Source: an uncultured Paracoccus sp.
GTDB taxonomy: Bacteria; Pseudomonadota; Alphaproteobacteria; Rhodobacterales; Rhodobacteraceae
Length of the DNA: 64,000 bases
NCBI RefSeq assembly: GCF_945915435.1
Contig: NZ_CAMEFG010000009.1
Span: 1 to 64,000 of the forward strand
Direction: 5' to 3'
Under the pieces are notes generated by a model, which saw only the letters and a program-made list of their open reading frames with translations, was not told the origin of the DNA and did no database searches. The position numbers and the translations under genes were made by a program. Of this stretch, positions 1 to 64,000 are shown piece after piece (position 1 is the stretch's first letter; each line of letters starts with the position of its first letter).

Positions 1-1054
1 TGTCGCCCGCCAAGGGCAGCTTGACGGTGTTCAGCCAATAGTCCCGGTCGCCGGTATCCTCGCCCGCCGCCTTGTCCGCCGCGATCTTGTGCAGCATTGC
101 GTCGCGGACCTCTGCCGGGTCTGACTTCCGCACCGCCGCCATGTTGCGGACGGGCGGACCCCCGGCAATATGCGCTGGCGGACTCTGCGCGGGCGCAGCA
201 GGGGCCACGCCCCGCCCGACCAAGGGCTGACCACCAGAAAACCCAACTTGCCCGTCAGCGGGCCGCCCCGTGGTTCCTGTGGGCATCGCCTGCCCGTCAA
301 GAGAAGGTGATGGCGGCGTTGCTGGTGCCATTTGTGCAGGCTGGGCGGGCCGATTATTCGCCTTGTTCGCCTCGGCAAAATCAGCCCGTAACCGTTCCAG
401 ACGTGACGCGGGCACGACGGCCAACTGGTCAAGGCGCAGATCGCCCCCTTCCAGCGTCTGATAGGTTCCTCGCTGCACAGCGGCTGGCGAAGTTTCCGGC
501 ACTTCCTTTCCATCGCGATCATAGAAGATCGTTCCCGCGACCAGCGCACCGCCTTTGGACAGAAATTCCAGCTTCGCCCCGTCATCGGTGCCCAGCGCCT
601 TTGATCCTGTAGCACGAACAGTCGCCCCGTCCATGAGAACGAACAATCGCCAGCCGCGTGGGGTGCGCCCCACAATGCAGCGCCCCCGTAGTTCTGCTAG
701 CAGCCCAAAGAAAACCTGCCCGAGAGGGTGAGAGGCCCAATCCGCATCATTCATGGTCACGCGCTTGGGTGGGTCCAGATCGAAGCCGAACAGATGCACC
801 ACCCGGCCATCCGACAGCCGGTATTCCCCCAGCCTGATGCCCATGCGCCCGGCATTGGCGTCCCATTGCATTGAAGCAACGGCCTGCGGGTCGCTGCTGG
901 CGTTATTCCAACCGCCGGTGTCGGCGGCGGGTGCCTTTTTGAATGTAGCGGGCAGCATAGCGTAGCCCTTGGCCGCCAGTTCAAGCGCCTGATCCCGCAG
1001 GGATTTGGCAGCATTCACTTGCCCCTGTGGGGTGATTGAACTATGGTTGTTCAT
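1..1054 (-). CDS. Primase/polymerase-like replication protein of an integrative element, partial (runs off left edge)
   Basis: This reading frame is not in the supplied ORF track because it has no stop in the window; 351 codons are open from the ATG at 1054 to the left edge. The N-terminus resembles the bifunctional primase/polymerase (prim-pol) fold: a helix (QALELAAKGYAMLP), a conserved GGWNNAS loop near residues 47-53, GRMGIRLG near 69-76, and an acidic FDLD pair at about 91-94 that would bind metal. A Pro/Ala/Gly-rich linker follows at roughly 235-300. Such proteins prime or replicate plasmids, phages and integrative elements, which fits its place at the head of the AlpA/integrase cluster. 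The C-terminal half, possibly a helicase domain, lies outside the window. The prim-pol call rests on motif recognition; the role in element replication is inferred. Confidence 0.6.
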   Translation of the reverse strand, partial: MNNHSSITPQGQVNAAKSLRDQALELAAKGYAMLPATFKKAPAADTGGWNNASSDPQAVASMQWDANAGRMGIRLGEYRLSDGRVVHLFGFDLDPPKRVTMNDADWASHPLGQVFFGLLAELRGRCIVGRTPRGWRLFVLMDGATVRATGSKALGTDDGAKLEFLSKGGALVAGTIFYDRDGKEVPETSPAAVQRGTYQTLEGGDLRLDQLAVVPASRLERLRADFAEANKANNRPAQPAQMAPATPPSPSLDGQAMPTGTTGRPADGQVGFSGGQPLVGRGVAPAAPAQSPPAHIAGGPPVRNMAAVRKSDPAEVRDAMLHKIAADKAAGEDTGDRDYWLNTVKLPLAGD

Positions 1055-1122
1055 AGACGTAAACTTTCGTTTGCGCCTCGCCGGGCGCTGTTTCTGGTTG
1101 ATATGTCGGGATAGACAAGAAG

Positions 1123-1150
1123 CGCCCCCGCAGCTGCCGCGGCGGGGGCG
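1123..1150 (-). terminator. Stem-loop after the coiled-coil orphan gene
   Basis: A perfect 9-bp inverted repeat (CGCCCCCGC / GCGGGGGCG) with a 10-nt loop lies five bases past the stop codon at 1156. Read on the minus strand it is followed by CTTCTTGTC, a poor U-tract, so it is a weak intrinsic terminator or an mRNA-protecting hairpin between the upstream genes and the prim-pol gene. Confidence 0.5.
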
Positions 1151-1155
1151 TTCGG

Positions 1156-1731
1156 TCATTTAGGCAAGAGCGTCTCGCGCAACGCCAGCAAGACACCGTG
1201 TCCTATCCGCCAATGGTGAAAGAGCGCAAACAGTGCCGCAGTCAGTTGTTCGGCATCCCTTCTGGCCTCTGCCTTCCGCGCTTCCGGGTCGTAATGCATC
1301 CCCACACGGCCACCGTCTTGAGCGAGAAACACCGACTGGCGCAGGTTGTCTGCCGCTTGCACAGCCTTCACCCCATACAAGGCGAGGTAATGGGCTGTCT
1401 GGTCGGCCACCGAGTGATCGACGCCCGCCCGTATCTTCGCCATTGTGATTTCCATCGCGCTGGCTGCCGCTGTGAGGTTTGCCGCAGCCAGCGCCTCGGC
1501 AGTTTCGGCTTGTTCGCGGGCGTCCCGCAACGCGGTCCATTGCAGCCAAGCCGCGTGTTCCGCTGCCCGGTCAGCTTCGCGTCTGGCCTTTTCCTGTTTA
1601 GCGGCTGCCGCTTCCTTTTCCGCCTGTTCCTTGCGCTGTGCCGTGGATCGTTCCAGCGCTGCGAGCAGGGATTCAGTGCTGTCGTCGACGTCGTCGTTGA
1701 TTAAAGACGGTGATTGAACTTGGACAGTCAT
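1156..1731 (-). CDS. Coiled-coil hypothetical protein of the integrative element
   Basis: This 191-residue protein matches no family I recognise. Residues about 20-100 are almost entirely Ala, Glu, Lys, Gln and Arg (AEKEAAAAKQEKARREADRAA), which predicts a long alpha-helical coiled coil. A second helical segment at about 105-190 contains HYLALYGVKAVQAADNL and ends LRETLLPK. There is no signal peptide or membrane segment. It lies between the AlpA-like gene and the prim-pol gene on the same strand, as expected for element cargo or a replication accessory protein. The Ala-rich composition makes homology searches prone to false matches. Function unknown. Confidence 0.7.
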   Translation of the reverse strand: MTVQVQSPSLINDDVDDSTESLLAALERSTAQRKEQAEKEAAAAKQEKARREADRAAEHAAWLQWTALRDAREQAETAEALAAANLTAAASAMEITMAKIRAGVDHSVADQTAHYLALYGVKAVQAADNLRQSVFLAQDGGRVGMHYDPEARKAEARRDAEQLTAALFALFHHWRIGHGVLLALRETLLPK

Positions 1732-1743
1732 TGCCCCACCCCC

Positions 1744-1974
1744 TCACGCCAGCCGCCCGGCAAGGGCGTCGTCAATGATCGACACGGGCCAGCGGGTTGA
1801 ACCAGCGATACGGACGGGCTGGATTTTTCCATCCTTGGCCCAACGCCAGATCGTGCTGGGCGCGACGCGCAGCCGCGCTGCCAGTTCCTTGACCGTCAGC
1901 AGTTCAGCGTCGGCAGGCAGCGGGGGCACCCCTTGCGGCAGACGAAAAAGGGTGAAGGGCGTTGCGTGTTGCAT
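1744..1974 (-). CDS. AlpA/excisionase-like helix-turn-helix DNA-binding protein
   Basis: The 76-residue product carries a MerR-like winged helix of the HTH_17/AlpA type: LLTVKELAARLRVAPSTIWRWAKDGKIQPVRIAGSTRW at about residues 25-62. The WRWAKDGKIQP..I.GSTRW wing is typical of AlpA regulators and phage-type excisionases. A good ribosome-binding site (GAAAGGA) stands six bases before the ATG. AlpA-like proteins encoded beside DUF4102 integrases usually act as recombination directionality factors or activate integrase expression, so a role in excision of this element is likely but inferred. Confidence 0.8.
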   Translation of the reverse strand: MQHATPFTLFRLPQGVPPLPADAELLTVKELAARLRVAPSTIWRWAKDGKIQPVRIAGSTRWPVSIIDDALAGRLA

Positions 1975-2064
1975 GTTCTGTCCTTTCAGGCTGTGTGCCG
2001 CAGGTTGCGCGGCATCTGTCTGAAAAGGTGGCGTCCAAGCCCGTTTGCTTCAATGGAATCCTAT

Positions 2065-2091
2065 GCTTACAGAAATGCCTATTCTGTAAGC
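2065..2091 (-). terminator. 10-bp inverted repeat overlapping the stop codon of the 205-residue gene
   Basis: GCTTACAGAA and TTCTGTAAGC form a perfect 10-bp inverted repeat with a 7-nt loop; the TAG stop of the gene ending at 2079 lies within the loop. There is no U-tract after the stem in the minus direction. It may end the int-orphan transcript, or be an operator just upstream of the AlpA-like gene (start 1974). Confidence 0.45.
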
Positions 2092-2696
2092 CAGATGGCG
2101 CGTAGCACCTTTATCAACTTGCGCCGTTCGTCGTCTGCCGATCCCACAAGCCCGTTGCGGTCGCACAGTGACAGATATTCACCCGCCCATTCCGGCGGGG
2201 TTTTGCCCGCTTCGCGAAACAGACGTTCGAGTTCTGCCGCCTTGTCGGCGTTGTCGCGGGCCAGTGCCGCCGCCAGCGTTAGCTGTTCAGGAAAGGCGAA
2301 CCCGCCAAGTCCGCGCTGAAACGCCTGAACCTCATCCGGTGACGGAACGCCCCCGTCGTGCCCGCCGTAGCGGTTTCTGATCCATCGGGTTAGTTTCTGT
2401 TCCCCCGGCGGGTGGTCCAGCCCGTCGCCGCGCAGATTGTTTGCCAGAACCTGCACCGACCACAGCCCCAACCGCTTGCCCCAGTCCGCCGCGCCAGCCA
2501 GTGCGGCCCGCTGCGCCCGCAAATCCCGTGAAAGGTTCCCTCTGCCGACAGGGGCAGCAGCCATGACACGCGCCAGAAGTGCCCGGCGGGGTTCATAGTC
2601 CAGCGAACAGGACGGCGTGTGTGCAAGATCGCGCTTCATTGCGGCAATGATCCCCTGCCAATCTTCGGCGGCCAGCTTGTTCTTTGCGCCCGTCAT
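2079..2696 (-). CDS. Hypothetical protein translationally coupled to the integrase
   Basis: This 205-residue soluble protein has no family I recognise. It is largely helical and Arg/Ala/Leu-rich, with no signal peptide, no membrane segment and no obvious enzymatic motif. Recognisable stretches include WGKRLGLWSVQVLANNLRG (about 92-110), RWIRNRYGGHDGG (about 124-136) and WAGEYLSLCDRNGLVG (about 170-185). Its ATG overlaps the integrase stop by four bases (ATGA), so the two are probably made together; it may regulate or assist integration, or be cargo. The stop codon sits inside a 10-bp inverted repeat. Confidence 0.7.
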   Translation of the reverse strand: MTGAKNKLAAEDWQGIIAAMKRDLAHTPSCSLDYEPRRALLARVMAAAPVGRGNLSRDLRAQRAALAGAADWGKRLGLWSVQVLANNLRGDGLDHPPGEQKLTRWIRNRYGGHDGGVPSPDEVQAFQRGLGGFAFPEQLTLAAALARDNADKAAELERLFREAGKTPPEWAGEYLSLCDRNGLVGSADDERRKLIKVLRAIWLTE

Positions 2697-4021
2697 CCCG
2701 TCACCCTTGATAGGGGGGCGATAGGCACCACGTTCGCGCTACCGTCCGCGTCGCCCCGGTCCAGCCGGGTAACGCCCTTGTCGATCCACCCCGCCCATGT
2801 CTGCATCAGCTTGCGTCGCTTGGTCAGGTGGCCGGTGCGCAGGTAGGCCGCTTCCACCTTGTCGGCATTGACATGGGCCAGCGCCGCCTCGGCAATCTCA
2901 CGGGGAAAACTGGTCTGTTCCGCGCACCAGTCACGGAAGGCCGACCGAAGCCCGTGCATGGTCGTCCGGTCCCGCCAGCCCATGCGGTCCAGCAGGACCA
3001 GCATCGCCATGTTTGATAACCCCACGGGTTTACCGCCCTTCCAGCGCGGGGCGGGAAAGATCGGCGCATCCGCTGCACCTCCGGTCAGCGGCTTGGCCCT
3101 TTCAAGAAGGGTGATGGCCTGCGGCACCAGCGGCACGACATGTTCACGCCCGGCCTTCATCCGCGACGCGGGCACCCGCCAGACCGGCCCGCCTTCCGCC
3201 TGCATTTCGATCTCGCCCCACGTCGCCCCGATCACTTCCCCGGTGCGGGCGGCGGTCAGCACCAGCCATTCCGCCGCCAGCGCCGCGACGCTGTCGCCCT
3301 GCCGCGCCCGAAGGGCATGAACGAACGCAGGCACATCCTTCCACGACAGCGCCCGCTGGTGGATCACACGGGCGGCCTTGGGCATGGCCCCCAGCAAAGG
3401 TTCAAGCCCTCCCTTCCAGATCGCCGGGTTGGGGTCTGTGCGGTCGCCTGCGGCAATGGCGGCATCCATCACCCTTTCGATCCGCCCGCGCAGCCGGGTC
3501 GCGGTCTCGGGCTTCTTGCGCCAGATCGGTTCCAGCACCGCCAGAACATCCGCCCGCGTGACCTGTGCCACGGGCTTGTCGCCCAGCGCAGCGGCATCCT
3601 TGAGAAGTGTAGCCCGCCACTGGTAACGATGCTTGGCGTTGCGCCAAGCGTGCTCATGCGTCGCGATGTAGCGTTCCGCCCATAGCGCGAAGGTTGCCGC
3701 CTTCACCCTTTTTCTTTCCTGTTCGGCTTCGGCCTGCGCTTCCCGCGCTGCGTCACGCTTGTCGATTGGATCGAAACCATGCGCCAGATGGTCACGCGCC
3801 GCAGCGGCCAGCTGTCGGGCGTCCACCAGCGCAACGCCGCCCTTACCGGCAACGCCAAGCCCCATTTCCCGGCGACGTCCTGCCGGGCTGGTATAGATGA
3901 ACGACCACTTGCGCCGCCCGTCCTGTGCGACGATCAGGTAAAGCCCGCCGCCGTCGCTGTGCTTTCCTGCTGCCGCTGTCTCGACCGTTCGGGCGGTCAG
4001 CCGGTTTAATGTTCGGGCCAT
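2693..4021 (-). CDS. int: Tyrosine-type site-specific integrase with DUF4102 arm-binding domain
   Basis: The 442-residue protein is a P4-family integrase that inserts and excises the element, usually at a tRNA or tmRNA 3' end. The N-terminal DUF4102-type domain (about 1-95) includes HSDGGGLYLIVAQDGRRKWSFIY. A SAM-like core-binding region covers about 100-210. The catalytic domain shows the first Arg in LVLTAARTGEVIGATW, a Lys in RMKAGREHVVPL, HGLRSAFRDWCAEQ (the HxxR pair), a second His in ALAHVNADKVEAAY, and the nucleophilic Tyr in VEAAYLRTGHLTKRRKLMQTWAGW. Every catalytic residue is present, so it looks functional. It reads away from the presumed element end at 4.1-4.3 kb. Confidence 0.95.
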   Translation of the reverse strand: MARTLNRLTARTVETAAAGKHSDGGGLYLIVAQDGRRKWSFIYTSPAGRRREMGLGVAGKGGVALVDARQLAAAARDHLAHGFDPIDKRDAAREAQAEAEQERKRVKAATFALWAERYIATHEHAWRNAKHRYQWRATLLKDAAALGDKPVAQVTRADVLAVLEPIWRKKPETATRLRGRIERVMDAAIAAGDRTDPNPAIWKGGLEPLLGAMPKAARVIHQRALSWKDVPAFVHALRARQGDSVAALAAEWLVLTAARTGEVIGATWGEIEMQAEGGPVWRVPASRMKAGREHVVPLVPQAITLLERAKPLTGGAADAPIFPAPRWKGGKPVGLSNMAMLVLLDRMGWRDRTTMHGLRSAFRDWCAEQTSFPREIAEAALAHVNADKVEAAYLRTGHLTKRRKLMQTWAGWIDKGVTRLDRGDADGSANVVPIAPLSRVTG

Positions 4022-4071
4022 TCTCTCACCTTTTCCTTGCTTGCCATCGTGCCGGGCGCGGCGGGCGGGCG

Positions 4072-4110
4072 CTGTGGGGTTGAGGGTCCAGCCCCACAGT
4101 CAGCCCCACA
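4072..4110. promoter_or_regulatory. Direct and inverted TGTGGGG repeats upstream of int
   Basis: On the minus strand two copies of TGTGGGGCTG stand two bases apart (within 4090-4110), and a third, inverted copy (CTGTGGGG, 4072-4079) pairs with the nearer one as a perfect 8-bp inverted repeat. Placed 50-90 bases before the integrase start, these look like arm-type integrase sites or an int autoregulatory operator. Confidence 0.5.
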
Positions 4111-4245
4111 ATTATGCTGCGATCTGGTGAGAGGTCAAGAGTCTGCACGAGACAGTATCGGAGTATAAACTACAGATAAACATAAATATTAATGAGTTTT
4201 AAGATGCCGCCTGCGATAATAGGAAACATCAGTGTGGCGGACCTC

Positions 4246-4255
4246 GGCTCCACCA
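4246..4255 (+). other. Candidate attachment-core remnant (tRNA/tmRNA 3'-end-like sequence)
   Basis: GGCTCCACCA is identical to the way many tmRNA and some tRNA genes end, but no T-arm or acceptor partner precedes it, so it is not itself an RNA gene. It lies between the integrase and the first chromosomal gene, where a duplicated integration core would be expected. Ten bases can occur by chance. Confidence 0.3.
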
Positions 4256-4350
4256 GTTCCATCCCCCGCGATCCCGGAAAACTTGCGCTTGTGGTTGGGC
4301 TTGGCCATGCTGGGCCATATTGCAGTGCATTTTCAAAAAGGGGGACGACC

Positions 4351-6087
4351 ATGACGATGATTTCCCGATTCCGGCTGTCCGGCGCGGCGGGTTTGCTGGC
4401 GGCGCTGTCCATGCCCGCCGCGGCGCAAGAGGCCGCGATCTATTCCGGCATGGACCGCGTTCATCCGGTCTGGGCCGAGAACGGCATGGTGTCGGCCCAG
4501 GAACAACTCGCGGCCGAGATCGGACGCGATATCCTGGCCCAGGGCGGCAATGCCGTCGATGCGGGCATCGCGGTCGCCTTCGCGCTGGCCGTGACCCTGC
4601 CGCGCGCGGGCAATCTGGGCGGGGGCGGCTTCATGCTGGTCCATGACGCCGAAAGTGGCGAAACCCACGCCATCGATTATCGCGAGATGGCCCCGGCGGG
4701 CGCGACCCGCGACATGTTCCTTGACGCCGAGGGCAATGCCGACAGCGAGCTGTCGCGCTATTCCGGCGCGGCCTCGGGCGTGCCGGGGACGGTGGCGGGG
4801 ATGAAGCTGGTCCATGACGAATACGGCTCGATGGACTGGGCCGAGATCGTCGCCCCCGCGATCCGCTTGGCCGAGGAAGGCATCACCGTCACCCCCGACC
4901 TGGCCGACAGCCTTGAGGCGATGCAGGAACGGCTGACACATTATCCTTCGGCTGCCAGGATCTTCTACAAGGAAGGGGGCGAGTTCTATCGCCCCGGCGA
5001 CACGCTGGTTCAGGCCGATCTGGCCAATACGCTGCGAAAGATCGCCGAGGAAGGCCCGGACGGTTTCTATCGCGGCGAGGTGGCCGAGGCCATCGCCCGC
5101 GCCGTCACCGAGGCGGGCGGCGACATGACCACCGAGGACCTGGCGAACTACCGCGCCGTCACGCGCGAGCCGGTGCGCGGCACCTATCGCGGATATGAAA
5201 TCGTCTCGATGCCGCCGCCGTCCTCGGGCGGCATCCACCTGATCCAGATCCTGAACGCGCTGGAGGGCTATCCCATCGGCGCGCTTGGCGAGAATTCGTC
5301 CGAGACGATCCACCTGATGGCCGAGGCGATGAAGATCGCCTATGCCGACCGCTCGGAATATCTGGGCGACCCGGATTTCGTCGATGTGCCGGTGGATGCG
5401 CTGACCGGCAAGGATTACGCCGCCGAGATGCGCGCCCGCATCAACACAGGCTTCGCGACGCCTTCGGAACTGATCCGCCCCGCCGATCTGGCGCCTTACG
5501 AATCCGACCAGACGACGCATTATTCGATCATCGACAAGGACGGGAACGCGGTCTCGAACACCTACACGATCAACTTTTCCTATGGGTCGGGGCTGGTGGC
5601 CGAGGGCACGGGCGTGCTGATGAACAACGAGATGGACGACTTTTCCGCCAAGCCCGGCGTGCCCAATGCCTACGGGCTGATCGGCGGCGATGCCAATGCA
5701 GTCGAGGCGGGCAAGCGCCCGCTGTCCTCGATGACGCCGACGCTGGTTCTGCGCGATGGCGAGATCTGGCTGGTCACCGGCTCGCCCGGCGGGGCGCGGA
5801 TCATCACCACGGTCTTGCAGGTCGTGATGAACATGATCGACCACGGCATGAACGTGGCCGAGGCCAGCCATGCCCCGCGCATCCATCACCAATGGCTGCC
5901 CGATGAGCTGCGCATCGAACAGGGCATCAGCCTTGACACGCAGCGCGCGCTTCAGGCCAAGGGGCACCGGCTGTCACTGGAAGAGGTCATGGGTTCGACC
6001 CAATCGGTCATGCGCGACCCGGAAAGCGGCGTCCTGCTGGGCGCCTCGGACCCCCGGCGGGCGGGTGCTGCGACGGTGGGTTACTGA
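4351..6087 (+). CDS. ggt: Periplasmic gamma-glutamyltransferase (glutathione hydrolase)
   Basis: The 578-residue precursor transfers or hydrolyses the gamma-glutamyl group of glutathione and related compounds in the periplasm. I start at 4351 (GGGGGACGACC before the ATG), not at the 4192 of the ORF track, because this gives a signal peptide (ISRFRLSGAAGLLAALSMPAAAQ). The large subunit contains GNAVDAGIAVAFALAV and GNLGGGGFM. The autoprocessing site TTHYSIID places the nucleophilic Thr at residue 388, and MNNEMDDFS, PLSSMTPT and GSPGG follow in the small subunit. Length and motifs match the family, so it should self-cleave and be active. It stands alone; its own stem-loop terminator follows. 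Confidence 0.96.
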   Translation: MTMISRFRLSGAAGLLAALSMPAAAQEAAIYSGMDRVHPVWAENGMVSAQEQLAAEIGRDILAQGGNAVDAGIAVAFALAVTLPRAGNLGGGGFMLVHDAESGETHAIDYREMAPAGATRDMFLDAEGNADSELSRYSGAASGVPGTVAGMKLVHDEYGSMDWAEIVAPAIRLAEEGITVTPDLADSLEAMQERLTHYPSAARIFYKEGGEFYRPGDTLVQADLANTLRKIAEEGPDGFYRGEVAEAIARAVTEAGGDMTTEDLANYRAVTREPVRGTYRGYEIVSMPPPSSGGIHLIQILNALEGYPIGALGENSSETIHLMAEAMKIAYADRSEYLGDPDFVDVPVDALTGKDYAAEMRARINTGFATPSELIRPADLAPYESDQTTHYSIIDKDGNAVSNTYTINFSYGSGLVAEGTGVLMNNEMDDFSAKPGVPNAYGLIGGDANAVEAGKRPLSSMTPTLVLRDGEIWLVTGSPGGARIITTVLQVVMNMIDHGMNVAEASHAPRIHHQWLPDELRIEQGISLDTQRALQAKGHRLSLEEVMGSTQSVMRDPESGVLLGASDPRRAGAATVGY

Positions 6088-6098
6088 ACCCGCAAAGC

Positions 6099-6126
6099 GC
6101 GGCGCCCGCGGCTGGCCGGGCGCCGC
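6099..6126. terminator. Stem-loop between convergent ggt and the response regulator
   Basis: GCGGCGCCCG and CGGGCGCCGC form a perfect 10-bp stem with an 8-nt loop, 12 bases after the ggt stop and 50 bases after the end of the convergent regulator gene. It lacks a U-tract on either strand; a bidirectional, Rho-assisted end is the simplest reading. Confidence 0.55.
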
Positions 6127-6175
6127 CTGCAACGCCCGCCCAAGCGGTGCGGTCGCCGGGCCGGACCTCTTGCCG

Positions 6176-6799
6176 CTATGCGGCAAGCCGCAGCAGAATG
6201 GCCACCCGCGCCGCTTCGGCGCGGTTGTTGATGCCCAGCTTGCGGTAGAGTTCCTTGATGTAATGGCTGACCGTATGTTCGGAAATTTCCAGCGCCAAGG
6301 CGATCGAGCCGGTGCGTTCGCCCTGCCCCAGCAGCGACAGGACCTGCTTTTCGCGGCGTGAAAGATGGACATCGGGCGCCTCGCCCGCGGGGACCGGCCC
6401 GCCGCGCAGGCGATGGGTGAAGGCCAGCGTATTCTCGATCTTCAGATGCAGCAGGTCCAGGTCGATGGGCTTGGTCAGGTAGTCGATAGCCCCGGCGCGC
6501 AGCCCCTTCAACTGCGGCTCACGCGAGGACAGGGCAGTCAGGAAGATGAAGGCGGTCGTTTCGGCCAGCCTGTCCGATCCGCGCAACCCCTCCAGCAGTT
6601 CAAAGCCGTTGCGGTCGGGCAGCATGACGTCGCAAAGCACGATATCGGGGCAATGTCGGGACAGGATGGCCTCGGCCTCGGCGCTGCTTTGCGCGGTCAG
6701 AACCTTGTGGCCGCGCGCGGTCAGTTCCTCTTCCAGCTCTTCCAGCAGGAAACGCTCATCCTCGACGCAAAGGATCGTCCCCGTTATCCGCGCGCTCAT
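6176..6799 (-). CDS. Response regulator, receiver plus LuxR/NarL-type DNA-binding domain
   Basis: This 207-residue regulator is the output partner of the histidine kinase gene it overlaps by 44 bases. The receiver domain (about 8-125) has the acidic pair ED (13-14), the phospho-acceptor Asp57 in IVLCDVMLPD, and Lys in YLTKPID. The C-terminal LuxR-type HTH (about 145-205) reads LSRREKQVLSLLGQGERTGSIALALEISEHTVSHYIKELYRKLGI. I start at MSARITG (6799), which has a GGGGGAC ribosome-binding site; the extra 28 residues in the track have no start support. Target genes are not evident from the window, though palindromes upstream of the operon are candidates. Confidence 0.92.
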   Translation of the reverse strand: MSARITGTILCVEDERFLLEELEEELTARGHKVLTAQSSAEAEAILSRHCPDIVLCDVMLPDRNGFELLEGLRGSDRLAETTAFIFLTALSSREPQLKGLRAGAIDYLTKPIDLDLLHLKIENTLAFTHRLRGGPVPAGEAPDVHLSRREKQVLSLLGQGERTGSIALALEISEHTVSHYIKELYRKLGINNRAEAARVAILLRLAA

Positions 6800-8177
6800 C
6801 CGTATTGTCCCCCAGGGCGGGCAAAGCGACGATGAACATGGTCCCCTCACCCATATGCGAAGTGAACGTGATCTCGCCATCATGCAGCGAAACGATGTCG
6901 CGGGCCAGACTTAACCCGACTCCGACACCCGGCAATGTATGGGCATTTGGCGCGCGATAGAACCTGTCGAAAACAGCAGCTTGTGCGCTTTCGGGGATGC
7001 CCAGCCCCTGATCGCCGACGCGGCAGAGGACGCGCGTGCCTTCCCGCCATGTTTCCAGCAGGACAGGGGCGGGGGCATGGGAATATTTCATCGCATTGGA
7101 CAGAAGGTTCAGCACCACCTGTTCCAGCAGCACCGGATCGCCGTCGACGGGCAGCGGCGTTTCGGACAGGCAGATATCCAGAATTCGCCCCGGATCCGCC
7201 TCTTGCGTCTGCGCGGCGGCGGTTTCGGCGATCTGGTTGAAATCCACGGTGCGGCGCGACAGGGTGATGGCCTGCCCCTCGCTGCTGACGGAATGAAGAA
7301 AGCCGCTCAGCAGCCGTTCCAACCGCTGCGCGGCATCCAGGATGCGGCTGAACTTGGGCTGAAGCCCCTCGGGCAGGCTGGCCGCGTTGTTGCGCAATTG
7401 CCGCTGCGCGATCATGTGGATGATCGAGACCGGCGTGCGGAACTGATGCGAGACGGTGACGATGAAACTGCGGTAGACTTCCTTGCTGCGGCGCTCGGCC
7501 TCCAGCAGGTCGCGCAATTCGCTGGTGCGCGCGGCCACGGTTTCCTCAAGCTGGGCGCGGTGCAGGGTCAATTCCTCTTGCGTGCGCATCACGCGGCGCA
7601 TGTTGCGCCACAAAAGCCCCGCCATGACCATGCCCATCGCAAAGACGCCGAACACGGCCAGCAGCAGCAGGCGAAAGGCGTGCAGCATCTCTTCGCGCCG
7701 GTCGTGCCGGTCGAGGCGGCCGTCCTGCATCGCGGCCAGCGCGATGTCATGCACGACCGAGGAAAGCGCGATGGTGGGCTGGATCAGGGTCACGATTTCC
7801 GCGAAGTCCAGGTTGTCGGCTAGGATCGTCTGGTCCAGGTCGTCCAGCATGGCCTGCGCCTGCCTGACCTGATCGCCCGCCCCGATCGACTGGAAATATT
7901 CCGCCTGCGGCTGGTCCATCATCAGCCCGACGCGGCTATAGAGGATGTCGAAACGTAGCAGGACATCGTCGATATTGCGGTCAAGGCTGACGCGATAGAG
8001 GGTCAGCAGCAGGTTCTGCGCCTCGCGATCCGCCTGCGTGGCGACCCAGAGGTTCGTCTCGACGGCATCCATGCGAAAGGCCCGGTCGATATTGACAAGC
8101 TGGATCAGCGAGTAGGCGAACAGGACGATGAAGCTCGCGAAGGTCGCAAGCGCAAGGTAAGAGCCTTTCAGCGGCAT
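6756..8177 (-). CDS. Membrane-bound sensor histidine kinase
   Basis: The 473-residue kinase has two transmembrane helices (about 8-28 and 170-190) that flank a helical periplasmic sensor of about 140 residues. Next come a short coiled linker (TLHRAQLEETVAARTSELRDLLEAERR), the H-box VSHQFRTPVSIIHM with His244, and an HATPase domain with N-box NLLSNAMKYS, G1 VGDQGLGIP and G2 GVGVGLSLARDI. It is orthodox, with no PAS or receiver domain. Its ATG overlaps the stop of the upstream SUOX-like gene by one base, so the exported protein is probably its signal-sensing partner. The periplasmic domain resembles no family I can name. Confidence 0.92.
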   Translation of the reverse strand: MPLKGSYLALATFASFIVLFAYSLIQLVNIDRAFRMDAVETNLWVATQADREAQNLLLTLYRVSLDRNIDDVLLRFDILYSRVGLMMDQPQAEYFQSIGAGDQVRQAQAMLDDLDQTILADNLDFAEIVTLIQPTIALSSVVHDIALAAMQDGRLDRHDRREEMLHAFRLLLLAVFGVFAMGMVMAGLLWRNMRRVMRTQEELTLHRAQLEETVAARTSELRDLLEAERRSKEVYRSFIVTVSHQFRTPVSIIHMIAQRQLRNNAASLPEGLQPKFSRILDAAQRLERLLSGFLHSVSSEGQAITLSRRTVDFNQIAETAAAQTQEADPGRILDICLSETPLPVDGDPVLLEQVVLNLLSNAMKYSHAPAPVLLETWREGTRVLCRVGDQGLGIPESAQAAVFDRFYRAPNAHTLPGVGVGLSLARDIVSLHDGEITFTSHMGEGTMFIVALPALGDNTDERADNGDDPLRRG

Positions 8178-8692
8178 CAGACGACGTCGATTTCGAACAG
8201 TTGCCAGATCCAGCGTGCATCCATCGAAGAGTTTTGCAACTCGATCCGCTGATCGCGCGGAAAGACCAGCCAGATCGGCCCCTTGTCGCGCACCCGCATC
8301 CGCTTGCCGTTCATCTCGCAGGCAAGGATGGGCTGGAAGTTCCAGGCATCGTCGGCGGGCATGACCATCCCGAAATCGTTGAGCGCCCGCATCAGCAGGT
8401 TGTGCCCGGCGAAATCGGCCCGGGACATGCCGCCGCTGGTCAGAACGTCGGTCAGATAGGGTCCGCGAAAACTCTGGACACCTTCGGTCCAGCGCGTATG
8501 CGTGTCGATCCGTTGCCAGGGCAGGGCTTCGATATCCTCGGTCGTCAGTTCCCTGACGGTGCCGGAAGGCTCTTTGATCGTCAGCATGGGCCGCGATCGG
8601 GCAAGGACCGGCAAGGCGGGCAGCAGGGCGGCGGCGGCCCCGGCCATGACAACGGCCCTTCTGCTGACGGTCGGCTTTGGCGGGCGGGACAT
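8177..8692 (-). CDS. Tat-exported SUOX-fold (oxidoreductase molybdopterin-binding-like) protein
   Basis: The 171-residue protein begins with a twin-arginine signal (SRRAVVMAGAAAALLPALPVLA). The start at 8692 has an AAGAAGG ribosome-binding site; the longer ORF has none. The rest matches the small sulfite-oxidase-fold group: LPWQRIDTHTRWTEGVQSFRGPYL, MRALNDFGMVMPADDAW and ILACEMNGKRMRVRDKGPIWLVFP, ending in a W-rich strand. The loop that normally offers a Cys ligand to molybdenum has none; the only Cys of the mature protein is in ILACEMNG. It may therefore bind no active Moco centre and act as a periplasmic sensor subunit. It heads a three-gene operon with the kinase and regulator. Confidence 0.8.
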   Translation of the reverse strand: MSRPPKPTVSRRAVVMAGAAAALLPALPVLARSRPMLTIKEPSGTVRELTTEDIEALPWQRIDTHTRWTEGVQSFRGPYLTDVLTSGGMSRADFAGHNLLMRALNDFGMVMPADDAWNFQPILACEMNGKRMRVRDKGPIWLVFPRDQRIELQNSSMDARWIWQLFEIDVV

Positions 8693-8720
8693 GTGGACCT
8701 TCTTCGGCGCGGGACCGTGA

Positions 8721-8763
8721 AAAAATATGATATGCGCGAACCGGCGTCCAGTCCGCGCATATC
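8721..8763 (-). terminator. Leader hairpin with U-tract before the SUOX/kinase operon (possible attenuator)
   Basis: A perfect 10-bp inverted repeat, GATATGCGCG / CGCGCATATC with a 15-nt loop, is followed on the minus strand by ATATTTTTTC. This is the classic layout of an intrinsic terminator, yet it lies only about 35 bases upstream of the start codon of the first gene. It could serve as an attenuator, or end read-through from upstream. Confidence 0.5.
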
Positions 8764-8892
8764 GTTTCATCGCTTGCGATTCAAACAACGCACTCGTTAA
8801 CAGACAGATATGCCCCCAGGAGCGAGGAATTCGCAAAGCTGCGGACCCCGATGGACATACCTATACATTGGCATGTTTCCGCCGAGGGGCGC

Positions 8893-8914
8893 CATTCCCC
8901 AAAATCGGGGAATG
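8893..8914. promoter_or_regulatory. 8-bp palindrome upstream of the operon
   Basis: CATTCCCC and GGGGAATG flank a 6-nt spacer. No U-tract follows in either direction, so it is more likely a dimeric regulator site, or a weak end for tRNA-Pro transcripts, than a strong terminator. Confidence 0.35.
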
Positions 8915-8970
8915 AAATGAAACGGTGGGTTTAGGGAGAAGGGGACGACGCGGCAGGCACCCCGAGATGG

Positions 8971-9047
8971 TGGTCGGGGCGAGAGGATTCGAACCTCCGG
9001 CCTACGGTACCCAAAACCGTCGCGCTACCAGGCTGCGCTACGCCCCG
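8971..9047 (-). tRNA. tRNA-Pro (anticodon UGG)
   Basis: The 77-nt gene folds into a full cloverleaf. The acceptor stem CGGGGCG pairs with CGCCCCG and is followed by discriminator A and an encoded CCA. The anticodon stem ACGGT/ACCGT encloses loop TTTGGGT, giving anticodon TGG (proline). The T-arm contains GGTTCGAATCC. It stands alone between the kinase operon and the DUF192 gene. Confidence 0.97.
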
Positions 9048-9107
9048 AACGGCATGGTCTTAGCCGCAAAGGGACGGGGATGAAAGCCGAAAAAGCCTGT
9101 GCAGGTC

Positions 9108-9596
9108 CTAGTCGCAGGGCGCTGCGGCGCGGTCTTGCGGAACGCGGGGATGGGCCATCGCCGCGCCGGGCTTCAGGCCAAGGCGGGCGGCCTCGCCCCC
9201 CGCGATCTCGACGACCATCAGTCGTGCGGGATCGGGATCGCCGGGGCGCGCGCCGGGGATCGGGGTCTCGTCCAGCGGTTGGGCCATCGGGTGGATATGG
9301 CGAATGACCCCCTGCGCGTCCAGGAAGATCATGTCCAGTGGAATCAAGGTGTTGCGCATCCAGAAACTGACCGGGCCGGGCTGTTCGTAGACAAACAGCA
9401 TGCCTTCGCCCCGCGGCAGTTCCCGACGGAACATCAGGCCCTGCGCACGGGCCTGCGGGGTGTCGGCCAGCTCGACCCGGATCGTCACCGGATCGTTGTC
9501 GGTCAGGAAAACGGCCTTATCGGCTTCGCAGGCGACACCGGCCAACGCAGGCAGGGCCGGGAAAGCCATCATCAGCGCCGTGGCAAGCGTCCTCAT
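9108..9596 (-). CDS. Exported DUF192 family protein
   Basis: The 162-residue precursor has a signal peptide (MRTLATALMMAFPALPALAGVA) and one DUF192 domain, seen in VELADTPQARAQGLMFRRELPRGEGMLFVY, FWMRNTLIPLDMIFLD and MVVEIAGGEAARLGLKPG. The family is widespread and small, with a compact beta-fold; its function is not established. The ATG at 9596 overlaps the stop of the cold-shock gene by four bases (ATGA), so the two are translationally coupled. The track's longer version begins inside the upstream gene and would hide the signal peptide. Confidence 0.9.
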   Translation of the reverse strand: MRTLATALMMAFPALPALAGVACEADKAVFLTDNDPVTIRVELADTPQARAQGLMFRRELPRGEGMLFVYEQPGPVSFWMRNTLIPLDMIFLDAQGVIRHIHPMAQPLDETPIPGARPGDPDPARLMVVEIAGGEAARLGLKPGAAMAHPRVPQDRAAAPCD

Positions 9597-10192
9597 GCGC
9601 CCCCGACGACCAGCCGGGGCTTGTGCGTATGGGATTCGCCCGAGGGGTCCGAATCCGCCTCGTCCCCGCCCGTCACCCGGTCCCATGCGATGACCTGCGC
9701 GGCCATCAGGCCGCGGCGCCCTTCGACCACGCGCAGGGCGATCGCCTCACCCACGGTCAGGTCGGCGAAACCGCAATGGCGCAGGACCTCGATATGCAGG
9801 AAGACATCGCCCTTTTGCGAAAAGATATTGGCAAAACCAAAGCCCTTGGCCTTGTCGAACCATTTGACGCGGGCAGGCAGCAGGGGCAGCCGCTCAAGGT
9901 CCTCGGGGGCGGTGCCGTCCAGGTCCGCGATGGGCGGCGCCGCGCCGGGGGCGGCGGGCGGCTCGATCGACAGCACCTCGACCGCCTGCATCCCGCGCGA
10001 GGTGTTTTGCGCGATCACCTCGACCCGCGCGCCGTCGGCGACCGAGCTTTGCCCGAAATTGCGCAGCACGTTGGCATGCAGCAGCACATCCGAACTGCCG
10101 TCGTCCACCGCGAGGAATCCGAATCCCCGCGCGGCGTCGAACCACTTTATCACGCCTGAAACAGGGCGTTTCTGGCCTTCGGATTCGTTCAT
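9593..10192 (-). CDS. Double cold-shock-domain protein
   Basis: This 199-residue nucleic-acid-binding protein has two CSDs. The first (about 10-75) has SGVIKWFDAARGFGFLAVDDG with RNP1-like GFGFL and VLLHANVL. The second (about 105-170) has ARVKWFDKAKGFGFANIF and VFLHIEVLRHCGF. An Ala/Pro-rich linker joins them. Two-domain CSPs of this kind are characteristic of alphaproteobacteria and are thought to act as RNA chaperones or in stationary-phase/stress control. The gap of about 150 bases upstream (to pdxH) holds its promoter and a possible structured leader. Confidence 0.93.
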   Translation of the reverse strand: MNESEGQKRPVSGVIKWFDAARGFGFLAVDDGSSDVLLHANVLRNFGQSSVADGARVEVIAQNTSRGMQAVEVLSIEPPAAPGAAPPIADLDGTAPEDLERLPLLPARVKWFDKAKGFGFANIFSQKGDVFLHIEVLRHCGFADLTVGEAIALRVVEGRRGLMAAQVIAWDRVTGGDEADSDPSGESHTHKPRLVVGGA

Positions 10193-10342
10193 AGTTCTCG
10201 CGTTGCCTTTCTTGGTCCGGCGGCAAAGGTCGATCTAAGGGACCACAGCCCCATCAAACTCTCAATCACAAATGTGGATATGAGCGTAAACCGAGCCTTC
10301 ATGGTCAGGTTGTCCTTACCATGAATTTATCAGGGCCGGGAA

Positions 10343-11005
10343 TCAAGGGGCAAGACGCGCAATTCGCCACGTTCCCGACCGAGATTCCGTCCACCCCTGC
10401 GGCAAGCCGTTGTCCGGCCTGTCGATTTTCCGCCGCACCCATTTGAAACGATCATGCAGGCGGAAAGCGCCGTCGGCCCAGAACTCGATCTCGCGCGGGC
10501 GGATGCGGTAGCCGCCCCAGCAGGCGGGGCGCGCGGGATGCGATCCAAGGCTGCGTTTGCCTTCTTCGACGGCAGAGATCAGCGTATCGCGGCTGTCCAA
10601 CAGGCGGCTTTGCGCCGAAGCCCAGGCCCCGATGCGCGAATCCAGCGGGCGCGAGTCGTAATAGGCGTCAGACTGCGCCGACGGCGCGCGGGTCACGTCG
10701 CCGCGAACCCGAATCTGCCGGCGCAGGCTTTTCCAATGCATGACGAAGGCGGCGGTGCCGGTATCCTCGATCTGCCGCCCCTTGGCGCTTTCGTAATTCG
10801 TATAGAAAACGAAGGTGCCGTCCTCGTCCTGCCCTTCGATTTCCTTGAGCAGGACAACCCGCACATCGGGCAGGCCCTGCGCATCGACGGTTGCCAGGGC
10901 AACGGCGTTGGGGTCGTTCGGCTCGGCCGATTCCGCCTCGGCAAGCCAGCGGCGCGCGATCTCGAATGGATCGTCGCCTGCGAAAATTCCGTCACGCTCA
11001 TTCAT
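10343..11005 (-). CDS. pdxH: Pyridoxamine 5'-phosphate oxidase
   Basis: This FMN enzyme oxidises pyridoxine- or pyridoxamine-phosphate to pyridoxal phosphate. The 220 residues show [56 protein letters not shown] (FMN-binding region), [19 protein letters not shown] and the C-terminal R-x-H motif in [13 protein letters not shown], ending RIARLAP. I start at MNERDG (11005), with AGGAG upstream. It is divergent from fabI. The window also holds pdxA, another vitamin B6 gene, but far away. Confidence 0.95.
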
Positions 11006-11089
11006 TTCTTCGTCGCTCCTGACCTTGATGCCCCGCGGCACTTGGCCTAATCCATGACCTCATGGGTAAAAACCGCGAGAGGCAAGGAT

Positions 11090-11917
11090 ATGTCAAGCAA
11101 TGGCGGCCTGGAATTGATGAAGGGTAAACGCGGCCTGATCATGGGGCTGGCGAACGACAAGTCCATCGCCTGGGGTATCGCCAAAGCCCTTGCCGGCGCA
11201 GGCGCCGAACTGGCCTTCTCCTACCACGGAGAGGCGCTGAAACGGCGCGTCGATCCGCTGGCCGCACAGATCGGTTCGGATTTCGTGCTGGAATGCGACG
11301 TCGCCGACGAAGGCTCGATCGACAGGCTGTTCACCGAACTGGGCCAGCGTTGGGACAAGCTGGACTTCGTGGTCCACGCCATCGGCTTTTCCGACAAGGA
11401 GCAGTTGCGCGGCCGCTATGCCGATACGACGCGCGACAACTTCCTGATGACGATGGACATCTCCGTCTTTTCCTTTACCGCCGTCGCGCGCCGGGCCGCT
11501 GCGATGATGACCGACGGCGGCAGTATGCTGACCATGACCTATTACGGGGCCGAGCGCGTGATGCCCCATTACAACGTCATGGGCGTCGCCAAGGCCGCGC
11601 TCGAGGCGTCCGTGCGCTATCTGGCCGAGGATTTCGGCAAGGACGGCATCCGCGTCAATGCGATCAGCGCCGGGCCGATCAAGACGCTGGCGGCCAGCGG
11701 CATCGGCGATTTCCGCTATATCCTGAAATGGAACGAGCTGAACTCGCCCCTGCGACGCAACGTCAGTCAGGAAGAGGTCGGGCGGTCCGCGCTTTACCTG
11801 CTGTCCGATCTGGGTTCCGGCGTCACGGGCGAGACCCATCACGTCGATGCGGGCTATCATGTCGTCGGCATGAAGGCGGTCGATGCGCCGGATATCGAGA
11901 CGGTGAAGAAAGACTGA
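11090..11917 (+). CDS. fabI: Enoyl-[acyl-carrier-protein] reductase (NADH)
   Basis: The 275-residue SDR-type enzyme performs the last reduction of each fatty-acid elongation cycle. It has the FabI-type dinucleotide loop GLANDKSIAWGIAKALAGAGAELAF and the catalytic Y-x6-K set in YYGAERVMPHYNVMGVAKAALEA. The substrate loop SAGPIKTLAASGI and THHVDAGYHVVGM near the C-terminus are also typical. The start at MSSNGG (11090) has GAGAGG seven bases away; the track's 12 extra residues are unlikely. Single copy in the window, divergent from pdxH. Confidence 0.96.
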   Translation: MSSNGGLELMKGKRGLIMGLANDKSIAWGIAKALAGAGAELAFSYHGEALKRRVDPLAAQIGSDFVLECDVADEGSIDRLFTELGQRWDKLDFVVHAIGFSDKEQLRGRYADTTRDNFLMTMDISVFSFTAVARRAAAMMTDGGSMLTMTYYGAERVMPHYNVMGVAKAALEASVRYLAEDFGKDGIRVNAISAGPIKTLAASGIGDFRYILKWNELNSPLRRNVSQEEVGRSALYLLSDLGSGVTGETHHVDAGYHVVGMKAVDAPDIETVKKD

Positions 11918-11957
11918 CCCCCGTGGGCCGCCGCCCCGATGCACCGAGGCAAGGCGG

Positions 11958-12560
11958 ATGAGCGCCGAACAGGTCCTGACGCTGTTCGGCGCGCTTTCAC
12001 TGGCGATCCTGACGCCCGGTCCCGCGATCATCGCAACCGTTCAGGCGGCCTTTCAGCGGGGCCGCGCCCATGCCCTGCCCTATGCGATGGGGCTGGCCCT
12101 GGGCGCCTCGCTGTGGTGCCTGATGGCGCTGGCGGGGCTTGCGGTGGTCTTTCGGCTGAACCCGCTGCTGTTTGCGTCGCTGAAGGTGTTTGGCGGGTTC
12201 TATCTGCTGTGGTTCGCATGGGCGCTGTGGCGCGCCTCGACGCAGCCCCTGCCTGCGCCTGCGGGCGGCGTGCGCCGGGGCTTTCTGGGCGGCATCGCGC
12301 TGAACCTGTCGAACCCCAAGCCCGCGCTGTTCTACGCCACGCTGATCCTGTCGGTCTTTCCCAACCCCCTTGGCCACGTCCAGCAGGCGGCGGTCTTCGG
12401 CCTTTGTCTTGCGACCGAAGTCTTCTGGTATGGGCTGGTCGCAATTGGCATGTCGACAGCGGCAATGCGGCTGCGCTATTTCTCGGCCAGATTCTGGATC
12501 GACCGGGCGGCCGCTGCGGCGATGGCGGCGCTTGGTGTGATCCTGATCCTCAACCACTGA
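11958..12560 (+). CDS. LysE/RhtB family amino-acid exporter
   Basis: The 200-residue inner-membrane protein has about six hydrophobic helices. It shows the family N-terminus [28 protein letters not shown], the conserved [18 protein letters not shown], and [24 protein letters not shown], which contains the NPKP motif. Members export basic or neutral amino acids such as lysine, homoserine or threonine; the substrate cannot be read from sequence. It follows fabI by 40 bases and precedes gpt by 14 bases, so co-transcription is possible. Confidence 0.92.
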
Positions 12561-12574
12561 AAGGACCCCCTTCG

Positions 12575-13072
12575 ATGATCGACCCCCTGCCCCATGAGCG
12601 CGGCTTTCACATAAGCTGGGACCAGATCCATCGCGATTCCCGCGCGCTTGCATGGCGGCTGGAGGATCGCCAATGGCGCGCCATTCTGGCGATCACGCGC
12701 GGCGGGCTGGCCCCGGCGATGATCGTCGCACGCGAGCTGGACATCCGCGTGATCGACACGATCTCGGTCAAGTCCTACCACGGCAAGGGCGGGCAGGAAC
12801 GGGGCGACGTGAACGTCCTGAAAGCCCCCGACCCCGCCGTGATGCAGGACGGGGACGGCATTCTGGTCATCGACGATCTGGTCGATTCGGGCCGCACGCT
12901 GGAGCATGTGCGCAAGATGTATCCCAAGGCCCATTTCGCCACCGTCTACGCCAAGCCCAAGGGCCGCCCGATGGTCCAGACCTATGTGACCGAGGTGAGC
13001 CAGGACACCTGGATCTTCTTCCCCTGGGACATGGCCCTGCAATACGTCCAGCCCTATCGCGGCGAGGATTGA
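12575..13072 (+). CDS. gpt: Xanthine(-guanine) phosphoribosyltransferase
   Basis: The 165-residue purine-salvage enzyme converts xanthine or guanine and PRPP to the nucleotide. It has the PRPP loop [17 protein letters not shown], the dimer/flexible loop [18 protein letters not shown], and [24 protein letters not shown]. It ends [20 protein letters not shown], close to the E. coli Gpt pattern. I start at [12 protein letters not shown] (12575) with AAAGGA upstream. The 377-residue ORF in the track is only an upstream open frame over the LysE gene. Confidence 0.92.
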
Positions 13073-13178
13073 GGGCGGGCCCGCCGGCAGACCGAGCGGT
13101 AAGCCCTTGTCCCCGTCATCGCCGGCGATCCCCTTGCCACGCAAACATGCCTGCATATGAAGCTGTCAAAGGTTCTGA

Positions 13179-13856
13179 ATGGCGATTGTCCTCATACCCG
13201 GTTTCATGCTGGACGTAGACCTCTGGTCCGACATTTCCCATGATCTCGAACCTTTCGGCCCCATCATTCATGCCGATCCGGCGCATGCCGGCTCCATTGA
13301 AGAGATGGCCGCCCAAACCCTTGCCGCCGCGCCCGGTGCGTTTACGATCATCGGCTTTTCGATGGGCGGCTATGTCGCGCGCGAGGTGCAACGCAAAGCG
13401 CCTGAGCGCGTGTCGAAACTCGTGTTGATCGCGACTTCGGCGCGGGGCGATGGCACGGTTCAGGCACAAAGGAAAGCTACGGTTGCCGCAGCGGGCCTTT
13501 CCACGTTCCGGGGGCTGAGCAAGGCGTCCATACGCCGCTCGCTGGCCCCGGATCATCGGGACGAGGCAGTCATCATCGACAGGATACAGGCGATGGGCAT
13601 ACGATTGGGGGTAGAGGTCTTTCGCCGCCAAGCCCTGTTCAGGCGCGACGGCGACCTGAAGGATCTGCCTGCCATCACCTGTCCGACGCTGATCGTCGCA
13701 GGCAGCAAGGACCGGCTGCGGTCTCTGGATGAATCCGCGGAAATGCATGCGGCAATCCCGAACTCACGGATTGAGGTCGTGGAGGCAGGGCACATGATCC
13801 CGATCGAGGCACCTGCGGCGTTGTCGGCCCCGCTGCGCGATTTTCTGACCGGCTGA
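13179..13856 (+). CDS. Alpha/beta-fold hydrolase
   Basis: The 225-residue protein has the hydrolase nucleophile elbow GFSMGGYVA (Ser at about 63), an acidic residue in LIVAGSKDRLRS and His in VVEAGHMIPIEAP, giving a complete Ser-Asp-His triad. There is no signal peptide, so it is probably cytoplasmic. AAAGG lies six bases before the ATG. Substrate unknown; the family covers esterases, lactonases and C-C hydrolases. It stands alone, 106 bases after gpt and convergent with trpE. Confidence 0.9.
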   Translation: MAIVLIPGFMLDVDLWSDISHDLEPFGPIIHADPAHAGSIEEMAAQTLAAAPGAFTIIGFSMGGYVAREVQRKAPERVSKLVLIATSARGDGTVQAQRKATVAAAGLSTFRGLSKASIRRSLAPDHRDEAVIIDRIQAMGIRLGVEVFRRQALFRRDGDLKDLPAITCPTLIVAGSKDRLRSLDESAEMHAAIPNSRIEVVEAGHMIPIEAPAALSAPLRDFLTG

Positions 13857-13908
13857 GATCTTTCCACCCGACAAACATCCACGCCACCCGCGCACCGGAC
13901 GCCCGCCC

Positions 13909-15411
<1,503 letters not shown>

Positions 15412-15413
15412 GA

Positions 15414-17399
15414 TCACATCCGGGATTTGACGGCATCCACGGCGGCCTGGTTCACCGTCGGGTTCAGCCGGGTCTGAATGGCGCGCGTATAATATTCAAA
15501 CAGGTCCGATTGCAGCCCGTCGGACAGTTGGCGCGAGACCGCGTCGCGCACCTGCTCGGCCTCGTCCGTGGTCAGGTCGACCGGGTTGATGCGGTCCAGC
15601 GCGACAAGAAAGACGCGGCGGTCGGCATCGACCACCTCGGCCTCGCCCGGTTCGGACAGCTCGAACGCGCCCGAGACCAGCGCGGCAGGCGCGCCCTCGA
15701 CAAAGCCGCTGCGGGACAGGGCGGCGACCTCGTGCCAGTCCTCGATCTCGGGGGCGGCCAGCACAAGGGGCGCGCCCGATGCAAGCGGCGCGACGATCTG
15801 CGCGGCGCCGGGCACCGGCGCGGGATTGGGCTGGATCGCATCCGGGGCCGGGGCCGCCTCGCCCTGTTCGTCACGGGCCGCGCCGCCGATCGAGCGGGCG
15901 ACGGCATTCACCTTCAGCTCATCGGCAAGGGCCAGCAGGCGGCGATGGGTTTCGCTGGCCTTCCAGTCCTCGGCCACGCGGTCGCGAACCTCGTCCAGCG
16001 GGATCAGGCTGGGCGGCACGATCTCGTCCAGTTGCAGGATGAAAAGGCCCCCGTCGTCCAGTTCGCGCACCTCGGGAAAGTCCTGTTCGCTCACCGCGGC
16101 GGCGGCCTCGCGGAAGGCGGGGTAGCCCGCGATGCTGCCATGTTCCGGCGTCATCGAGGCGTCCCAGTCGATCCGGCCCAGTTCCATGTCGGTCTCGGCG
16201 GCCAGTTCCTCAAGCGTCGCGCCGCCTGCCAGCAGGTCGTCAAGCTGCATGCCCAGATCCTCGATCAGGCGGCGCGCGCGGTCCAGGCCCGCCTCGCCGC
16301 GCAATTCGGGGATGGCCTGATCAAAAGGGATGTCCACGGGCTCGAGGATCGCGTTCATGGAATAGAGCGCGGGGCCGAAATTGCTGGGCAGCGGTCCGAT
16401 AATGCCGGGTTGTTCAAGGGCAAAGACCTCATCCCCCGCGGCGCCAAGGGATTCGCGGGTCGCCTCGCCCAGGTCGATATCGGCCAGCGACAGGCCGCGT
16501 TCGGCGCCCAGTTCCTCGAAGGAAAGCTCGCGCGCCTCGACGCGGGCCTTGCCGGCCAGGGCGGCGTCCTCGCTTTCAAAGACGATGCGTTCGACCATGC
16601 GCCGCTCGGGGCGCTGGAACTCGTCGATGCGGCGTTCGTATGTGGCGCGCAGCGTTTCCTCGTCCAGCTCGACGCTGCCCTCGATCATGTCGGGGTTGAT
16701 CCAGGCATAGGTGATCCGGCGCATCTCGGGCGCGGTGAAGCGGTCGGCATTGGCCTGATGCCATGCCTCCAGCGCCGAATCGTCGGGTTCCTCGACCGGG
16801 TTGGGCAGGTCGCCGGCGGTCAGTTCGTGCCAGCGGATGTCGCGGGTTTCCAGCAGCCAGGTGGTCCAGCGGTCCACCATCGCATCGCCCGCATTGGCCC
16901 CGCTGGCGACGGCGCGCTGGATCATCGCCCGCGCCTCGTCCATGCGAATCTGCTGTTCGAACTGCGCGACGCTCAGCCCTTCCTGGCGCAGCACATTGGC
17001 ATAGACCGCCGAATCGAAATTGCCGCCGATGCCGCGAAAGGCCGGGGCGGCAAGGATCTGGTCCGCCACCGCCTGGTCGCCGATCGAGACGCCCAGCCTG
17101 CGGGCCTGTTCTTCCAGCGCGGCGGCCAGGAAAAGGCGGCGCAGCACGTTGTCGGGGATGCCGACCGCCTGCGCCTCGGCCCCGGTCATCATGCGGCCGG
17201 TCTGCGCGGCAAAGGCGCGCATCTCGCCGTCCACGGCGCGGGAATAGTCGTCGGCGGTGATCCGAACCTCGCCCACCTGCCCCACGTTGGAACCGCCGCC
17301 CGAGAAGTTCTCGATCCCGAAGCCCCCAAGGCCAAGCACGAGCAACCCCATCAGCACCCAGACGATGGTCGATTTGCCTTTCGACTTGGCCTTGCTCAT
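15414..17399 (-). CDS. ppiD: Membrane-anchored periplasmic folding factor, PpiD-like
   Basis: The 661-residue protein has one N-terminal transmembrane helix (STIVWVLMGLLVLGLGGFGI), then a SurA_N-like chaperone region (RITADDYSRAVDGEMRAF...LRRLFLAAALEEQARRLGVS). A central parvulin-type PPIase domain and a second C-terminal SurA-like part with EVRDRVAEDW follow. PpiD-type proteins bind newly exported proteins at the Sec translocon. The parvulin domain is divergent, so prolyl isomerase activity is uncertain. The gene sits directly upstream of trpE, a linkage that is common in Rhodobacterales but has no obvious functional logic. Confidence 0.88.
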   Translation of the reverse strand: MSKAKSKGKSTIVWVLMGLLVLGLGGFGIENFSGGGSNVGQVGEVRITADDYSRAVDGEMRAFAAQTGRMMTGAEAQAVGIPDNVLRRLFLAAALEEQARRLGVSIGDQAVADQILAAPAFRGIGGNFDSAVYANVLRQEGLSVAQFEQQIRMDEARAMIQRAVASGANAGDAMVDRWTTWLLETRDIRWHELTAGDLPNPVEEPDDSALEAWHQANADRFTAPEMRRITYAWINPDMIEGSVELDEETLRATYERRIDEFQRPERRMVERIVFESEDAALAGKARVEARELSFEELGAERGLSLADIDLGEATRESLGAAGDEVFALEQPGIIGPLPSNFGPALYSMNAILEPVDIPFDQAIPELRGEAGLDRARRLIEDLGMQLDDLLAGGATLEELAAETDMELGRIDWDASMTPEHGSIAGYPAFREAAAAVSEQDFPEVRELDDGGLFILQLDEIVPPSLIPLDEVRDRVAEDWKASETHRRLLALADELKVNAVARSIGGAARDEQGEAAPAPDAIQPNPAPVPGAAQIVAPLASGAPLVLAAPEIEDWHEVAALSRSGFVEGAPAALVSGAFELSEPGEAEVVDADRRVFLVALDRINPVDLTTDEAEQVRDAVSRQLSDGLQSDLFEYYTRAIQTRLNPTVNQAAVDAVKSRM

Positions 17400-17497
17400 G
17401 GTCTTGTCCCGCTTTCCTTGTTCGTTGCGCCGTCTTTAGGATGCCGCTTCGGGTTGAGCAAGCGAAACGCGGCATTCCACCGAACGACAAGAGGCGA

Positions 17498-18673
17498 TCA
17501 GGGGCGGAAGGCGGCAAGGCGGGACATCAATTCCGCGATAGCATCGGCATCGACATTGGCAAAGGCGATCCGAACATGCTGATGCCCCGTCGGGTCGCCT
17601 TCTGGCATGAACATCGTGCCGGGCAGAAGCAGCACGCCCGCCTCGCGCACCAGCCGCTGCGCCAGTTCGGCCGAGGACAGCCCCCAGGGGTGGCGCGCCC
17701 AGGCGAAATAGGCGCCGCAGCCCTTGACCTGCCAGCCCTCCAGCCTGGCCATGCCCGCCGCCATCGCATCGCGGCGGCGCAGGACCTCGGCCCGTTCGCC
17801 CGCAAGCCAGCCGCGCAGGTTGGCCATGCCCCATGCCGCGCCGATCTGGCCAAGCTGGCCGGTCGAGATCGCGACGGTGTCCAGGAACTTCTCAAGCTGC
17901 ACCATGCGCGCGGTGCTGGCGACGATGGCGCCGACGCGGTGGCCGGTCAGGCGATAGGCCTTCGAGAAGGAATAAAGCTGGATCAGCACATCGCCCCAAT
18001 CGGGATCGCCGAAAAGGTCGTGCGGCGCGCCTTCGCGGCTGTCGAAATCGCGATAGGTTTCGTCCACGACCAGCGCGATCTTCCTGTCGCGGGCCAGTTC
18101 GAAAAAGGCGCGCAGCGTCGCGGCGGGATATTCCGCCCCCGAGGGGTTGTTGGGGCTGACCAGCACGATGGCGCGGGTGCGCGGGCCGATCAGCCGGGCG
18201 GCGTGATCGGCGTCGGGGATCATGCCGGGACCGCAGGGCAAGGGCACCGCGCGGACGCCCTGCATGTCCAGCCACATCTTGTGGTTGAAATACCACGGCA
18301 CCGGGATGACGACCTCATCCCCCTGCCCGGCAAGCGAGGCCAGCGCGGCGCAGAACGCCTGGTTGCAGCCCTGCGTGATCGCGACCTGGGCGGGCTGGAC
18401 GTCCGCCCCATAAGCGGCGGTCCATTCGGCGGCGACTGCCTCGCGCAGGTCGGGGTTGCCAAGGACGGGACCGTAAAGATGCGCCTGCGGCAGTTCCAGC
18501 GCAGCCTGGGCGATGGCGCGGCGCAGCCCCTCGGGCGGCGGCTCCAGCGGCGCGGCCTGGCTGACGTTGATCAGCGGACGGTCGGGCGGAAAGGCGACAC
18601 CATCGAGCCAGCGCCGCGCCTCCATCACCGGGGGGCGGAAGGTCTGGGCGAAGGTCGGGTTCAGGGGCAGCAT
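17498..18673 (-). CDS. PLP-dependent aminotransferase, class I/II
   Basis: The 391-residue fold-type I aminotransferase has ITQGCNQAFCAALASLAGQGDEVVIP at the cofactor phosphate region. It also has VSPNNPSGAEYPAATL with the key Asn, VVDETYRDF with Asp and Tyr, and the Schiff-base Lys in LYSFSKAYRLTGHRVG. The C-terminal Arg in HQHVRIAFAN binds the substrate carboxylate. It probably acts on aspartate, aromatic or branched-chain amino acids; the substrate cannot be fixed from sequence. It lies nine bases behind the Pro/Ala-rich gene on the same strand. Confidence 0.92.
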   Translation of the reverse strand: MLPLNPTFAQTFRPPVMEARRWLDGVAFPPDRPLINVSQAAPLEPPPEGLRRAIAQAALELPQAHLYGPVLGNPDLREAVAAEWTAAYGADVQPAQVAITQGCNQAFCAALASLAGQGDEVVIPVPWYFNHKMWLDMQGVRAVPLPCGPGMIPDADHAARLIGPRTRAIVLVSPNNPSGAEYPAATLRAFFELARDRKIALVVDETYRDFDSREGAPHDLFGDPDWGDVLIQLYSFSKAYRLTGHRVGAIVASTARMVQLEKFLDTVAISTGQLGQIGAAWGMANLRGWLAGERAEVLRRRDAMAAGMARLEGWQVKGCGAYFAWARHPWGLSSAELAQRLVREAGVLLLPGTMFMPEGDPTGHQHVRIAFANVDADAIAELMSRLAAFRP

Positions 18674-18682
18674 ATGGTTGCT

Positions 18683-19318
18683 CTAGTTGCGGGGGGTCAG
18701 GCCCAAGCTGCCGATATCGGGCGGCAGGAACAGGTTCGGCGCAAGCGAGGGGACCGTGCCTTCGCCATCCGTTTCGCCGTCATCCGGCACGGGCGCGGTT
18801 GGGGGCACGGACGGGGACGGGGGCAAATCCCCGGACATGGGCGGTTGGGCGGCGGGCAGCGCCGGGGCCTCGCCGGGGTCGGGGGCGCGGTCGGCATCGG
18901 GCATCGGCAGGCCGCCGGGCCGCTCTGCCGCTGCGGCCCGGTCGCCGCCCTGCGCGGGCAAGGCGGGTGCCGTGGTCTCGGTCGCCTGGACCTGCGCGGT
19001 CGGGACGGTGGTTGCGGGCAGGGGCTGGTCCCCGACCTCGGCCGCCGGGCGGGGGGCGGGTTCCGATGCGGCGGCGGGCGGTTGCAGGGGCGCGGCATTG
19101 CGCGCACCGATCGGATGGGGCGCATCGGGCGCAAGCGGCGCCGGATCGCCGTCGTGGGTCCGGCCCGCACCGCGCAGCTCGGGCGCATCGGCCTGCGGCG
19201 CGCCCTGGGGCGGGGCAAGGTCCGGCACCGGCGGCGGCAGGATCAGGGACGCCGCCGCCAGCGCGAATGCGCCCAGCAATGTCCCGTGCAACAGTCCCGC
19301 CCCAAAGCCTCGCGCCAT
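18683..19318 (-). CDS. Pro/Ala-rich membrane-anchored hypothetical protein
   Basis: The 211-residue protein starts with a short N-terminus and one hydrophobic helix (MARGFGAGLLHGTLLGAFALAAASLIL). About 170 residues of Pro, Ala, Glu and Thr-rich, probably disordered sequence follow, ending APNLFLPPDIGSLGLTPRN. I start at 19318; the track's extra 56 residues run back into the trpG leader. The N-terminal helix resembles the start of Rhodobacterales divergent polysaccharide deacetylases, which carry a similar Pro-rich linker, but no deacetylase domain follows. It may be a remnant or a short relative. The family comparison is from memory. Confidence 0.6.
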   Translation of the reverse strand: MARGFGAGLLHGTLLGAFALAAASLILPPPVPDLAPPQGAPQADAPELRGAGRTHDGDPAPLAPDAPHPIGARNAAPLQPPAAASEPAPRPAAEVGDQPLPATTVPTAQVQATETTAPALPAQGGDRAAAAERPGGLPMPDADRAPDPGEAPALPAAQPPMSGDLPPSPSVPPTAPVPDDGETDGEGTVPSLAPNLFLPPDIGSLGLTPRN

Positions 19319-19435
19319 CTTGCCGCCTGTCCGATACCAGCTTTTCTGACCGCGCGGGGTTGACCCGCCACGGCCCTTTGGCACATCTATAGCGGCAGTT
19401 TTTCCGGGGTTCATCCCCCAATAGCAAGGGCCACC

Positions 19436-20029
19436 ATGATCCTGCTGATCGACAACTATGACAGCTTCACCTGGAATCTGGTCCATTACATGGGCGAGGC
19501 AGGGGCAAGGGTCGAGGTGCGCCGCAACGACGCCCTGACCGTGGACGAGGCGCTGGCAAGCGGCGCCTCGGGCATCCTGATCTCACCCGGTCCATGCGCG
19601 CCGTCGCGGGCGGGCATCATCGTGCCGCTGATCCGCGCAGCCGCCGAACGGGGCTTGCCGCTCTTCGGCGTCTGCCTTGGCCATCAGGCCATCGGCGAGG
19701 CCTTCGGCGGCCATGTCATCCGCGCGGGCCGGGTCGTGCATGGCAAGGTCGATGAAATCGCCCATGACGGCAAGGGCGTGTTCGAGGGCCTGCCCTCGCC
19801 CTTCAAGGCGACGCGCTATCACTCGCTGACCGTGGACCCCGACAGCCTGCCCGAGGCGCTGGAGGTCACGGCGACCAGCCCCGACGGCACGATCATGGGC
19901 CTGCGCCACCGCAGCCTGCCGGTCGAGGGCGTGCAGTTCCACCCCGAATCCATCGCATCCGAACATGGCCACCAGATGATCCGAAACTTCCTGCGCCGCT
20001 GCATGAACCTGTCGGGCGAGGCCGCATGA
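19436..20029 (+). CDS. trpG: Anthranilate synthase component II (glutamine amidotransferase)
   Basis: The 197-residue class I amidotransferase supplies ammonia to TrpE. It shows [36 protein letters not shown], the catalytic Cys in [17 protein letters not shown], and the His-Glu pair in [17 protein letters not shown]. It is first in a plus-strand run, with its stop overlapping the trpD start by four bases. No trp leader peptide is visible upstream. Confidence 0.97.
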
Positions 20030-21051
20030 GCGCGCCGGTGGACATTCGCCCGATCATCGGCCTGGCCGCGGAACGCTCGCTGACCGGGGACGAGGCCGAA
20101 GCCGCCTTCGCCGCCCTGTTCGAAGGCCGCGCGACCCCGGCCCAGATCGGCGGGCTGCTGATGGCGCTGCGCGTGCGCGGCGAAACGGTCGAGGAAATCA
20201 CCGCCGCCACCCGCGCCATGCGCGCGCGCATGAACCGCATCACCGCACCCGAGGGGGCGATGGATATCGTCGGCACCGGCGGCGACGGCAAGGGGACGCT
20301 GAACATCTCGACCGCCTCGGCGCTGGTCGTGGCGGGGGCGGGCGTGCCGGTCGCCAAGCATGGCAACCGCAACCTGTCGTCGAAATCGGGTTCTGCCGAC
20401 GCGCTGTCGCATCTGGGCATCGACATCATGTCCTCGCCCGAGGTGGCGCAGGCCACGCTGGACGCCACCGGCATCTGCTTCATGATGGCGCCCGTCCACC
20501 ACCCCGCGATGCGCCATGTCGGCCCCGCGCGGGCCGAGTTGGGAACCCGCACGCTGTTCAACCTGCTGGGACCGCTGACCAACCCCGCCGGGGTGCGGCA
20601 CCAGTTGACCGGGACCTTCGACCGCCGCTGGAACCGTCCGATGGCCGAAACTCTGCGCGATCTCGGCACCCTCTCTGCCTGGCTGGTCCACGGCGGCGAC
20701 GGCACGGATGAGCTGTCCATCGCCGGACCAAGCTGGGTCGCCGCGCTGAAGGATGGCGAGATCGCGGAATTCGAGGTCTCACCCGAGGATGCCGGCCTGC
20801 CCGTCCACCCGTTCGAGGCGATCATCGGCGGCGATCCCGCACGGAACGCTGCCGCCGCCCGTGCGCTGCTGGACGGCGAAAAGGGCGCCTATCGCGATGC
20901 GGTGCTGCTGAACTCGGCCGCCGCGCTGCTGATCGCGGGCCGCGCCACCGACCTGCGCGAGGGGGTCGAGATCGCGCGGCAATCCATCGATTCGGGCGCG
21001 GCCAAGGCCAAGCTGGCCGCGCTCGTGGGCCACTCCGGCGCCCCGGCATGA
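20026..21051 (+). CDS. trpD: Anthranilate phosphoribosyltransferase
   Basis: The 341-residue enzyme joins anthranilate to PRPP. The PRPP-binding [19 protein letters not shown] and [21 protein letters not shown] are standard, as are [36 protein letters not shown] and ELS. ATGA overlaps join it to trpG upstream and ung downstream. Confidence 0.97.
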
Positions 21052-21704
21052 CCCCGCCCGAGGCATGGGCCGACCTGCCCTTCTTCGCCCGCGACTGGCC
21101 CGCGATCCGCGACCGTTTGAGCGGCGACTGGTTGCCCGGTCCCGCGCGCCTCTTCGCCGCGCTGGACCTGACCCCGCCCGAGAAGGTCCGCGTCGTCCTG
21201 CTGGGGCAAGACCCCTATCCCACCCCCGGACATGCGAACGGGCTGGCGTTTTCGGTTTCCGAAACGACGCCCCTGCCCCGGTCCCTGCGCAATATCTACA
21301 AGGAAATGCAGGACGACATCGGCGCTTCCCCCGCCAGCGGCGATCTTGCTCATTGGGCGCGTCAGGGGGTGCTGCTGCTGAATACCTCGCTGTCGGTTCC
21401 GCCCGGTCAGGCAGGTGCGCACGCGAAATGGGGCTGGGGCAGGCTTGCGCGCGAGGCCGTCACGCGCGCGCAGGAACTTCGTCCGCTTGCCTTCCTGCTT
21501 TGGGGGGCACATGCGCAAAAGGCCCTTGCCGGGCTGCCGCGACCGCAGGATCTGGTGATCGAAAGCGCGCATCCCTCGCCCCTTTCCGCGCGGCGGGGCT
21601 TCTTCGGGTCGCGCCCCTTCAGCCGGATCAACGACTGGCTGGCCGCGCGGGGCGAGGCACCGATAGACTGGGCGGGGCTTTCCCGCCGCGATTTGCAGGG
21701 TTAG
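21048..21704 (+). CDS. ung: Uracil-DNA glycosylase
   Basis: The 218-residue base-excision repair enzyme removes uracil from DNA. The water-activating motif [22 protein letters not shown] carries the catalytic Asp, LLLNTSLSV follows, and the C-terminal [21 protein letters not shown] holds the leucine/His loop. The usual PYHGPGQA is replaced by PYPTPGHA, a variant I regard as within the family. The gene lies between trpD (ATGA overlap) and trpC (8-bp gap), so a repair gene is embedded in a tryptophan operon. Confidence 0.93.
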
Positions 21705-21712
21705 GTTGAGAC

Positions 21713-22504
21713 ATGGATATTCTGGACCGCATCAAGGCCTACAAGCTGGAAGAGATCGCCGCCGCCAAGGCCGCCCGCCCTCTGTCGGGCGTCGAGGATC
21801 TCGCCCGCGCCGCCGACGCCCCGCGCGGCTTTGCCCGCGCGCTACGCGACAAGGCCGCCACCGGCCACGCGCTGATCGCCGAGATCAAGAAGGCCAGCCC
21901 CTCGAAAGGGCTGATCCGCCCCGATTTCGACCCGCCCGCGCTGGCCCGCGCCTATCAGGCGGGGGGCGCGGCCTGCCTGTCCGTGCTGACCGACGCGCCC
22001 AGCTTTCAGGGCGCGCCCGAGTTCCTGACCGCCGCCCGCTCCGCCTGCGAGTTGCCCGCGCTGCGCAAGGATTTCCTCTATGACCCCTATCAGGTGGCCG
22101 AAGCCCGCGCATGGGGCGCCGATTGCATCCTGATTATCATGGCCTCGGTCGACGACACGCTGGCGGCGGAGCTTGAAGACGCCGCCTTCCACTGGGGCAT
22201 GGACGCGCTGATCGAGGTTCACGACCGCGCCGAGCTGGACCGCGCGCTGCGGCTGAAATCGCCGCTGATCGGGGTGAACAACCGCAACCTGCGCACATTC
22301 GAGGTCAGCCTGGACGTGACGCTGGACCTTGCGCCCCATGTGCCCCCGGACCGCGATCTGGTCTGCGAAAGCGGCCTTTTCGCCCCCGCCGATCTGGACC
22401 GGATGGCTGGGGCCGGGATCAACCGCTTCCTGATCGGCGAAAGCCTGATGCGGCAGGCCGACGTGACCGCCGCCACCCGCGAGATCCTGGGACTGGCGGC
22501 ATGA
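21713..22504 (+). CDS. trpC: Indole-3-glycerol phosphate synthase
   Basis: The 263-residue TIM-barrel enzyme closes the indole ring. It has the N-terminal [21 protein letters not shown], the catalytic [69 protein letters not shown] and [10 protein letters not shown]. It is a stand-alone TrpC, not fused to TrpF. The stop overlaps the moaC start by four bases. Confidence 0.97.
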
Positions 22505-22974
22505 GCCTGACACATTTCGACAATCGCGGGCAGGCCCATATGGTCGATGTATCCGGCAAGGCGGAAACCGCGCGCATGGCCGTGGCCGAGGGGGTCGTGA
22601 TCATGGCGCCCGAAACGCTGGCGCTGGCGCAGGGCGGCGCGGCCAAGGGCGACGTCATGGGCGTGGCGCGGCTGGCCGGGATCATGGGGGCCAAGCGCAC
22701 CGCCGACCTGATCCCGCTGTGTCACCCACTACCGCTGAGCAAGGTCGCCATCGAACTGACCCCCGACCCCGCCCTGCCCGGTATCCGCGTGACCGCCACC
22801 GCCGCCACCACCGGCCGCACCGGCGTCGAGATGGAGGCGCTGACCGCCGTTTCCACCGCCTGCCTGACCATCTACGACATGCTCAAGGCCGCGCAAAAGG
22901 ACATGCGGATCGAAGGCATCCGCCTGCTGTCGAAAACCGGCGGAAAATCCGGCGATTTCAAGGTGGAAGCATGA
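22501..22974 (+). CDS. moaC: Cyclic pyranopterin monophosphate synthase
   Basis: The 157-residue enzyme makes cPMP, the first stable molybdenum-cofactor intermediate. It has [33 protein letters not shown] with the catalytic His, [24 protein letters not shown], and [15 protein letters not shown] at the C-terminus. It is joined by ATGA overlaps to trpC and moeA. Confidence 0.97.
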
Positions 22975-24143
22975 TCACCACGGACAAGGCCCTTGCGCTG
23001 GTCCTCGACCTCGCCCCCCCGCCCGAGGGCGAAGAGATCGCCATCGCCGACGCGCTGGACCGGGTGCTGCTGGCCCCGGCGGTCGCGGCGCTGACGCAAC
23101 CGCCTTTTGATGCGTCGGCGATGGACGGCTACGCGCTGCGCGGCGCCGACCTGCCGGGTCCGGTGCAGGTCATCGGCACGTCGTCCGCGGGCCACCCGTG
23201 GCAGGGCGAGGCCCGGCCCGGAACCGCCGTGCGCATCTTCACCGGCGCCCCGGTCCCGCAAGGCTACGACCGCGTGGTGATGCAGGAAAACGTCCGGCGC
23301 GAGGGCGACCGGATCACGGTTTCCGGGGGCAGCGACAACCCGAACATCCGCCCGCAAGGCAGTGATTTCGCCCAAGGTTACGGCTTCCATCCCCATCGCC
23401 CCCTGCGCGCGGGCGATATCTGCCTGCTGGCCGCGATGAACGTGCCCAGGGTTCAGGTCGCGCGACGTCCCCGCGTCGCGATCATGCCCGGCGGGGATGA
23501 ACTGGTGCGCCCCGGCGAAACGCCCGGTCCGGGGCAGATCATCTGCTCGAACGACCTTGCCATCGCCGCCATCGCGCGCAAGGCCGGGGCCGAGGTCACG
23601 CTGCTGCCCATCGCCCGCGACACCGAGGAAAGCGTCACCCAGGGCTTTCACATGGCCCGCGACGCCGACCTGATCGTGACCATCGGCGGGGCCTCGGTCG
23701 GCGATCACGATTTCGTCGGCAAGGTCGCCGCCGACCTTGGGATGGAGCGTGCCTTCTACAAGCTGGCGATGCGTCCCGGCAAGCCGCTGATGGCGGGCCG
23801 GATGGGCCGCCGCGCCATGCTTGGCCTGCCGGGAAATCCCGTTTCGGCAATCGTTTGCGCGACGATCTTCATGCGGCCCCTGATCTATCGCATGCAGGGC
23901 GTTGATATCGGAACGGAACTGCATCGCGCGCGCCTTGCCGCCCCCCTGCGGCCCGAGGGCGACCGGCAGCACTACCTGCGCGCCCGGCTGGTGCAGGGCG
24001 ACGACCTGCCCCAGCTTCACCCCTTCACCGATCAGGGTTCGTCGCAGTTGAAAATCCTGTCGCAAGCGGATGCGCTGATGGTGCGCCCCGCGCATGATCC
24101 GGCGCGCGAGCCGGGCGAAATCGTCGAATATCTGGCTTTGTGA
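22971..24143 (+). CDS. moeA: Molybdopterin molybdenumtransferase
   Basis: The 390-residue enzyme inserts molybdate into adenylylated molybdopterin. It shows [67 protein letters not shown], and [30 protein letters not shown] start at ATG 22971, overlapping the moaC stop; the track's longer frame runs inside moaC. It may serve any Moco enzyme of the cell; the SUOX-fold protein at 8.2 kb lacks the Moco-ligating Cys and so need not be a client. Confidence 0.96.
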
Positions 24144-24219
24144 CAAAAAATTCCCTGTTGTTAACCATTTGTTCAGAGGAATCTGCTCTGTTCGTTGACG
24201 GATGGGGTGAACGCCTCTA

Positions 24220-24234
24220 GAACATAAGTCGAAC
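24220..24234. promoter_or_regulatory. SOS box (LexA operator)
   Basis: GAAC-N7-GAAC, on the other strand GTTC-N7-GTTC, is an exact match to the alphaproteobacterial LexA operator. It ends 32 bases before the lexA start codon, so lexA is probably autoregulated. A degenerate GTTA-N7-GTTC lies at 24160-24174. Confidence 0.85.
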
Positions 24235-24266
24235 AGATTTGATCGGGCGGGTTTAGGGAACAGAAC

Positions 24267-24968
24267 ATGCTTACGAAAAAGCAGATCCAGTTGCTGGAGT
24301 TCATCCAGTCACGCATGGCGCGGGATGGCGTCCCGCCGTCTTTCGACGAAATGAAGGATGCGCTGGATTTGCGGTCGAAATCGGGGATCCACCGCCTTGT
24401 CACCGCGCTTGAGGAAAGGGGCTTCATCCGCCGCCTGCCGCATCGCGCGCGCGCGCTGGAAATTCTGCGCCTGCCCGATGCGCTGAACAAGGGCGGCGAT
24501 TTCACCCCGCGCGTGATCGAAGGCGATAAGCCCGCCAGCCCGCCTCCGCCACCGCGCGGGGCGATGCCGGTGACCAGCGGCTCGGCGGTCGAACTGCCCG
24601 TGATGGGCCGTATCGCGGCAGGCGTCCCGATCGAGGCCATCTCGGAAGTCTCGCACCATATCGCGGTGCCGGGCGACATGATCAGCAGCCGCGCGCATCA
24701 CTACGCGCTCGAGGTGCGCGGGGATTCCATGATCAACGCAGGGATCAACGACGGTGACGTGGTCATCATCCGCGAACAGGATTCGGCCGACAATGGCGAT
24801 ATCGTCGTCGCCCTGGTCGAAGGGCACGAGGCAACGCTCAAGCGCTACCGCCGCCGCGGCGGACTGATCGCCCTGGAGGCTGCCAACCCCGCCTATGAAA
24901 CAAGGCTGCTGCCCGAAAACCTGGTTCATGTGCAGGGCCGCCTGGTCGGGTTGATCCGCAGCTACTGA
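24267..24968 (+). CDS. lexA: LexA repressor of the SOS response
   Basis: The 233-residue protease/repressor has an N-terminal wHTH ([51 protein letters not shown]). The self-cleavage bond lies in [11 protein letters not shown] (Ala-Gly), the catalytic Ser in [13 protein letters not shown], and the Lys in [11 protein letters not shown]. The linker is long and Pro-rich (SPPPPPRG), typical of alphaproteobacteria. AGGGAA is the ribosome-binding site. It follows moeA after a 123-bp promoter region with an SOS box. Confidence 0.97.
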
Positions 24969-25088
24969 CCTTGCGAATGCCGGCCCGGCAAAAGGGATCA
25001 CAAATGACGCATCCCATCCGGCCCGTCATTGCGGGACGCGGTGCGCTGCTGTAACGATAGACGCGAATTCGCAGCCAAGGGAAATGCC

Positions 25089-26237
25089 ATGCGGGCCAGG
25101 ATATTCAGCCTTTTCGCCCTTTTGTCCGCCTTCGCCCTGCCCGCCGGGGCCTTCGACACCAATGCCCGCGCGGCGTGGGTCTATGACATGGCGACCGGCA
25201 CCGTTCTGATGGAAAAGAACTCGGACCAGGCCCTGCCGCCCGCATCGATGTCCAAGCTGATGACGCTTTACATGCTGTTCGAGGCGCTTGAGGAAGGCCG
25301 CGTCCAGATGGATACCCGCTTCCCGGTATCGACCAAGGCGCGCCAGATGCAAGGCTCGACGATGTTTCTCAACGAAAACGACAGGCCCACGGTCGAGGAA
25401 CTGATCAAGGGCATCGTCGTGCTGTCGGGCAATGACGCCTGCGTCGTCGTCGCCGAAGGCCTTTCGGGAACCGAGGAAGCCTTTGCCCGCCAGATGACGG
25501 AACGTGGCCGGACCATTGGCCTGACGCAATCGACCTTCATGAATGCATCGGGCTGGCCCGCGCCCGGCCATGTGATGTCCGCGCGCGACCTCGGCATCCT
25601 CTCGCTCCGGCTGATCGAGGATTTCCCCGATCTTTATCCCTATTTCGCGATGAAGGAATTTCCCTTCGACAACCGCGCGCCCGCAAACCGCTTCAACCGC
25701 AACCCGCTGCTCAACCTGGGGATCGGGGCGGACGGTCTCAAGACCGGCCATACACGTGAGGCGGGCTACGGCCTTGCCGCCTCGGCCACACAGGGCGACC
25801 GCAGGATCGTCTTTGTCGTGAACGGCCTTGCGGATGAACGCTCGCGGGCCGAGGAATCCGAACGGATCGTCAACTGGGCATTCCGCCAATTCACCATGCG
25901 CACGGTCATTCCCCAGGGCGAAATCGTGACCGAGGCTCCCGTCTGGCTTGGCAATCGCAGCAAGGTGGGCCTGACCACCGAAGAAGGCGTTCGCGTCCTG
26001 ATCCCCGCAGGCGCACAAAGCGGGGTCACGGCAGAGGCCGTTTACCACGGCCCGCTGGATGCCCCCCTGGCGGCTGGCACCCGTGTCGGCGATCTTGTCG
26101 TCAAGGTTCCGGGCGCGGGCGAATCGCGTGTGCCGCTGATCGTATCCTCGGATGTGGAAGCTGCGGGGGTCGTCGGCCGGATGCAGGGTGCGGCCATGCG
26201 CCTTGGCAACCGCGCCGTCGGCGCGATCATGAACTGA
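25089..26237 (+). CDS. dacC: D-alanyl-D-alanine carboxypeptidase (PBP5/DacC-like)
   Basis: The 382-residue exported serine enzyme trims peptidoglycan pentapeptides. A signal peptide (MRARIFSLFALLSAFALPAGA) is followed by the penicillin-binding motifs: SMSKL (SxxK), SGN (SxN) and KTGHT (KTG). A PBP5 C-terminal beta domain and a terminal amphipathic helix that would bind the inner membrane complete it. The start at 25089 has AAGGGAA six bases upstream; the 402-residue version in the track has no signal at its N-terminus. The gene symbol could equally be dacA. Confidence 0.93.
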   Translation: MRARIFSLFALLSAFALPAGAFDTNARAAWVYDMATGTVLMEKNSDQALPPASMSKLMTLYMLFEALEEGRVQMDTRFPVSTKARQMQGSTMFLNENDRPTVEELIKGIVVLSGNDACVVVAEGLSGTEEAFARQMTERGRTIGLTQSTFMNASGWPAPGHVMSARDLGILSLRLIEDFPDLYPYFAMKEFPFDNRAPANRFNRNPLLNLGIGADGLKTGHTREAGYGLAASATQGDRRIVFVVNGLADERSRAEESERIVNWAFRQFTMRTVIPQGEIVTEAPVWLGNRSKVGLTTEEGVRVLIPAGAQSGVTAEAVYHGPLDAPLAAGTRVGDLVVKVPGAGESRVPLIVSSDVEAAGVVGRMQGAAMRLGNRAVGAIMN

Positions 26238-26249
26238 GCCGGCCTTTCC

Positions 26250-26849
26250 ATGTTCATCAGCTTCGAAGGCATCGACGGATCAGGCAAATCGGTCCAGGCC
26301 AGGCGGCTTGCGGCCCATCTGCGCGACGCGGGAAAGAATGTAACCTTGACGCGCGAACCCGGCGGCAGTCCGGGCGCCGAGGAAATCCGCAAGCTGCTGG
26401 TCGAGGGCGAACCCGACCGCTGGTCGCCCGAAACCGAACTGCTGCTGTTCACCGCCGCGCGGCGGGATCATGTCGAACGACTGATTCGCCCCGCCCTGAA
26501 GGCCGGACGAACGGTTATCTCCGACCGTTTCGCGGATTCGACCCGCATCTACCAAGGTGCGACGCGGGGCGATCTGCGGCAGACCGTCGACCAGCTTCAC
26601 CAGTTGATGATCGGGATCGAACCCGACCTGACCCTTGTCATCGACCTGCCCGCCGAACTCGCCCTTGCGCGCGGAACCGCACGCGGCGGCGCCGAGGTTC
26701 GGTTCGAGGATATGGGCCTGCCCTTCCAGGAAAAACTGCGCGCCGGATTTCGCGAACTGGCCGAAAGCACCCCTGAACGGGTGCGCCTGATCGACGGCAC
26801 CGGCAGCGTCGAAGAGGTCTCGGCCCGCGTTCTGGCCGCTTTGCCATGA
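26250..26849 (+). CDS. tmk: Thymidylate kinase
   Basis: The 199-residue dTMP kinase has the P-loop FEGIDGSGKSVQARRLA, LTREPGGSPGAEEIRKLL, and the DR motif VISDRFADSTRIYQG. The lid region PAELALARGTARGG lacks the dense Arg set of E. coli Tmk, as is common in this group. The stop overlaps the holB start by four bases, a classic tmk-holB pair. Confidence 0.96.
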   Translation: MFISFEGIDGSGKSVQARRLAAHLRDAGKNVTLTREPGGSPGAEEIRKLLVEGEPDRWSPETELLLFTAARRDHVERLIRPALKAGRTVISDRFADSTRIYQGATRGDLRQTVDQLHQLMIGIEPDLTLVIDLPAELALARGTARGGAEVRFEDMGLPFQEKLRAGFRELAESTPERVRLIDGTGSVEEVSARVLAALP

Positions 26850-27931
26850 ACACGGATCAGCCCGCATTCGAAACCGACCAGGTGCCGGGCGCACCGCACC
26901 CCCGTCATGCCGAGCGCACCATCGGCCACGGCGCGGCGATTCAGGACTTCATGGATACGGCGCGGCGCGAACGTCTGCATCATGGCTGGCTGATCACGGG
27001 TCCACGCGGCACCGGCAAGGCCACGCTGGCATGGACGCTGACGCGCTGGCTTCTGGCCGGACAGCCCGACAGGTTGCAAATCCCCCCGGACGATCCGCTC
27101 TCGCGCCGCATCGCCGCCCTGGCCGAGCCGCGCCTGCAATTGGTTCGCCGGTCGGTCGACGACAAGACGGGCCGCCCCCGCTCGGAACTGACCGTGGACG
27201 AGGTGCGCAAACTGCTGAGCTTTTTCCACCTCAGCGCTACGGATGGCGGCATGCGGGTCGCCATCATCGATTCCGCCGATGAAATGAACACCTCCGCGGC
27301 CAATGCCCTGCTGAAGCTGCTGGAGGAACCGCCCGAGAACGCCATCATATTCCTGATCTCGCATCAACCCGCGCAACTGCTGCCCACGATCCGGTCTCGT
27401 TGCCGCCTGTTGCGGCTTGGCCCCGTGTCAGGCCGCGACATGGACGAAATTCTGCACCGTTTCGGCGTCGAGGATGGCCGGGACAGGCTTGCCGCGCTCT
27501 CTGGCGGTTCGGTTGGCGAGGCACTGCGCCTTGTCGGCCAGGACGGGCTGGCGATCTATCAGCAGATCGTCGACCTTTTCGCCACGCTGCCCCGTCTTGA
27601 CCGCCAGGCGGCGGCGCGGCTTGCCGACCTGGCGGGTACCCGCCCCGGTCCCGAGGGCGACCCCTTCGATCTTGTCGTGACATTGCTCGACCGCTTTTTA
27701 TCGCGCGCCGCAAGGGCCGGGCTGCTCGGCCCGCCCCTGCCCGAGGCCGCTGCTGGCGAGGCCGAACTGTTCACCCGCATCGCCCCCGACGACCGCGTGG
27801 CGCGTGACTGGGCCGCCGCCCAGGCACAGCTTTCGGCACGGGCACGGGCCGGGCGGGCCGTCAACCTTGACCCTTCCGCACTGGTGTTGGATATGCTGAT
27901 CGGGCTGGCGCAACGCAAACCCTCCAGTTGA
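26846..27931 (+). CDS. holB: DNA polymerase III subunit delta'
   Basis: The 361-residue clamp-loader subunit has the AAA module with Walker A-like GPRGTGKATLAWTL and the fold-typical SADEMNTSAANALLKLLEEPPENAIIFLISHQPAQLLPTIRSRCR (SRC motif). A helical collar domain follows. It sits between tmk and tatD in the usual tmk-holB-tatD order. Confidence 0.93.
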   Translation: MNTDQPAFETDQVPGAPHPRHAERTIGHGAAIQDFMDTARRERLHHGWLITGPRGTGKATLAWTLTRWLLAGQPDRLQIPPDDPLSRRIAALAEPRLQLVRRSVDDKTGRPRSELTVDEVRKLLSFFHLSATDGGMRVAIIDSADEMNTSAANALLKLLEEPPENAIIFLISHQPAQLLPTIRSRCRLLRLGPVSGRDMDEILHRFGVEDGRDRLAALSGGSVGEALRLVGQDGLAIYQQIVDLFATLPRLDRQAAARLADLAGTRPGPEGDPFDLVVTLLDRFLSRAARAGLLGPPLPEAAAGEAELFTRIAPDDRVARDWAAAQAQLSARARAGRAVNLDPSALVLDMLIGLAQRKPSS

Positions 27932-27945
27932 CCGGACCCCTGCCG

Positions 27946-28746
27946 ATGACCGAAAATTCCCTTGTGCCCGAGCTGGTCGACAGCCACTGCCACCTCGACT
28001 TTCCCGATTTCGACGGGCAACTGACCGCGCTGATCGACCGTGCCCGGACCGCCGGGGTCAAGCGCATGGTCACCATCTGCACGCGCCTGAAGAACGAACC
28101 GCAGGTTCGCGCGCTGGCCGAGGCGCATGACGGGCTGTTCTATGCCGCGGGCACCCATCCCATGTATGCCGCCGACGAACCCCTGGTCGCGGTCGAGGAA
28201 CTGGTCGCCCTGGCGTCCCATCCCAAATTCGTCGGCATAGGCGAGACTGGGCTGGACTATCATTATACCGCCGACAGCGCCGCGCAGCAGCAGGAAAGCC
28301 TGCGTGTGCATATCGAGGCCGCGCGTCGCACCGCCCTGCCACTGATCATCCACGCCCGCGACGCGGATGAGGACATGGCCCGCATCCTGACCGAAGAGTA
28401 TCGCGCGGGCGCCTACGCCTGCGTGCTGCATTGTTTCACCAGCGGGGCGGAACTGGCGCGGCAGGCGCTGGACCTGGGCTTTTATATCTCGATGTCGGGG
28501 ATCGCCGCCTTCCCCCGCTCGACCCAGTTGCGCGAGATATTCGCCGAAGTCCCGCTGGAGCGGGTGCTGGTCGAAACCGATGCGCCCTATCTGGCCCCCC
28601 CGCCCCATCGCGGCAAGCGCAACGAACCTGCCTTCGTCGCCCATACCGCCCGCGCGGGGGCCGAGGTTTTCGGGCTGTCCCCCGCCGAATTCGCGGCTGC
28701 GACCACAGCCAATTTCGACAGGCTTTTCAGCAAGGCAAGCCCATGA
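27946..28746 (+). CDS. tatD: TatD family deoxyribonuclease/hydrolase
   Basis: The 266-residue metal-dependent hydrolase has the metal-binding LVDSHCHLDF, FVGIGETGLDYHY, LIIHARDADEDM, VLHCFTSG and LVETDAPYLAP. TatD proteins are 3'-5' nucleases acting on damaged DNA; despite the name they are not part of Tat transport. I choose ATG 27946; the TTG at 27928 overlaps holB and is also possible. It overlaps the next gene by ATGA. Confidence 0.93.
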   Translation: MTENSLVPELVDSHCHLDFPDFDGQLTALIDRARTAGVKRMVTICTRLKNEPQVRALAEAHDGLFYAAGTHPMYAADEPLVAVEELVALASHPKFVGIGETGLDYHYTADSAAQQQESLRVHIEAARRTALPLIIHARDADEDMARILTEEYRAGAYACVLHCFTSGAELARQALDLGFYISMSGIAAFPRSTQLREIFAEVPLERVLVETDAPYLAPPPHRGKRNEPAFVAHTARAGAEVFGLSPAEFAAATTANFDRLFSKASP

Positions 28747-29543
28747 TCCGTGCGACGGTCCTGGGCTGCGGGTCGTCCGGCGGCATTCCCCGCCTTGGCA
28801 ACCGCTGGGGCGATTGCGATCCGTCGAACCCGCGCAACCGCCGCCGCCGCTGCTCGCTTCTGGTCGAGCGGGTCGGGGCGCAAGGCGTCACCCGCGTTCT
28901 GATCGATACGGGTCCCGATCTGGTCCCGCAACTGCTGGATGCCGATATCGCCGAACTTGACGCCGTGGTCTACACCCATGCGCATGCCGACCACATCCAC
29001 GGCATCGACGACCTGCGCCAGATCGCCTTCAACATGCGGCGCATGATCCCGCTGTGGGCCGACGCCTTGACCGAACAGGCGCTGCAGGCGCGATTTTCCT
29101 ATATCTTCGCCACGCCCCCCGGTTCGACCTATCCGCCGATCGCGCAGTTGAACCGGATCGAGGGCGATGTGCTGATCGACGGTGAAGGCGGCCCGATCCG
29201 CCTCACCCCCTTCGAGGTCGATCACGGCGACATCATGGCGCTCGGCTTTCGGATTTCGGGCAGCGGTCCCGCGCTGGTCTATCTGCCCGATGTGCGCCGC
29301 ATTCCCGACGCGTCCTGGCCCGCGATCATGGATTGCGATACCTTCATCTGCGATGCGCTGCGCCGGACGCCCCATCCCAGCCATGCTCATCTTGAACTGA
29401 CGCTGGAATGGATCGCACGATCGCGGGCGCGGCGTGGCATCATCACGAACATGCATCTGGACATGGATTACGACGCCGTGATGCGCGACACCCCGCATAA
29501 TGTCGTGCCGGCCCATGACGGGCTGGTTCTGGAAATCGGATGA
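28743..29543 (+). CDS. PhnP-like metallo-beta-lactamase-fold phosphodiesterase
   Basis: The 266-residue hydrolase has the MBL metal motif THAHADHIHGIDDL, an Asp/His set in DHGD and HLDMDYD, and VLGCGSSGGIPRLGNRWGDCD at the N-terminus with one Cys. This resembles PhnP and related cyclic-nucleotide phosphodiesterases. No phn genes are nearby, so C-P lyase work is unlikely; the conserved holB-tatD-MBL linkage points to a housekeeping role in nucleotide or DNA metabolism. It is joined to tatD and the AEC transporter by ATGA overlaps. Confidence 0.88.
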   Translation: MIRATVLGCGSSGGIPRLGNRWGDCDPSNPRNRRRRCSLLVERVGAQGVTRVLIDTGPDLVPQLLDADIAELDAVVYTHAHADHIHGIDDLRQIAFNMRRMIPLWADALTEQALQARFSYIFATPPGSTYPPIAQLNRIEGDVLIDGEGGPIRLTPFEVDHGDIMALGFRISGSGPALVYLPDVRRIPDASWPAIMDCDTFICDALRRTPHPSHAHLELTLEWIARSRARRGIITNMHLDMDYDAVMRDTPHNVVPAHDGLVLEIG

Positions 29544-30484
29544 CGGTTCTATTCGACGTCATCCTGCCGGTCTTCCTGATCATCGGCTTCGGTTATCTTG
29601 CCGCATGGAAAAGGATTTTCTCCGACAATGCGGTCGAGGGGGTGATGACCTACGCCCAGAGCTTCGCCGTCCCCACCCTGCTTTTCGTGTCGATTGCGCG
29701 GCTGGACCTGGCGGAAAGCTTCAACCCCCTGATGTGGCTGGCCTTCTACAGCGGCGCCTTCCTGTCGTGGTTCATCGGTTGGGGCGTATCGTTGCGCTTT
29801 CTTCGGCGCAGCCCGGAAGAGGCGGTCGCCATCGGCTTCGTCTGCCTCTTTTCCAACTCGGTCCTGCTGGGCCTTCCGATCATGGAGCGCGCCTATGGAC
29901 CCGAATCGATAGCGGGCAACTTCGCCATCATCGCGATCCATTCGCCGCTGCTTTACACATTCGGCATCACGGTGATGGAGTTCACGCGGGCGCGCGGGCA
30001 GGGGCTGCCGATCGGTCGCGTCGCCTTGCGCGCCCTGTCGGGGGTGCTCCATACGCCGCTGGTCATCGGCATCTGCTGTGGGCTGGCGGTAAACCTGCTG
30101 ATGCAGGCGGGGCTGGCCCTGCCCGGCGGTTTCTGGTCCGCTGCCGGAATGATGGCGGCCTCGGCACTGCCGGCGGCATTGTTCGGCCTTGGCGGCATCC
30201 TTTACCGCTACAGGCCCGAGGGCGACGCGACGGCCATTGCGCTTTGCTGCCTTTGTTCGCTGGTGATCCACCCGGTGGTGGTCTGGCTTCTGACGATAAT
30301 CTTCGGCCTGCCGGTGCCTTCGATACGCTCGGCCGTGATCACGGCCAGCATGGCGCCGGGAGTGAATGCCTATCTTTTCGCCTCGATGTATGGCGTGGCG
30401 CGGCGCGTGGCAGCCTCGACCGTCCTGGTCGCAACGGCGCTGTCGATCCTGTCGGTGTGGTTCTGGATCTCGGTCCTGCCCTGA
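29540..30484 (+). CDS. AEC family transporter
   Basis: The 314-residue inner-membrane protein has about ten hydrophobic helices and the family pattern: FDVILPVFLIIGFGYLAAWKRIF at the start, NSVLLGLPIMERAYG in the middle and VITASMAPGVNAYLFASMYG near the end. Auxin-efflux-carrier relatives in bacteria move malonate, malate or similar compounds; the substrate here is unknown. It is last in the tmk run and ends seven bases from the convergent ABC permease. Confidence 0.92.
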   Translation: MTVLFDVILPVFLIIGFGYLAAWKRIFSDNAVEGVMTYAQSFAVPTLLFVSIARLDLAESFNPLMWLAFYSGAFLSWFIGWGVSLRFLRRSPEEAVAIGFVCLFSNSVLLGLPIMERAYGPESIAGNFAIIAIHSPLLYTFGITVMEFTRARGQGLPIGRVALRALSGVLHTPLVIGICCGLAVNLLMQAGLALPGGFWSAAGMMAASALPAALFGLGGILYRYRPEGDATAIALCCLCSLVIHPVVVWLLTIIFGLPVPSIRSAVITASMAPGVNAYLFASMYGVARRVAASTVLVATALSILSVWFWISVLP

Positions 30485-30491
30485 GGGGCGC

Positions 30492-31445
30492 TTAGCCCGG
30501 CGACAGCCCGCGCAGCCTTTCCGAGCGGCGGCGCAGCAACTCGACCGTGGTCAAAAGCGCGATGGAAAAGATCACCAGCAACGTCGCCACCGCCAGGATC
30601 GAAGGCGAGATCTGCTCGCGGATACCGTTCCACATCTGGCGCGGGATCGTCTGCTGCTCGGGTCCCGCGATCAGCAGCACCGCCACCACCTCGTCGAACG
30701 AGGTGACGAAGGCGAACAGCGCGCCCGAGATGACGCCCGGCATGATCAGCGGCATGGTGACGCGAAAGAAGGTCGTGCGCGGGTTCGCCCCAAGGCTGGC
30801 CGCCGCGCGCGACAGCGAATGGTCGAAACCGACCAGCGTCGCCGTTACCGTGATGATGACGAAGGGTATCCCCAGCGTCGCATGGGCCAGCACGACCCCA
30901 AGATAGGTGCTGGTCAGCCGTCCGCATTCGCCCGAAAAGCCGAACCAGCCAAGCGGCTCGCAGGGGTTCGAGTAGAAGAAGAACAGCCCCGTCGCCGTGA
31001 TGATGATCGGCACGATCATGGGCGAGATCAGCACGGCCATGATCACCCGCCGGAACGGCATCTCGGGCCGCGACAGGCCAAGCGCGGCCAGCGTGCCAAG
31101 CACCGTCGCAACGATGGTGGAAAACACCCCGATGATGATCGAGTTCTTGGCCGCATTGACCCAGCGCGAATTGTTCCAGGCATCCGCCCACCAGCTTGCA
31201 TCGCGCGGCGCGCCGCCGTTCGACATGCCCAGCGTCAGCAGCCGGTCATACCAGCGCAGCGAATAGCCATCGGGGTCCAGCGACAGCATGGCCGGGGAAA
31301 AGGTGAAGGAATTCGTGGGGTTGAACGACAGCGGAATGATCACGACGATCGGCGCGATCAGGAAGAAGAAGATCAGCGCACAAATCACCAGATAGGCGTA
31401 ATGCCAGATCTTTTCCAGCGGCGAGGCGTATTTGGGAAGCGCCAT
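30492..31445 (-). CDS. ABC transporter permease, PotC-like
   Basis: The 317-residue permease has six transmembrane helices, first IWHYAYLVICALIFFFLIAPIVVIIPLSF. The cytoplasmic EAA loop reads SRAAASLGANPRTTFFRVTMPLIMPGVISG and would contact the ATPase. It forms the transport channel with the next permease for a polyamine-type substrate. An insertion between the first two helices (DPDGYSLRWYDRLLTLG...) is normal for the family. It starts three bases after the PotB-like gene. Confidence 0.92.
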   Translation of the reverse strand: MALPKYASPLEKIWHYAYLVICALIFFFLIAPIVVIIPLSFNPTNSFTFSPAMLSLDPDGYSLRWYDRLLTLGMSNGGAPRDASWWADAWNNSRWVNAAKNSIIIGVFSTIVATVLGTLAALGLSRPEMPFRRVIMAVLISPMIVPIIITATGLFFFYSNPCEPLGWFGFSGECGRLTSTYLGVVLAHATLGIPFVIITVTATLVGFDHSLSRAAASLGANPRTTFFRVTMPLIMPGVISGALFAFVTSFDEVVAVLLIAGPEQQTIPRQMWNGIREQISPSILAVATLLVIFSIALLTTVELLRRRSERLRGLSPG

Positions 31446-31448
31446 GTC

Positions 31449-32750
31449 CTACCCCAGTTTCAGGTTGTCGATGCCGACCAGCCGGTCATAGACCCAGTAA
31501 AGCAGCAGCACGCTGGCCAGCAGCAGCGCGGCCAGCGCGGCGGCCATCGACCAGTTCAGCGTCTGCATCATGTGCATCGCGATCATGTTGGAAATCAGTT
31601 GCCCCGACGATCCGCCGACCAGCGCGGGCGTGATGTAATAGCCCACGGCCAGGATGAAGACCAGAAGCGCCCCCGCGCCCAGCCCCGGCAAGGTCTGCGG
31701 GAAATAGATGCGCCGGAAGGCCGTCCAGCTTGTCGCGCCAAGGCTGCGCGCCGCGCGGACATAGCTGGGGTTGATCGTGCGCATCACCGAATACAGCGGC
31801 AGGATCATGAAGGGCAGCAGGATATGCGTCATCGCGATGATGGTGCCGGTCTGGTTGTAGATCATCTGCAACCTCTGGCCGGTTCCGATGATGCCCAGCC
31901 ACACCAGGATGTCGTTGATGACGCCTTGCTGCTGCAACAGCACCATCCACGAGGTCGTGCGCACCAGTAGCGAGGTCCAGAAGGGCAGCAGCACGAAGAT
32001 CATCAGCAGGTTCGACTTGCGCAGGGGCAGCGTCGCCAGCAGATGCGCCACGGGAAAGCCCAGCAGGAAGGTCATGAAGGTGATGACCGCCGACATGACG
32101 AAGGTGCGCTGGAACAGCATGATATAGACCTGCCGCTCGGACGGGGCCATGACGATATCGCCCTGGGTGTTGCGGGTGCGGTCCAGGGCGGCAAGATAGA
32201 AATTCGCGGTATAGGCCGACGAGGCCTCGCGCATGATCGACCACAGGGCGGGCGATTCCCAGCGGGCGTCGATGTCCAGGATGGCGTCGCGATAGGGCGG
32301 CTCCAGCCCGTTGCGGGCCTGCCGGCCGGCCGAGGTGAACAGCGAGCGCGTGCCCGCCATATCATAATTGATCCGGGTGCCGACGATGCCGATGGTGCGG
32401 TCGCGGGCGGCCTGTTGCAGGTCGGCGGCCAGCGCCGCCCAGGCGGCTTCGTCAGGTTCGGTCCCGCGGGGGTTTTCCGCGAACCAGGCGCTGATCTGCG
32501 GCATGTTCGCCGAGAATCCGTCGTTCTTGACCGAGCGTTGCAGCATCTGCCCGATGGGCACGACGAAGGTGATCAGGATGAACAGAAGCAACGGCAGCAC
32601 CAGCAGGAAGGCGCGGCGCCGCGCCTTGCGTGAACTGCGCGCAAGGGCGCGTGTCAGCGGGCGCCCATCGGCGGTCGTCAGCCGCGGACCTGGTTCGACG
32701 CCAGCGGCCTTGGCCACGGTTGCGGCATGGGGATCAAGCGCTTGGGACAT
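31449..32750 (-). CDS. ABC transporter permease, PotB-like, with enlarged periplasmic loop
   Basis: The 433-residue inner-membrane permease shows the EAA loop VRAARSLGATSWTAFRRIYFPQTLPGLGAG. A first helix (FLLVLPLLLFILITFVVPIGQM) is separated from the rest by about 150 residues of mostly soluble sequence (SVKNDGFSANMPQISAWFAENP...), much longer than E. coli PotB. This insertion is known in some alphaproteobacterial PotB relatives. I start at MSQALDPH (32750), which has GAAGGA nearby. It pairs with the PotC-like gene just downstream. Confidence 0.92.
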   Translation of the reverse strand: MSQALDPHAATVAKAAGVEPGPRLTTADGRPLTRALARSSRKARRRAFLLVLPLLLFILITFVVPIGQMLQRSVKNDGFSANMPQISAWFAENPRGTEPDEAAWAALAADLQQAARDRTIGIVGTRINYDMAGTRSLFTSAGRQARNGLEPPYRDAILDIDARWESPALWSIMREASSAYTANFYLAALDRTRNTQGDIVMAPSERQVYIMLFQRTFVMSAVITFMTFLLGFPVAHLLATLPLRKSNLLMIFVLLPFWTSLLVRTTSWMVLLQQQGVINDILVWLGIIGTGQRLQMIYNQTGTIIAMTHILLPFMILPLYSVMRTINPSYVRAARSLGATSWTAFRRIYFPQTLPGLGAGALLVFILAVGYYITPALVGGSSGQLISNMIAMHMMQTLNWSMAAALAALLLASVLLLYWVYDRLVGIDNLKLG

Positions 32751-32822
32751 CGGTTCCTTCAAGGTTCATCAACACACCCCCGACCCGACGCCGGGCAAGG
32801 AATTCCTGTTTGCAAGGCGGCA

Positions 32823-32851
32823 GGTCCGGGCCGCGCGCAACGCCCCGGACC
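32823..32851 (-). other. Stem-loop between binding-protein and permease genes
   Basis: GGTCCGGG and CCCGGACC pair over a 13-nt loop in the 107-base gap after the binding-protein stop. There is no U-tract. Such hairpins in ABC operons often protect the upstream mRNA so that more binding protein than permease is made. Confidence 0.5.
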
Positions 32852-32857
32852 CCGGCT

Positions 32858-33937
32858 TTACTGGGCCAGCCAGGCGCTGAAACGTTCGTTCAGCTCACCA
32901 TCGTGATCCACCCAGAAATCGAGGTTCGACGCCAGCGCATTGGTCATGTTCTCGGCATAGGTGGGCAGGTTCGGACCCATCGGGATATCCGTGCCCTCCA
33001 TATTGCCGACCAGCGCGGCGGCAGAGCGGCGCGGCGGACCATAGCTGATGAACTCGGCCGCGCGGGCCTGATGCTGCGGCGCGGTCGTGAAGGCGATGAA
33101 TTCATGCGCCGCCTCGACGTTCTGCGCGCCTTGCGGAATGACCCAGCCTTCCATCTCGTAGATCTGGCCGTCCCAGACGATTTCAAAGGGCAGATCGTCT
33201 TCCTGCGCGGCAGCGAAGATGCGGCCGTTGAAGGCATAGGCCATCGAGACCTCGCCATCGGCCAGAAGTTGCGGCGGCTGCGCCCCGGCCTCCCACCAGA
33301 TGACGTCGGGTTTGATCTCCTCCAGCTTGGCAAAGGCCCGGTCGACGCCCTCGGGGGTGCCCAGCAGGTCATAGACCTCATCCGCGGGAACGCCGTCGGC
33401 CATCAGGGCGAATTCCAGGTTGAACTTGGCGCCCTTGCGCATGCTGCGCTTGCCGGGGAAGTTCTCGGTGTCGAAGAAATCGGCGGGGGCCGACGGCTTG
33501 GCATCGGGGAACTGGTCGTCGTTATAGGCCAGGACCATCGAATAGACGTCGGTGCCGATGAAGCACTCGGTGATCGCACCGTCGATGAAATCGTCCTCGG
33601 GGGTGGTGCCGTCCTCGGCATCGACCAGGACCGAGGCGTCGATTTCCTCAAGCAGGCCCTCATCGCACAGGCGGACCGCATCGGCATATTCGACCGAGGC
33701 GATGTCGGTCGTCACGTTGCCCGCCTCGACCTGCGCCTTGAGCGGCGTCGCGGGGTTGTCGGCATCGCTGATCGTGACGCGGATGCCGGTTTCGGCCTCG
33801 AAGGGCTTGGCATAGGCCTCGACATGGCTGTTGCCATAGGACCCGCCCCAGGACAGCAGGTTGAGTTGGCCTTCCTGCGCCTGCGGGGCACCCGCCACGC
33901 CGACCAGTGCCGAAGTCAGGATGAGTGTCTTTTTCAA
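32858..33937 (-). CDS. Periplasmic polyamine-type substrate-binding protein
   Basis: The 359-residue precursor has a short signal (KKTLILTSALVGVAGAPQAQ) and the PotD/PotF-like fold: LNLLSWGGSYGNSHVEAYAKPFEAETGIRV, DIASVEYADAVRLCDEGLLEEID and YNDDQFPDAKPSAPADFFDTENFPGKRSM. I assign a TTG start at 33937 because GGGAG lies six bases upstream and this gives a clean signal peptide. The track's start (34054) lies inside the ATPase gene. Probable ligands are putrescine, spermidine or a related cation. Confidence 0.9.
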   Translation of the reverse strand: MKKTLILTSALVGVAGAPQAQEGQLNLLSWGGSYGNSHVEAYAKPFEAETGIRVTISDADNPATPLKAQVEAGNVTTDIASVEYADAVRLCDEGLLEEIDASVLVDAEDGTTPEDDFIDGAITECFIGTDVYSMVLAYNDDQFPDAKPSAPADFFDTENFPGKRSMRKGAKFNLEFALMADGVPADEVYDLLGTPEGVDRAFAKLEEIKPDVIWWEAGAQPPQLLADGEVSMAYAFNGRIFAAAQEDDLPFEIVWDGQIYEMEGWVIPQGAQNVEAAHEFIAFTTAPQHQARAAEFISYGPPRRSAAALVGNMEGTDIPMGPNLPTYAENMTNALASNLDFWVDHDGELNERFSAWLAQ

Positions 33938-35061
33938 TTTACGCTCCCTTGTTGCGTTGTTACCGGGTCCAGCGCGCGCGCGTCGCGGGGATGCCAGCCG
34001 ATCTTGATCTGCTGGCCCGGCGACAGGCGCGTCTGGCCCAGGGTATTGCGGCATTTCATCACGAAATCATCGGATCCCGCGACGCGCAGCCGGGTGCGCA
34101 GGATATCCCCCATATAGACGACATCGCGCACCTCGGCGTCGATCGTATGGGCATCGGGGGGCATCATCTCGGGCTTGAACTCGACCCGTTCGGGCCGGAT
34201 CGAGACGGTCGTCGGCTGACCGTTTTCACGGATGTTGACGGCAGTGGCGTCGATCAGCGCGCCATTGGCCAGGCGGACCAGCGCATTGTCGCCGTCCAGC
34301 TTTTCGATAACACCGGGCAAGGCGTTGTTTTCACCGATGAAACCGGCGACGAAGCTGTTTTCCGGCGCCTCGTAAAGCGTGGCGGGGGGGGCAAGCTGCT
34401 GGATGCGGCCATCGTTGAAGACGGCGATGCGGTCGGACATGGTCAGCGCCTCGCCCTGGTCATGGGTGACATAGACGACGGTGATGCCGAGGCGTTCGTG
34501 CAAAGCCTTGATCTCGAACTGCATATGTTCGCGCAACTGCTTGTCCAGCGCGCCCAGCGGTTCATCCATCAGGACCAGCTTGGGATCGAAGACCAGCGCA
34601 CGGGCCAGCGCGATTCGCTGCTGCTGCCCGCCGGAAAGCTGGGCAGGGCGGCGATTGCGGAACTTGCCCATCTGGACCATGTCCAGCGCGCGCATGATGC
34701 GGGATTCACGCTCGACCTTGCCCATGCCGCGCACTTCCAGCGGGAAGGACAGGTTTTCGCCCACCGTCATATGCGGAAACAGCGCATAGTTCTGGAACAC
34801 CATCCCGATGCCGCGCTTGTGCGGCGGCACGTCGTTGATGTTGCGCCCGTCCAGGCGGATTTCGCCATGCGTGGCGGTCTCGAACCCCGCCAGCATCATC
34901 AGGCAGGTCGTCTTGCCCGACCCCGAAGGGCCAAGCATCGTCATGAACTCACCCTTGCCGATCTGAAGATTCAGATCCTTTACGACAAGCGACTGACCAT
35001 CATAGCTTTTCTGAACACGATCAAACACGACGAACGCATCGTCAGCCGAAGTCCTGGACAA
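33934..35061 (-). CDS. ABC transporter ATPase, PotA-like
   Basis: The ATPase has Walker A LGPSGSGKTTCL, Q-loop MVFQNYALFPHM, signature LSGGQQQRIALARAL, Walker B KLVLMDEPLGALD and the H-loop VTHDQGEALTMSD. A C-terminal TOBE-type domain carries VSIRPERVEF. No ATG gives a convincing start: the track uses 35127, with a poor ribosome site. I prefer TTG 35061 (AGGGGG nine bases upstream), which matches the usual family N-terminus DDAFVVFDRVQKSYDG. It heads the operon ATPase - binding protein - two permeases. Confidence 0.9.
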   Translation of the reverse strand: MSRTSADDAFVVFDRVQKSYDGQSLVVKDLNLQIGKGEFMTMLGPSGSGKTTCLMMLAGFETATHGEIRLDGRNINDVPPHKRGIGMVFQNYALFPHMTVGENLSFPLEVRGMGKVERESRIMRALDMVQMGKFRNRRPAQLSGGQQQRIALARALVFDPKLVLMDEPLGALDKQLREHMQFEIKALHERLGITVVYVTHDQGEALTMSDRIAVFNDGRIQQLAPPATLYEAPENSFVAGFIGENNALPGVIEKLDGDNALVRLANGALIDATAVNIRENGQPTTVSIRPERVEFKPEMMPPDAHTIDAEVRDVVYMGDILRTRLRVAGSDDFVMKCRNTLGQTRLSPGQQIKIGWHPRDARALDPVTTQQGSVN

Positions 35062-35207
35062 GATTGCGCGCCCCCTGTGGCCGTCTTTTTTCTGCGACTC
35101 CCAGACTATCGCCGGAGTTTGGCGCATTGCAACCGGCTTGTGGGATTACCGTTAAGTTCCGGTTGATTTCAGACGCGATCAGGGCAGATCCGGCGCGGCA
35201 TGACCGC

Positions 35208-36050
35208 CTAGACGGCAATGCCGTGGCGGCCTGCAAGGTCGGTGAAGAATTGCCACGCCACCCGGCCCGAGCGGGACCCGCGCGTGGCCTGCCACTCGAT
35301 GGCCTCGGCGCGCAGTTGATCGTCGTCGATGCCCAATCCATAGGCATCGCAATAGCCGCGCACCATCGCCAGGTATTCGTCCTGCGAACAGGGATGGAAC
35401 CCCAGCCACAGCCCGAAACGGTCCGAGAGCGAGACCTTTTCCTCGACCGCCTCGCCCGGATGGATGGCGGTGGCGCGTTCGTTGTCGATCATGTCGCGCG
35501 GCATCAGGTGGCGCCGGTTCGAGGTCGCGTAAAGCACCACGTTGGACGGCCGCCCCGAAATCCCGCCATCCAGCACGGCCTTGAGCGATTTATACTGCGT
35601 ATCGTCGTGGCTGAAGGACAGGTCGTCGGAAAACAGGATGAAACGCTTGTCCTCGGCCCTGGCCAGGATCGCCAGCAGCCGGGCGACCGAGCCAAGATCC
35701 TCGCGTGCGATCTCGACCAGGATCAGCGGCAGGCCCTCGCGCCGGGCCTCGGCATGGACGGCCTTGACCAGCGAGGATTTCCCCATCCCGCGCGCGCCCC
35801 ACAGCAGGGCGTTGTTCGCCGCATGGCCGCGCGCGAATTGCAGGGTGTTTTGCAACAGCGTGTCGCGGGCGCGGTCGATGCCGATCAGTTGCACCAGATC
35901 GACCCGGCTGACGCTGTCCACGGCCACCAGCCGGTCGGGATCGGGCTGCCAGACATAGGCCCCGGCTTCGGAAAAGGCAGGCGCGGGCGCGGGCGCGGGG
36001 GCCAGGCGCTCAAGCGCGTCGGCGATCCGGGCGAGGTATTCTTCAGACAT
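35208..36050 (-). CDS. DUF815 family AAA+ ATPase
   Basis: The 280-residue protein has Walker [18 protein letters not shown], Walker B-like [13 protein letters not shown], sensor 1 [15 protein letters not shown] and the long C-terminal [21 protein letters not shown] region of DUF815. The family's role is unclear. An (AP)n stretch (APAPAPAPA) follows the first helix. The start MSEEYLARI has AGGAAG upstream and overlaps the tatC stop by eight bases. It is the last gene of the tatABC operon. Confidence 0.88.
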
Positions 36051-36876
36051 CGGCTTCCTGTTCTTGCTGTTCGCGCTTTCGTTCGATCCGCCGGACAAGC
36101 TGGATCGAGATCTCGTATAGCGCATAGACCACCGTGAACAGCACGATCTGCGAGATCACGTCGGGCGGCGTGGCGACGGCGGCAAGGATCAGAATCCCCA
36201 CGACCGCATAGCGGCGGACCGAGGCAAGGCTGTGCGCGCTGACCAGCCCCGCCTTGCCCATCAGCGTCAGCGCCACGGGTAGCTGGAAGCTGAGCCCGAA
36301 GGCCAGCAGGAACTTGATCGTCAGGTTCAGGTATTCCTGCATCGAGCCCTGGAAGGCGATCCCGGCGACGTTGCCGGTCGTCGTCACCTCATCCGCCGTG
36401 GCCACGACCGGGGCCTGCTGGAAGCTGAGGAAGAAGGTGTAGGCCATCGGCAGGATGACGTAATAGGCGAAGGCCGCCCCGATCAGGAACATCACCGGCG
36501 AGGCGACCAGGAACGGCAGGAATGCGGCCTTTTCCGAACGGTAAAGCCCCGGCGCGACGAAACGCCAAAGCTGATAGCCGATCACCGGAAAGGCCAGGAC
36601 GAAACCGCCGAAGAACGAGATGTTGATGGCCGTGAAGAAACCTTCCTGCAATTTGATGATCTGCAACTGGCAATTCTGCCCCCGCACCTCGAGCGCGGAA
36701 CAGATCGGCTGCGTCAGGAAGTTGTAGATCGGCTTCCACACCGTATAGCACAGCACCATCGCGACGATGAAGGCCACCACCGCCCAGATGATGCGGCTGC
36801 GCAATTCGGCCAGATGCTCGATAAGGGGGGCGGCGCTGTCGTCGATGTCGTCCTGGGTCGAAGCGTTCTTGGCCAA
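36043..36876 (-). CDS. tatC: Twin-arginine translocase subunit TatC
   Basis: The 277-residue inner-membrane protein recognises the Tat signal peptide. It has six transmembrane helices, [20 protein letters not shown] at the N-terminus, and [21 protein letters not shown] and [27 protein letters not shown] in the C-terminal half. The C-terminus is basic ([12 protein letters not shown]). It starts two bases after tatB; the SUOX-fold protein at 8.2 kb is one likely client. Confidence 0.96.
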
Positions 36877-36877
36877 G

Positions 36878-37396
36878 TCAGCGATCTTTCATGTCCGAAC
36901 GGCGTATCGCATGGATGCGGCGGCGCGATTGGCTGGCGGCGGCATCCTGTCCGTCGGCGGTTTGTGCCGGGGCGTCTTGTGTCTGGGCATCCGCAGGTTT
37001 TTCGGCGGCCCTTGCAGGGGCGGCGGGCGGCACGGGCGCCGCCGGATCGGGCTTGACCGCATCGGCCTGCCCCTTGCCCTGCGCGCCGTTGCCATTGGCC
37101 AGCGGGCGCGAGGGTTCCCATTTCTCGAACTTGTCCACCGCGCGGTCCAGCGCGTCGAGGCCAAGCGATTTCTTCGATGTCAGCGATTTGACGTCCTTGA
37201 GGCTTTTCGCCGCCTCGTCCACGCCGGCCTCGCGGGCGGCATCTTCCATCGCCGAAGAAAACTCGCGCGCCATCTGCCGGGCGCGCCCGGTCAGCCGCCC
37301 CAATGTGCGGAAAAGCTGCGGCAGTTCCTTGGGGCCGATAACGATCAGCGCGACGATGCCGATCAGCATCAGCTCGCTCCAGCCGACGTCAAGCAT
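36878..37396 (-). CDS. tatB: Twin-arginine translocase subunit TatB
   Basis: The 172-residue protein has the N-terminal helix [35 protein letters not shown] with the conserved glycine-proline hinge, then an amphipathic helix. A long Pro/Ala/Gln-rich tail (about 90-170) follows. It begins 18 bases after tatA and pairs with TatC as the signal receptor. Confidence 0.95.
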
Positions 37397-37414
37397 GGGA
37401 CAACCTTTCCAGGA

Positions 37415-37648
37415 TCAGCCTTGGTCGGTCGTCTTGGGCGTCACGTCGCGCGCCTTTTCGCCCGGAACGTCGCGCAGCGCGTCCTCGGTGCTTTCGATTT
37501 CCTTGTTGCCTTCGCTCACGCCCTTCTTGAAGGCGGTGATTCCCTTCCCGACCTCACCCATCAGCGAGGACACCTTGCCCTTGCCGAAAAGCACGAGCAC
37601 AACCACCGCGATAAGCAGAAGGCCGGGGATACCGATATTGTTCAGCAT
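37415..37648 (-). CDS. tatA: Twin-arginine translocase subunit TatA
   Basis: The 77-residue pore subunit has MLNNIGIPGLLLIAVVVLVLFGKGKVSSLMGEVGKGITAFKKGVSEG, the membrane helix, FGKGK hinge and amphipathic helix of the family, then an acidic tail. The start at 37648 has AAGGAG seven bases upstream; the track's version has 14 extra residues. It is first in tatA-tatB-tatC-DUF815. Confidence 0.96.
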   Translation of the reverse strand: MLNNIGIPGLLLIAVVVLVLFGKGKVSSLMGEVGKGITAFKKGVSEGNKEIESTEDALRDVPGEKARDVTPKTTDQG

Positions 37649-37894
37649 GATTTGCTCCTTGCCGGGCGAACTGGCGGCCCGGTCACTCATTTAAGATGTC
37701 GCGGCGCGGAATGCAAAACCCGAATGCGTGAATTTGCAACCTTGATCGGGTGCCCGGCCATATCCCGATGCATGATAACATGGCTTGGCATCGGATACAT
37801 GGCGCGCGATAAACGGGCATGATGTCAGCTTCCTGCGCCAACCTTGCGATCTCACGCCCCGCACCGGAAAGGCGCGGTCATGAAGGTGGGCGTC

Positions 37895-38470
37895 ATGGGC
37901 GATGAATTCGGTCGGCTGGCCTATCTGGTCCTGCTGCTGGTCGCCATCGGCGGCTTCGTCCTGGTCGAGTTCCGCCAGCGCCCCGGCCAGGCGTCGCGCC
38001 AGATGCTGGCCTGGGTGCTGATCTTCGTCGGCGTCGTCGCCGCCGCCGGGCTGTGGGAAGATTTCTCGAATCGCGCCGCCCCGCGCCAGCAGGTGCTGGA
38101 GGGTGGGCGGATCGAGATCCCGCGCAGCCGTGACGGCCACTATCACCTGGCGGCGAAACTGAACGGCACCCCGGTCCGCTTCGTCGTCGATACCGGCGCC
38201 ACCACCATCGCGCTGTCGCGCCGCGACGCCGAACGGATCGGGATCGACACGGACGGGCTGGCCTATATCGGGCAGGCGCGGACGGCCAACGGGCTGGTGC
38301 AGACGGCGCCGGTGATGATCGACAGCTTCCGCATCGGCGATATCGCCGACGACCGCGTGATGGCGGTGGTGATCGACGGCGAGATGGAGCTGTCGTTGCT
38401 GGGGATGACCTATCTCAGCCGCTTCGCCCGCGTCAGCATGGAGGCCGACCGCCTGCTGCTGGAACGCTAG
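37895..38470 (+). CDS. Membrane-anchored retropepsin-like aspartic protease
   Basis: The 191-residue protein has two N-terminal hydrophobic segments (LAYLVLLLVAIGGFVLV and MLAWVLIFVGVVAAAGLW) and one retropepsin-like domain. The domain has VRFVVDTGATTIALSRRDAERIGI (the DTGA catalytic Asp) and LLGMTYLSRFARVSME. One such domain per chain implies a homodimer, as in retroviral protease. Substrate unknown. ATG 37880 is an alternative start; MGDEFGRLAYL better fits what I recall of relatives. Divergent from tatA. Confidence 0.85.
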   Translation: MGDEFGRLAYLVLLLVAIGGFVLVEFRQRPGQASRQMLAWVLIFVGVVAAAGLWEDFSNRAAPRQQVLEGGRIEIPRSRDGHYHLAAKLNGTPVRFVVDTGATTIALSRRDAERIGIDTDGLAYIGQARTANGLVQTAPVMIDSFRIGDIADDRVMAVVIDGEMELSLLGMTYLSRFARVSMEADRLLLER

Positions 38471-38473
38471 CGG

Positions 38474-38923
38474 CTACTGCCTGCGCTGCCAGCGCCCCGA
38501 AGCTTCGGACCAGTATTGCGCCTCTACCCCCTGCCCGGTCAGGTCGCGCCATTGCTGGCGCGCGACGTCCAGCGCGGCGTCGTCGTTCCCGTCGAAAAGG
38601 ATGCAGACCCGTTCCAGCGCCGTGCAATCCTGCGCGGCGACCGCGACCCCTTCGATGGCGATCAGGCAGGCGGGCAGGTTCGTCGCGGGCTGGTCCGGCA
38701 GGGTCAGCAGCACGGGCTGGCGCGCATCATGCGGCCCGCCGGCAAGACCGTGGGGCAAGAACCCCTCGCCCTGCCAGAGCCGCTGGTCCAGCGCGGCCAG
38801 CGTCCCGGCGCTGCGGCCCCGCAACTCGACCCGCCATCCGGCGTCCAGGCTCTTGCCGATCAGCACCGGCAAGAGCGCTTCGGGCGCCGAGCGGGTCAGG
38901 TGATAGAACAGCGCCGCGCCCAC
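38474..38923 (-). CDS. holC: DNA polymerase III subunit chi
   Basis: The 149-residue protein shows the chi pattern: ALFYHLTRSAPEALLPVLIGKSLDAGWRVELRG, LDQRLWQGEGFLPHGLAGG and LERVCILFDGND. Chi links the clamp loader to SSB at the replication fork. It follows pepA by four bases, a conserved pepA-holC pair in alphaproteobacteria. Confidence 0.93.
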   Translation of the reverse strand: MGAALFYHLTRSAPEALLPVLIGKSLDAGWRVELRGRSAGTLAALDQRLWQGEGFLPHGLAGGPHDARQPVLLTLPDQPATNLPACLIAIEGVAVAAQDCTALERVCILFDGNDDAALDVARQQWRDLTGQGVEAQYWSEASGRWQRRQ

Positions 38924-38927
38924 GACC

Positions 38928-40502
<1,575 letters not shown>

Positions 40503-40628
40503 CTGTGGCTCTCGCGGAAAATTTCGTCAGGGGAAAACCTAGTGCCCAAGTCCGCCCTTGACCAGAGCCGGGACTTCCCCAATCGCTTGGCAGAGGTTAA
40601 GCAGACCGCGACCCTTCTGCAGGACGAC

Positions 40629-41765
40629 ATGCCGCGTATCGACCGTTATATTCTGTCGCAGTTCCTGACGCTGTTCGGGTTCTTCGCGCTGGTGCTGGTT
40701 TCGGTCTACTGGATCAACCGCGCCGTTTCGCTGTTCGAGCAACTGATCTCGGACGGGCAGACCGCACTGGTGGTGCTGGAGTTCACGGCGCTGACCCTGC
40801 CGCTTGTGATCTCGGTCGTGCTGCCGATCGCGGCCTTCGCGGCGGCGGCCTATGGCACCAACCGGCTGTCGGGCGAATCGGAACTGGTGGCGATGCAGGC
40901 GGCGGGCATGTCGCCCTTCCGGCTGGCGCGCCCGGTGCTGGTTTACGGCCTGATCGTCGCCACCATGTCGGCGGCGCTGGTCCACGGGCTGGTGCCGATG
41001 GCGCGCGCCCATATGGCCGACCGGCAGGCGCAACTGGCCGAAAACGTCACCGCCCAGTTCCTGCGCCCCGGCATGTTCCAGTTCCCGGCCGAGGGGCTGA
41101 CGCTGTATATCCGCGACATCGCGGCGGACGGGCGGCTGCGCGACATGTTCTTTGAAGACACCCGCGACCCGGACAACCAGACGACCTATTCCGCGTCCGA
41201 AGCGCTGCTGATCCGTTCCGACAGCGGGCCGGTGCTGGTGATGATGCAAGGCTCGATGCAGGTGCTGGAACGGCGCGGCGGCGAACAGCGGCTGTCGCTG
41301 ACGCGCTTTGCCAACATGTCGCTGGACATCGGCAGCGCCATCGGTCCCTCGAACGCACGCAAGCGCGACCTGCGCGCCTATTCCACCCCCGCCCTGCTGG
41401 CGGCGGGGCCCGAGTTGTTGCAGGCGACCGGCGCCAGCCCCGACAAGGCCCGCGCCGAGGCGTTCGAGCGGATCGCCAGGCCGCTGCTGTCCCCCGTCGC
41501 CGCCATGCTGGGCTTTGCCATGCTGCTTCTGGGCGGCTACAGCCGCTTCGGCGTCTGGCGGCAACTGGTCTGGTCGGTGGTGGCGCTGATCCTGGTGCAG
41601 TTCCTGGACACGGCGGCGGCCAACCAGGTCGCGCGCGACGCGACGCGCTGGCCGCTGGCCTTCCTGCCCTCGGCCGTGGGGGCGGCGATCGGGTTCGGCG
41701 CGCTGTGGTGGGCCGCCCGGCCCCGGCGCGTCGCGCGGCCCGCGGCGCAGGGGGCGCGGCCATGA
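40629..41765 (+). CDS. lptF: LPS export permease LptF
   Basis: The 378-residue inner-membrane subunit of the LptB2FG transporter starts MPRIDRYILSQFLTLFGFFALVLVSVYWINRAVSLFEQLI and has six membrane helices around a periplasmic beta-jellyroll (about 130-250). The GTNRLSGESELVAMQAAGMSP coupling helix contacts LptB. I start at 40629, not at 38946; the 939-residue ORF is an antisense frame over pepA that happens to join. The lptF stop overlaps the lptG start. Confidence 0.94.
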   Translation: MPRIDRYILSQFLTLFGFFALVLVSVYWINRAVSLFEQLISDGQTALVVLEFTALTLPLVISVVLPIAAFAAAAYGTNRLSGESELVAMQAAGMSPFRLARPVLVYGLIVATMSAALVHGLVPMARAHMADRQAQLAENVTAQFLRPGMFQFPAEGLTLYIRDIAADGRLRDMFFEDTRDPDNQTTYSASEALLIRSDSGPVLVMMQGSMQVLERRGGEQRLSLTRFANMSLDIGSAIGPSNARKRDLRAYSTPALLAAGPELLQATGASPDKARAEAFERIARPLLSPVAAMLGFAMLLLGGYSRFGVWRQLVWSVVALILVQFLDTAAANQVARDATRWPLAFLPSAVGAAIGFGALWWAARPRRVARPAAQGARP

Positions 41766-42883
41766 TCCTGTCGGCCTATCTTGCACGGCGCTTTGCGCGG
41801 CTTCTGGTGCTGATCGCGCTGATCTTCCTGGCGATCCTGTTCCTGGTCGAGATGGTCGAGCAGGTCCGCCGCTTTGCCGATGAAAACATCGGGCTGAGCG
41901 GCGCGGCGCATCTGTCGATCCTCAACATCACCGGCAGCTTCTACGCCATCCTGCCGCTGATCACCGTGCTGGCGGGGATCGCGCTTTTCGTGAACCTGTC
42001 GCGGACGTCCGAGATGGTGGCGATCCGCGCCTCGGGGCGGTCGGGGATGCGGGCGGTGGCCTCGCCCGCCATCACGGCGATGCTGTTCGGCGTGCTGTCC
42101 GTCGCCATCCTGAACCCGATGGTCGCCGCGACCTCCAAGCAATACGACGCGCTGGTGGCCGGGATCCAGTCGGGCGACCGCGACACCATCAGCCTTGGCG
42201 ATTCCGAGGTCTGGCTGCGCCAGAGCCTCAGCTTCACCCGCCCCGGCGGGCAGGCCGAAAGCGGGCAGATCGTCATCCGGGCAAGCCGCGCAAGCCCCGA
42301 TGCGGCGACACTTTACGACGCGACCTTCATGCTGTTCACGCCGACCGAAGGGCCGGTCGGACGCATCGACGCGCGCGAGGCGCGGCTGTCGAACGGAAAC
42401 TGGCTGCTGACGGATGCCAAGGAATGGCCGCTGACCGCGCCCAACCCCGAAACCGCCGCGCGGGTGCTGGACAGTTTCGAGATCCCGACCGAACTGACCG
42501 CCGAACGCATCCGCGACGGCTTCGGCCAGCCCGATTCGGTCCCGGTCTGGCAGTTGCCCGGCTATATCGCCACGCTGGAGGCCGCGGGCTTTTCCGCACA
42601 GCGCCACAAGGTCTGGTTCCAGATGGAACTGGCGCGGCCCCTGCTGATGGCCGCGATGATCCTGATCGCGGCGGTCTTTACCATGCGGCACATCCGGGGG
42701 CGCAAGATGGGCACGCTGGTCCTGGCCGCCTTCGCCTGCGGGATCGTCCTGTTCTTCTTTCGCAACATGGCGCAGGTGCTGGGCGACAATGGCGATATCC
42801 CGCCCCTCCTGGCAGGATGGGCACCGCCGCTGGTGGGGCTGCTCTTCGCGCTTGGCGCCCTGCTGCAACTGGAGGACGGCTGA
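41762..42883 (+). CDS. lptG: LPS export permease LptG
   Basis: The 373-residue partner of LptF begins MILSAYLARRFARLLVLIALIFLAILFLVEMVEQVRRF and has the coupling segment FVNLSRTSEMVAIRASGRSGMRAV, a periplasmic domain and three C-terminal helices including MRHIRGRKMGTLVLAAFACGIVLFFFRNMAQVLG. It overlaps lptF by ATGA and lptD by one base (TGATG). No lptB is in the window. Confidence 0.94.
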   Translation: MILSAYLARRFARLLVLIALIFLAILFLVEMVEQVRRFADENIGLSGAAHLSILNITGSFYAILPLITVLAGIALFVNLSRTSEMVAIRASGRSGMRAVASPAITAMLFGVLSVAILNPMVAATSKQYDALVAGIQSGDRDTISLGDSEVWLRQSLSFTRPGGQAESGQIVIRASRASPDAATLYDATFMLFTPTEGPVGRIDAREARLSNGNWLLTDAKEWPLTAPNPETAARVLDSFEIPTELTAERIRDGFGQPDSVPVWQLPGYIATLEAAGFSAQRHKVWFQMELARPLLMAAMILIAAVFTMRHIRGRKMGTLVLAAFACGIVLFFFRNMAQVLGDNGDIPPLLAGWAPPLVGLLFALGALLQLEDG

Positions 42884-45288
42884 TGGCCGCAAAAGGCTTT
42901 TCTGCACCCGCCCCGATCCTGGCCCTGGCGCTGGCCGCCTGCGGCTGGACGCTGGCCCCGCAGGCCACCCTTGCGCAGGCCGTCCCACCCGACGCCGCCG
43001 CCCCCCTTGCGGGGGTCCCGGCCACGGTGGCGCCCATCCGCCCTGTCCCGCAACCGCCGCGCCCCGGCGGACCCGCGCTGGCCCCGACGGAAAGCCTCCA
43101 TCTCGGCGAACGCACGGGCGACGGCACCACCGGCCTGACCCTGCCCCGCCCCTTGCGGGTGGCCCAGCCCGAGATCCGCATCTCGCGGCCCGAACCCGCC
43201 GACGGCACCGCCGCCACCATCCTGGCCGAGGATCTTTCGCTGTCGCCCGACCGCACCCTGACCGCCTCGGGCGGGGTAGTGGTGTGGTATCAGGGCACGC
43301 GGCTGGTGGCGCAGCAGGTGGTCTACGACGGCCAGTCCGGGGGCGTGACGCTGCGCGGGCCGATCCACATATCGCAGCCCGCGCTGGCAGGTAGCACCGA
43401 CGAGGCGGTCCTGATCGCCGAGGCCGCCCAGCTTGAACCCAACATGCAGGACGGCATCCTGCGCGGCGCCCGCCTGCTGCTTGCGCGAGAGCTGCAACTG
43501 GCCGCCGCCGAGGCCCACCGCAGCCAGGACGGCCGCCTGACCACGCTGGACCGGGTGGTGGCATCCAGTTGCCGGGTCTGCGCCTCGGACCCGACGCCGC
43601 TGTGGGAAATCCGCGCGCGCCGGATCACCCATGACGCGCTGACGCGGCAACTTCATTTCGACAATCCGCAATTCCGCGCCTTCGGCATCCCGCTGGCCGC
43701 ACTGCCCGCCATGACCGCGCCCGACCCCACGGTCGAGCGGATGACCGGCCTTCTGCGCCCGCAGTTCCGCACGACCTCGCGGCTGGGTTTCGGCATCAAG
43801 CTGCCCTATTTCGTGACGCTTGGCGATCACGCCGACGTCACCCTGACGCCCTACCTGTCCACCAGCCGCACCCGCACGCTGGACCTGCGCTATCGCCACG
43901 CCTTCCGCAACGGCGTGATGGAATGGGACGGCGCGTTGTCGCGCGACGACATCCGCCAGGGCGAAACGCGCGGCTACCTGTTCGGCGCGGGCCAGTTCAT
44001 GCTGCCGCGCGGCTACCGCCTGACCGGCCAGATCCAGTCGGTCAGCGACCGCTCTTATCTGCTGGACTACGGCATCACCGACGCCGACCGGCTATGGAGC
44101 GGGCTGATGATCGACCGCGTCCGCCGCGACCGCTTCTTCTTCGCCCGCGCGGGAAAATACGAATCCCTGCGCGACGAGGCGGACGAGGCCAACGACCCCA
44201 ACCGCGTCGTGGACGTGATGTGGCACCGCCGCTGGCGGCCCGCGCTGATCGGCGGAGAGGCGGGCTTCGAATGGTCTCTGCATGGCCATCGCCGCCGCTC
44301 GTCGCAGGACATCACGGGGCGCGACGGGGTGCGCGGCTCGGTCTCGCTGGACTGGCGGCGCAGCCAGATCCTGCCGCATGGCTTCGTCGGCGCGGTGCAG
44401 ACCAGCATCGATGCCGATGTCTACCGCATCCGGCAGGACAGCCGCTTCGACGACTGGTTCATGCGCATCGACCCGGTTCTGGCAACGGAACTGCGCTGGC
44501 CGCTGATTCGCAGCGATGGGGGCGCCACCCATATCCTGGAACCCGTCGTGCAACTGGTCTGGTCGCGCCGTTCAGACTGGGGCGACGATATCCCCAACGA
44601 GGACAGCCACCTGATCGAGTTCGACGAGGGGAACCTTTTCTCCCTCAACCGCTTTCCGGGGTGGGATGCGCGGGAAACCGGGCTGCGCGCCAACCTGGGG
44701 CTAAGCTGGACCCGGCTGGACCGCGACGGCTCGACCCTGTCGCTGACGGCGGGCCGCGTGATCCGCAGCCGCACCGATCCGGCCTTCGCGAATTCCTCGG
44801 CGCTGGACGGGCGGCGCTCGGACTGGCTGCTGGCGGCGCAATACAGCCACCCCGACGGGCTGGCCATCGCCAACCGCGCCCTGTTCGACGATTCCCTGTC
44901 GATCAGCCGCAACGACCTGCGGCTTGGCTGGGCGCGCCCCGACCTGCAACTGTCGGCGGGCTACCTGTGGATGACCAGCGACGCGCTGGAAGGGCGCGAG
45001 GATCGGGTGTCCGAACTGACCACCACCGGCGGCTGGCAGATCGCGGACGGCTGGTGGGGCATCGCCGAGACGCGCTATGATTTCGTCGCCGACCGCGCGC
45101 AGAAGGCCCTGCTGGGGCTGGAATATCGCAACGAATGCGTGTCGCTGGAAATGGCGGTCGAGCGGCGCTTTACCTCGTCCGACGAACTGCGGCCCGAAAC
45201 CTCGTTCGAGCTGGGTATCCGCCTGGCAGGCTTCGGCAGCCAGAAAGATATCCGCGGAACGGTGGCGCGGCGCGCCTGCCTGCGCTAA
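42883..45288 (+). CDS. lptD: LPS assembly outer-membrane protein LptD
   Basis: The 801-residue precursor receives LPS from the periplasmic bridge and inserts it in the outer membrane. It has a Pro-rich N-terminus, an OstA-like jellyroll (about 100-260: ILAEDLSLSPDRTLTASGGVVVWYQGTRLVAQQVVYDGQSG) and a long beta-barrel with alternating aromatic strands. CRVC in SSCRVCASD and two Cys near the C-terminus (NECVSL, RRACLR) could form the LptD inter-domain disulfides. The N-terminus reads ALALAACGW, a lipobox-like LAAC that may be fortuitous. It is coupled to lptG. Confidence 0.93.
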   Translation: MAAKGFSAPAPILALALAACGWTLAPQATLAQAVPPDAAAPLAGVPATVAPIRPVPQPPRPGGPALAPTESLHLGERTGDGTTGLTLPRPLRVAQPEIRISRPEPADGTAATILAEDLSLSPDRTLTASGGVVVWYQGTRLVAQQVVYDGQSGGVTLRGPIHISQPALAGSTDEAVLIAEAAQLEPNMQDGILRGARLLLARELQLAAAEAHRSQDGRLTTLDRVVASSCRVCASDPTPLWEIRARRITHDALTRQLHFDNPQFRAFGIPLAALPAMTAPDPTVERMTGLLRPQFRTTSRLGFGIKLPYFVTLGDHADVTLTPYLSTSRTRTLDLRYRHAFRNGVMEWDGALSRDDIRQGETRGYLFGAGQFMLPRGYRLTGQIQSVSDRSYLLDYGITDADRLWSGLMIDRVRRDRFFFARAGKYESLRDEADEANDPNRVVDVMWHRRWRPALIGGEAGFEWSLHGHRRRSSQDITGRDGVRGSVSLDWRRSQILPHGFVGAVQTSIDADVYRIRQDSRFDDWFMRIDPVLATELRWPLIRSDGGATHILEPVVQLVWSRRSDWGDDIPNEDSHLIEFDEGNLFSLNRFPGWDARETGLRANLGLSWTRLDRDGSTLSLTAGRVIRSRTDPAFANSSALDGRRSDWLLAAQYSHPDGLAIANRALFDDSLSISRNDLRLGWARPDLQLSAGYLWMTSDALEGREDRVSELTTTGGWQIADGWWGIAETRYDFVADRAQKALLGLEYRNECVSLEMAVERRFTSSDELRPETSFELGIRLAGFGSQKDIRGTVARRACLR

Positions 45289-45320
45289 TGTCCGGCCAAA
45301 CAATGCTGCGAGGGGTTTTC

Positions 45321-46571
45321 ATGCGGCGAGCAATTCTTGGCGCGGCAATGGCCGCGATGATGCTGGGCGGGCAGGCTGCGCTGGCGCAATCCAATCCGTT
45401 CCGCCCGGTCGTCTATGTCAACGACTCGGTCGTGACCGAGTTCGACATCCAGCAACGTGCCCGCTTCCTTCAACTGTTGCAGGCCCCCGACACCAGCCGC
45501 GCCGCCGCCGAACGCGCGGTGATCGAGGACCGGCTGCGCATGCAGGCCGCCGATTCGATCGGCATCCGCCCCACGGACGAAGCCATCGACGAGGCGCTGG
45601 CCGAATTCGCCGGGCGCGGCGGCCTCGACACCGCCCAGTTCGAGCAGCTCTTGCGCCAGAACGGGGTGGATCCGCAGATCTATCACGATTTCATCGTCTC
45701 GGGCGTGGTCTGGCGCGACGTGGTGCGCGCCCGCGTCGTGCCGACCGTCCGCGTCTCGGATGCCGAGGTCGAACAGGAATTCCAGAAGATCGTCCAGACC
45801 CCGCGCGTCACCGACGTCCTGCTGTCCGAACTGATCATCCCCGCACCCGAGGGGCAAGAGGCCCAGGCGATGGGCCTGGCCGAGGACATCCTCGCCAACG
45901 TCTCGTCCGAAAGCGAATTCGCCGCCGCCGCGCGGCAATATTCCGCCGTGCAAAGCCGCGAGGAAGGCGGACGCCTGCCCTGGACACCGCTGGCCAACCT
46001 GCCGCCCTCGCTGCAACCCATCGTCCTGTCGTTGCAGCCGGGCAGCGTCAGCCAGCCGCTGACCGTTCCGGGCGCGGTGGTGCTGTTCATGCTGCGCGAC
46101 ACGCGCGGCGTGGTGCGCTCGGGCGCGCGCGATCAGGTGCTGGAATATGTCCACCTGCGCCACGGCGACCCCGCCGAGGCCGCCCGCATCGCCGCCACCG
46201 TGCGCAGTTGCGGCGATCTCTTCGTGCGGGCCAACGGGCTGCCCGCCGACCGCCTTGTCCACGAGACGCGCAATCTTGGCGCGATCCCGCAGAACATCGG
46301 GCTTTACCTCGCCAGCCTCGACGACGACGAGGCCACCGCCTTCGGGGGCGAGGTCGTGATGCTGTGCAAGCGCACCCCTGCGCTGATGGCCTCGGCGGAC
46401 GAACAGCCGCAGGTGCCGGTGGCGCCCGACGAACCCGCCGAGCAGGCCCCCGATTCCAACGCGCTGCCCGATCTGGACACGGTGCGCAACGTGGTCTTCA
46501 ACCGCAAGATCTCGAATGCCGCCGACGCCTACCTGGCCGAGTTGCAGGCCAATGCCATCATCCGGCGCTGA
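45321..46571 (+). CDS. surA: Periplasmic chaperone/peptidyl-prolyl isomerase SurA
   Basis: The 416-residue precursor has a signal peptide (RRAILGAAMAAMMLGGQAALAQ), a SurA N-domain (VVYVNDSVVTEFDIQQRARFLQLL) and a parvulin domain (about 170-270: VTDVLLSELIIPAPEG..., REEGGRLPWTPLANLP). SurA carries outer-membrane proteins, LptD among them, to the BAM complex, so its place behind lptD makes sense. The start at 45321 has GAGGGG upstream. Confidence 0.92.
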   Translation: MRRAILGAAMAAMMLGGQAALAQSNPFRPVVYVNDSVVTEFDIQQRARFLQLLQAPDTSRAAAERAVIEDRLRMQAADSIGIRPTDEAIDEALAEFAGRGGLDTAQFEQLLRQNGVDPQIYHDFIVSGVVWRDVVRARVVPTVRVSDAEVEQEFQKIVQTPRVTDVLLSELIIPAPEGQEAQAMGLAEDILANVSSESEFAAAARQYSAVQSREEGGRLPWTPLANLPPSLQPIVLSLQPGSVSQPLTVPGAVVLFMLRDTRGVVRSGARDQVLEYVHLRHGDPAEAARIAATVRSCGDLFVRANGLPADRLVHETRNLGAIPQNIGLYLASLDDDEATAFGGEVVMLCKRTPALMASADEQPQVPVAPDEPAEQAPDSNALPDLDTVRNVVFNRKISNAADAYLAELQANAIIRR

Positions 46572-46580
46572 TCCGGGACC

Positions 46581-47579
46581 ATGCGGATGCCCCCGATCCT
46601 GCTGACCTGTGGCGAGCCTGCGGGCATCGGGCCGGAACTGGCCCCGCTTGCGCTTGACGCGGGGGTGCCCTTCGCCTGGCTTGGCGACCCGGCCCACCTG
46701 CCCCCCGGCACCCGCTGGACCGGCGTGACCGATCCCGCGCAGCCGGTGCCGCCAGGGCATCTGGCCGTGCTGCCCCACTCCTTCCCGTCACCGCGCACCC
46801 CCGGCAAGCCCGACCCGGCCAACGCGCCCGCCGTGGTCGAGGTCATCGCCCGCGCCGTCGCCCTGACCCGGCAGGACAAGGCCGCGGCCATCTGCACCCT
46901 GCCCATCAACAAGCAGGCACTGGTCAAGGGCGCCGCCTTCCCCTTTCCCGGCCATACCGAATATCTCGCCCATCTCGCGGGCGGGGCAGATGTCGCGATG
47001 ATGCTGGCCTCGACTACCATTGACCCACCCTGCCGGACCGTGCCCGCGACCATCCATATCGCGCTCGAAGACGTCCCGCACAGGCTGACGCCCGAGCTGC
47101 TGGAACGCACCATCCGCATCACCGCCGCCGCCCTTGCCCGCGACTTCGGCCTGTCGCATCCGCGCATCGCCCTGGCCGGGCTGAACCCCCATGCGGGCGA
47201 AAACGGCGTCATGGGCGATCAGGAAGGCGACTGGATCGCCCCGCTCGCGGACCGCCTGCGCGAACAGGGATTCGCGCTGACCGGCCCGCTGCCCGCCGAC
47301 ACGATGTTTCACGCGGCGGCGCGCCGAAACTACGATGCGGCGATCTGCGCCTATCACGACCAGGCGCTGATCCCGATCAAGACGCTGGACTTCGCGGGCG
47401 GGGTGAACGTGACGCTCGGCCTGCCCTTCATCCGAACCTCGCCGGACCACGGAACGGCCTTCGACATCGCCGGAAAGGGGCTGGCCGATCCCACCAGCAC
47501 CATCGCCGCCCTGCGGATGGCCCATGACATGGCCCAAAAGAGCATGGCCCAAAAGAACATGACACAGAAACGCCGATGA
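46581..47579 (+). CDS. pdxA: 4-hydroxythreonine-4-phosphate dehydrogenase
   Basis: The 332-residue NAD-dependent enzyme of vitamin B6 synthesis has [88 protein letters not shown] and [16 protein letters not shown]. The C-terminus carries three near-identical pentapeptides ([15 protein letters not shown]) from a 15-bp tandem repeat. It continues the lpt operon; a hairpin follows before rsmA. Confidence 0.94.
47529..47573 (+). repeat. 15-bp tandem repeat at the pdxA 3' end
   Basis: Three 15-bp units starting ATGGCCCAAAAG (third copy diverged, ATGACACAGAAA) encode the last residues of PdxA. They lie beyond the fold's conserved core, so copy number could vary with little effect. Confidence 0.75.
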
Positions 47580-47610
47580 TTCTTCATCATTCAAACACCC
47601 TCGGGGGGTC

Positions 47611-47633
47611 CGGGGGGCAGACAGCCCCCCGGC
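47611..47633. terminator. Stem-loop between pdxA and rsmA
   Basis: CCGGGGGGC and GCCCCCCGG form a perfect 9-bp stem with a 5-nt loop, 31 bases after the pdxA stop and ending 11 bases before the rsmA ATG. No U-tract follows, so it may only reduce or stabilise the transcript. It contains the G- and C-runs common in Rhodobacterales intergenic spacers. Confidence 0.5.
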
Positions 47634-47643
47634 CGGCGCAACC

Positions 47644-48495
47644 ATGAGCGCGCTCGACAACCTGCCCCCCCTGCGCGAGGTGATCGCGCGCCACGACCTG
47701 CGCGCGAAAAAGCAGCTTGGCCAGAACTTCCTGCTGGACCTGAACCTGACCGCCAAGATCGCGCGCGCCGCAGGCGATCTCGGCCAGTGCGACGTGATCG
47801 AGGTCGGCCCCGGTCCCGGCGGGCTGACCCGTGGCCTGCTGGCCGAAGGCGCGCGCCACGTCCTCGCCATCGAAAAGGACGCCCGCGCCCTGCCCGCCCT
47901 GGCCGAGATCGCCGCCGCCTACCCTGGCCGCCTGACCGTCATCAACGGCGACGCGCTGGAAATCGACCCGCTGGCCCATGTCGCGCCGCCGGTGCGCATC
48001 GTCGCCAACCTGCCCTATAACGTCGGAACCGAACTGCTGATCCGCTGGCTCACCCCGCCCGCATGGCCGCCCTTCTGGCAGTCCCTGACGCTCATGTTCC
48101 AGAAAGAGGTGGCCGAGCGCATCACCGCCCGCCCCGGCGGCAAGGCCTATGGCAGGCTGGCGGTGCTGGCGCAATGGCGGGCCGACGCGCGCATCGTGAT
48201 GACGCTCCCGCCCGAGGCTTTCGTGCCCGCGCCCAAGGTCCATTCCTCGGTCGTCCACCTGACCGCCCTGCCGCAACCGCGCTATCCCGCCGATGCGAAG
48301 GTGCTTTCCTCGGTCGTCGCGGCGGGCTTCAACCAGCGCCGCAAGATGCTGCGCGCCTCGCTGAAATCGATCCACCCGGAAATCGAGCGCCTGCTTGAGG
48401 AATGCGGCATCCCCCCCACCGCCCGCGCGGAAGAGGTCGGGCTGGAACAGTTCTGCACGCTTGCCCGCGCCGTCCAGGCCGCGCGGCAGGGCTGA
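47644..48495 (+). CDS. rsmA: 16S rRNA dimethyladenosine transferase
   Basis: The 283-residue KsgA-type enzyme dimethylates two adenosines near the 16S rRNA 3' end. It has [23 protein letters not shown], the SAM loop [41 protein letters not shown] (the NLPY active site) and [14 protein letters not shown]. The pdxA-rsmA order is widely conserved. Confidence 0.96.
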
Positions 48496-48521
48496 CCCCC
48501 CTCCCGAAAGGAATGACCGCG

Positions 48522-49706
48522 ATGCCCCCCTCCGGCCCCCTGGCAAGGTTCTTGCGGCAGCTTGGACCTTCCATGCCCTTCCTGGGCCTGCGCGAGGCCC
48601 TGCGCGCCAGCATCGGCGCCTTTGCCGGGCTTGGCCTGCTGGCGGTCGCGGTGATCTTCCTGGCCCGCCACGATTACGGCCTGTTCATGATCGCGCCCTT
48701 CGGCGCCAGCGCCGTCCTGCTTTTCGCCGTGCCCAACAGCCCGTTGGCACAGCCCTGGTCGGCGATGGTCGGCAACCTGGTATCGGGGCTGGCAGGCGTC
48801 GGGGCAGTATTCTTCGTGGCCGATCCCGCGCTTTGCATGGCGGTGGCGGTCGGCGGCGCGATCTTCGCCATGCACCTGTGCAACGCCCTGCATCCGCCCG
48901 GCGGCGCGGTCGCCCTGACCGCCGCCCTGTCGGCCGAACAGATCCGCGAACTCGGCTGGAGCTTCGCGCTGTCCCCGGTCCTTGCCGGAACCGCCTGCCT
49001 TGCGGCGGTGGCGGTGATCTGGGCGCGGCTGACCGGGCGGCGCTATCCCTTCCGCCAGCAGGACGAGGTCAACCGCCACGGCACCACCGACAACGTGGAC
49101 CGGCTGCATGTCACGCGCGCCGAGCTGGCCGGGATCCTGCAACAGTTCCGCCAGACCACCAACATCGGCGTCGAGGATCTGGCCCGGCTGGTCGGCGCGG
49201 TCGAGATGCTGGCCGCCCAGCACCAGATGGAAGGGATCGAGGTCGCCGATGTCATGTCCCGCGACCTGGTCACAGTCGCCCCCGATACCCGCCTGTCCAA
49301 TGTCGCGCGGCTGTTCCGGGACCACGGCTTCACCTCGCTGCCGGTGGTGGGACCGGATGCGCGCTATCTTGGGCTGATCTTCCAGATCCATCTGATCCGG
49401 CGCGGGCAGGAACTGGCCGAGCGCACGGATCAGGGCTTCCTGCGCTCGATCGGCTCGCTGCTGAGCCCGCAGTCCGGCACCCCGCCCTCGGCGGCGCAGG
49501 TGATGTCGGTCACGGTGCCCTCGGTCGCGGCGACGGCACCCCTGGCCGAGGTGCTGCCGCTGCTGGCACGCAGCGATTGCGACGCGGTGCCGGTGCTTGA
49601 AGGCCAGCGCATCATCGGCATCGTGACCCGGACCGACCTGATCGACGCCCTGGCGCACCGGCAGGCGAACCTGCTGGTTCAAGACACGGGATCGACACCC
49701 GCATGA
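48522..49706 (+). CDS. HPP family membrane protein with paired CBS domains
   Basis: The 394-residue protein has an HPP domain of about four membrane helices (about 30-165) containing FGASAVLLFAVPNSPLAQPWSAMVGN and FAMHLCNALHPPGGAVALTAAL, which holds the HPP triad. A cytoplasmic CBS pair follows (about 240-380), with VADVMSRDLVTVAPDTRLSNVARLFRDHGFTSLPVVG and DAVPVLEGQRIIGIVTRTDLIDAL. HPP proteins are linked to nitrite transport in plastids; CBS pairs sense adenosyl ligands. I start at 48522 because AAAGGA is nine bases before it. Confidence 0.9.
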   Translation: MPPSGPLARFLRQLGPSMPFLGLREALRASIGAFAGLGLLAVAVIFLARHDYGLFMIAPFGASAVLLFAVPNSPLAQPWSAMVGNLVSGLAGVGAVFFVADPALCMAVAVGGAIFAMHLCNALHPPGGAVALTAALSAEQIRELGWSFALSPVLAGTACLAAVAVIWARLTGRRYPFRQQDEVNRHGTTDNVDRLHVTRAELAGILQQFRQTTNIGVEDLARLVGAVEMLAAQHQMEGIEVADVMSRDLVTVAPDTRLSNVARLFRDHGFTSLPVVGPDARYLGLIFQIHLIRRGQELAERTDQGFLRSIGSLLSPQSGTPPSAAQVMSVTVPSVAATAPLAEVLPLLARSDCDAVPVLEGQRIIGIVTRTDLIDALAHRQANLLVQDTGSTPA

Positions 49707-49710
49707 TTTC

Positions 49711-49740
49711 TTGACACTTTCACTAGGATACGACTACAAG
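49711..49740 (+). promoter_or_regulatory. Possible promoter of the TonB-dependent receptor
   Basis: TTGACA and TACAAG are separated by 18 bases, a housekeeping-sigma-like arrangement 56 bases before the receptor start. No iron-regulator box is clear to me in this short region. Confidence 0.4.
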
Positions 49741-49795
49741 CCCGTTGAAACGCCAGCGCCCGCCAGCCTCATCCCCTTCTCCAACGGAGCTATCG

Positions 49796-51811
49796 ATGAG
49801 ACCGAGCGCCCTTTTCACCTCCTCTCTCTTCACCGCCGCCGCATGGCCGCTGATCCTTGCCGCGCAGCAGGCACCCCTGCCCCAGGTGCGGCTGGACGAG
49901 GTGGTGCTGACCGCCACGGACGAGGGACCGGCGGGAACCGCGCCGGTCGCCACGATTTCGGCGGACGAGATCGCGCGGCGCCAAGCGGGGTCGGTCGCCG
50001 ACATCCTGCGCGATGTGCCCGGCATCAGCGCCGCCCATCGCGGCAATGTGCTGAGCGCGGCGCCCAATATCCGGGGTTTCGGCGGAACGGCGCATATGGC
50101 CAGCGACCCCTCGGTCCAGGTGGCCATCGACGGGACGAACACCGACGGCGGGCGGGTCTATCAGAACGTGACCGGACAGGCGGCGGACCCGGCGCTGCTG
50201 CGCTCGGCCTCGGTGCTGAAGGGGCCGCTGGCCTCGCTGGAATATGGTTCGGGGATCAATGGCGGCACGGTGCGGCTGGACACGATCAACGGCGCCGACC
50301 TGACCGGCGGCCAGCCCGGCTACCGCTTTCGCCAGTTGCTGGGCGCCAACTCCAACGGCGACGGCTGGGTGACGTCCTCGACGCTGGCATGGCAGGCGGA
50401 TGATCGCTTCGACTTCCTGCTGAACTATTCCCGCCGCCGCCTGGCCGAGCAAGAGGACGGCGACGGCGACACCATCGCCAACGAGGGATTCAACCTGCCC
50501 TCGCTGCTGGTCAAGGCGCGCTATCGCATCGACGAGGCGAACACCGTCACCCTGTCCTACACCGATTCGAAAAGCGCCGAACGCGACGTGCCCTATGCGC
50601 AGGCCACCGGCTCGCCCATCTTCGGCAACGTCAACCGCGACCGCGAGGGGTCCGTGGCCTCGGTCGCGTGGAATTACGATCCCGCAGGCAACGACCTGAT
50701 CGACCTGGAACTGAAATACACCCGCTCCGAGCAGGTCGTCGATATCGAGGCGCTGGTCCCCGGCACCCCCGCCGCCATGTTCGAGGGGCGCTATAACCTG
50801 GACACCGACCGCATCACGCTGAAGAACACGGCCCGCTTTGCCCATGCGGGCGTCGCCCACAACCTGCGCGCGGGGCTGGACTGGCAGCGGCAGGAACGCG
50901 ATGCGGCGAATTATACGCCCTCGGGCCGGTTCACGCGCTTCGGCGTCTTCGTCCTGGATGAAATGGAACTGGCGGGCGACCTGAACCTGTCCGCCGGCCT
51001 GCGGGTCGAGCGGCAGAAGATCGAGGGTGCCGAACAGGGCGGCGCCGCCTTCGGCCCATTCACCACCACCGCCCGCACGGCGGGCCTGGGGATCGAGAAG
51101 GGGCTGGGCGCGGGCTTCAGCGCCTTCGGTTCGTTCACCTATGGCGAGGGGCTGGCGACGCTGGACGTCGCGCCCTCGCTTTCGCCCACGCGCGGCACCT
51201 ATTACGGCGATACGGTCCAGAAAAGCCGGGTGTGGGAGGCCGGGCTGAAATACGCGGGCAACGACCTGGTGGCGGCGGGCGACCGGCTGACCGCCTCGGC
51301 CTCGGCCTACCAGACGGTGATCTGGGACGCGCTTTATGGCGTCTCGACCTCGGCATCGGCGGAATATACCGGCTTCACCATGCGCGGGGTCGAGCTTGAG
51401 GCCCGCTATGACATGGCGCAGGGCTTCTACGCGCGCGGCGCGCTGACGATCAACAACCACAGCGAGGACTATTATACCGCAGCCGAGGGGCTGATCCGGC
51501 AGGATTATATCTATACCGCCGCCGACCAGTTGACCCTGACCGTCGGGCAACGCTGGCGCGAATTCGACCTGGCCTGGCACATGCATGCCGCCAAGGGGGT
51601 CGAACTGGCGCGTCCGGGCACCACCTCGGAAGGGCCGGGTTGGGCGGTCCACGACCTGACCCTGCGCTACGAACCGGAAACCGGCCCGCTGGCCGGGCTG
51701 GCCGTGGACCTGGGCGTGGAAAACGTCTTTGACCGCCAATACAAGAACAACCTGTCCTATCTGGCCGAGCCGGGGCGCAACTTCAAGCTGTCGCTGGCCC
51801 GGACCTTCTGA
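49796..51811 (+). CDS. TonB-dependent outer-membrane receptor
   Basis: The 671-residue precursor has a signal peptide (RPSALFTSSLFTAAAWPLILAA), a TonB-box-like EVVLTATDE, and a plug domain (about 40-160) with SVADILRDVPGISAAHRGN, NIRGFGG and LRSASVLKGPLASLEYGSGINGGTVRL. A beta-barrel follows, ending in LSLARTF with the terminal aromatic Phe. It imports an iron chelate, haem or another scarce nutrient using TonB energy; no FRAP/NPNL haem motif is visible, so the ligand is open. It is a single gene with GGAGC before the ATG. Confidence 0.93.
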   Translation: MRPSALFTSSLFTAAAWPLILAAQQAPLPQVRLDEVVLTATDEGPAGTAPVATISADEIARRQAGSVADILRDVPGISAAHRGNVLSAAPNIRGFGGTAHMASDPSVQVAIDGTNTDGGRVYQNVTGQAADPALLRSASVLKGPLASLEYGSGINGGTVRLDTINGADLTGGQPGYRFRQLLGANSNGDGWVTSSTLAWQADDRFDFLLNYSRRRLAEQEDGDGDTIANEGFNLPSLLVKARYRIDEANTVTLSYTDSKSAERDVPYAQATGSPIFGNVNRDREGSVASVAWNYDPAGNDLIDLELKYTRSEQVVDIEALVPGTPAAMFEGRYNLDTDRITLKNTARFAHAGVAHNLRAGLDWQRQERDAANYTPSGRFTRFGVFVLDEMELAGDLNLSAGLRVERQKIEGAEQGGAAFGPFTTTARTAGLGIEKGLGAGFSAFGSFTYGEGLATLDVAPSLSPTRGTYYGDTVQKSRVWEAGLKYAGNDLVAAGDRLTASASAYQTVIWDALYGVSTSASAEYTGFTMRGVELEARYDMAQGFYARGALTINNHSEDYYTAAEGLIRQDYIYTAADQLTLTVGQRWREFDLAWHMHAAKGVELARPGTTSEGPGWAVHDLTLRYEPETGPLAGLAVDLGVENVFDRQYKNNLSYLAEPGRNFKLSLARTF

Positions 51812-51836
51812 GCAGGCCCGAATCGGCAAGGCAGGC

Positions 51837-51856
51837 GGCCGGGCGCGGACCCGGCC
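51837..51856 (+). terminator. Stem-loop after the TonB-dependent receptor
   Basis: GGCCGGG and CCCGGCC pair over a 6-nt loop, 25 bases after the stop. It is followed by GTTCGCG rather than a U-run. The 257-base gap to minC holds no gene I can support. Confidence 0.5.
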
Positions 51857-52068
51857 GTTCGCGTTGCGGCACCACCGATCACCCATTCGTGACCGCGCCC
51901 GGACCGCGAAACGCGCCCCTGCCCCGGCGGCGCGGTTTTGCCGATATGGGGTCAGGGCATCGCATGGCGTGGACGATGGCGCGCGGAACGATTAGAAGAA
52001 CCCGACCCTGGGCGCGTGCGTTGCGGTGCCCCGGAACAAGCCAGAACAAGAAAAGAGCGGCAGAGCAT

Positions 52069-52830
52069 ATGCACAACGGCAGCAGGACGGCCCAATCGGT
52101 CGCCTCGGTCAGACCCCTACAGATCCGCGGTCGTTTCCTGACTGCGGTCGCATTGCACCTGGAAGGGCACCCCGACCACGCATTCATGGATGCGCTGGAC
52201 ATGCGCCTGCGCCAGACCCCGCGCTTCTTCCAGGATGCGCCGGTCGTGATCGACCTTGAAAAGGCGCAGGGCATCGACAGCACCGCCGACCTGATGGCCC
52301 TGATCGAGTCCTTGCGCGCCCGCAGGCTGGCCGTCATCGGCATCCAGTCGGGCGACGACGTGCAGGCGCAGGCGGCGGGCGAGATCGGGCTGGTGGCGCT
52401 GGCCGCGGGCCGCGACGCGCCGCTGGAGCGCGTCTCGCGTCCCGGCAAGCGCCCCGCCGCTGCCGCGGCCACCCCGCCCGCCGTCGTCGAACAGCCCCCC
52501 GCACCCGCAAGGCTGATCACCCAGCCCGTCCGTTCCGGCCAGACGGTCTTTGCCGACCGTGGCGACCTGATCGTCGTCGGTCCCGTCAGTTCGGGGGCCG
52601 AGGTGATCGCGGCGGGCAATATCCACATCTACGGCCGGTTGCGGGGCCGCGCGCTGGCAGGGGTGAACGGCGATACCTCGGCCCGGATCTTCTGCAATGC
52701 GCTGGACGCCGAACTGCTGGCCATCGCCGGGCTTTACCGCACCAGCGAGCAGATGGGCACCGACACGCCACGCCAGCATGTGCAGGCATGGCTGGACGGC
52801 GACCGGCTGCAAATCGAATCCCTCAAGTAA
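52069..52830 (+). CDS. minC: Septum-site inhibitor MinC
   Basis: The 253-residue inhibitor of FtsZ assembly has an N-terminal domain (LQIRGRFLTAVALHLEG...) and a C-terminal beta-helix with GDLIVVGPVSSGAEVIAAGNIHIYGRLRGRALAGVNGDTSARIFCNAL. A long Pro/Ala linker joins them. The ATG at 52069 is preferred to the track's 51889, which extends through the non-coding leader. It starts the minCDE operon. Confidence 0.94.
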   Translation: MHNGSRTAQSVASVRPLQIRGRFLTAVALHLEGHPDHAFMDALDMRLRQTPRFFQDAPVVIDLEKAQGIDSTADLMALIESLRARRLAVIGIQSGDDVQAQAAGEIGLVALAAGRDAPLERVSRPGKRPAAAAATPPAVVEQPPAPARLITQPVRSGQTVFADRGDLIVVGPVSSGAEVIAAGNIHIYGRLRGRALAGVNGDTSARIFCNALDAELLAIAGLYRTSEQMGTDTPRQHVQAWLDGDRLQIESLK

Positions 52831-52865
52831 CCCCTTCCAATACCAATGACCGAAAGGAAGCGTTC

Positions 52866-53687
52866 GTGAGCAAGGTTATCGTGGTCACCTCCGGCAAGGG
52901 CGGCGTCGGCAAGACGACCTCGTCCGCCGCCATCAGCGCAGGGCTTGCCATGCGCGGGCACAAGACGGTCGTGATCGACTTCGACGTGGGGCTGCGCAAC
53001 CTGGACATGATCATGGGCTGCGAACGCCGCGTCGTCTTCGATTTCATCAATGTCATCCAGGGCGACGCCAAGCTGAAGCAGGCGCTGATCAAGGACCGGC
53101 GGCTGGAAAACCTGTCGATCCTGCCCACCTCGCAGACCCGCGACAAGGACGCGCTGACGAAAGAGGGCGTGAAGGCCGTTCTGGACGAATTGCGCGAGGA
53201 TTTCGACTATATCATCTGCGACAGCCCGGCAGGGATCGAGCGCGGCGCGCATCTGGCGATGTATTACGCCGACGAGGCCATCGTCGTGACCAACCCCGAA
53301 GTGTCCTCGGTCCGCGACAGCGACCGGGTGCTGGGGCTGCTCAACTCCAAGAGCGCGCTTGCGGAAAAGGGCGACGGCAGCGCGGTCAAGGCCCAGCTTC
53401 TGCTGACCCGCTTCGACCCCGCCCGCTCGGCCAGGGGCGAGATGATGAGCGTCGAGGACGTTCTGGAAATCCTGGCCATCCCGCTGCTTGGGATCATCCC
53501 CGAAAGCAGTTCGGTGCTGAAGGCCTCGAACGAGGGGATGCCGGTCGCGCTGGACGAGAAATCGGCGGCGGGCCGCGCCTATCAGGACGCCGTCGGGCGC
53601 CTGCTGGGTGAAACCACCGAAGTCCGCGCCGTGCAGGGCGAGGAACGCCGCGGCTTCTTCCAGCGCCTTCTGGGACGGGGGGGCTGA
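52866..53687 (+). CDS. minD: Septum-site ATPase MinD
   Basis: The 273-residue ParA-family ATPase has the deviant Walker A VTSGKGGVGKTTSSAAISAG, VVIDFDVGLRNLDMIMGCE, and YIICDSPAGIERGAHLAMYYADEAIVVTNPE. The C-terminal GFFQRLLGRGG is the membrane-targeting helix. The start is GTG at 52866, with AAGGAAG six bases upstream. It recruits MinC and is displaced by MinE. Confidence 0.97.
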   Translation: MSKVIVVTSGKGGVGKTTSSAAISAGLAMRGHKTVVIDFDVGLRNLDMIMGCERRVVFDFINVIQGDAKLKQALIKDRRLENLSILPTSQTRDKDALTKEGVKAVLDELREDFDYIICDSPAGIERGAHLAMYYADEAIVVTNPEVSSVRDSDRVLGLLNSKSALAEKGDGSAVKAQLLLTRFDPARSARGEMMSVEDVLEILAIPLLGIIPESSSVLKASNEGMPVALDEKSAAGRAYQDAVGRLLGETTEVRAVQGEERRGFFQRLLGRGG

Positions 53688-53689
53688 CC

Positions 53690-53959
53690 ATGTTCGGATT
53701 CCTTCGTTCACGCAAGCCAAGCTCGGCGCAGACCGCCAAGGAACGCTTGCAGATCCTGCTGGCGCATGAACGCGGCAGCGGCGGCGGTTCGGATCCGGAT
53801 TTCCTGGCATCGCTGCAACGCGACATCCTCGAGGTCGTCCGCCGCCATATCGAGATCGACCGCGACGCGGTCGAGATCAAGCTGGAACGCAGCGACGACC
53901 TGTCCAGCCTGGAAATCAACATCGACATGCCCGGCGCCAAGGCCCGCACCCCCGGCTGA
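53690..53959 (+). CDS. minE: Cell-division topological factor MinE
   Basis: The 89-residue protein has the membrane-binding start [28 protein letters not shown], the MinD-binding segment after it, and the dimer domain with [37 protein letters not shown]. It follows minD by two bases and drives pole-to-pole MinCD oscillation. Confidence 0.95.
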
Positions 53960-54036
53960 CGGGGGTTCGGGCGGCGGCGCGCGGAACAACCCGACCGGCC
54001 GCGGGTTGTCCCCCTGTTCAAGCAAGGGGAAGCGCG

Positions 54037-55167
54037 ATGGCCGAGGACATGGAATTCACGATCGGCATCGAAGAGGAATATCTTCTGGTCGATGCCGAAA
54101 CGGGTGATCTGCGCCCTGCCCCCGATGCGCTGATGGCCGCCTGCAAGGCCGAACTTGCCGATCAGGTCAGCCCCGAGTTCCTGCGCTGCCAGATCGAGAT
54201 CGGCACCCCCGTCTGCGCCGATATTTCCGACGCGCGCGCGCAGCTTTCGCGCCTGCGCGGCAGCATCGCGCGACAGGCGGCGGAATTCGGGCTGGCCCCG
54301 GTTTCGGTCGCCTGCCACCCTGTCGCCGACTGGCGCGACCAGCCCCATACGGACAAGGACCGCTACAACCGGATCTGGCACGAGATGGGCGGGGTCGCGC
54401 AGCGGATGCTGATCTGCGGAATGCATGTCCATGTCGGCATCCCCGACCGCGACATGCGCATCGACCTGATGAACCAGTTTTCCTGGTTCCTGCCGCAATT
54501 GCTGGCGCTTTCGACCTCCAGCCCGTTCTGGCAGGGCGACGACACGCGGCTGGCATCCTATCGCACGACGGTCTTTGGCGGCTATCCCCGCACCGGGCTG
54601 CCGCCACGCATGGGAAGCTGGGCGGAATACGACCGCTCGGTCGCGGCGCTGACCGGGACGGGGGTGATCGAGGACGCCAGCAAGATCTGGTGGGACCTGC
54701 GCCCCTCGTGCAACTTTCCCACGCTGGAAACGCGGATCTGCGACGCCTGCCCGCGCCTGTCGGAAACGATCACGCTGGCAGCGCTGATCCAGGCGACGAT
54801 GCGGATGCTGTGGCGAATGTCGCGCCACAATCTGCGCTGGCGCGAATATGACAACTTCCTGCTGGGCGAAAACCGCTGGCGGGCACTGCGCTATGGCATG
54901 ACCGAGGGGCTGATCGACTTCGGCACCGGGCGGGTGGTCCCCTTCGAGCAACTGGCCGAGGACTGGCTGGCCGCCATCGCCGAGGATGCCGACGCGCTGG
55001 ACAGCCAGCCCGCCGTCGCGGGGCTGCGCGACATGGTCGCCAAGGGCAGCGCCGCCGAACGCCAGCGCCGCCTTTACGCGCAGGCCATCGCCGCAGGGGC
55101 CGGGCAGGACGAGGCATTCCGCGCCGTCGTCATGTCGCTGATTGAGGACTTTCGCCGCGATATCTGA
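54037..55167 (+). CDS. YbdK-type carboxylate-amine ligase (glutamate-cysteine ligase family 2)
   Basis: The 376-residue enzyme is a GCS2-family ligase with the signature [23 protein letters not shown] and ATP-grasp-like metal residues in [52 protein letters not shown] and [19 protein letters not shown] also match. YbdK makes gamma-glutamyl-cysteine only weakly in E. coli, so its true product is unsure. It is 77 bases from minE with its own AAGGGGAAG site and probably its own transcript. Confidence 0.9.
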
Positions 55168-55267
55168 CAACGGCGCAAACAATCGTTTGATACTCATGCG
55201 CTTTCTTGTAAACATGCGGGGCTGACGAAAGAGTTCTTCTGTCAATACGGGACCGCAACGGGACATC

Positions 55268-56830
55268 ATGCGCGCATTGACCGGCAGCCATATCCGCCGC
55301 AAGCGGATCGAGATGGGCCTGACCCAGGCGGCGCTGGCGCGTCAGGCGGGTATCTCGGCCAGCTATCTCAACCTGATCGAAAAGAACAAGCGCGATATCG
55401 CGGGCAGCTTGCTGCTGCGCATCGCCGCGCAGTTGCGGCTTGACGTCGACGAACTGACCGGCACGCGGGCCGAAAGGCAGTTGCACCGCCTGCGCGAGAT
55501 CCTGGGCGACCCGCTGTTGCAGGGGCTGGCGCTGGATCAGACCGACCTGCGCGAACTGATCGCCGGCTTCCCCGAGATCGTGCAGGTCGTCATCGCGCTG
55601 CATCGCGGCTACAGCGATGCCGGGGCCGAGATCGAGGCCTATGCCAACCGCTTCCATTCCGACCCGATGCTGGCCGAAATGCTGCACGAGGTGCTGAACC
55701 GCATCGCCGGCATCCGCTCCAGCGCCGAGATCGTCTCGGGTGTCGAGGGGCTGGCCGAGGCGGATCGCGACCGCTTCATCGCCGCCATCACGCATGAGGC
55801 GCGCGAGGTCACCGGGTCGATCAACGGGCTGGTGCGCTATTTCGACAGCAGTTCGCTGCAACGCCGCTCGATCTCGCCCATGCGCGAGGTCGAGGATGCC
55901 TTCATCACCGCGGGCAACCACTTCCCCGAACTGGAAGAAGCCGCCCAGACCCTGCGCGGGGCGGTGGCGGGCGAATTCGGCGAACCGGCACTGTCGGCGC
56001 ATCTGCACGGCGAATATGGCGTCACCTGCCGCGTCTGGCCGGAAGGCGGCGGAAGCGACGGACCGGGACCGGCTGAACAGGTCTGGATGGACGGCAGGGC
56101 GGGAACGCTCTGGCTGCGCGGATCGGCGCGCTACGCCACGCGCCAGTTCCGCCTCTGCCGCCAGATCGCGGAACTGGGCGCGACCGAGGTTCTGGCCCGC
56201 ACCTGCGAGGGCCTGGCGCTGCGCTCGGACGAGGCGCGGGGAATCGCGTTGACCGCGCTTGCCTCATATGTCGCGGGGGCGATGATCATGCCCTACCGCG
56301 CGTTTCGCGACAATGCCGAGGCGCATCGCTACGACATCGACCTGCTCAGCCACCACTACCGCGCAAGTTTCGAGCAGGTCGCCCATCGGCTGATCACCCT
56401 GCGCCGCCGCAATGACGAGGGCCTGCCCTTCGGCTTCCTGCGCGCCGACCCGTCTGGCAGGCTGACCAAGCGATTCCCCCTGCCGGGCCTGACCCTGCCC
56501 GGCGGCGGGCATGGCTGCCTGCTGTGGCCGATCTACGGCGCGGCGGGAGCGCCGGGCATCCTGCGGCAGGTGGCCGAATTTCCCAACGGATCGCGTTTCC
56601 TGCTGATCGCGAAATCGGTGTCGAAGCGGGTCGCAAGCTGGCAGGAGCGACCGCTGGCCTTCTCGATCATGCTGGCCTGCGACATCCACCACGCCGACCG
56701 CACCGTCTACGCCCACGGGCTGGACCTGGCGGACAGCCGCATCAGCGTGCCCGTCGGGCCGTCCTGCCTGCTTTGCCCGCGCGAAAACTGCGGCCACCGT
56801 CAGGAAGAGACCTCGCTGGCCCGAGGTTGA
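55268..56830 (+). CDS. ScfR-type short-chain fatty acyl regulator (XRE/DUF955-like/DUF2083)
   Basis: The 520-residue regulator has an XRE helix-turn-helix (SHIRRKRIEMGLTQAALARQAGISASYLNLIEKNKRDI, about 8-60), a long central domain and a DUF2083-type C-terminal region with RFPLPGLTLPGGGHGCLLWPIYG and CLLCPRENCGHRQ, a putative metal- or redox-binding Cys cluster. Relatives (RamB, ScfR, MccR) sense short-chain acyl-CoA and control acetate/propionate metabolism. Its 3' end overlaps the convergent kinase gene by 31 bases. Confidence 0.88.
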   Translation: MRALTGSHIRRKRIEMGLTQAALARQAGISASYLNLIEKNKRDIAGSLLLRIAAQLRLDVDELTGTRAERQLHRLREILGDPLLQGLALDQTDLRELIAGFPEIVQVVIALHRGYSDAGAEIEAYANRFHSDPMLAEMLHEVLNRIAGIRSSAEIVSGVEGLAEADRDRFIAAITHEAREVTGSINGLVRYFDSSSLQRRSISPMREVEDAFITAGNHFPELEEAAQTLRGAVAGEFGEPALSAHLHGEYGVTCRVWPEGGGSDGPGPAEQVWMDGRAGTLWLRGSARYATRQFRLCRQIAELGATEVLARTCEGLALRSDEARGIALTALASYVAGAMIMPYRAFRDNAEAHRYDIDLLSHHYRASFEQVAHRLITLRRRNDEGLPFGFLRADPSGRLTKRFPLPGLTLPGGGHGCLLWPIYGAAGAPGILRQVAEFPNGSRFLLIAKSVSKRVASWQERPLAFSIMLACDIHHADRTVYAHGLDLADSRISVPVGPSCLLCPRENCGHRQEETSLARG

Positions 56831-59598
56831 TCGCGCATCTGGTCCCCCTCGGCCAGCAACGGCAGGGAAATGCGGAAGGTCGCCCCCGGCAGCGGCCCAT
56901 CGACCAACGCGATCCGCCCGCCCAGCTTGCCGACGATCGTATGGCTGATGTTCAGCCCCAGCCCCAGCCCCGGCGCACCACCCGCGACGGCGGTTTGCGG
57001 CCCGCCGACCCGCATGAACTTGTCGAATATGGCGCTGCGGTATTCCGGCGCGATCCCTTCGCCATTGTCGGAAACCTCGACGACATATTCGCGCCCGTCC
57101 GGCCCCCCGTCTGGCCCCCCGTCCGGCCCATCGCGCAGGCCCGACCAGACCAGGACCTGCGGATCGGGATTGCGGTTATGGGCGATGGCATTGGCGATGA
57201 TGTTGATGAACACCTGGCACAGCCGGTCAGGATCGCCCAGGATCATCGCCTCGGGCGCCTCGCTGCGCCGGACAAGGCGTATCGAATGCTGGCGCGCCCA
57301 CGCCTCGCAGACGTCGAAGGCGCGCAGCAGCACGGCCTCGGCCTCGACCGGCGCATTGGTCCAGTTGCGTTCGCCATGTTCCAGCGCGCTGAGATCCAGG
57401 ATCTCGTCCAGAAGCCGCGTCAGCCGCGCGCTTTCGCGATGGATCAGGCTGACGAAACGCTGGCGCTGCCCGGCATCCAGCCCCGGCTCTTTCATCAGGA
57501 TCTCGGAAATCGAGCGGATCGAGGTCATCGGCGTGCGCACCTCGTGGCTGACATGGCTGAGAAAATCGTCCTTTTGCCGGTGCAGCGCCTGCAATTTCGC
57601 ATTCGCCTCGCGCAGCTTCAGGGCGGTCAGGCGCAATTCGTGCGATTTGCGCTCCAGCTCGTTCGAGTGGGAAATGACCTGCCGGGTTTCGTCGGCGATG
57701 CGCACGACTTCCTCAAGCGACAGCGCGTCGCCGCCGACCACCTTCGACAGCAGGATATGGGCCGAGGCCGCGCCGATGGCGCTGGCAAGCTGGCGTTCCA
57801 GCCGGTGGATGAACTCGGCGGGCACCATCCGCTGGCGCGCCTCGGGGCCGCGCGGGATGCCGCTGGCCCGAAACAGATCGCGCGCACGCGGGTGGCCCAG
57901 GACACGCTCGGCCAGGAAGAACAGGTCCTCGGCGCTGGCGGAACGGCGTGGGGCGGGATCCGCGCCGGTAGGATCGGTGGCAAAGACATCGACGAAAACC
58001 CGCGCCTGCACCTGCTCCAGCCCGCTTTGGCGGGTGGCCAGCGAAACCACGATCAGCACCGCCGTGTTCAGGCTGAGGCTCCAGAACGTCGCGTGGACCA
58101 GCGGGTCGTGGCCCACCATGCCGAAAAGCGCCTCGGGGCGCAGAAGGGCGATGCCCCAGGGACCGTGGGCCACGAGCCGGGCGATATCGGCGCTGCCGCT
58201 GGCGAAACTGGGCAGGAACAGCGTCCAGGCCCAGACGGCGAAACCCAGCGCCATGCCCCAGACCGCGCCCCTGACCGTGGCGCGGCGCCAGTAAAGCGCG
58301 GCCAGAAGCGCCGGCATGAACTGCGCCACCCCGGCGAAAGAGATCAGGCCGATGGGCGCCAGCGCCCCCGAATCGCCGGTCATCTGGAAATAGAGAAACC
58401 CCAGCAGCAGGATCGCGGCGATGGACAGCCTGCGGCTATACAGCATCAGCCGCGCGATACCCCGGCTGTCGCGGCCCGGCAGGTCGTCGGACATGCGCAG
58501 CGCCAGCGGCAGGACGATGTGGTTCGAGACCATGATCGACAGCGCGATCGAGGCGATGATGATCATCGAGGTGGCCGAGGAAAACCCCCCGATGAAGGCA
58601 AACAGCGCCAGCCCGTCCTGCCCGGCGGCCATCGGCAGGGTCAGCACGAACATGTCCGGGTTCGATCCGGCGGGCATGGTCGCCAGCCCGTAAAGCGCGA
58701 TCGGCCCGATGAACAGGCTGAGCAGGATCAGGTAGGCCGGAAAGGCCCAGCTTGCCGTGCGCAGGTGATCCTCGTCCGCGTTCTCGACCACGGTGATCTG
58801 GAACTGGCGCGGCAGGCAGATGATCGCGATGGCCGACAGCAGCAGCACGGTGACCCAGCGGCTGCCGAAACCCGCGCCTTCATGGACATCCACCGCGGCC
58901 TGGATGGCGCGGGCGTGGATCTCGACCGGGCCGCCGCCCAGCCCGAAGGTGACGAACAGCCCCACGGCGACCAGCGCCAGCAGCTTGACCACCGCCTCGA
59001 AGGCGATGGCGGCGACCACGCCCAGGTGTTGCTCGCGCGCATCGACGTTGCGGGTGCCGAACAGGATCGTGAACAGCGCCATCCCCGCCGCGACGGCCAG
59101 CGCCAGGCTGGTTTCATCCAGCCCGGCGGGCGGGCCGCCGCTTCCCCGCGCCGTGGACACCGCCTGGATCGAGCCGGTGATCGCCTTCAGTTGCAGCGCG
59201 ATATAGGGGGTGATGGCAAAGACCGCCATCAACGTGACCAGCACCGCCAGCCCGCTGGACTTGCCGAAGCGCGAGGACAGCAGGTCCGCGATCGAGGTGA
59301 TGCGCTGGCTGTGCCCGATCCGCAACAGCTTGCGCAGAAGGAACCACCAGCCCGCAAAGACCAGCGTCGGTCCCATGTAGATCGCCAGATACTCCAGCCC
59401 CGAAAGCGCCGCCGTGCCGACGGCGCCGTAAAACGTCCAGCTCGTGCAGTAGACCGAGATCGACAGCGTATAGACCAGGGGCGAGCGCAGGAACCCGCCC
59501 CGCCCCCGCCGGTCCAGCCCGTCCGACAGATAGGCCAGCAGGAACAGCAGGCCGACATAGGCGACCGCGGTCAGGATGACGAAATCGGGCGACAGCAT
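56800..59598 (-). CDS. Hybrid symporter-histidine kinase, CbrA/CrbS-like
   Basis: The 932-residue protein joins a sodium/solute symporter (SLC5-type) domain of about 13 helices (1-500: YCTSWTFYGAVGTAALSGLEYLAIYMG, KAITGSIQAVST) to a kinase. The H-box is VSHEVRTPMTSIRS (His about 684), the N-box IIANAIAHN, G1 VSDNGEGIAPEY and G2 GLGLGLNISHTI. A GGPDGGPDGGPD repeat precedes G1. CbrA and CrbS control carbon/nitrogen balance and acetate use; the transport domain may sense its substrate. It overlaps the small membrane protein gene (TGATG) and, tail to tail, scfR. Confidence 0.92.
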   Translation of the reverse strand: MLSPDFVILTAVAYVGLLFLLAYLSDGLDRRGRGGFLRSPLVYTLSISVYCTSWTFYGAVGTAALSGLEYLAIYMGPTLVFAGWWFLLRKLLRIGHSQRITSIADLLSSRFGKSSGLAVLVTLMAVFAITPYIALQLKAITGSIQAVSTARGSGGPPAGLDETSLALAVAAGMALFTILFGTRNVDAREQHLGVVAAIAFEAVVKLLALVAVGLFVTFGLGGGPVEIHARAIQAAVDVHEGAGFGSRWVTVLLLSAIAIICLPRQFQITVVENADEDHLRTASWAFPAYLILLSLFIGPIALYGLATMPAGSNPDMFVLTLPMAAGQDGLALFAFIGGFSSATSMIIIASIALSIMVSNHIVLPLALRMSDDLPGRDSRGIARLMLYSRRLSIAAILLLGFLYFQMTGDSGALAPIGLISFAGVAQFMPALLAALYWRRATVRGAVWGMALGFAVWAWTLFLPSFASGSADIARLVAHGPWGIALLRPEALFGMVGHDPLVHATFWSLSLNTAVLIVVSLATRQSGLEQVQARVFVDVFATDPTGADPAPRRSASAEDLFFLAERVLGHPRARDLFRASGIPRGPEARQRMVPAEFIHRLERQLASAIGAASAHILLSKVVGGDALSLEEVVRIADETRQVISHSNELERKSHELRLTALKLREANAKLQALHRQKDDFLSHVSHEVRTPMTSIRSISEILMKEPGLDAGQRQRFVSLIHRESARLTRLLDEILDLSALEHGERNWTNAPVEAEAVLLRAFDVCEAWARQHSIRLVRRSEAPEAMILGDPDRLCQVFINIIANAIAHNRNPDPQVLVWSGLRDGPDGGPDGGPDGREYVVEVSDNGEGIAPEYRSAIFDKFMRVGGPQTAVAGGAPGLGLGLNISHTIVGKLGGRIALVDGPLPGATFRISLPLLAEGDQMRDQPRASEVSS
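57097..57132 (-). repeat. Three 12-bp in-frame repeats in the kinase gene
   Basis: Units of GTCYGGCCCCCC (third copy ends CCCATC) encode GGPD or DGPD repeats just before the G1 box of the ATPase domain. Slippage would add or remove four residues at a time without a frameshift. Confidence 0.75.
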
Positions 59599-59843
59599 CA
59601 GCCGCCGTCCTTCCCCGCCCTTCGCCGACGGGTCGGCTCATCCGAGGGGCGCAGGTGGCGCGACAGCCAGAACGCCCCTGCGGCAAGGCCCAGCCAGACC
59701 GCGAAAAGATAGATCACCTCGAGCGGGACGCCCCAGATCGCCAGGCGGCGGTTGAACAGGTTGACGAACACCGGCAGCAGCAGCACCGCACCGAACAGCG
59801 GCACGGCAAAGGCGGCGTCGCGGTGGCGATTCGGCGCGGGCAT
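59598..59843 (-). CDS. Small two-helix membrane protein coupled to the symporter-kinase
   Basis: The 81-residue protein has two hydrophobic helices (FAVPLFGAVLLLPVFVNLF and VIYLFAVWLGLAAGAFWLS) and a basic C-terminus (RPSDEPTRRRRAGKDGG). Its stop overlaps the kinase start by one base. In Pseudomonas a small overlapping gene, cbrX, precedes cbrA; this is a positional and structural analogue, though I cannot show homology. It may be a transporter accessory subunit, like DUF4212 partners of solute symporters. Confidence 0.8.
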   Translation of the reverse strand: MPAPNRHRDAAFAVPLFGAVLLLPVFVNLFNRRLAIWGVPLEVIYLFAVWLGLAAGAFWLSRHLRPSDEPTRRRRAGKDGG

Positions 59844-59847
59844 GGGG

Positions 59848-60237
59848 TCAGCCCTGCCGGGCGCGGCCGGCGCGCAGGGTCATGAGCTGGCGGACCCCCG
59901 CCACCAGCGCATCATTGGCAAAGGGCTTGGTGATGAAGGCGTCGGCCTTCAGGTCCTGCGCCAGTTGCCGGTCGTGGTTCTGCCCCCGCGCGGTCAGGAT
60001 CAGCACCGGGGTATCCGCATGGTCGGGATCGGCACGCAGCGCGCGCAGCACGTCGAAGCCGCTGCGCCCCGGCAGCATGACGTCCAGCAGGACGACGCCG
60101 GGCCGCTTGCGGCGGATGGCACCCATCACTTCATCGCCGTGGCCGACGGAATCCACCGTCCAACCTTCATGCGACAACAGGAAGCTGAGGGTTTCGAGGA
60201 TGATCGGCTCATCCTCGACGATCAGTATATCGAGCAT
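59848..60237 (-). CDS. Stand-alone receiver-domain response regulator
   Basis: The 129-residue protein is a receiver only. MLDILIVEDEPIILETLSFLLSHEGW holds the acidic pocket, VVLLDVMLPGRSGFDV the phospho-acceptor Asp52, and LILTARG and AFITKPFANDALVA the Thr and Lys. There is no output domain, so it must act by binding another protein or as a phosphate relay. The start MLDILIVE (60237) has GGGAGG nine bases away. It heads the operon with the small membrane protein and the kinase. Confidence 0.92.
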   Translation of the reverse strand: MLDILIVEDEPIILETLSFLLSHEGWTVDSVGHGDEVMGAIRRKRPGVVLLDVMLPGRSGFDVLRALRADPDHADTPVLILTARGQNHDRQLAQDLKADAFITKPFANDALVAGVRQLMTLRAGRARQG

Positions 60238-60263
60238 TCCGGCTGGCCTCCCCCCAAGGCTCA

Positions 60264-60276
60264 TAGCATCATGCTA
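60264..60276. promoter_or_regulatory. 13-bp palindrome upstream of the receiver gene
   Basis: TAGCAT-C-ATGCTA is a perfect inverted repeat ending 27 bases before the receiver-gene start on the minus strand. The position fits an operator or promoter-overlapping site for the operon. Confidence 0.4.
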
Positions 60277-60366
60277 GGCACAGTTCCCCCGCCGCGCAAC
60301 CCGTTGCCGGGAAACGCGCGGGGACCGGATTCGCGCGGTCGATGCGGCCCGGACGAAAGGCGGGGT

Positions 60367-61077
60367 TCAGCCCTCGCTGGCAGGCTCTTTCGAGACGGGG
60401 GGCTCGGGATCAGCGGGCTTCTTGCGCGTGCGCGGGGTGGTGCTGCGCGTGGTCCGGCGGCGCGGGGCGGCGCGGGGTGCCTCCTGCGGCGGCTCGGGGG
60501 CGGCTGCGGTGTCGGCGGTCGCTTCGGGCGTCTCGACCGGACCGGCCTCGTCATCCGTGGCGATGACCGGTGGCAGGCCGATGTCCGATGCCTGCACGGC
60601 GGGCGGGCCGGATTCGGGTTCGGGCGCAGGCGCCTCGACCACCGGCTGGGGATCGGGCGTGGCACCGGCCTCGTCCTGCCGGGGGGCCTGCGACCGGGGT
60701 TGCTGGTCGCCGCGATGGCGGGCCGAGCCGTTCTCGCCCTGCCGCCCGCCGCCATTGCGCGGATCGCCGCCGTCCTCGCGCGTGTCGTCGTCGCGCTGGC
60801 TGGCTTGCTGCTGTTGCTGCCTTTCGGCCTGCTCGCGCTGCGCCTCGCCCAGAAGGCGGGTGTAATGCTCGGCATGTTGCAGGAAGCTCTGCTCGGCCAC
60901 GCGGTCGTTGGACAGTTGCGCGTCGCGGGCAAGCGTCAGGTATTTCTCAATGATTTGCTGCGGCGTTCCGCGAACCTTGCCCTCGGGTCCCGACGAATCG
61001 AAGACGCGGTTGACAATGTTTCCCAACGAGCGTTGGCGGTTCGACTTGTTGCGCGAACGTGATTTGGATGATCTCAT
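60367..61077 (-). CDS. DUF4167 domain protein
   Basis: The 236-residue protein begins with a basic segment (MRSSKSRSRNKSNRQRSLGNIVNRVFDSSGPEGKVRGTPQQIIEKYLTLARDAQLSNDRVAEQSFLQHAEHY shortened here in sense: DUF4167 spans about 1-75). The remainder is low-complexity Gln, Pro, Ala and Arg-rich sequence with RRRTTRSTTPRTRKKP near the end. The family is confined to alphaproteobacteria and its function is unknown; the basic ends suggest RNA or DNA binding. It is transcribed on its own after prmC. Confidence 0.88.
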   Translation of the reverse strand: MRSSKSRSRNKSNRQRSLGNIVNRVFDSSGPEGKVRGTPQQIIEKYLTLARDAQLSNDRVAEQSFLQHAEHYTRLLGEAQREQAERQQQQQASQRDDDTREDGGDPRNGGGRQGENGSARHRGDQQPRSQAPRQDEAGATPDPQPVVEAPAPEPESGPPAVQASDIGLPPVIATDDEAGPVETPEATADTAAAPEPPQEAPRAAPRRRTTRSTTPRTRKKPADPEPPVSKEPASEG

Positions 61078-61276
61078 CAGCTTGTTTGTCAGGTTAACCG
61101 GAATAGCGCCGGATATGGTTGGGGGTCTGCGGCCAACCGACCCATCTGGGTGAGGCGCGCCCGAAATCTTTGCCTAGCTTAGCTGATACGGTTGACCCGT
61201 GCGTGGGCACCCTGCCCCCGTCACAGTTTCGAATAAACATGCCAGCGCCCGCCTTACAAGGGCAAATTTCAGAAAT

Positions 61277-61294
61277 ACCGCCCCTTGCGACGGT
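61277..61294 (-). terminator. Weak stem-loop after prmC
   Basis: ACCGCC and GACGGT pair (one G-T wobble) with a 6-nt loop, 11 bases beyond the prmC stop. On the plus strand a TTTTT run follows; on the minus strand, the coding one, only ATTTC. The remaining bases between prmC and DUF4167 show no gene. Confidence 0.4.
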
Positions 61295-61304
61295 TTTTAG
61301 CAGT

Positions 61305-62138
61305 TCAACCGGGCCATTGGGCCACGATCACGCGATCGCGGCCATCCAGATCGCGGCGAATCCCGGTTTCAGGGAAACCCGCCAGCCGAAAGATCGCCGC
61401 GACCTCGGCGGCCTGGGTCGGGCCGATTTCCACGATCAGGCGCGCGCCGGGGGCAAGGTGGGAAGCCGCACCGGCTGCGATCAGGCGATAGGCGCCAAGC
61501 CCGTCGCCTTCGTCGGTCAGGGCGTTGCGCGGCTCCCAGTGGCGGACCTCGGGGGACAGCGCGTCCATCTCGGCCAGCGCGATATAGGGCGGGTTCGACA
61601 CGATCAGGTCATAGCACCCCGTCACCCCCGCGAACCAGTCGGCCCGGACGAAATCGGCCACGACCCCCAGCCGGGCGGCATTACGGGCGGCGACATCCAG
61701 CGCGGCCTGCGAAATGTCGGTCCCTGTGCCGCCTGCCTGCGGACGTTCCGCCAGCAGCGAGACCAGGATCGCCCCGGTTCCGGTTCCCAGGTCCAGCACC
61801 CGCCGGAAGGGCCGTTCCAGCGCGGCCTCGATCAGGGTCTCGGTTTCGGGGCGGGGGTCCAGCGTGTCGCGCGTCACCTCGAATTCATGTTTCCAGAAGG
61901 CACGCCGCCCGATGATCTGGCTGACCGGCTGGCGGCTGGCGCGGGCCTGGACGGCGCGCTGAAAACGATCCTGCGCCGCCTGCCCCAGCGGCGCCGCTAG
62001 CGCGTCGCGCAGCCGGTGGCGCGGCACGTCCAGCGCATGGGCCAGCAAGACCTGCGCATCGCGTTCGGGATCGGACACCCCCGCCACTGCCAGCCGGGCG
62101 GCCGCCACGCGCAGCGCCTCGGCCGCCAGCGGTGTCAT
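61305..62138 (-). CDS. prmC: Release-factor glutamine methyltransferase
   Basis: The 277-residue enzyme methylates the Gln of the release-factor GGQ loop. It has an N-terminal helical domain ([17 protein letters not shown]), [18 protein letters not shown], the SAM motif [18 protein letters not shown] and the catalytic IVSNPPYIA (NPPY). The start overlaps the prfA stop by four bases, pairing enzyme and substrate. Confidence 0.96.
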
Positions 62139-63187
62139 TCGGCCTCGGCCAGCCGCGCGGCCTGGTCATGGGCGACCAGCGCATCGAGGATATCGTCCAG
62201 GTCGCCCTGCATGATCCGGTCCAGCGCGTAAAGCGTCAGGTTGATGCGGTGGTCGGTCATCCGGCCCTGCGGAAAGTTGTAGGTGCGAATGCGCTCGCTG
62301 CGGTCGCCGCTGCCCACCTGCGACTTGCGGTCGGCGGCGCGTTCGGCGTCGGCGCGCGAGCGTTCCATGTCGAACAGCCGCGCGCGCAGCACCGCCAGCG
62401 CGTTGGCGCGGTTCTGGTGCTGCGATTTTTCGCTGCTGGTCACGACGATACCGGTGGGCAGGTGGGTGATGCGCACCGCCGAATCGGTGGTGTTGACGTG
62501 CTGGCCGCCCGCCCCGCTGGCGCGCATCGTGTCGATGCGGATGTCGCTGGCGGGGATGTCGATATCGACCTCGGCGGCTTCGGGCAGGACGGCGACGGTG
62601 GCGGCGCTGGTATGGATGCGCCCGCCCGATTCGGTTTCCGGCACGCGCTGGACGCGGTGAACGCCCGATTCGAATTTCAGCCGGGCAAAGACGCCCTCGC
62701 CCTCGATCCGCGCGACCGCTTCCTTGACGCCCCCCAGTTCGGATTCGCTGAGGTCGAGCAGTTGGAAGCCCCAGCCCCGGCCCTCGGCGTAACGCTGATA
62801 CATGCGCAAGAGGTCGCCCGCGAAAAGCGCGGCCTCGTCGCCGCCGGTGCCGGGGCGGATCTCGACGATGGCGGGGCGGGCGTCGGCGGCGTCGCGCGGC
62901 AGCAGGGCGACGCGCAGCTCCTGCTCCAGGCCGGGCAGCAATCCGCGCAGGCGGGACAGTTCGTCCTCGGCCAGTTCGCGCATCTCGGGGTCGGCCAGCA
63001 TGGCCTGCGCCTCGGTCAGTTCGGCGCGGGCGGCGCGCCAGGTGGTGATCTGGGCGACGACGGGTTTCAGTTCGGCATATTCGCGGCTGATCGCGGCGAT
63101 CTGGTCCGGCGATGCCCCTGCGTTCAACTGCGCTTCGAGATACTCGAAACGCTGGATGATCTGGGCAAGCTTGTCTTCGGGCAGCAT
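62135..63187 (-). CDS. prfA: Peptide chain release factor 1
   Basis: The 350-residue factor reads UAA and UAG stop codons. It has [18 protein letters not shown], the stop-recognition P-x-T loop as PET in [25 protein letters not shown] (PAT in E. coli), and the GGQ motif in [34 protein letters not shown] also matches. The start MLPEDKLAQ (63187) is preferred to the track's longer version, which extends over the divergent promoter. Confidence 0.96.
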
Positions 63188-63273
63188 GAGGCGGCATTTA
63201 CCCGCAGCACCGCGCACAGGCAAGTGACAAGCGCGCCACGGGGTGATGTCGGGGGGCAACATCGCGGCGGGAT

Positions 63274-63287
63274 GTGACCCAGATCAA
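63274..63287 (+). promoter_or_regulatory. FNR/FnrP-type box upstream of cytochrome c peroxidase
   Basis: GTGAC-CCAG-ATCAA matches the FNR consensus TTGAY-N4-ATCAA at nine of ten defined bases. It lies 66 bases before the peroxidase start, as expected of a class II FNR site near -41 of a short leader. It implies induction at low oxygen. Confidence 0.7.
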
Positions 63288-63352
63288 TGTCGCCTGCGAT
63301 TGTGAATGCTAGGAGTGACTCGCGCGCGAGCAAGTAAGCCAATGGAGAGCCA

Positions 63353-64000
63353 ATGAAACTCGTCCCCCTTTTGTCGGCAACAGCCGTCGCCCTTTCCGCA
63401 CTTCCCGCCCTGGCGGCGGAAGATGCGGAACTGCGGGAAGAGGCACAATTCTATTTTGAAGCCATCCCCACCGAAATCAGCGTGATCAAGCAGACCGAGG
63501 ATCAGCCCGAGGGCGTGCCCCTGACGTCCGAGAAGATCGAGCTTGGCCGCTGGCTGTTCTTCGATCCCCGCATGTCCAGTTCGGGCCTGATCTCGTGCCA
63601 GACCTGCCACAACGTCGGCCTTGGCGGCGTTGATGGGCTGGCGGTGTCGATCGGTCACGGCTGGCAGTCCGGGCCGCGCAACTCGCCCACCATGCTGAAC
63701 GCGATCTTCAACGCCGCCCAGTTCTGGGATGGCCGCGCCGCCGACCTGGCCGAACAGGCCAAGGGTCCGGTCCAGGCCAGCGTCGAGATGAGCAACACGC
63801 CGGATGCGGTGGTGGAAACGCTGAACTCGATGCCCGAATATGTCGAGGCCTTCCAGACCGCCTTTCCGGGCGACAACGATCCGGTGAACTTCGACAATTT
63901 CGCCGAGGCGATCGAGCAGTTCGAGGCGACGCTGATCACGCCCAACAGCAAGTTCGACCTGTTCCTGAACGGCGACGACGATGCCATGAGCGAACAGGAA
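63353..64000 (+). CDS. ccpA: Di-haem cytochrome c peroxidase, partial (runs off right edge)
   Basis: This frame is missing from the ORF track because it has no stop in the window; 216 codons are visible. It starts with a signal peptide (KLVPLLSATAVALSALPALAA, about 1-22), then GVPLTSEKIELGRWLFFDPRMSSSGLISCQTCHNVGLGGVDG, whose CQTCH (82-86) binds the N-terminal, peroxidatic haem. RNSPTMLNAIFNAAQFWDGRAADLAEQAKGP is family-typical. The electron-transfer haem would follow beyond the edge. The enzyme reduces hydrogen peroxide in the periplasm using cytochrome c. An FNR-type box lies upstream, and prfA is divergent. Confidence 0.93.
   Translation, partial: MKLVPLLSATAVALSALPALAAEDAELREEAQFYFEAIPTEISVIKQTEDQPEGVPLTSEKIELGRWLFFDPRMSSSGLISCQTCHNVGLGGVDGLAVSIGHGWQSGPRNSPTMLNAIFNAAQFWDGRAADLAEQAKGPVQASVEMSNTPDAVVETLNSMPEYVEAFQTAFPGDNDPVNFDNFAEAIEQFEATLITPNSKFDLFLNGDDDAMSEQE

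Follow-up and report, generated by a model that had tools for sequence, protein, structure and literature searches.

A window of 64,000 nucleotides (the whole stretch of Paracoccus DNA analysed here) carries on its minus strand three joined genes that raise a question: what is the role of an exported protein with the SUOX fold, devoid of the cysteine that should hold the molybdenum cofactor (Moco), when its gene is joined to those for a histidine kinase and for a regulator of transcription? The pruR-type gene (8177..8692, minus strand, 171 aa) overlaps by 1 base a gene for a sensor histidine kinase of the DTB type (6756..8177, minus strand, 473 aa), whose end overlaps by 44 bases the start of the gene for a REC-LuxR (NarL/FixJ-type) response regulator (6176..6799, minus strand, 207 aa); the coordinates agree with the two overlaps described in an earlier, sequence-only reading of this DNA. 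An alternative start of the regulator at 6883 is offered by the ORF-tool extension, but the short one at 6799 is likelier, since the orthologues in two other loci (L031 and L032) have 210-213 aa. As detailed below, the operon is likely to be a pterin-responsive two-component system of the PruR-DTB type, whose LuxR regulator would control at least its own operon.

Family, fold and pocket of the exported protein

The closest proteins of solved structure are PruRs: a phmmer search of the PDB matched 7kp2, 7rkb, 7kom and 7kos with E-values from 8e-19 to 9e-15, and the family profile matched 7kos, the PruR of Agrobacterium tumefaciens, at 6e-51, the matches to sulfite oxidases being far weaker. The SUOX fold proposed from the sequence is borne out by an AlphaFold2 model of the 171-aa protein (pLDDT 91), for which Foldseek ranks PruRs first, with E-values of about 1e-12 (3e-13 for 7kos) and target-normalised TM-scores of 0.83-0.88, and sulfite oxidases next, at 2e-6. 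The four PruR crystal structures that are the top matches for both sequence and fold come from A. tumefaciens, V. vulnificus, V. cholerae and K. pneumoniae (7kos, 7kom, 7kp2 and 7rkb); the last of these, a structure with neopterin, is among the Foldseek matches. The PF00174 score, which the earlier reading had suggested to examine along with structure databases, is 23.6 bits, just under the cut-off of 24.

PruRs are periplasmic proteins of about 170 aa, in which the Cys is replaced by Trp and tetrahydromonapterin is the preferred ligand (PMC13259868). The protein described here has an export signal, a size of ~170 aa and a match to solved PruRs above that to other SUOX-fold proteins; the Mo-ligating Cys and the full Moco pocket of SUOX molybdoenzymes (PF00174) are both missing. 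Indeed, columns 60-76, taken as the loop of the Moco-Cys region, are devoid of Cys in all 180 homologues, in keeping with the absence remarked on before, and W68, within this presumed loop, may be the Trp that replaces the Mo-ligating Cys. The sole Cys of the protein, C125 in the stretch ILAC125EMNG, had been indicated as the residue whose placement at the Moco site would argue against a sensor; it is found outside the Moco-Cys loop, in a column that varies among the 180 homologues, where Y, L, T, R or M are seen.

These data bear on the possibility of a small molybdenum enzyme, similar to sulfite oxidase or MsrP (YedY) (PF00174), whose presence in a kinase operon would be due to chance. The core of the SUOX fold is common to both, and the Tat-like signal and the weak PF00174 match also agree with an enzyme; however, this explanation is highly improbable, given the lack of the Moco-loop Cys throughout the homologues, a protein of half the size with a shortened pocket, the wide margin by which PruR structures are the closest (E 1e-12 versus 2e-6 for sulfite oxidase) and the coupling to operons for signalling proteins throughout the family; in addition, the truncated PruR pocket is unlikely to accommodate Moco (PMC13259868). 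The Moco enzyme was therefore rejected, on the missing Cys and the far weaker fold match to sulfite oxidase.

Conversely, sequence and predicted structure indicate that the 171-aa product is very probably a periplasmic pterin-binding protein of the PruR type, with a reduced pterin as its most likely ligand. In the alignment with 7kos, N105, F107 and W163 correspond to N102, Y104 and W160 of the A. tumefaciens protein (numbering as in PMC13259868); of the pocket residues, Asn and Trp are conserved, while the position of Tyr104 is occupied by Phe here and in 18/180 homologues. Phe for Tyr104 has been reported in PruRs, and Asn102 varies in some of them (PMC13259868). This variability of PruR pockets, including the Phe for Tyr in the present one, is a point against assignment to PruR-DTB and, together with the fact that pterin specificity has been measured in few PruRs, it could favour a sensor of something else, either a different small molecule bound in the SUOX pocket or the redox state through C125. 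Such a sensor seems quite unlikely: Asn and Trp of the pocket are retained, and a conserved thiol switch is not expected, since C125, as the only Cys, occupies a variable column, for which reason this switch was rejected. Thus, of the ligand or redox sensor envisaged by the sequence-only reading, the small ligand stands, most likely as a reduced pterin, and redox sensing via C125 does not.

In the pterin-sensing system preferred here, the protein would be exported by means of its Tat-like signal and would hold a small reduced pterin, similar to tetrahydromonapterin, in the shortened SUOX pocket in place of Moco. A candidate source of reduced pterin is encoded elsewhere in the genome, on contig C19, by a gene for a pteridine reductase-like SDR (1465-2268 of locus L172, minus strand); the product is PruA/FolM-like, its best NCBIfam match is PRK09134 and its sequence TGAGRRIG corresponds to the TGX3RXG motif.

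The histidine kinase and its periplasmic domain

The kinase comprises two TM helices, a periplasmic helical domain, a HisKA domain (HQFRTP; Pfam, 8e-8) and a HATPase_c domain (2e-22), with no receiver domain. The periplasmic part, of ~140 aa versus the ~190 given in PMC13259868, bears a WX7E motif (W44-X7-E52) and the sequence RFDILYSR (75-82); W44, Q48, S81 and R82 are invariant or nearly so in 36 kinases of this type. WX7E occurs within the first 130 residues in 56/73 of the plain and 63/79 of the hybrid kinases, as well as in 10/12 GGDEF partners, compared to a background rate of 134/2963 ORFs. Moreover, when N-terminal profiles are compared, PruR-linked plain kinases match PruR-linked GGDEF proteins (probability 98.8%, E 7.7e-17), whereas non-linked kinases give no match with the GGDEF set (0.9%) and align with the PruR-linked kinases only over the stretch that follows the periplasmic part. 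By this profile comparison, made with PruR-linked GGDEF proteins rather than with A. tumefaciens DcpA itself, the predicted sensor region of the kinase is a periplasmic domain of the DcpA type. The structure model of the sensor part is helical (pLDDT 89.5); a Foldseek search of the periplasmic model against the PDB gave no significant match, the nearest structures being LytS-N and NarQ (best E 0.07).

The PruR matches of the exported protein and the DcpA-type domain of the kinase support the earlier idea of a recruited periplasmic sensor that would signal through the kinase: the pterin-loaded PruR would dock on the WX7E-containing domain, and docking would shift the balance between kinase and phosphatase activities. 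In principle this resembles TorT-TorS and XylFII-LytS, where a soluble exported binding protein relays the state of its ligand to a helical sensor domain of a kinase; however, the binding protein described here has the SUOX fold instead of a periplasmic-binding-protein fold, and there is no family relation.

Relation to known systems and distribution of the operon

The sequence-only reading knew of no characterised system of this make-up, a statement that has to be corrected: PruR-DcpA is characterised, and pairs of PruR with a kinase containing a DcpA-type domain have been described under the name 'PruR-DTB', introduced in 2024 (PNAS) and reviewed in PMC13259868. The A. tumefaciens PruR-DcpA system and the present one have in common the PruR fold, the pocket residues, the adjacent gene order and, by the profile match with PruR-linked GGDEF proteins, the same periplasmic receiver domain; they differ in the output, which is a c-di-GMP synthase/phosphodiesterase for DcpA, and a histidine kinase with a transcription regulator here. 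All the testable features that define PruR-DTB, i.e. gene adjacency, the WX7E domain and the HisKA and HATPase domains, are present, but the kinase is short, without PAS or receiver domain, PruR has a twin-arginine signal, a dedicated REC-LuxR regulator belongs to the same operon and a clade-specific palindrome lies upstream. Thus, the association of PruR and kinase was already known, and what is added is a subclade of loci, here called triads, in which a Tat-like PruR and a plain kinase share their operon with a REC-LuxR regulator, together with the palindrome and, in Paracoccus, a leader hairpin. The review PMC13259868 makes no mention of a response regulator as partner of PruR-kinase pairs, although the primary paper of 2024 may describe one, and a transcriptional output for these pairs is not given in the accessible literature; the triad subclade, with its co-encoded LuxR-type regulator and its own palindrome, provides a testable handle on this output.

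In 60/61 loci from the same family, the gene that comes next downstream of pruR codes for a histidine kinase (plain in 21 and hybrid in 39), as it does in 73/81 named relatives; these two sets lean to near relatives because both consist of the best-scoring matches; in a phylum-wide sample (n=38), the next gene codes for a kinase in 19 cases, for a GGDEF protein in 11 and for neither in 8. The homologues are therefore not found apart from kinases, as would be expected if the protein had no sensor role according to the earlier reading, and their adjacency to kinases favours such a role. Plain kinases tend to be followed on the same strand by a gene for a receiver-domain protein (14/21 and 33/45 loci). 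Hybrid-kinase loci (L034-L090, e.g. L054, L062 and L066) show a divergent REC-LuxR gene just upstream of pruR, in 26/39 loci of the family set, and represent a second, differently arranged coupling of PruR and LuxR. One record, titled Nocardioides marinus DP1N28-1 (Actinobacteria; L129), contains a typical Rhodobacteraceae locus for PruR and hybrid kinase, resembling that of Leisingera (L157), and is probably a mislabelled or contaminated assembly.

Among the closest relatives, the triad is present in Paracoccus denitrificans DSM 413 (L092; 73-74% identity), a model organism, and in P. kondratievae, Szabonella, Pararhodobacter and Pseudogemmobacter; in the tree, 12/14 triad tips fall in one clade (support 0.97). 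An orthologue with at least 50% identity was found in 9/125 Paracoccus genomes, which suggests gain and loss, and in P. kondratievae the triad is located on a 460-kb replicon named as a plasmid. No gene beyond the three is common to the flanks of the 13 triad loci; the triad of P. denitrificans (9011-11729 of L092) is close to a methylamine-utilisation cluster, at the end with mauG/mauM/mauN-like genes, a position not shared by the other triad loci. In the window, a tyrosine-type integrase-like gene (2693-4021, minus strand) is close to the operon and, considered together with the patchy distribution in Paracoccus, it may mark an island. The same region contains a gamma-glutamyltransferase-like gene (4192-6087), within which ARAGORN places a tRNA-Thr (5833-5921, minus strand), probably a false call; the Rfam scan, in which tRNA scoring covered part of that interval, returned tRNA-Pro as its sole match.

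The Tat signal had been regarded in the sequence-only reading as a hallmark of folded cofactor proteins. A twin-arginine signal is indeed predicted in 13/13 distinct triad PruRs, but it is not a hallmark of the family, being found in 25/162 other PruRs by a lenient test on members that are not phylogenetically independent; hence, on predicted signals, it is a trait of the triad subclade and not general in PruR. Its consistent occurrence makes the route of reduced pterins into the periplasm testable. The regulator matches Response_reg (2e-22) and GerE (3e-17) in Pfam, as typical for the NarL/FixJ type, and its phospho-acceptor Asp (VLCDVMLP) and TKP lysine are intact, as seen in an alignment of 13 orthologues. 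In the proposed system, phosphate would be passed from the kinase to this co-encoded regulator.

Palindrome and leader hairpin upstream of pruR

The promoter region of pruR contains a palindrome with the consensus ATTCCCC-N6-GGGGAAT, present in the window as ATTCCCCGATTTTGGGGAAT (read on the minus strand; 8894..8913), 201 nt upstream of the pruR start, and considered a candidate operator. Allowing at most 2 mismatches, it occurs in 10/13 triad loci, in 0/163 other PruR loci and in 4/1300 shuffles; in the remaining 3/13 triad loci it is degenerate or absent, and the regulators of two triads that have no palindrome at their locus (L103 and L149) have altered recognition helices too. Five more Paracoccus orthologues, considered in addition to the triad loci just counted, have it in exact form, and within Paracoccus 9/9 orthologues have the site with at most 2 mismatches. 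The exact palindrome is found once in the whole source genome, upstream of pruR, and one or two copies per genome, including the pruR site, were found in the relatives searched. We read it, from its distribution, as the putative operator of the co-encoded REC-LuxR regulator, whose occupancy of the site would change upon phosphorylation, leading to control of at least its own operon.

A genome-wide regulon could not be delineated by means of the palindrome, since, apart from the exact pruR site and a 2-mismatch site on contig C82 among apparent phage-lysis genes, the sites with 2 mismatches are near the number expected by chance (12 versus 5 in the control). Palindrome sites after sucA in two Paracoccus have no counterpart in the source genome. 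For a LuxR-type regulator, a regulon of about one site per genome would be exceptionally small, and ~200 nt that include a structured leader separate the palindrome from pruR downstream of it; both facts could mean that pterin sensing is correct, but that the regulator has its targets elsewhere and the palindrome belongs to a different regulator. This explanation is rather doubtful, although it deserves some weight, as the palindrome is limited to loci with the LuxR regulator (10/13 versus 0/163) and tracks its recognition helix. Starting instead from the co-encoded regulator as the one acting at the palindrome, a speculative extension, with only a small chance of being correct, is that Tat exports a folded PruR already loaded with cytoplasmic pterin, which would report on that pool, and that the response would be a nearly private autoregulation through a single operator and the leader RNA.

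Between the palindrome and pruR, the terminator scan identified a 16-bp stem-loop (8729..8763, minus strand) with a folding energy of -27.7 kcal/mol, followed by ATATTTTTTC, which gives it a terminator- or attenuator-like appearance. In the comparison of 7 Paracoccus sequences, both sides have changed in 6/15 pairs and G-U pairs are kept; this covariation suggests that the stem-loop is probably an RNA structure. The U-run is not retained in P. denitrificans, so that a simple terminator is not established. Strong hairpins are also present in the pruR leaders of several other triad loci.
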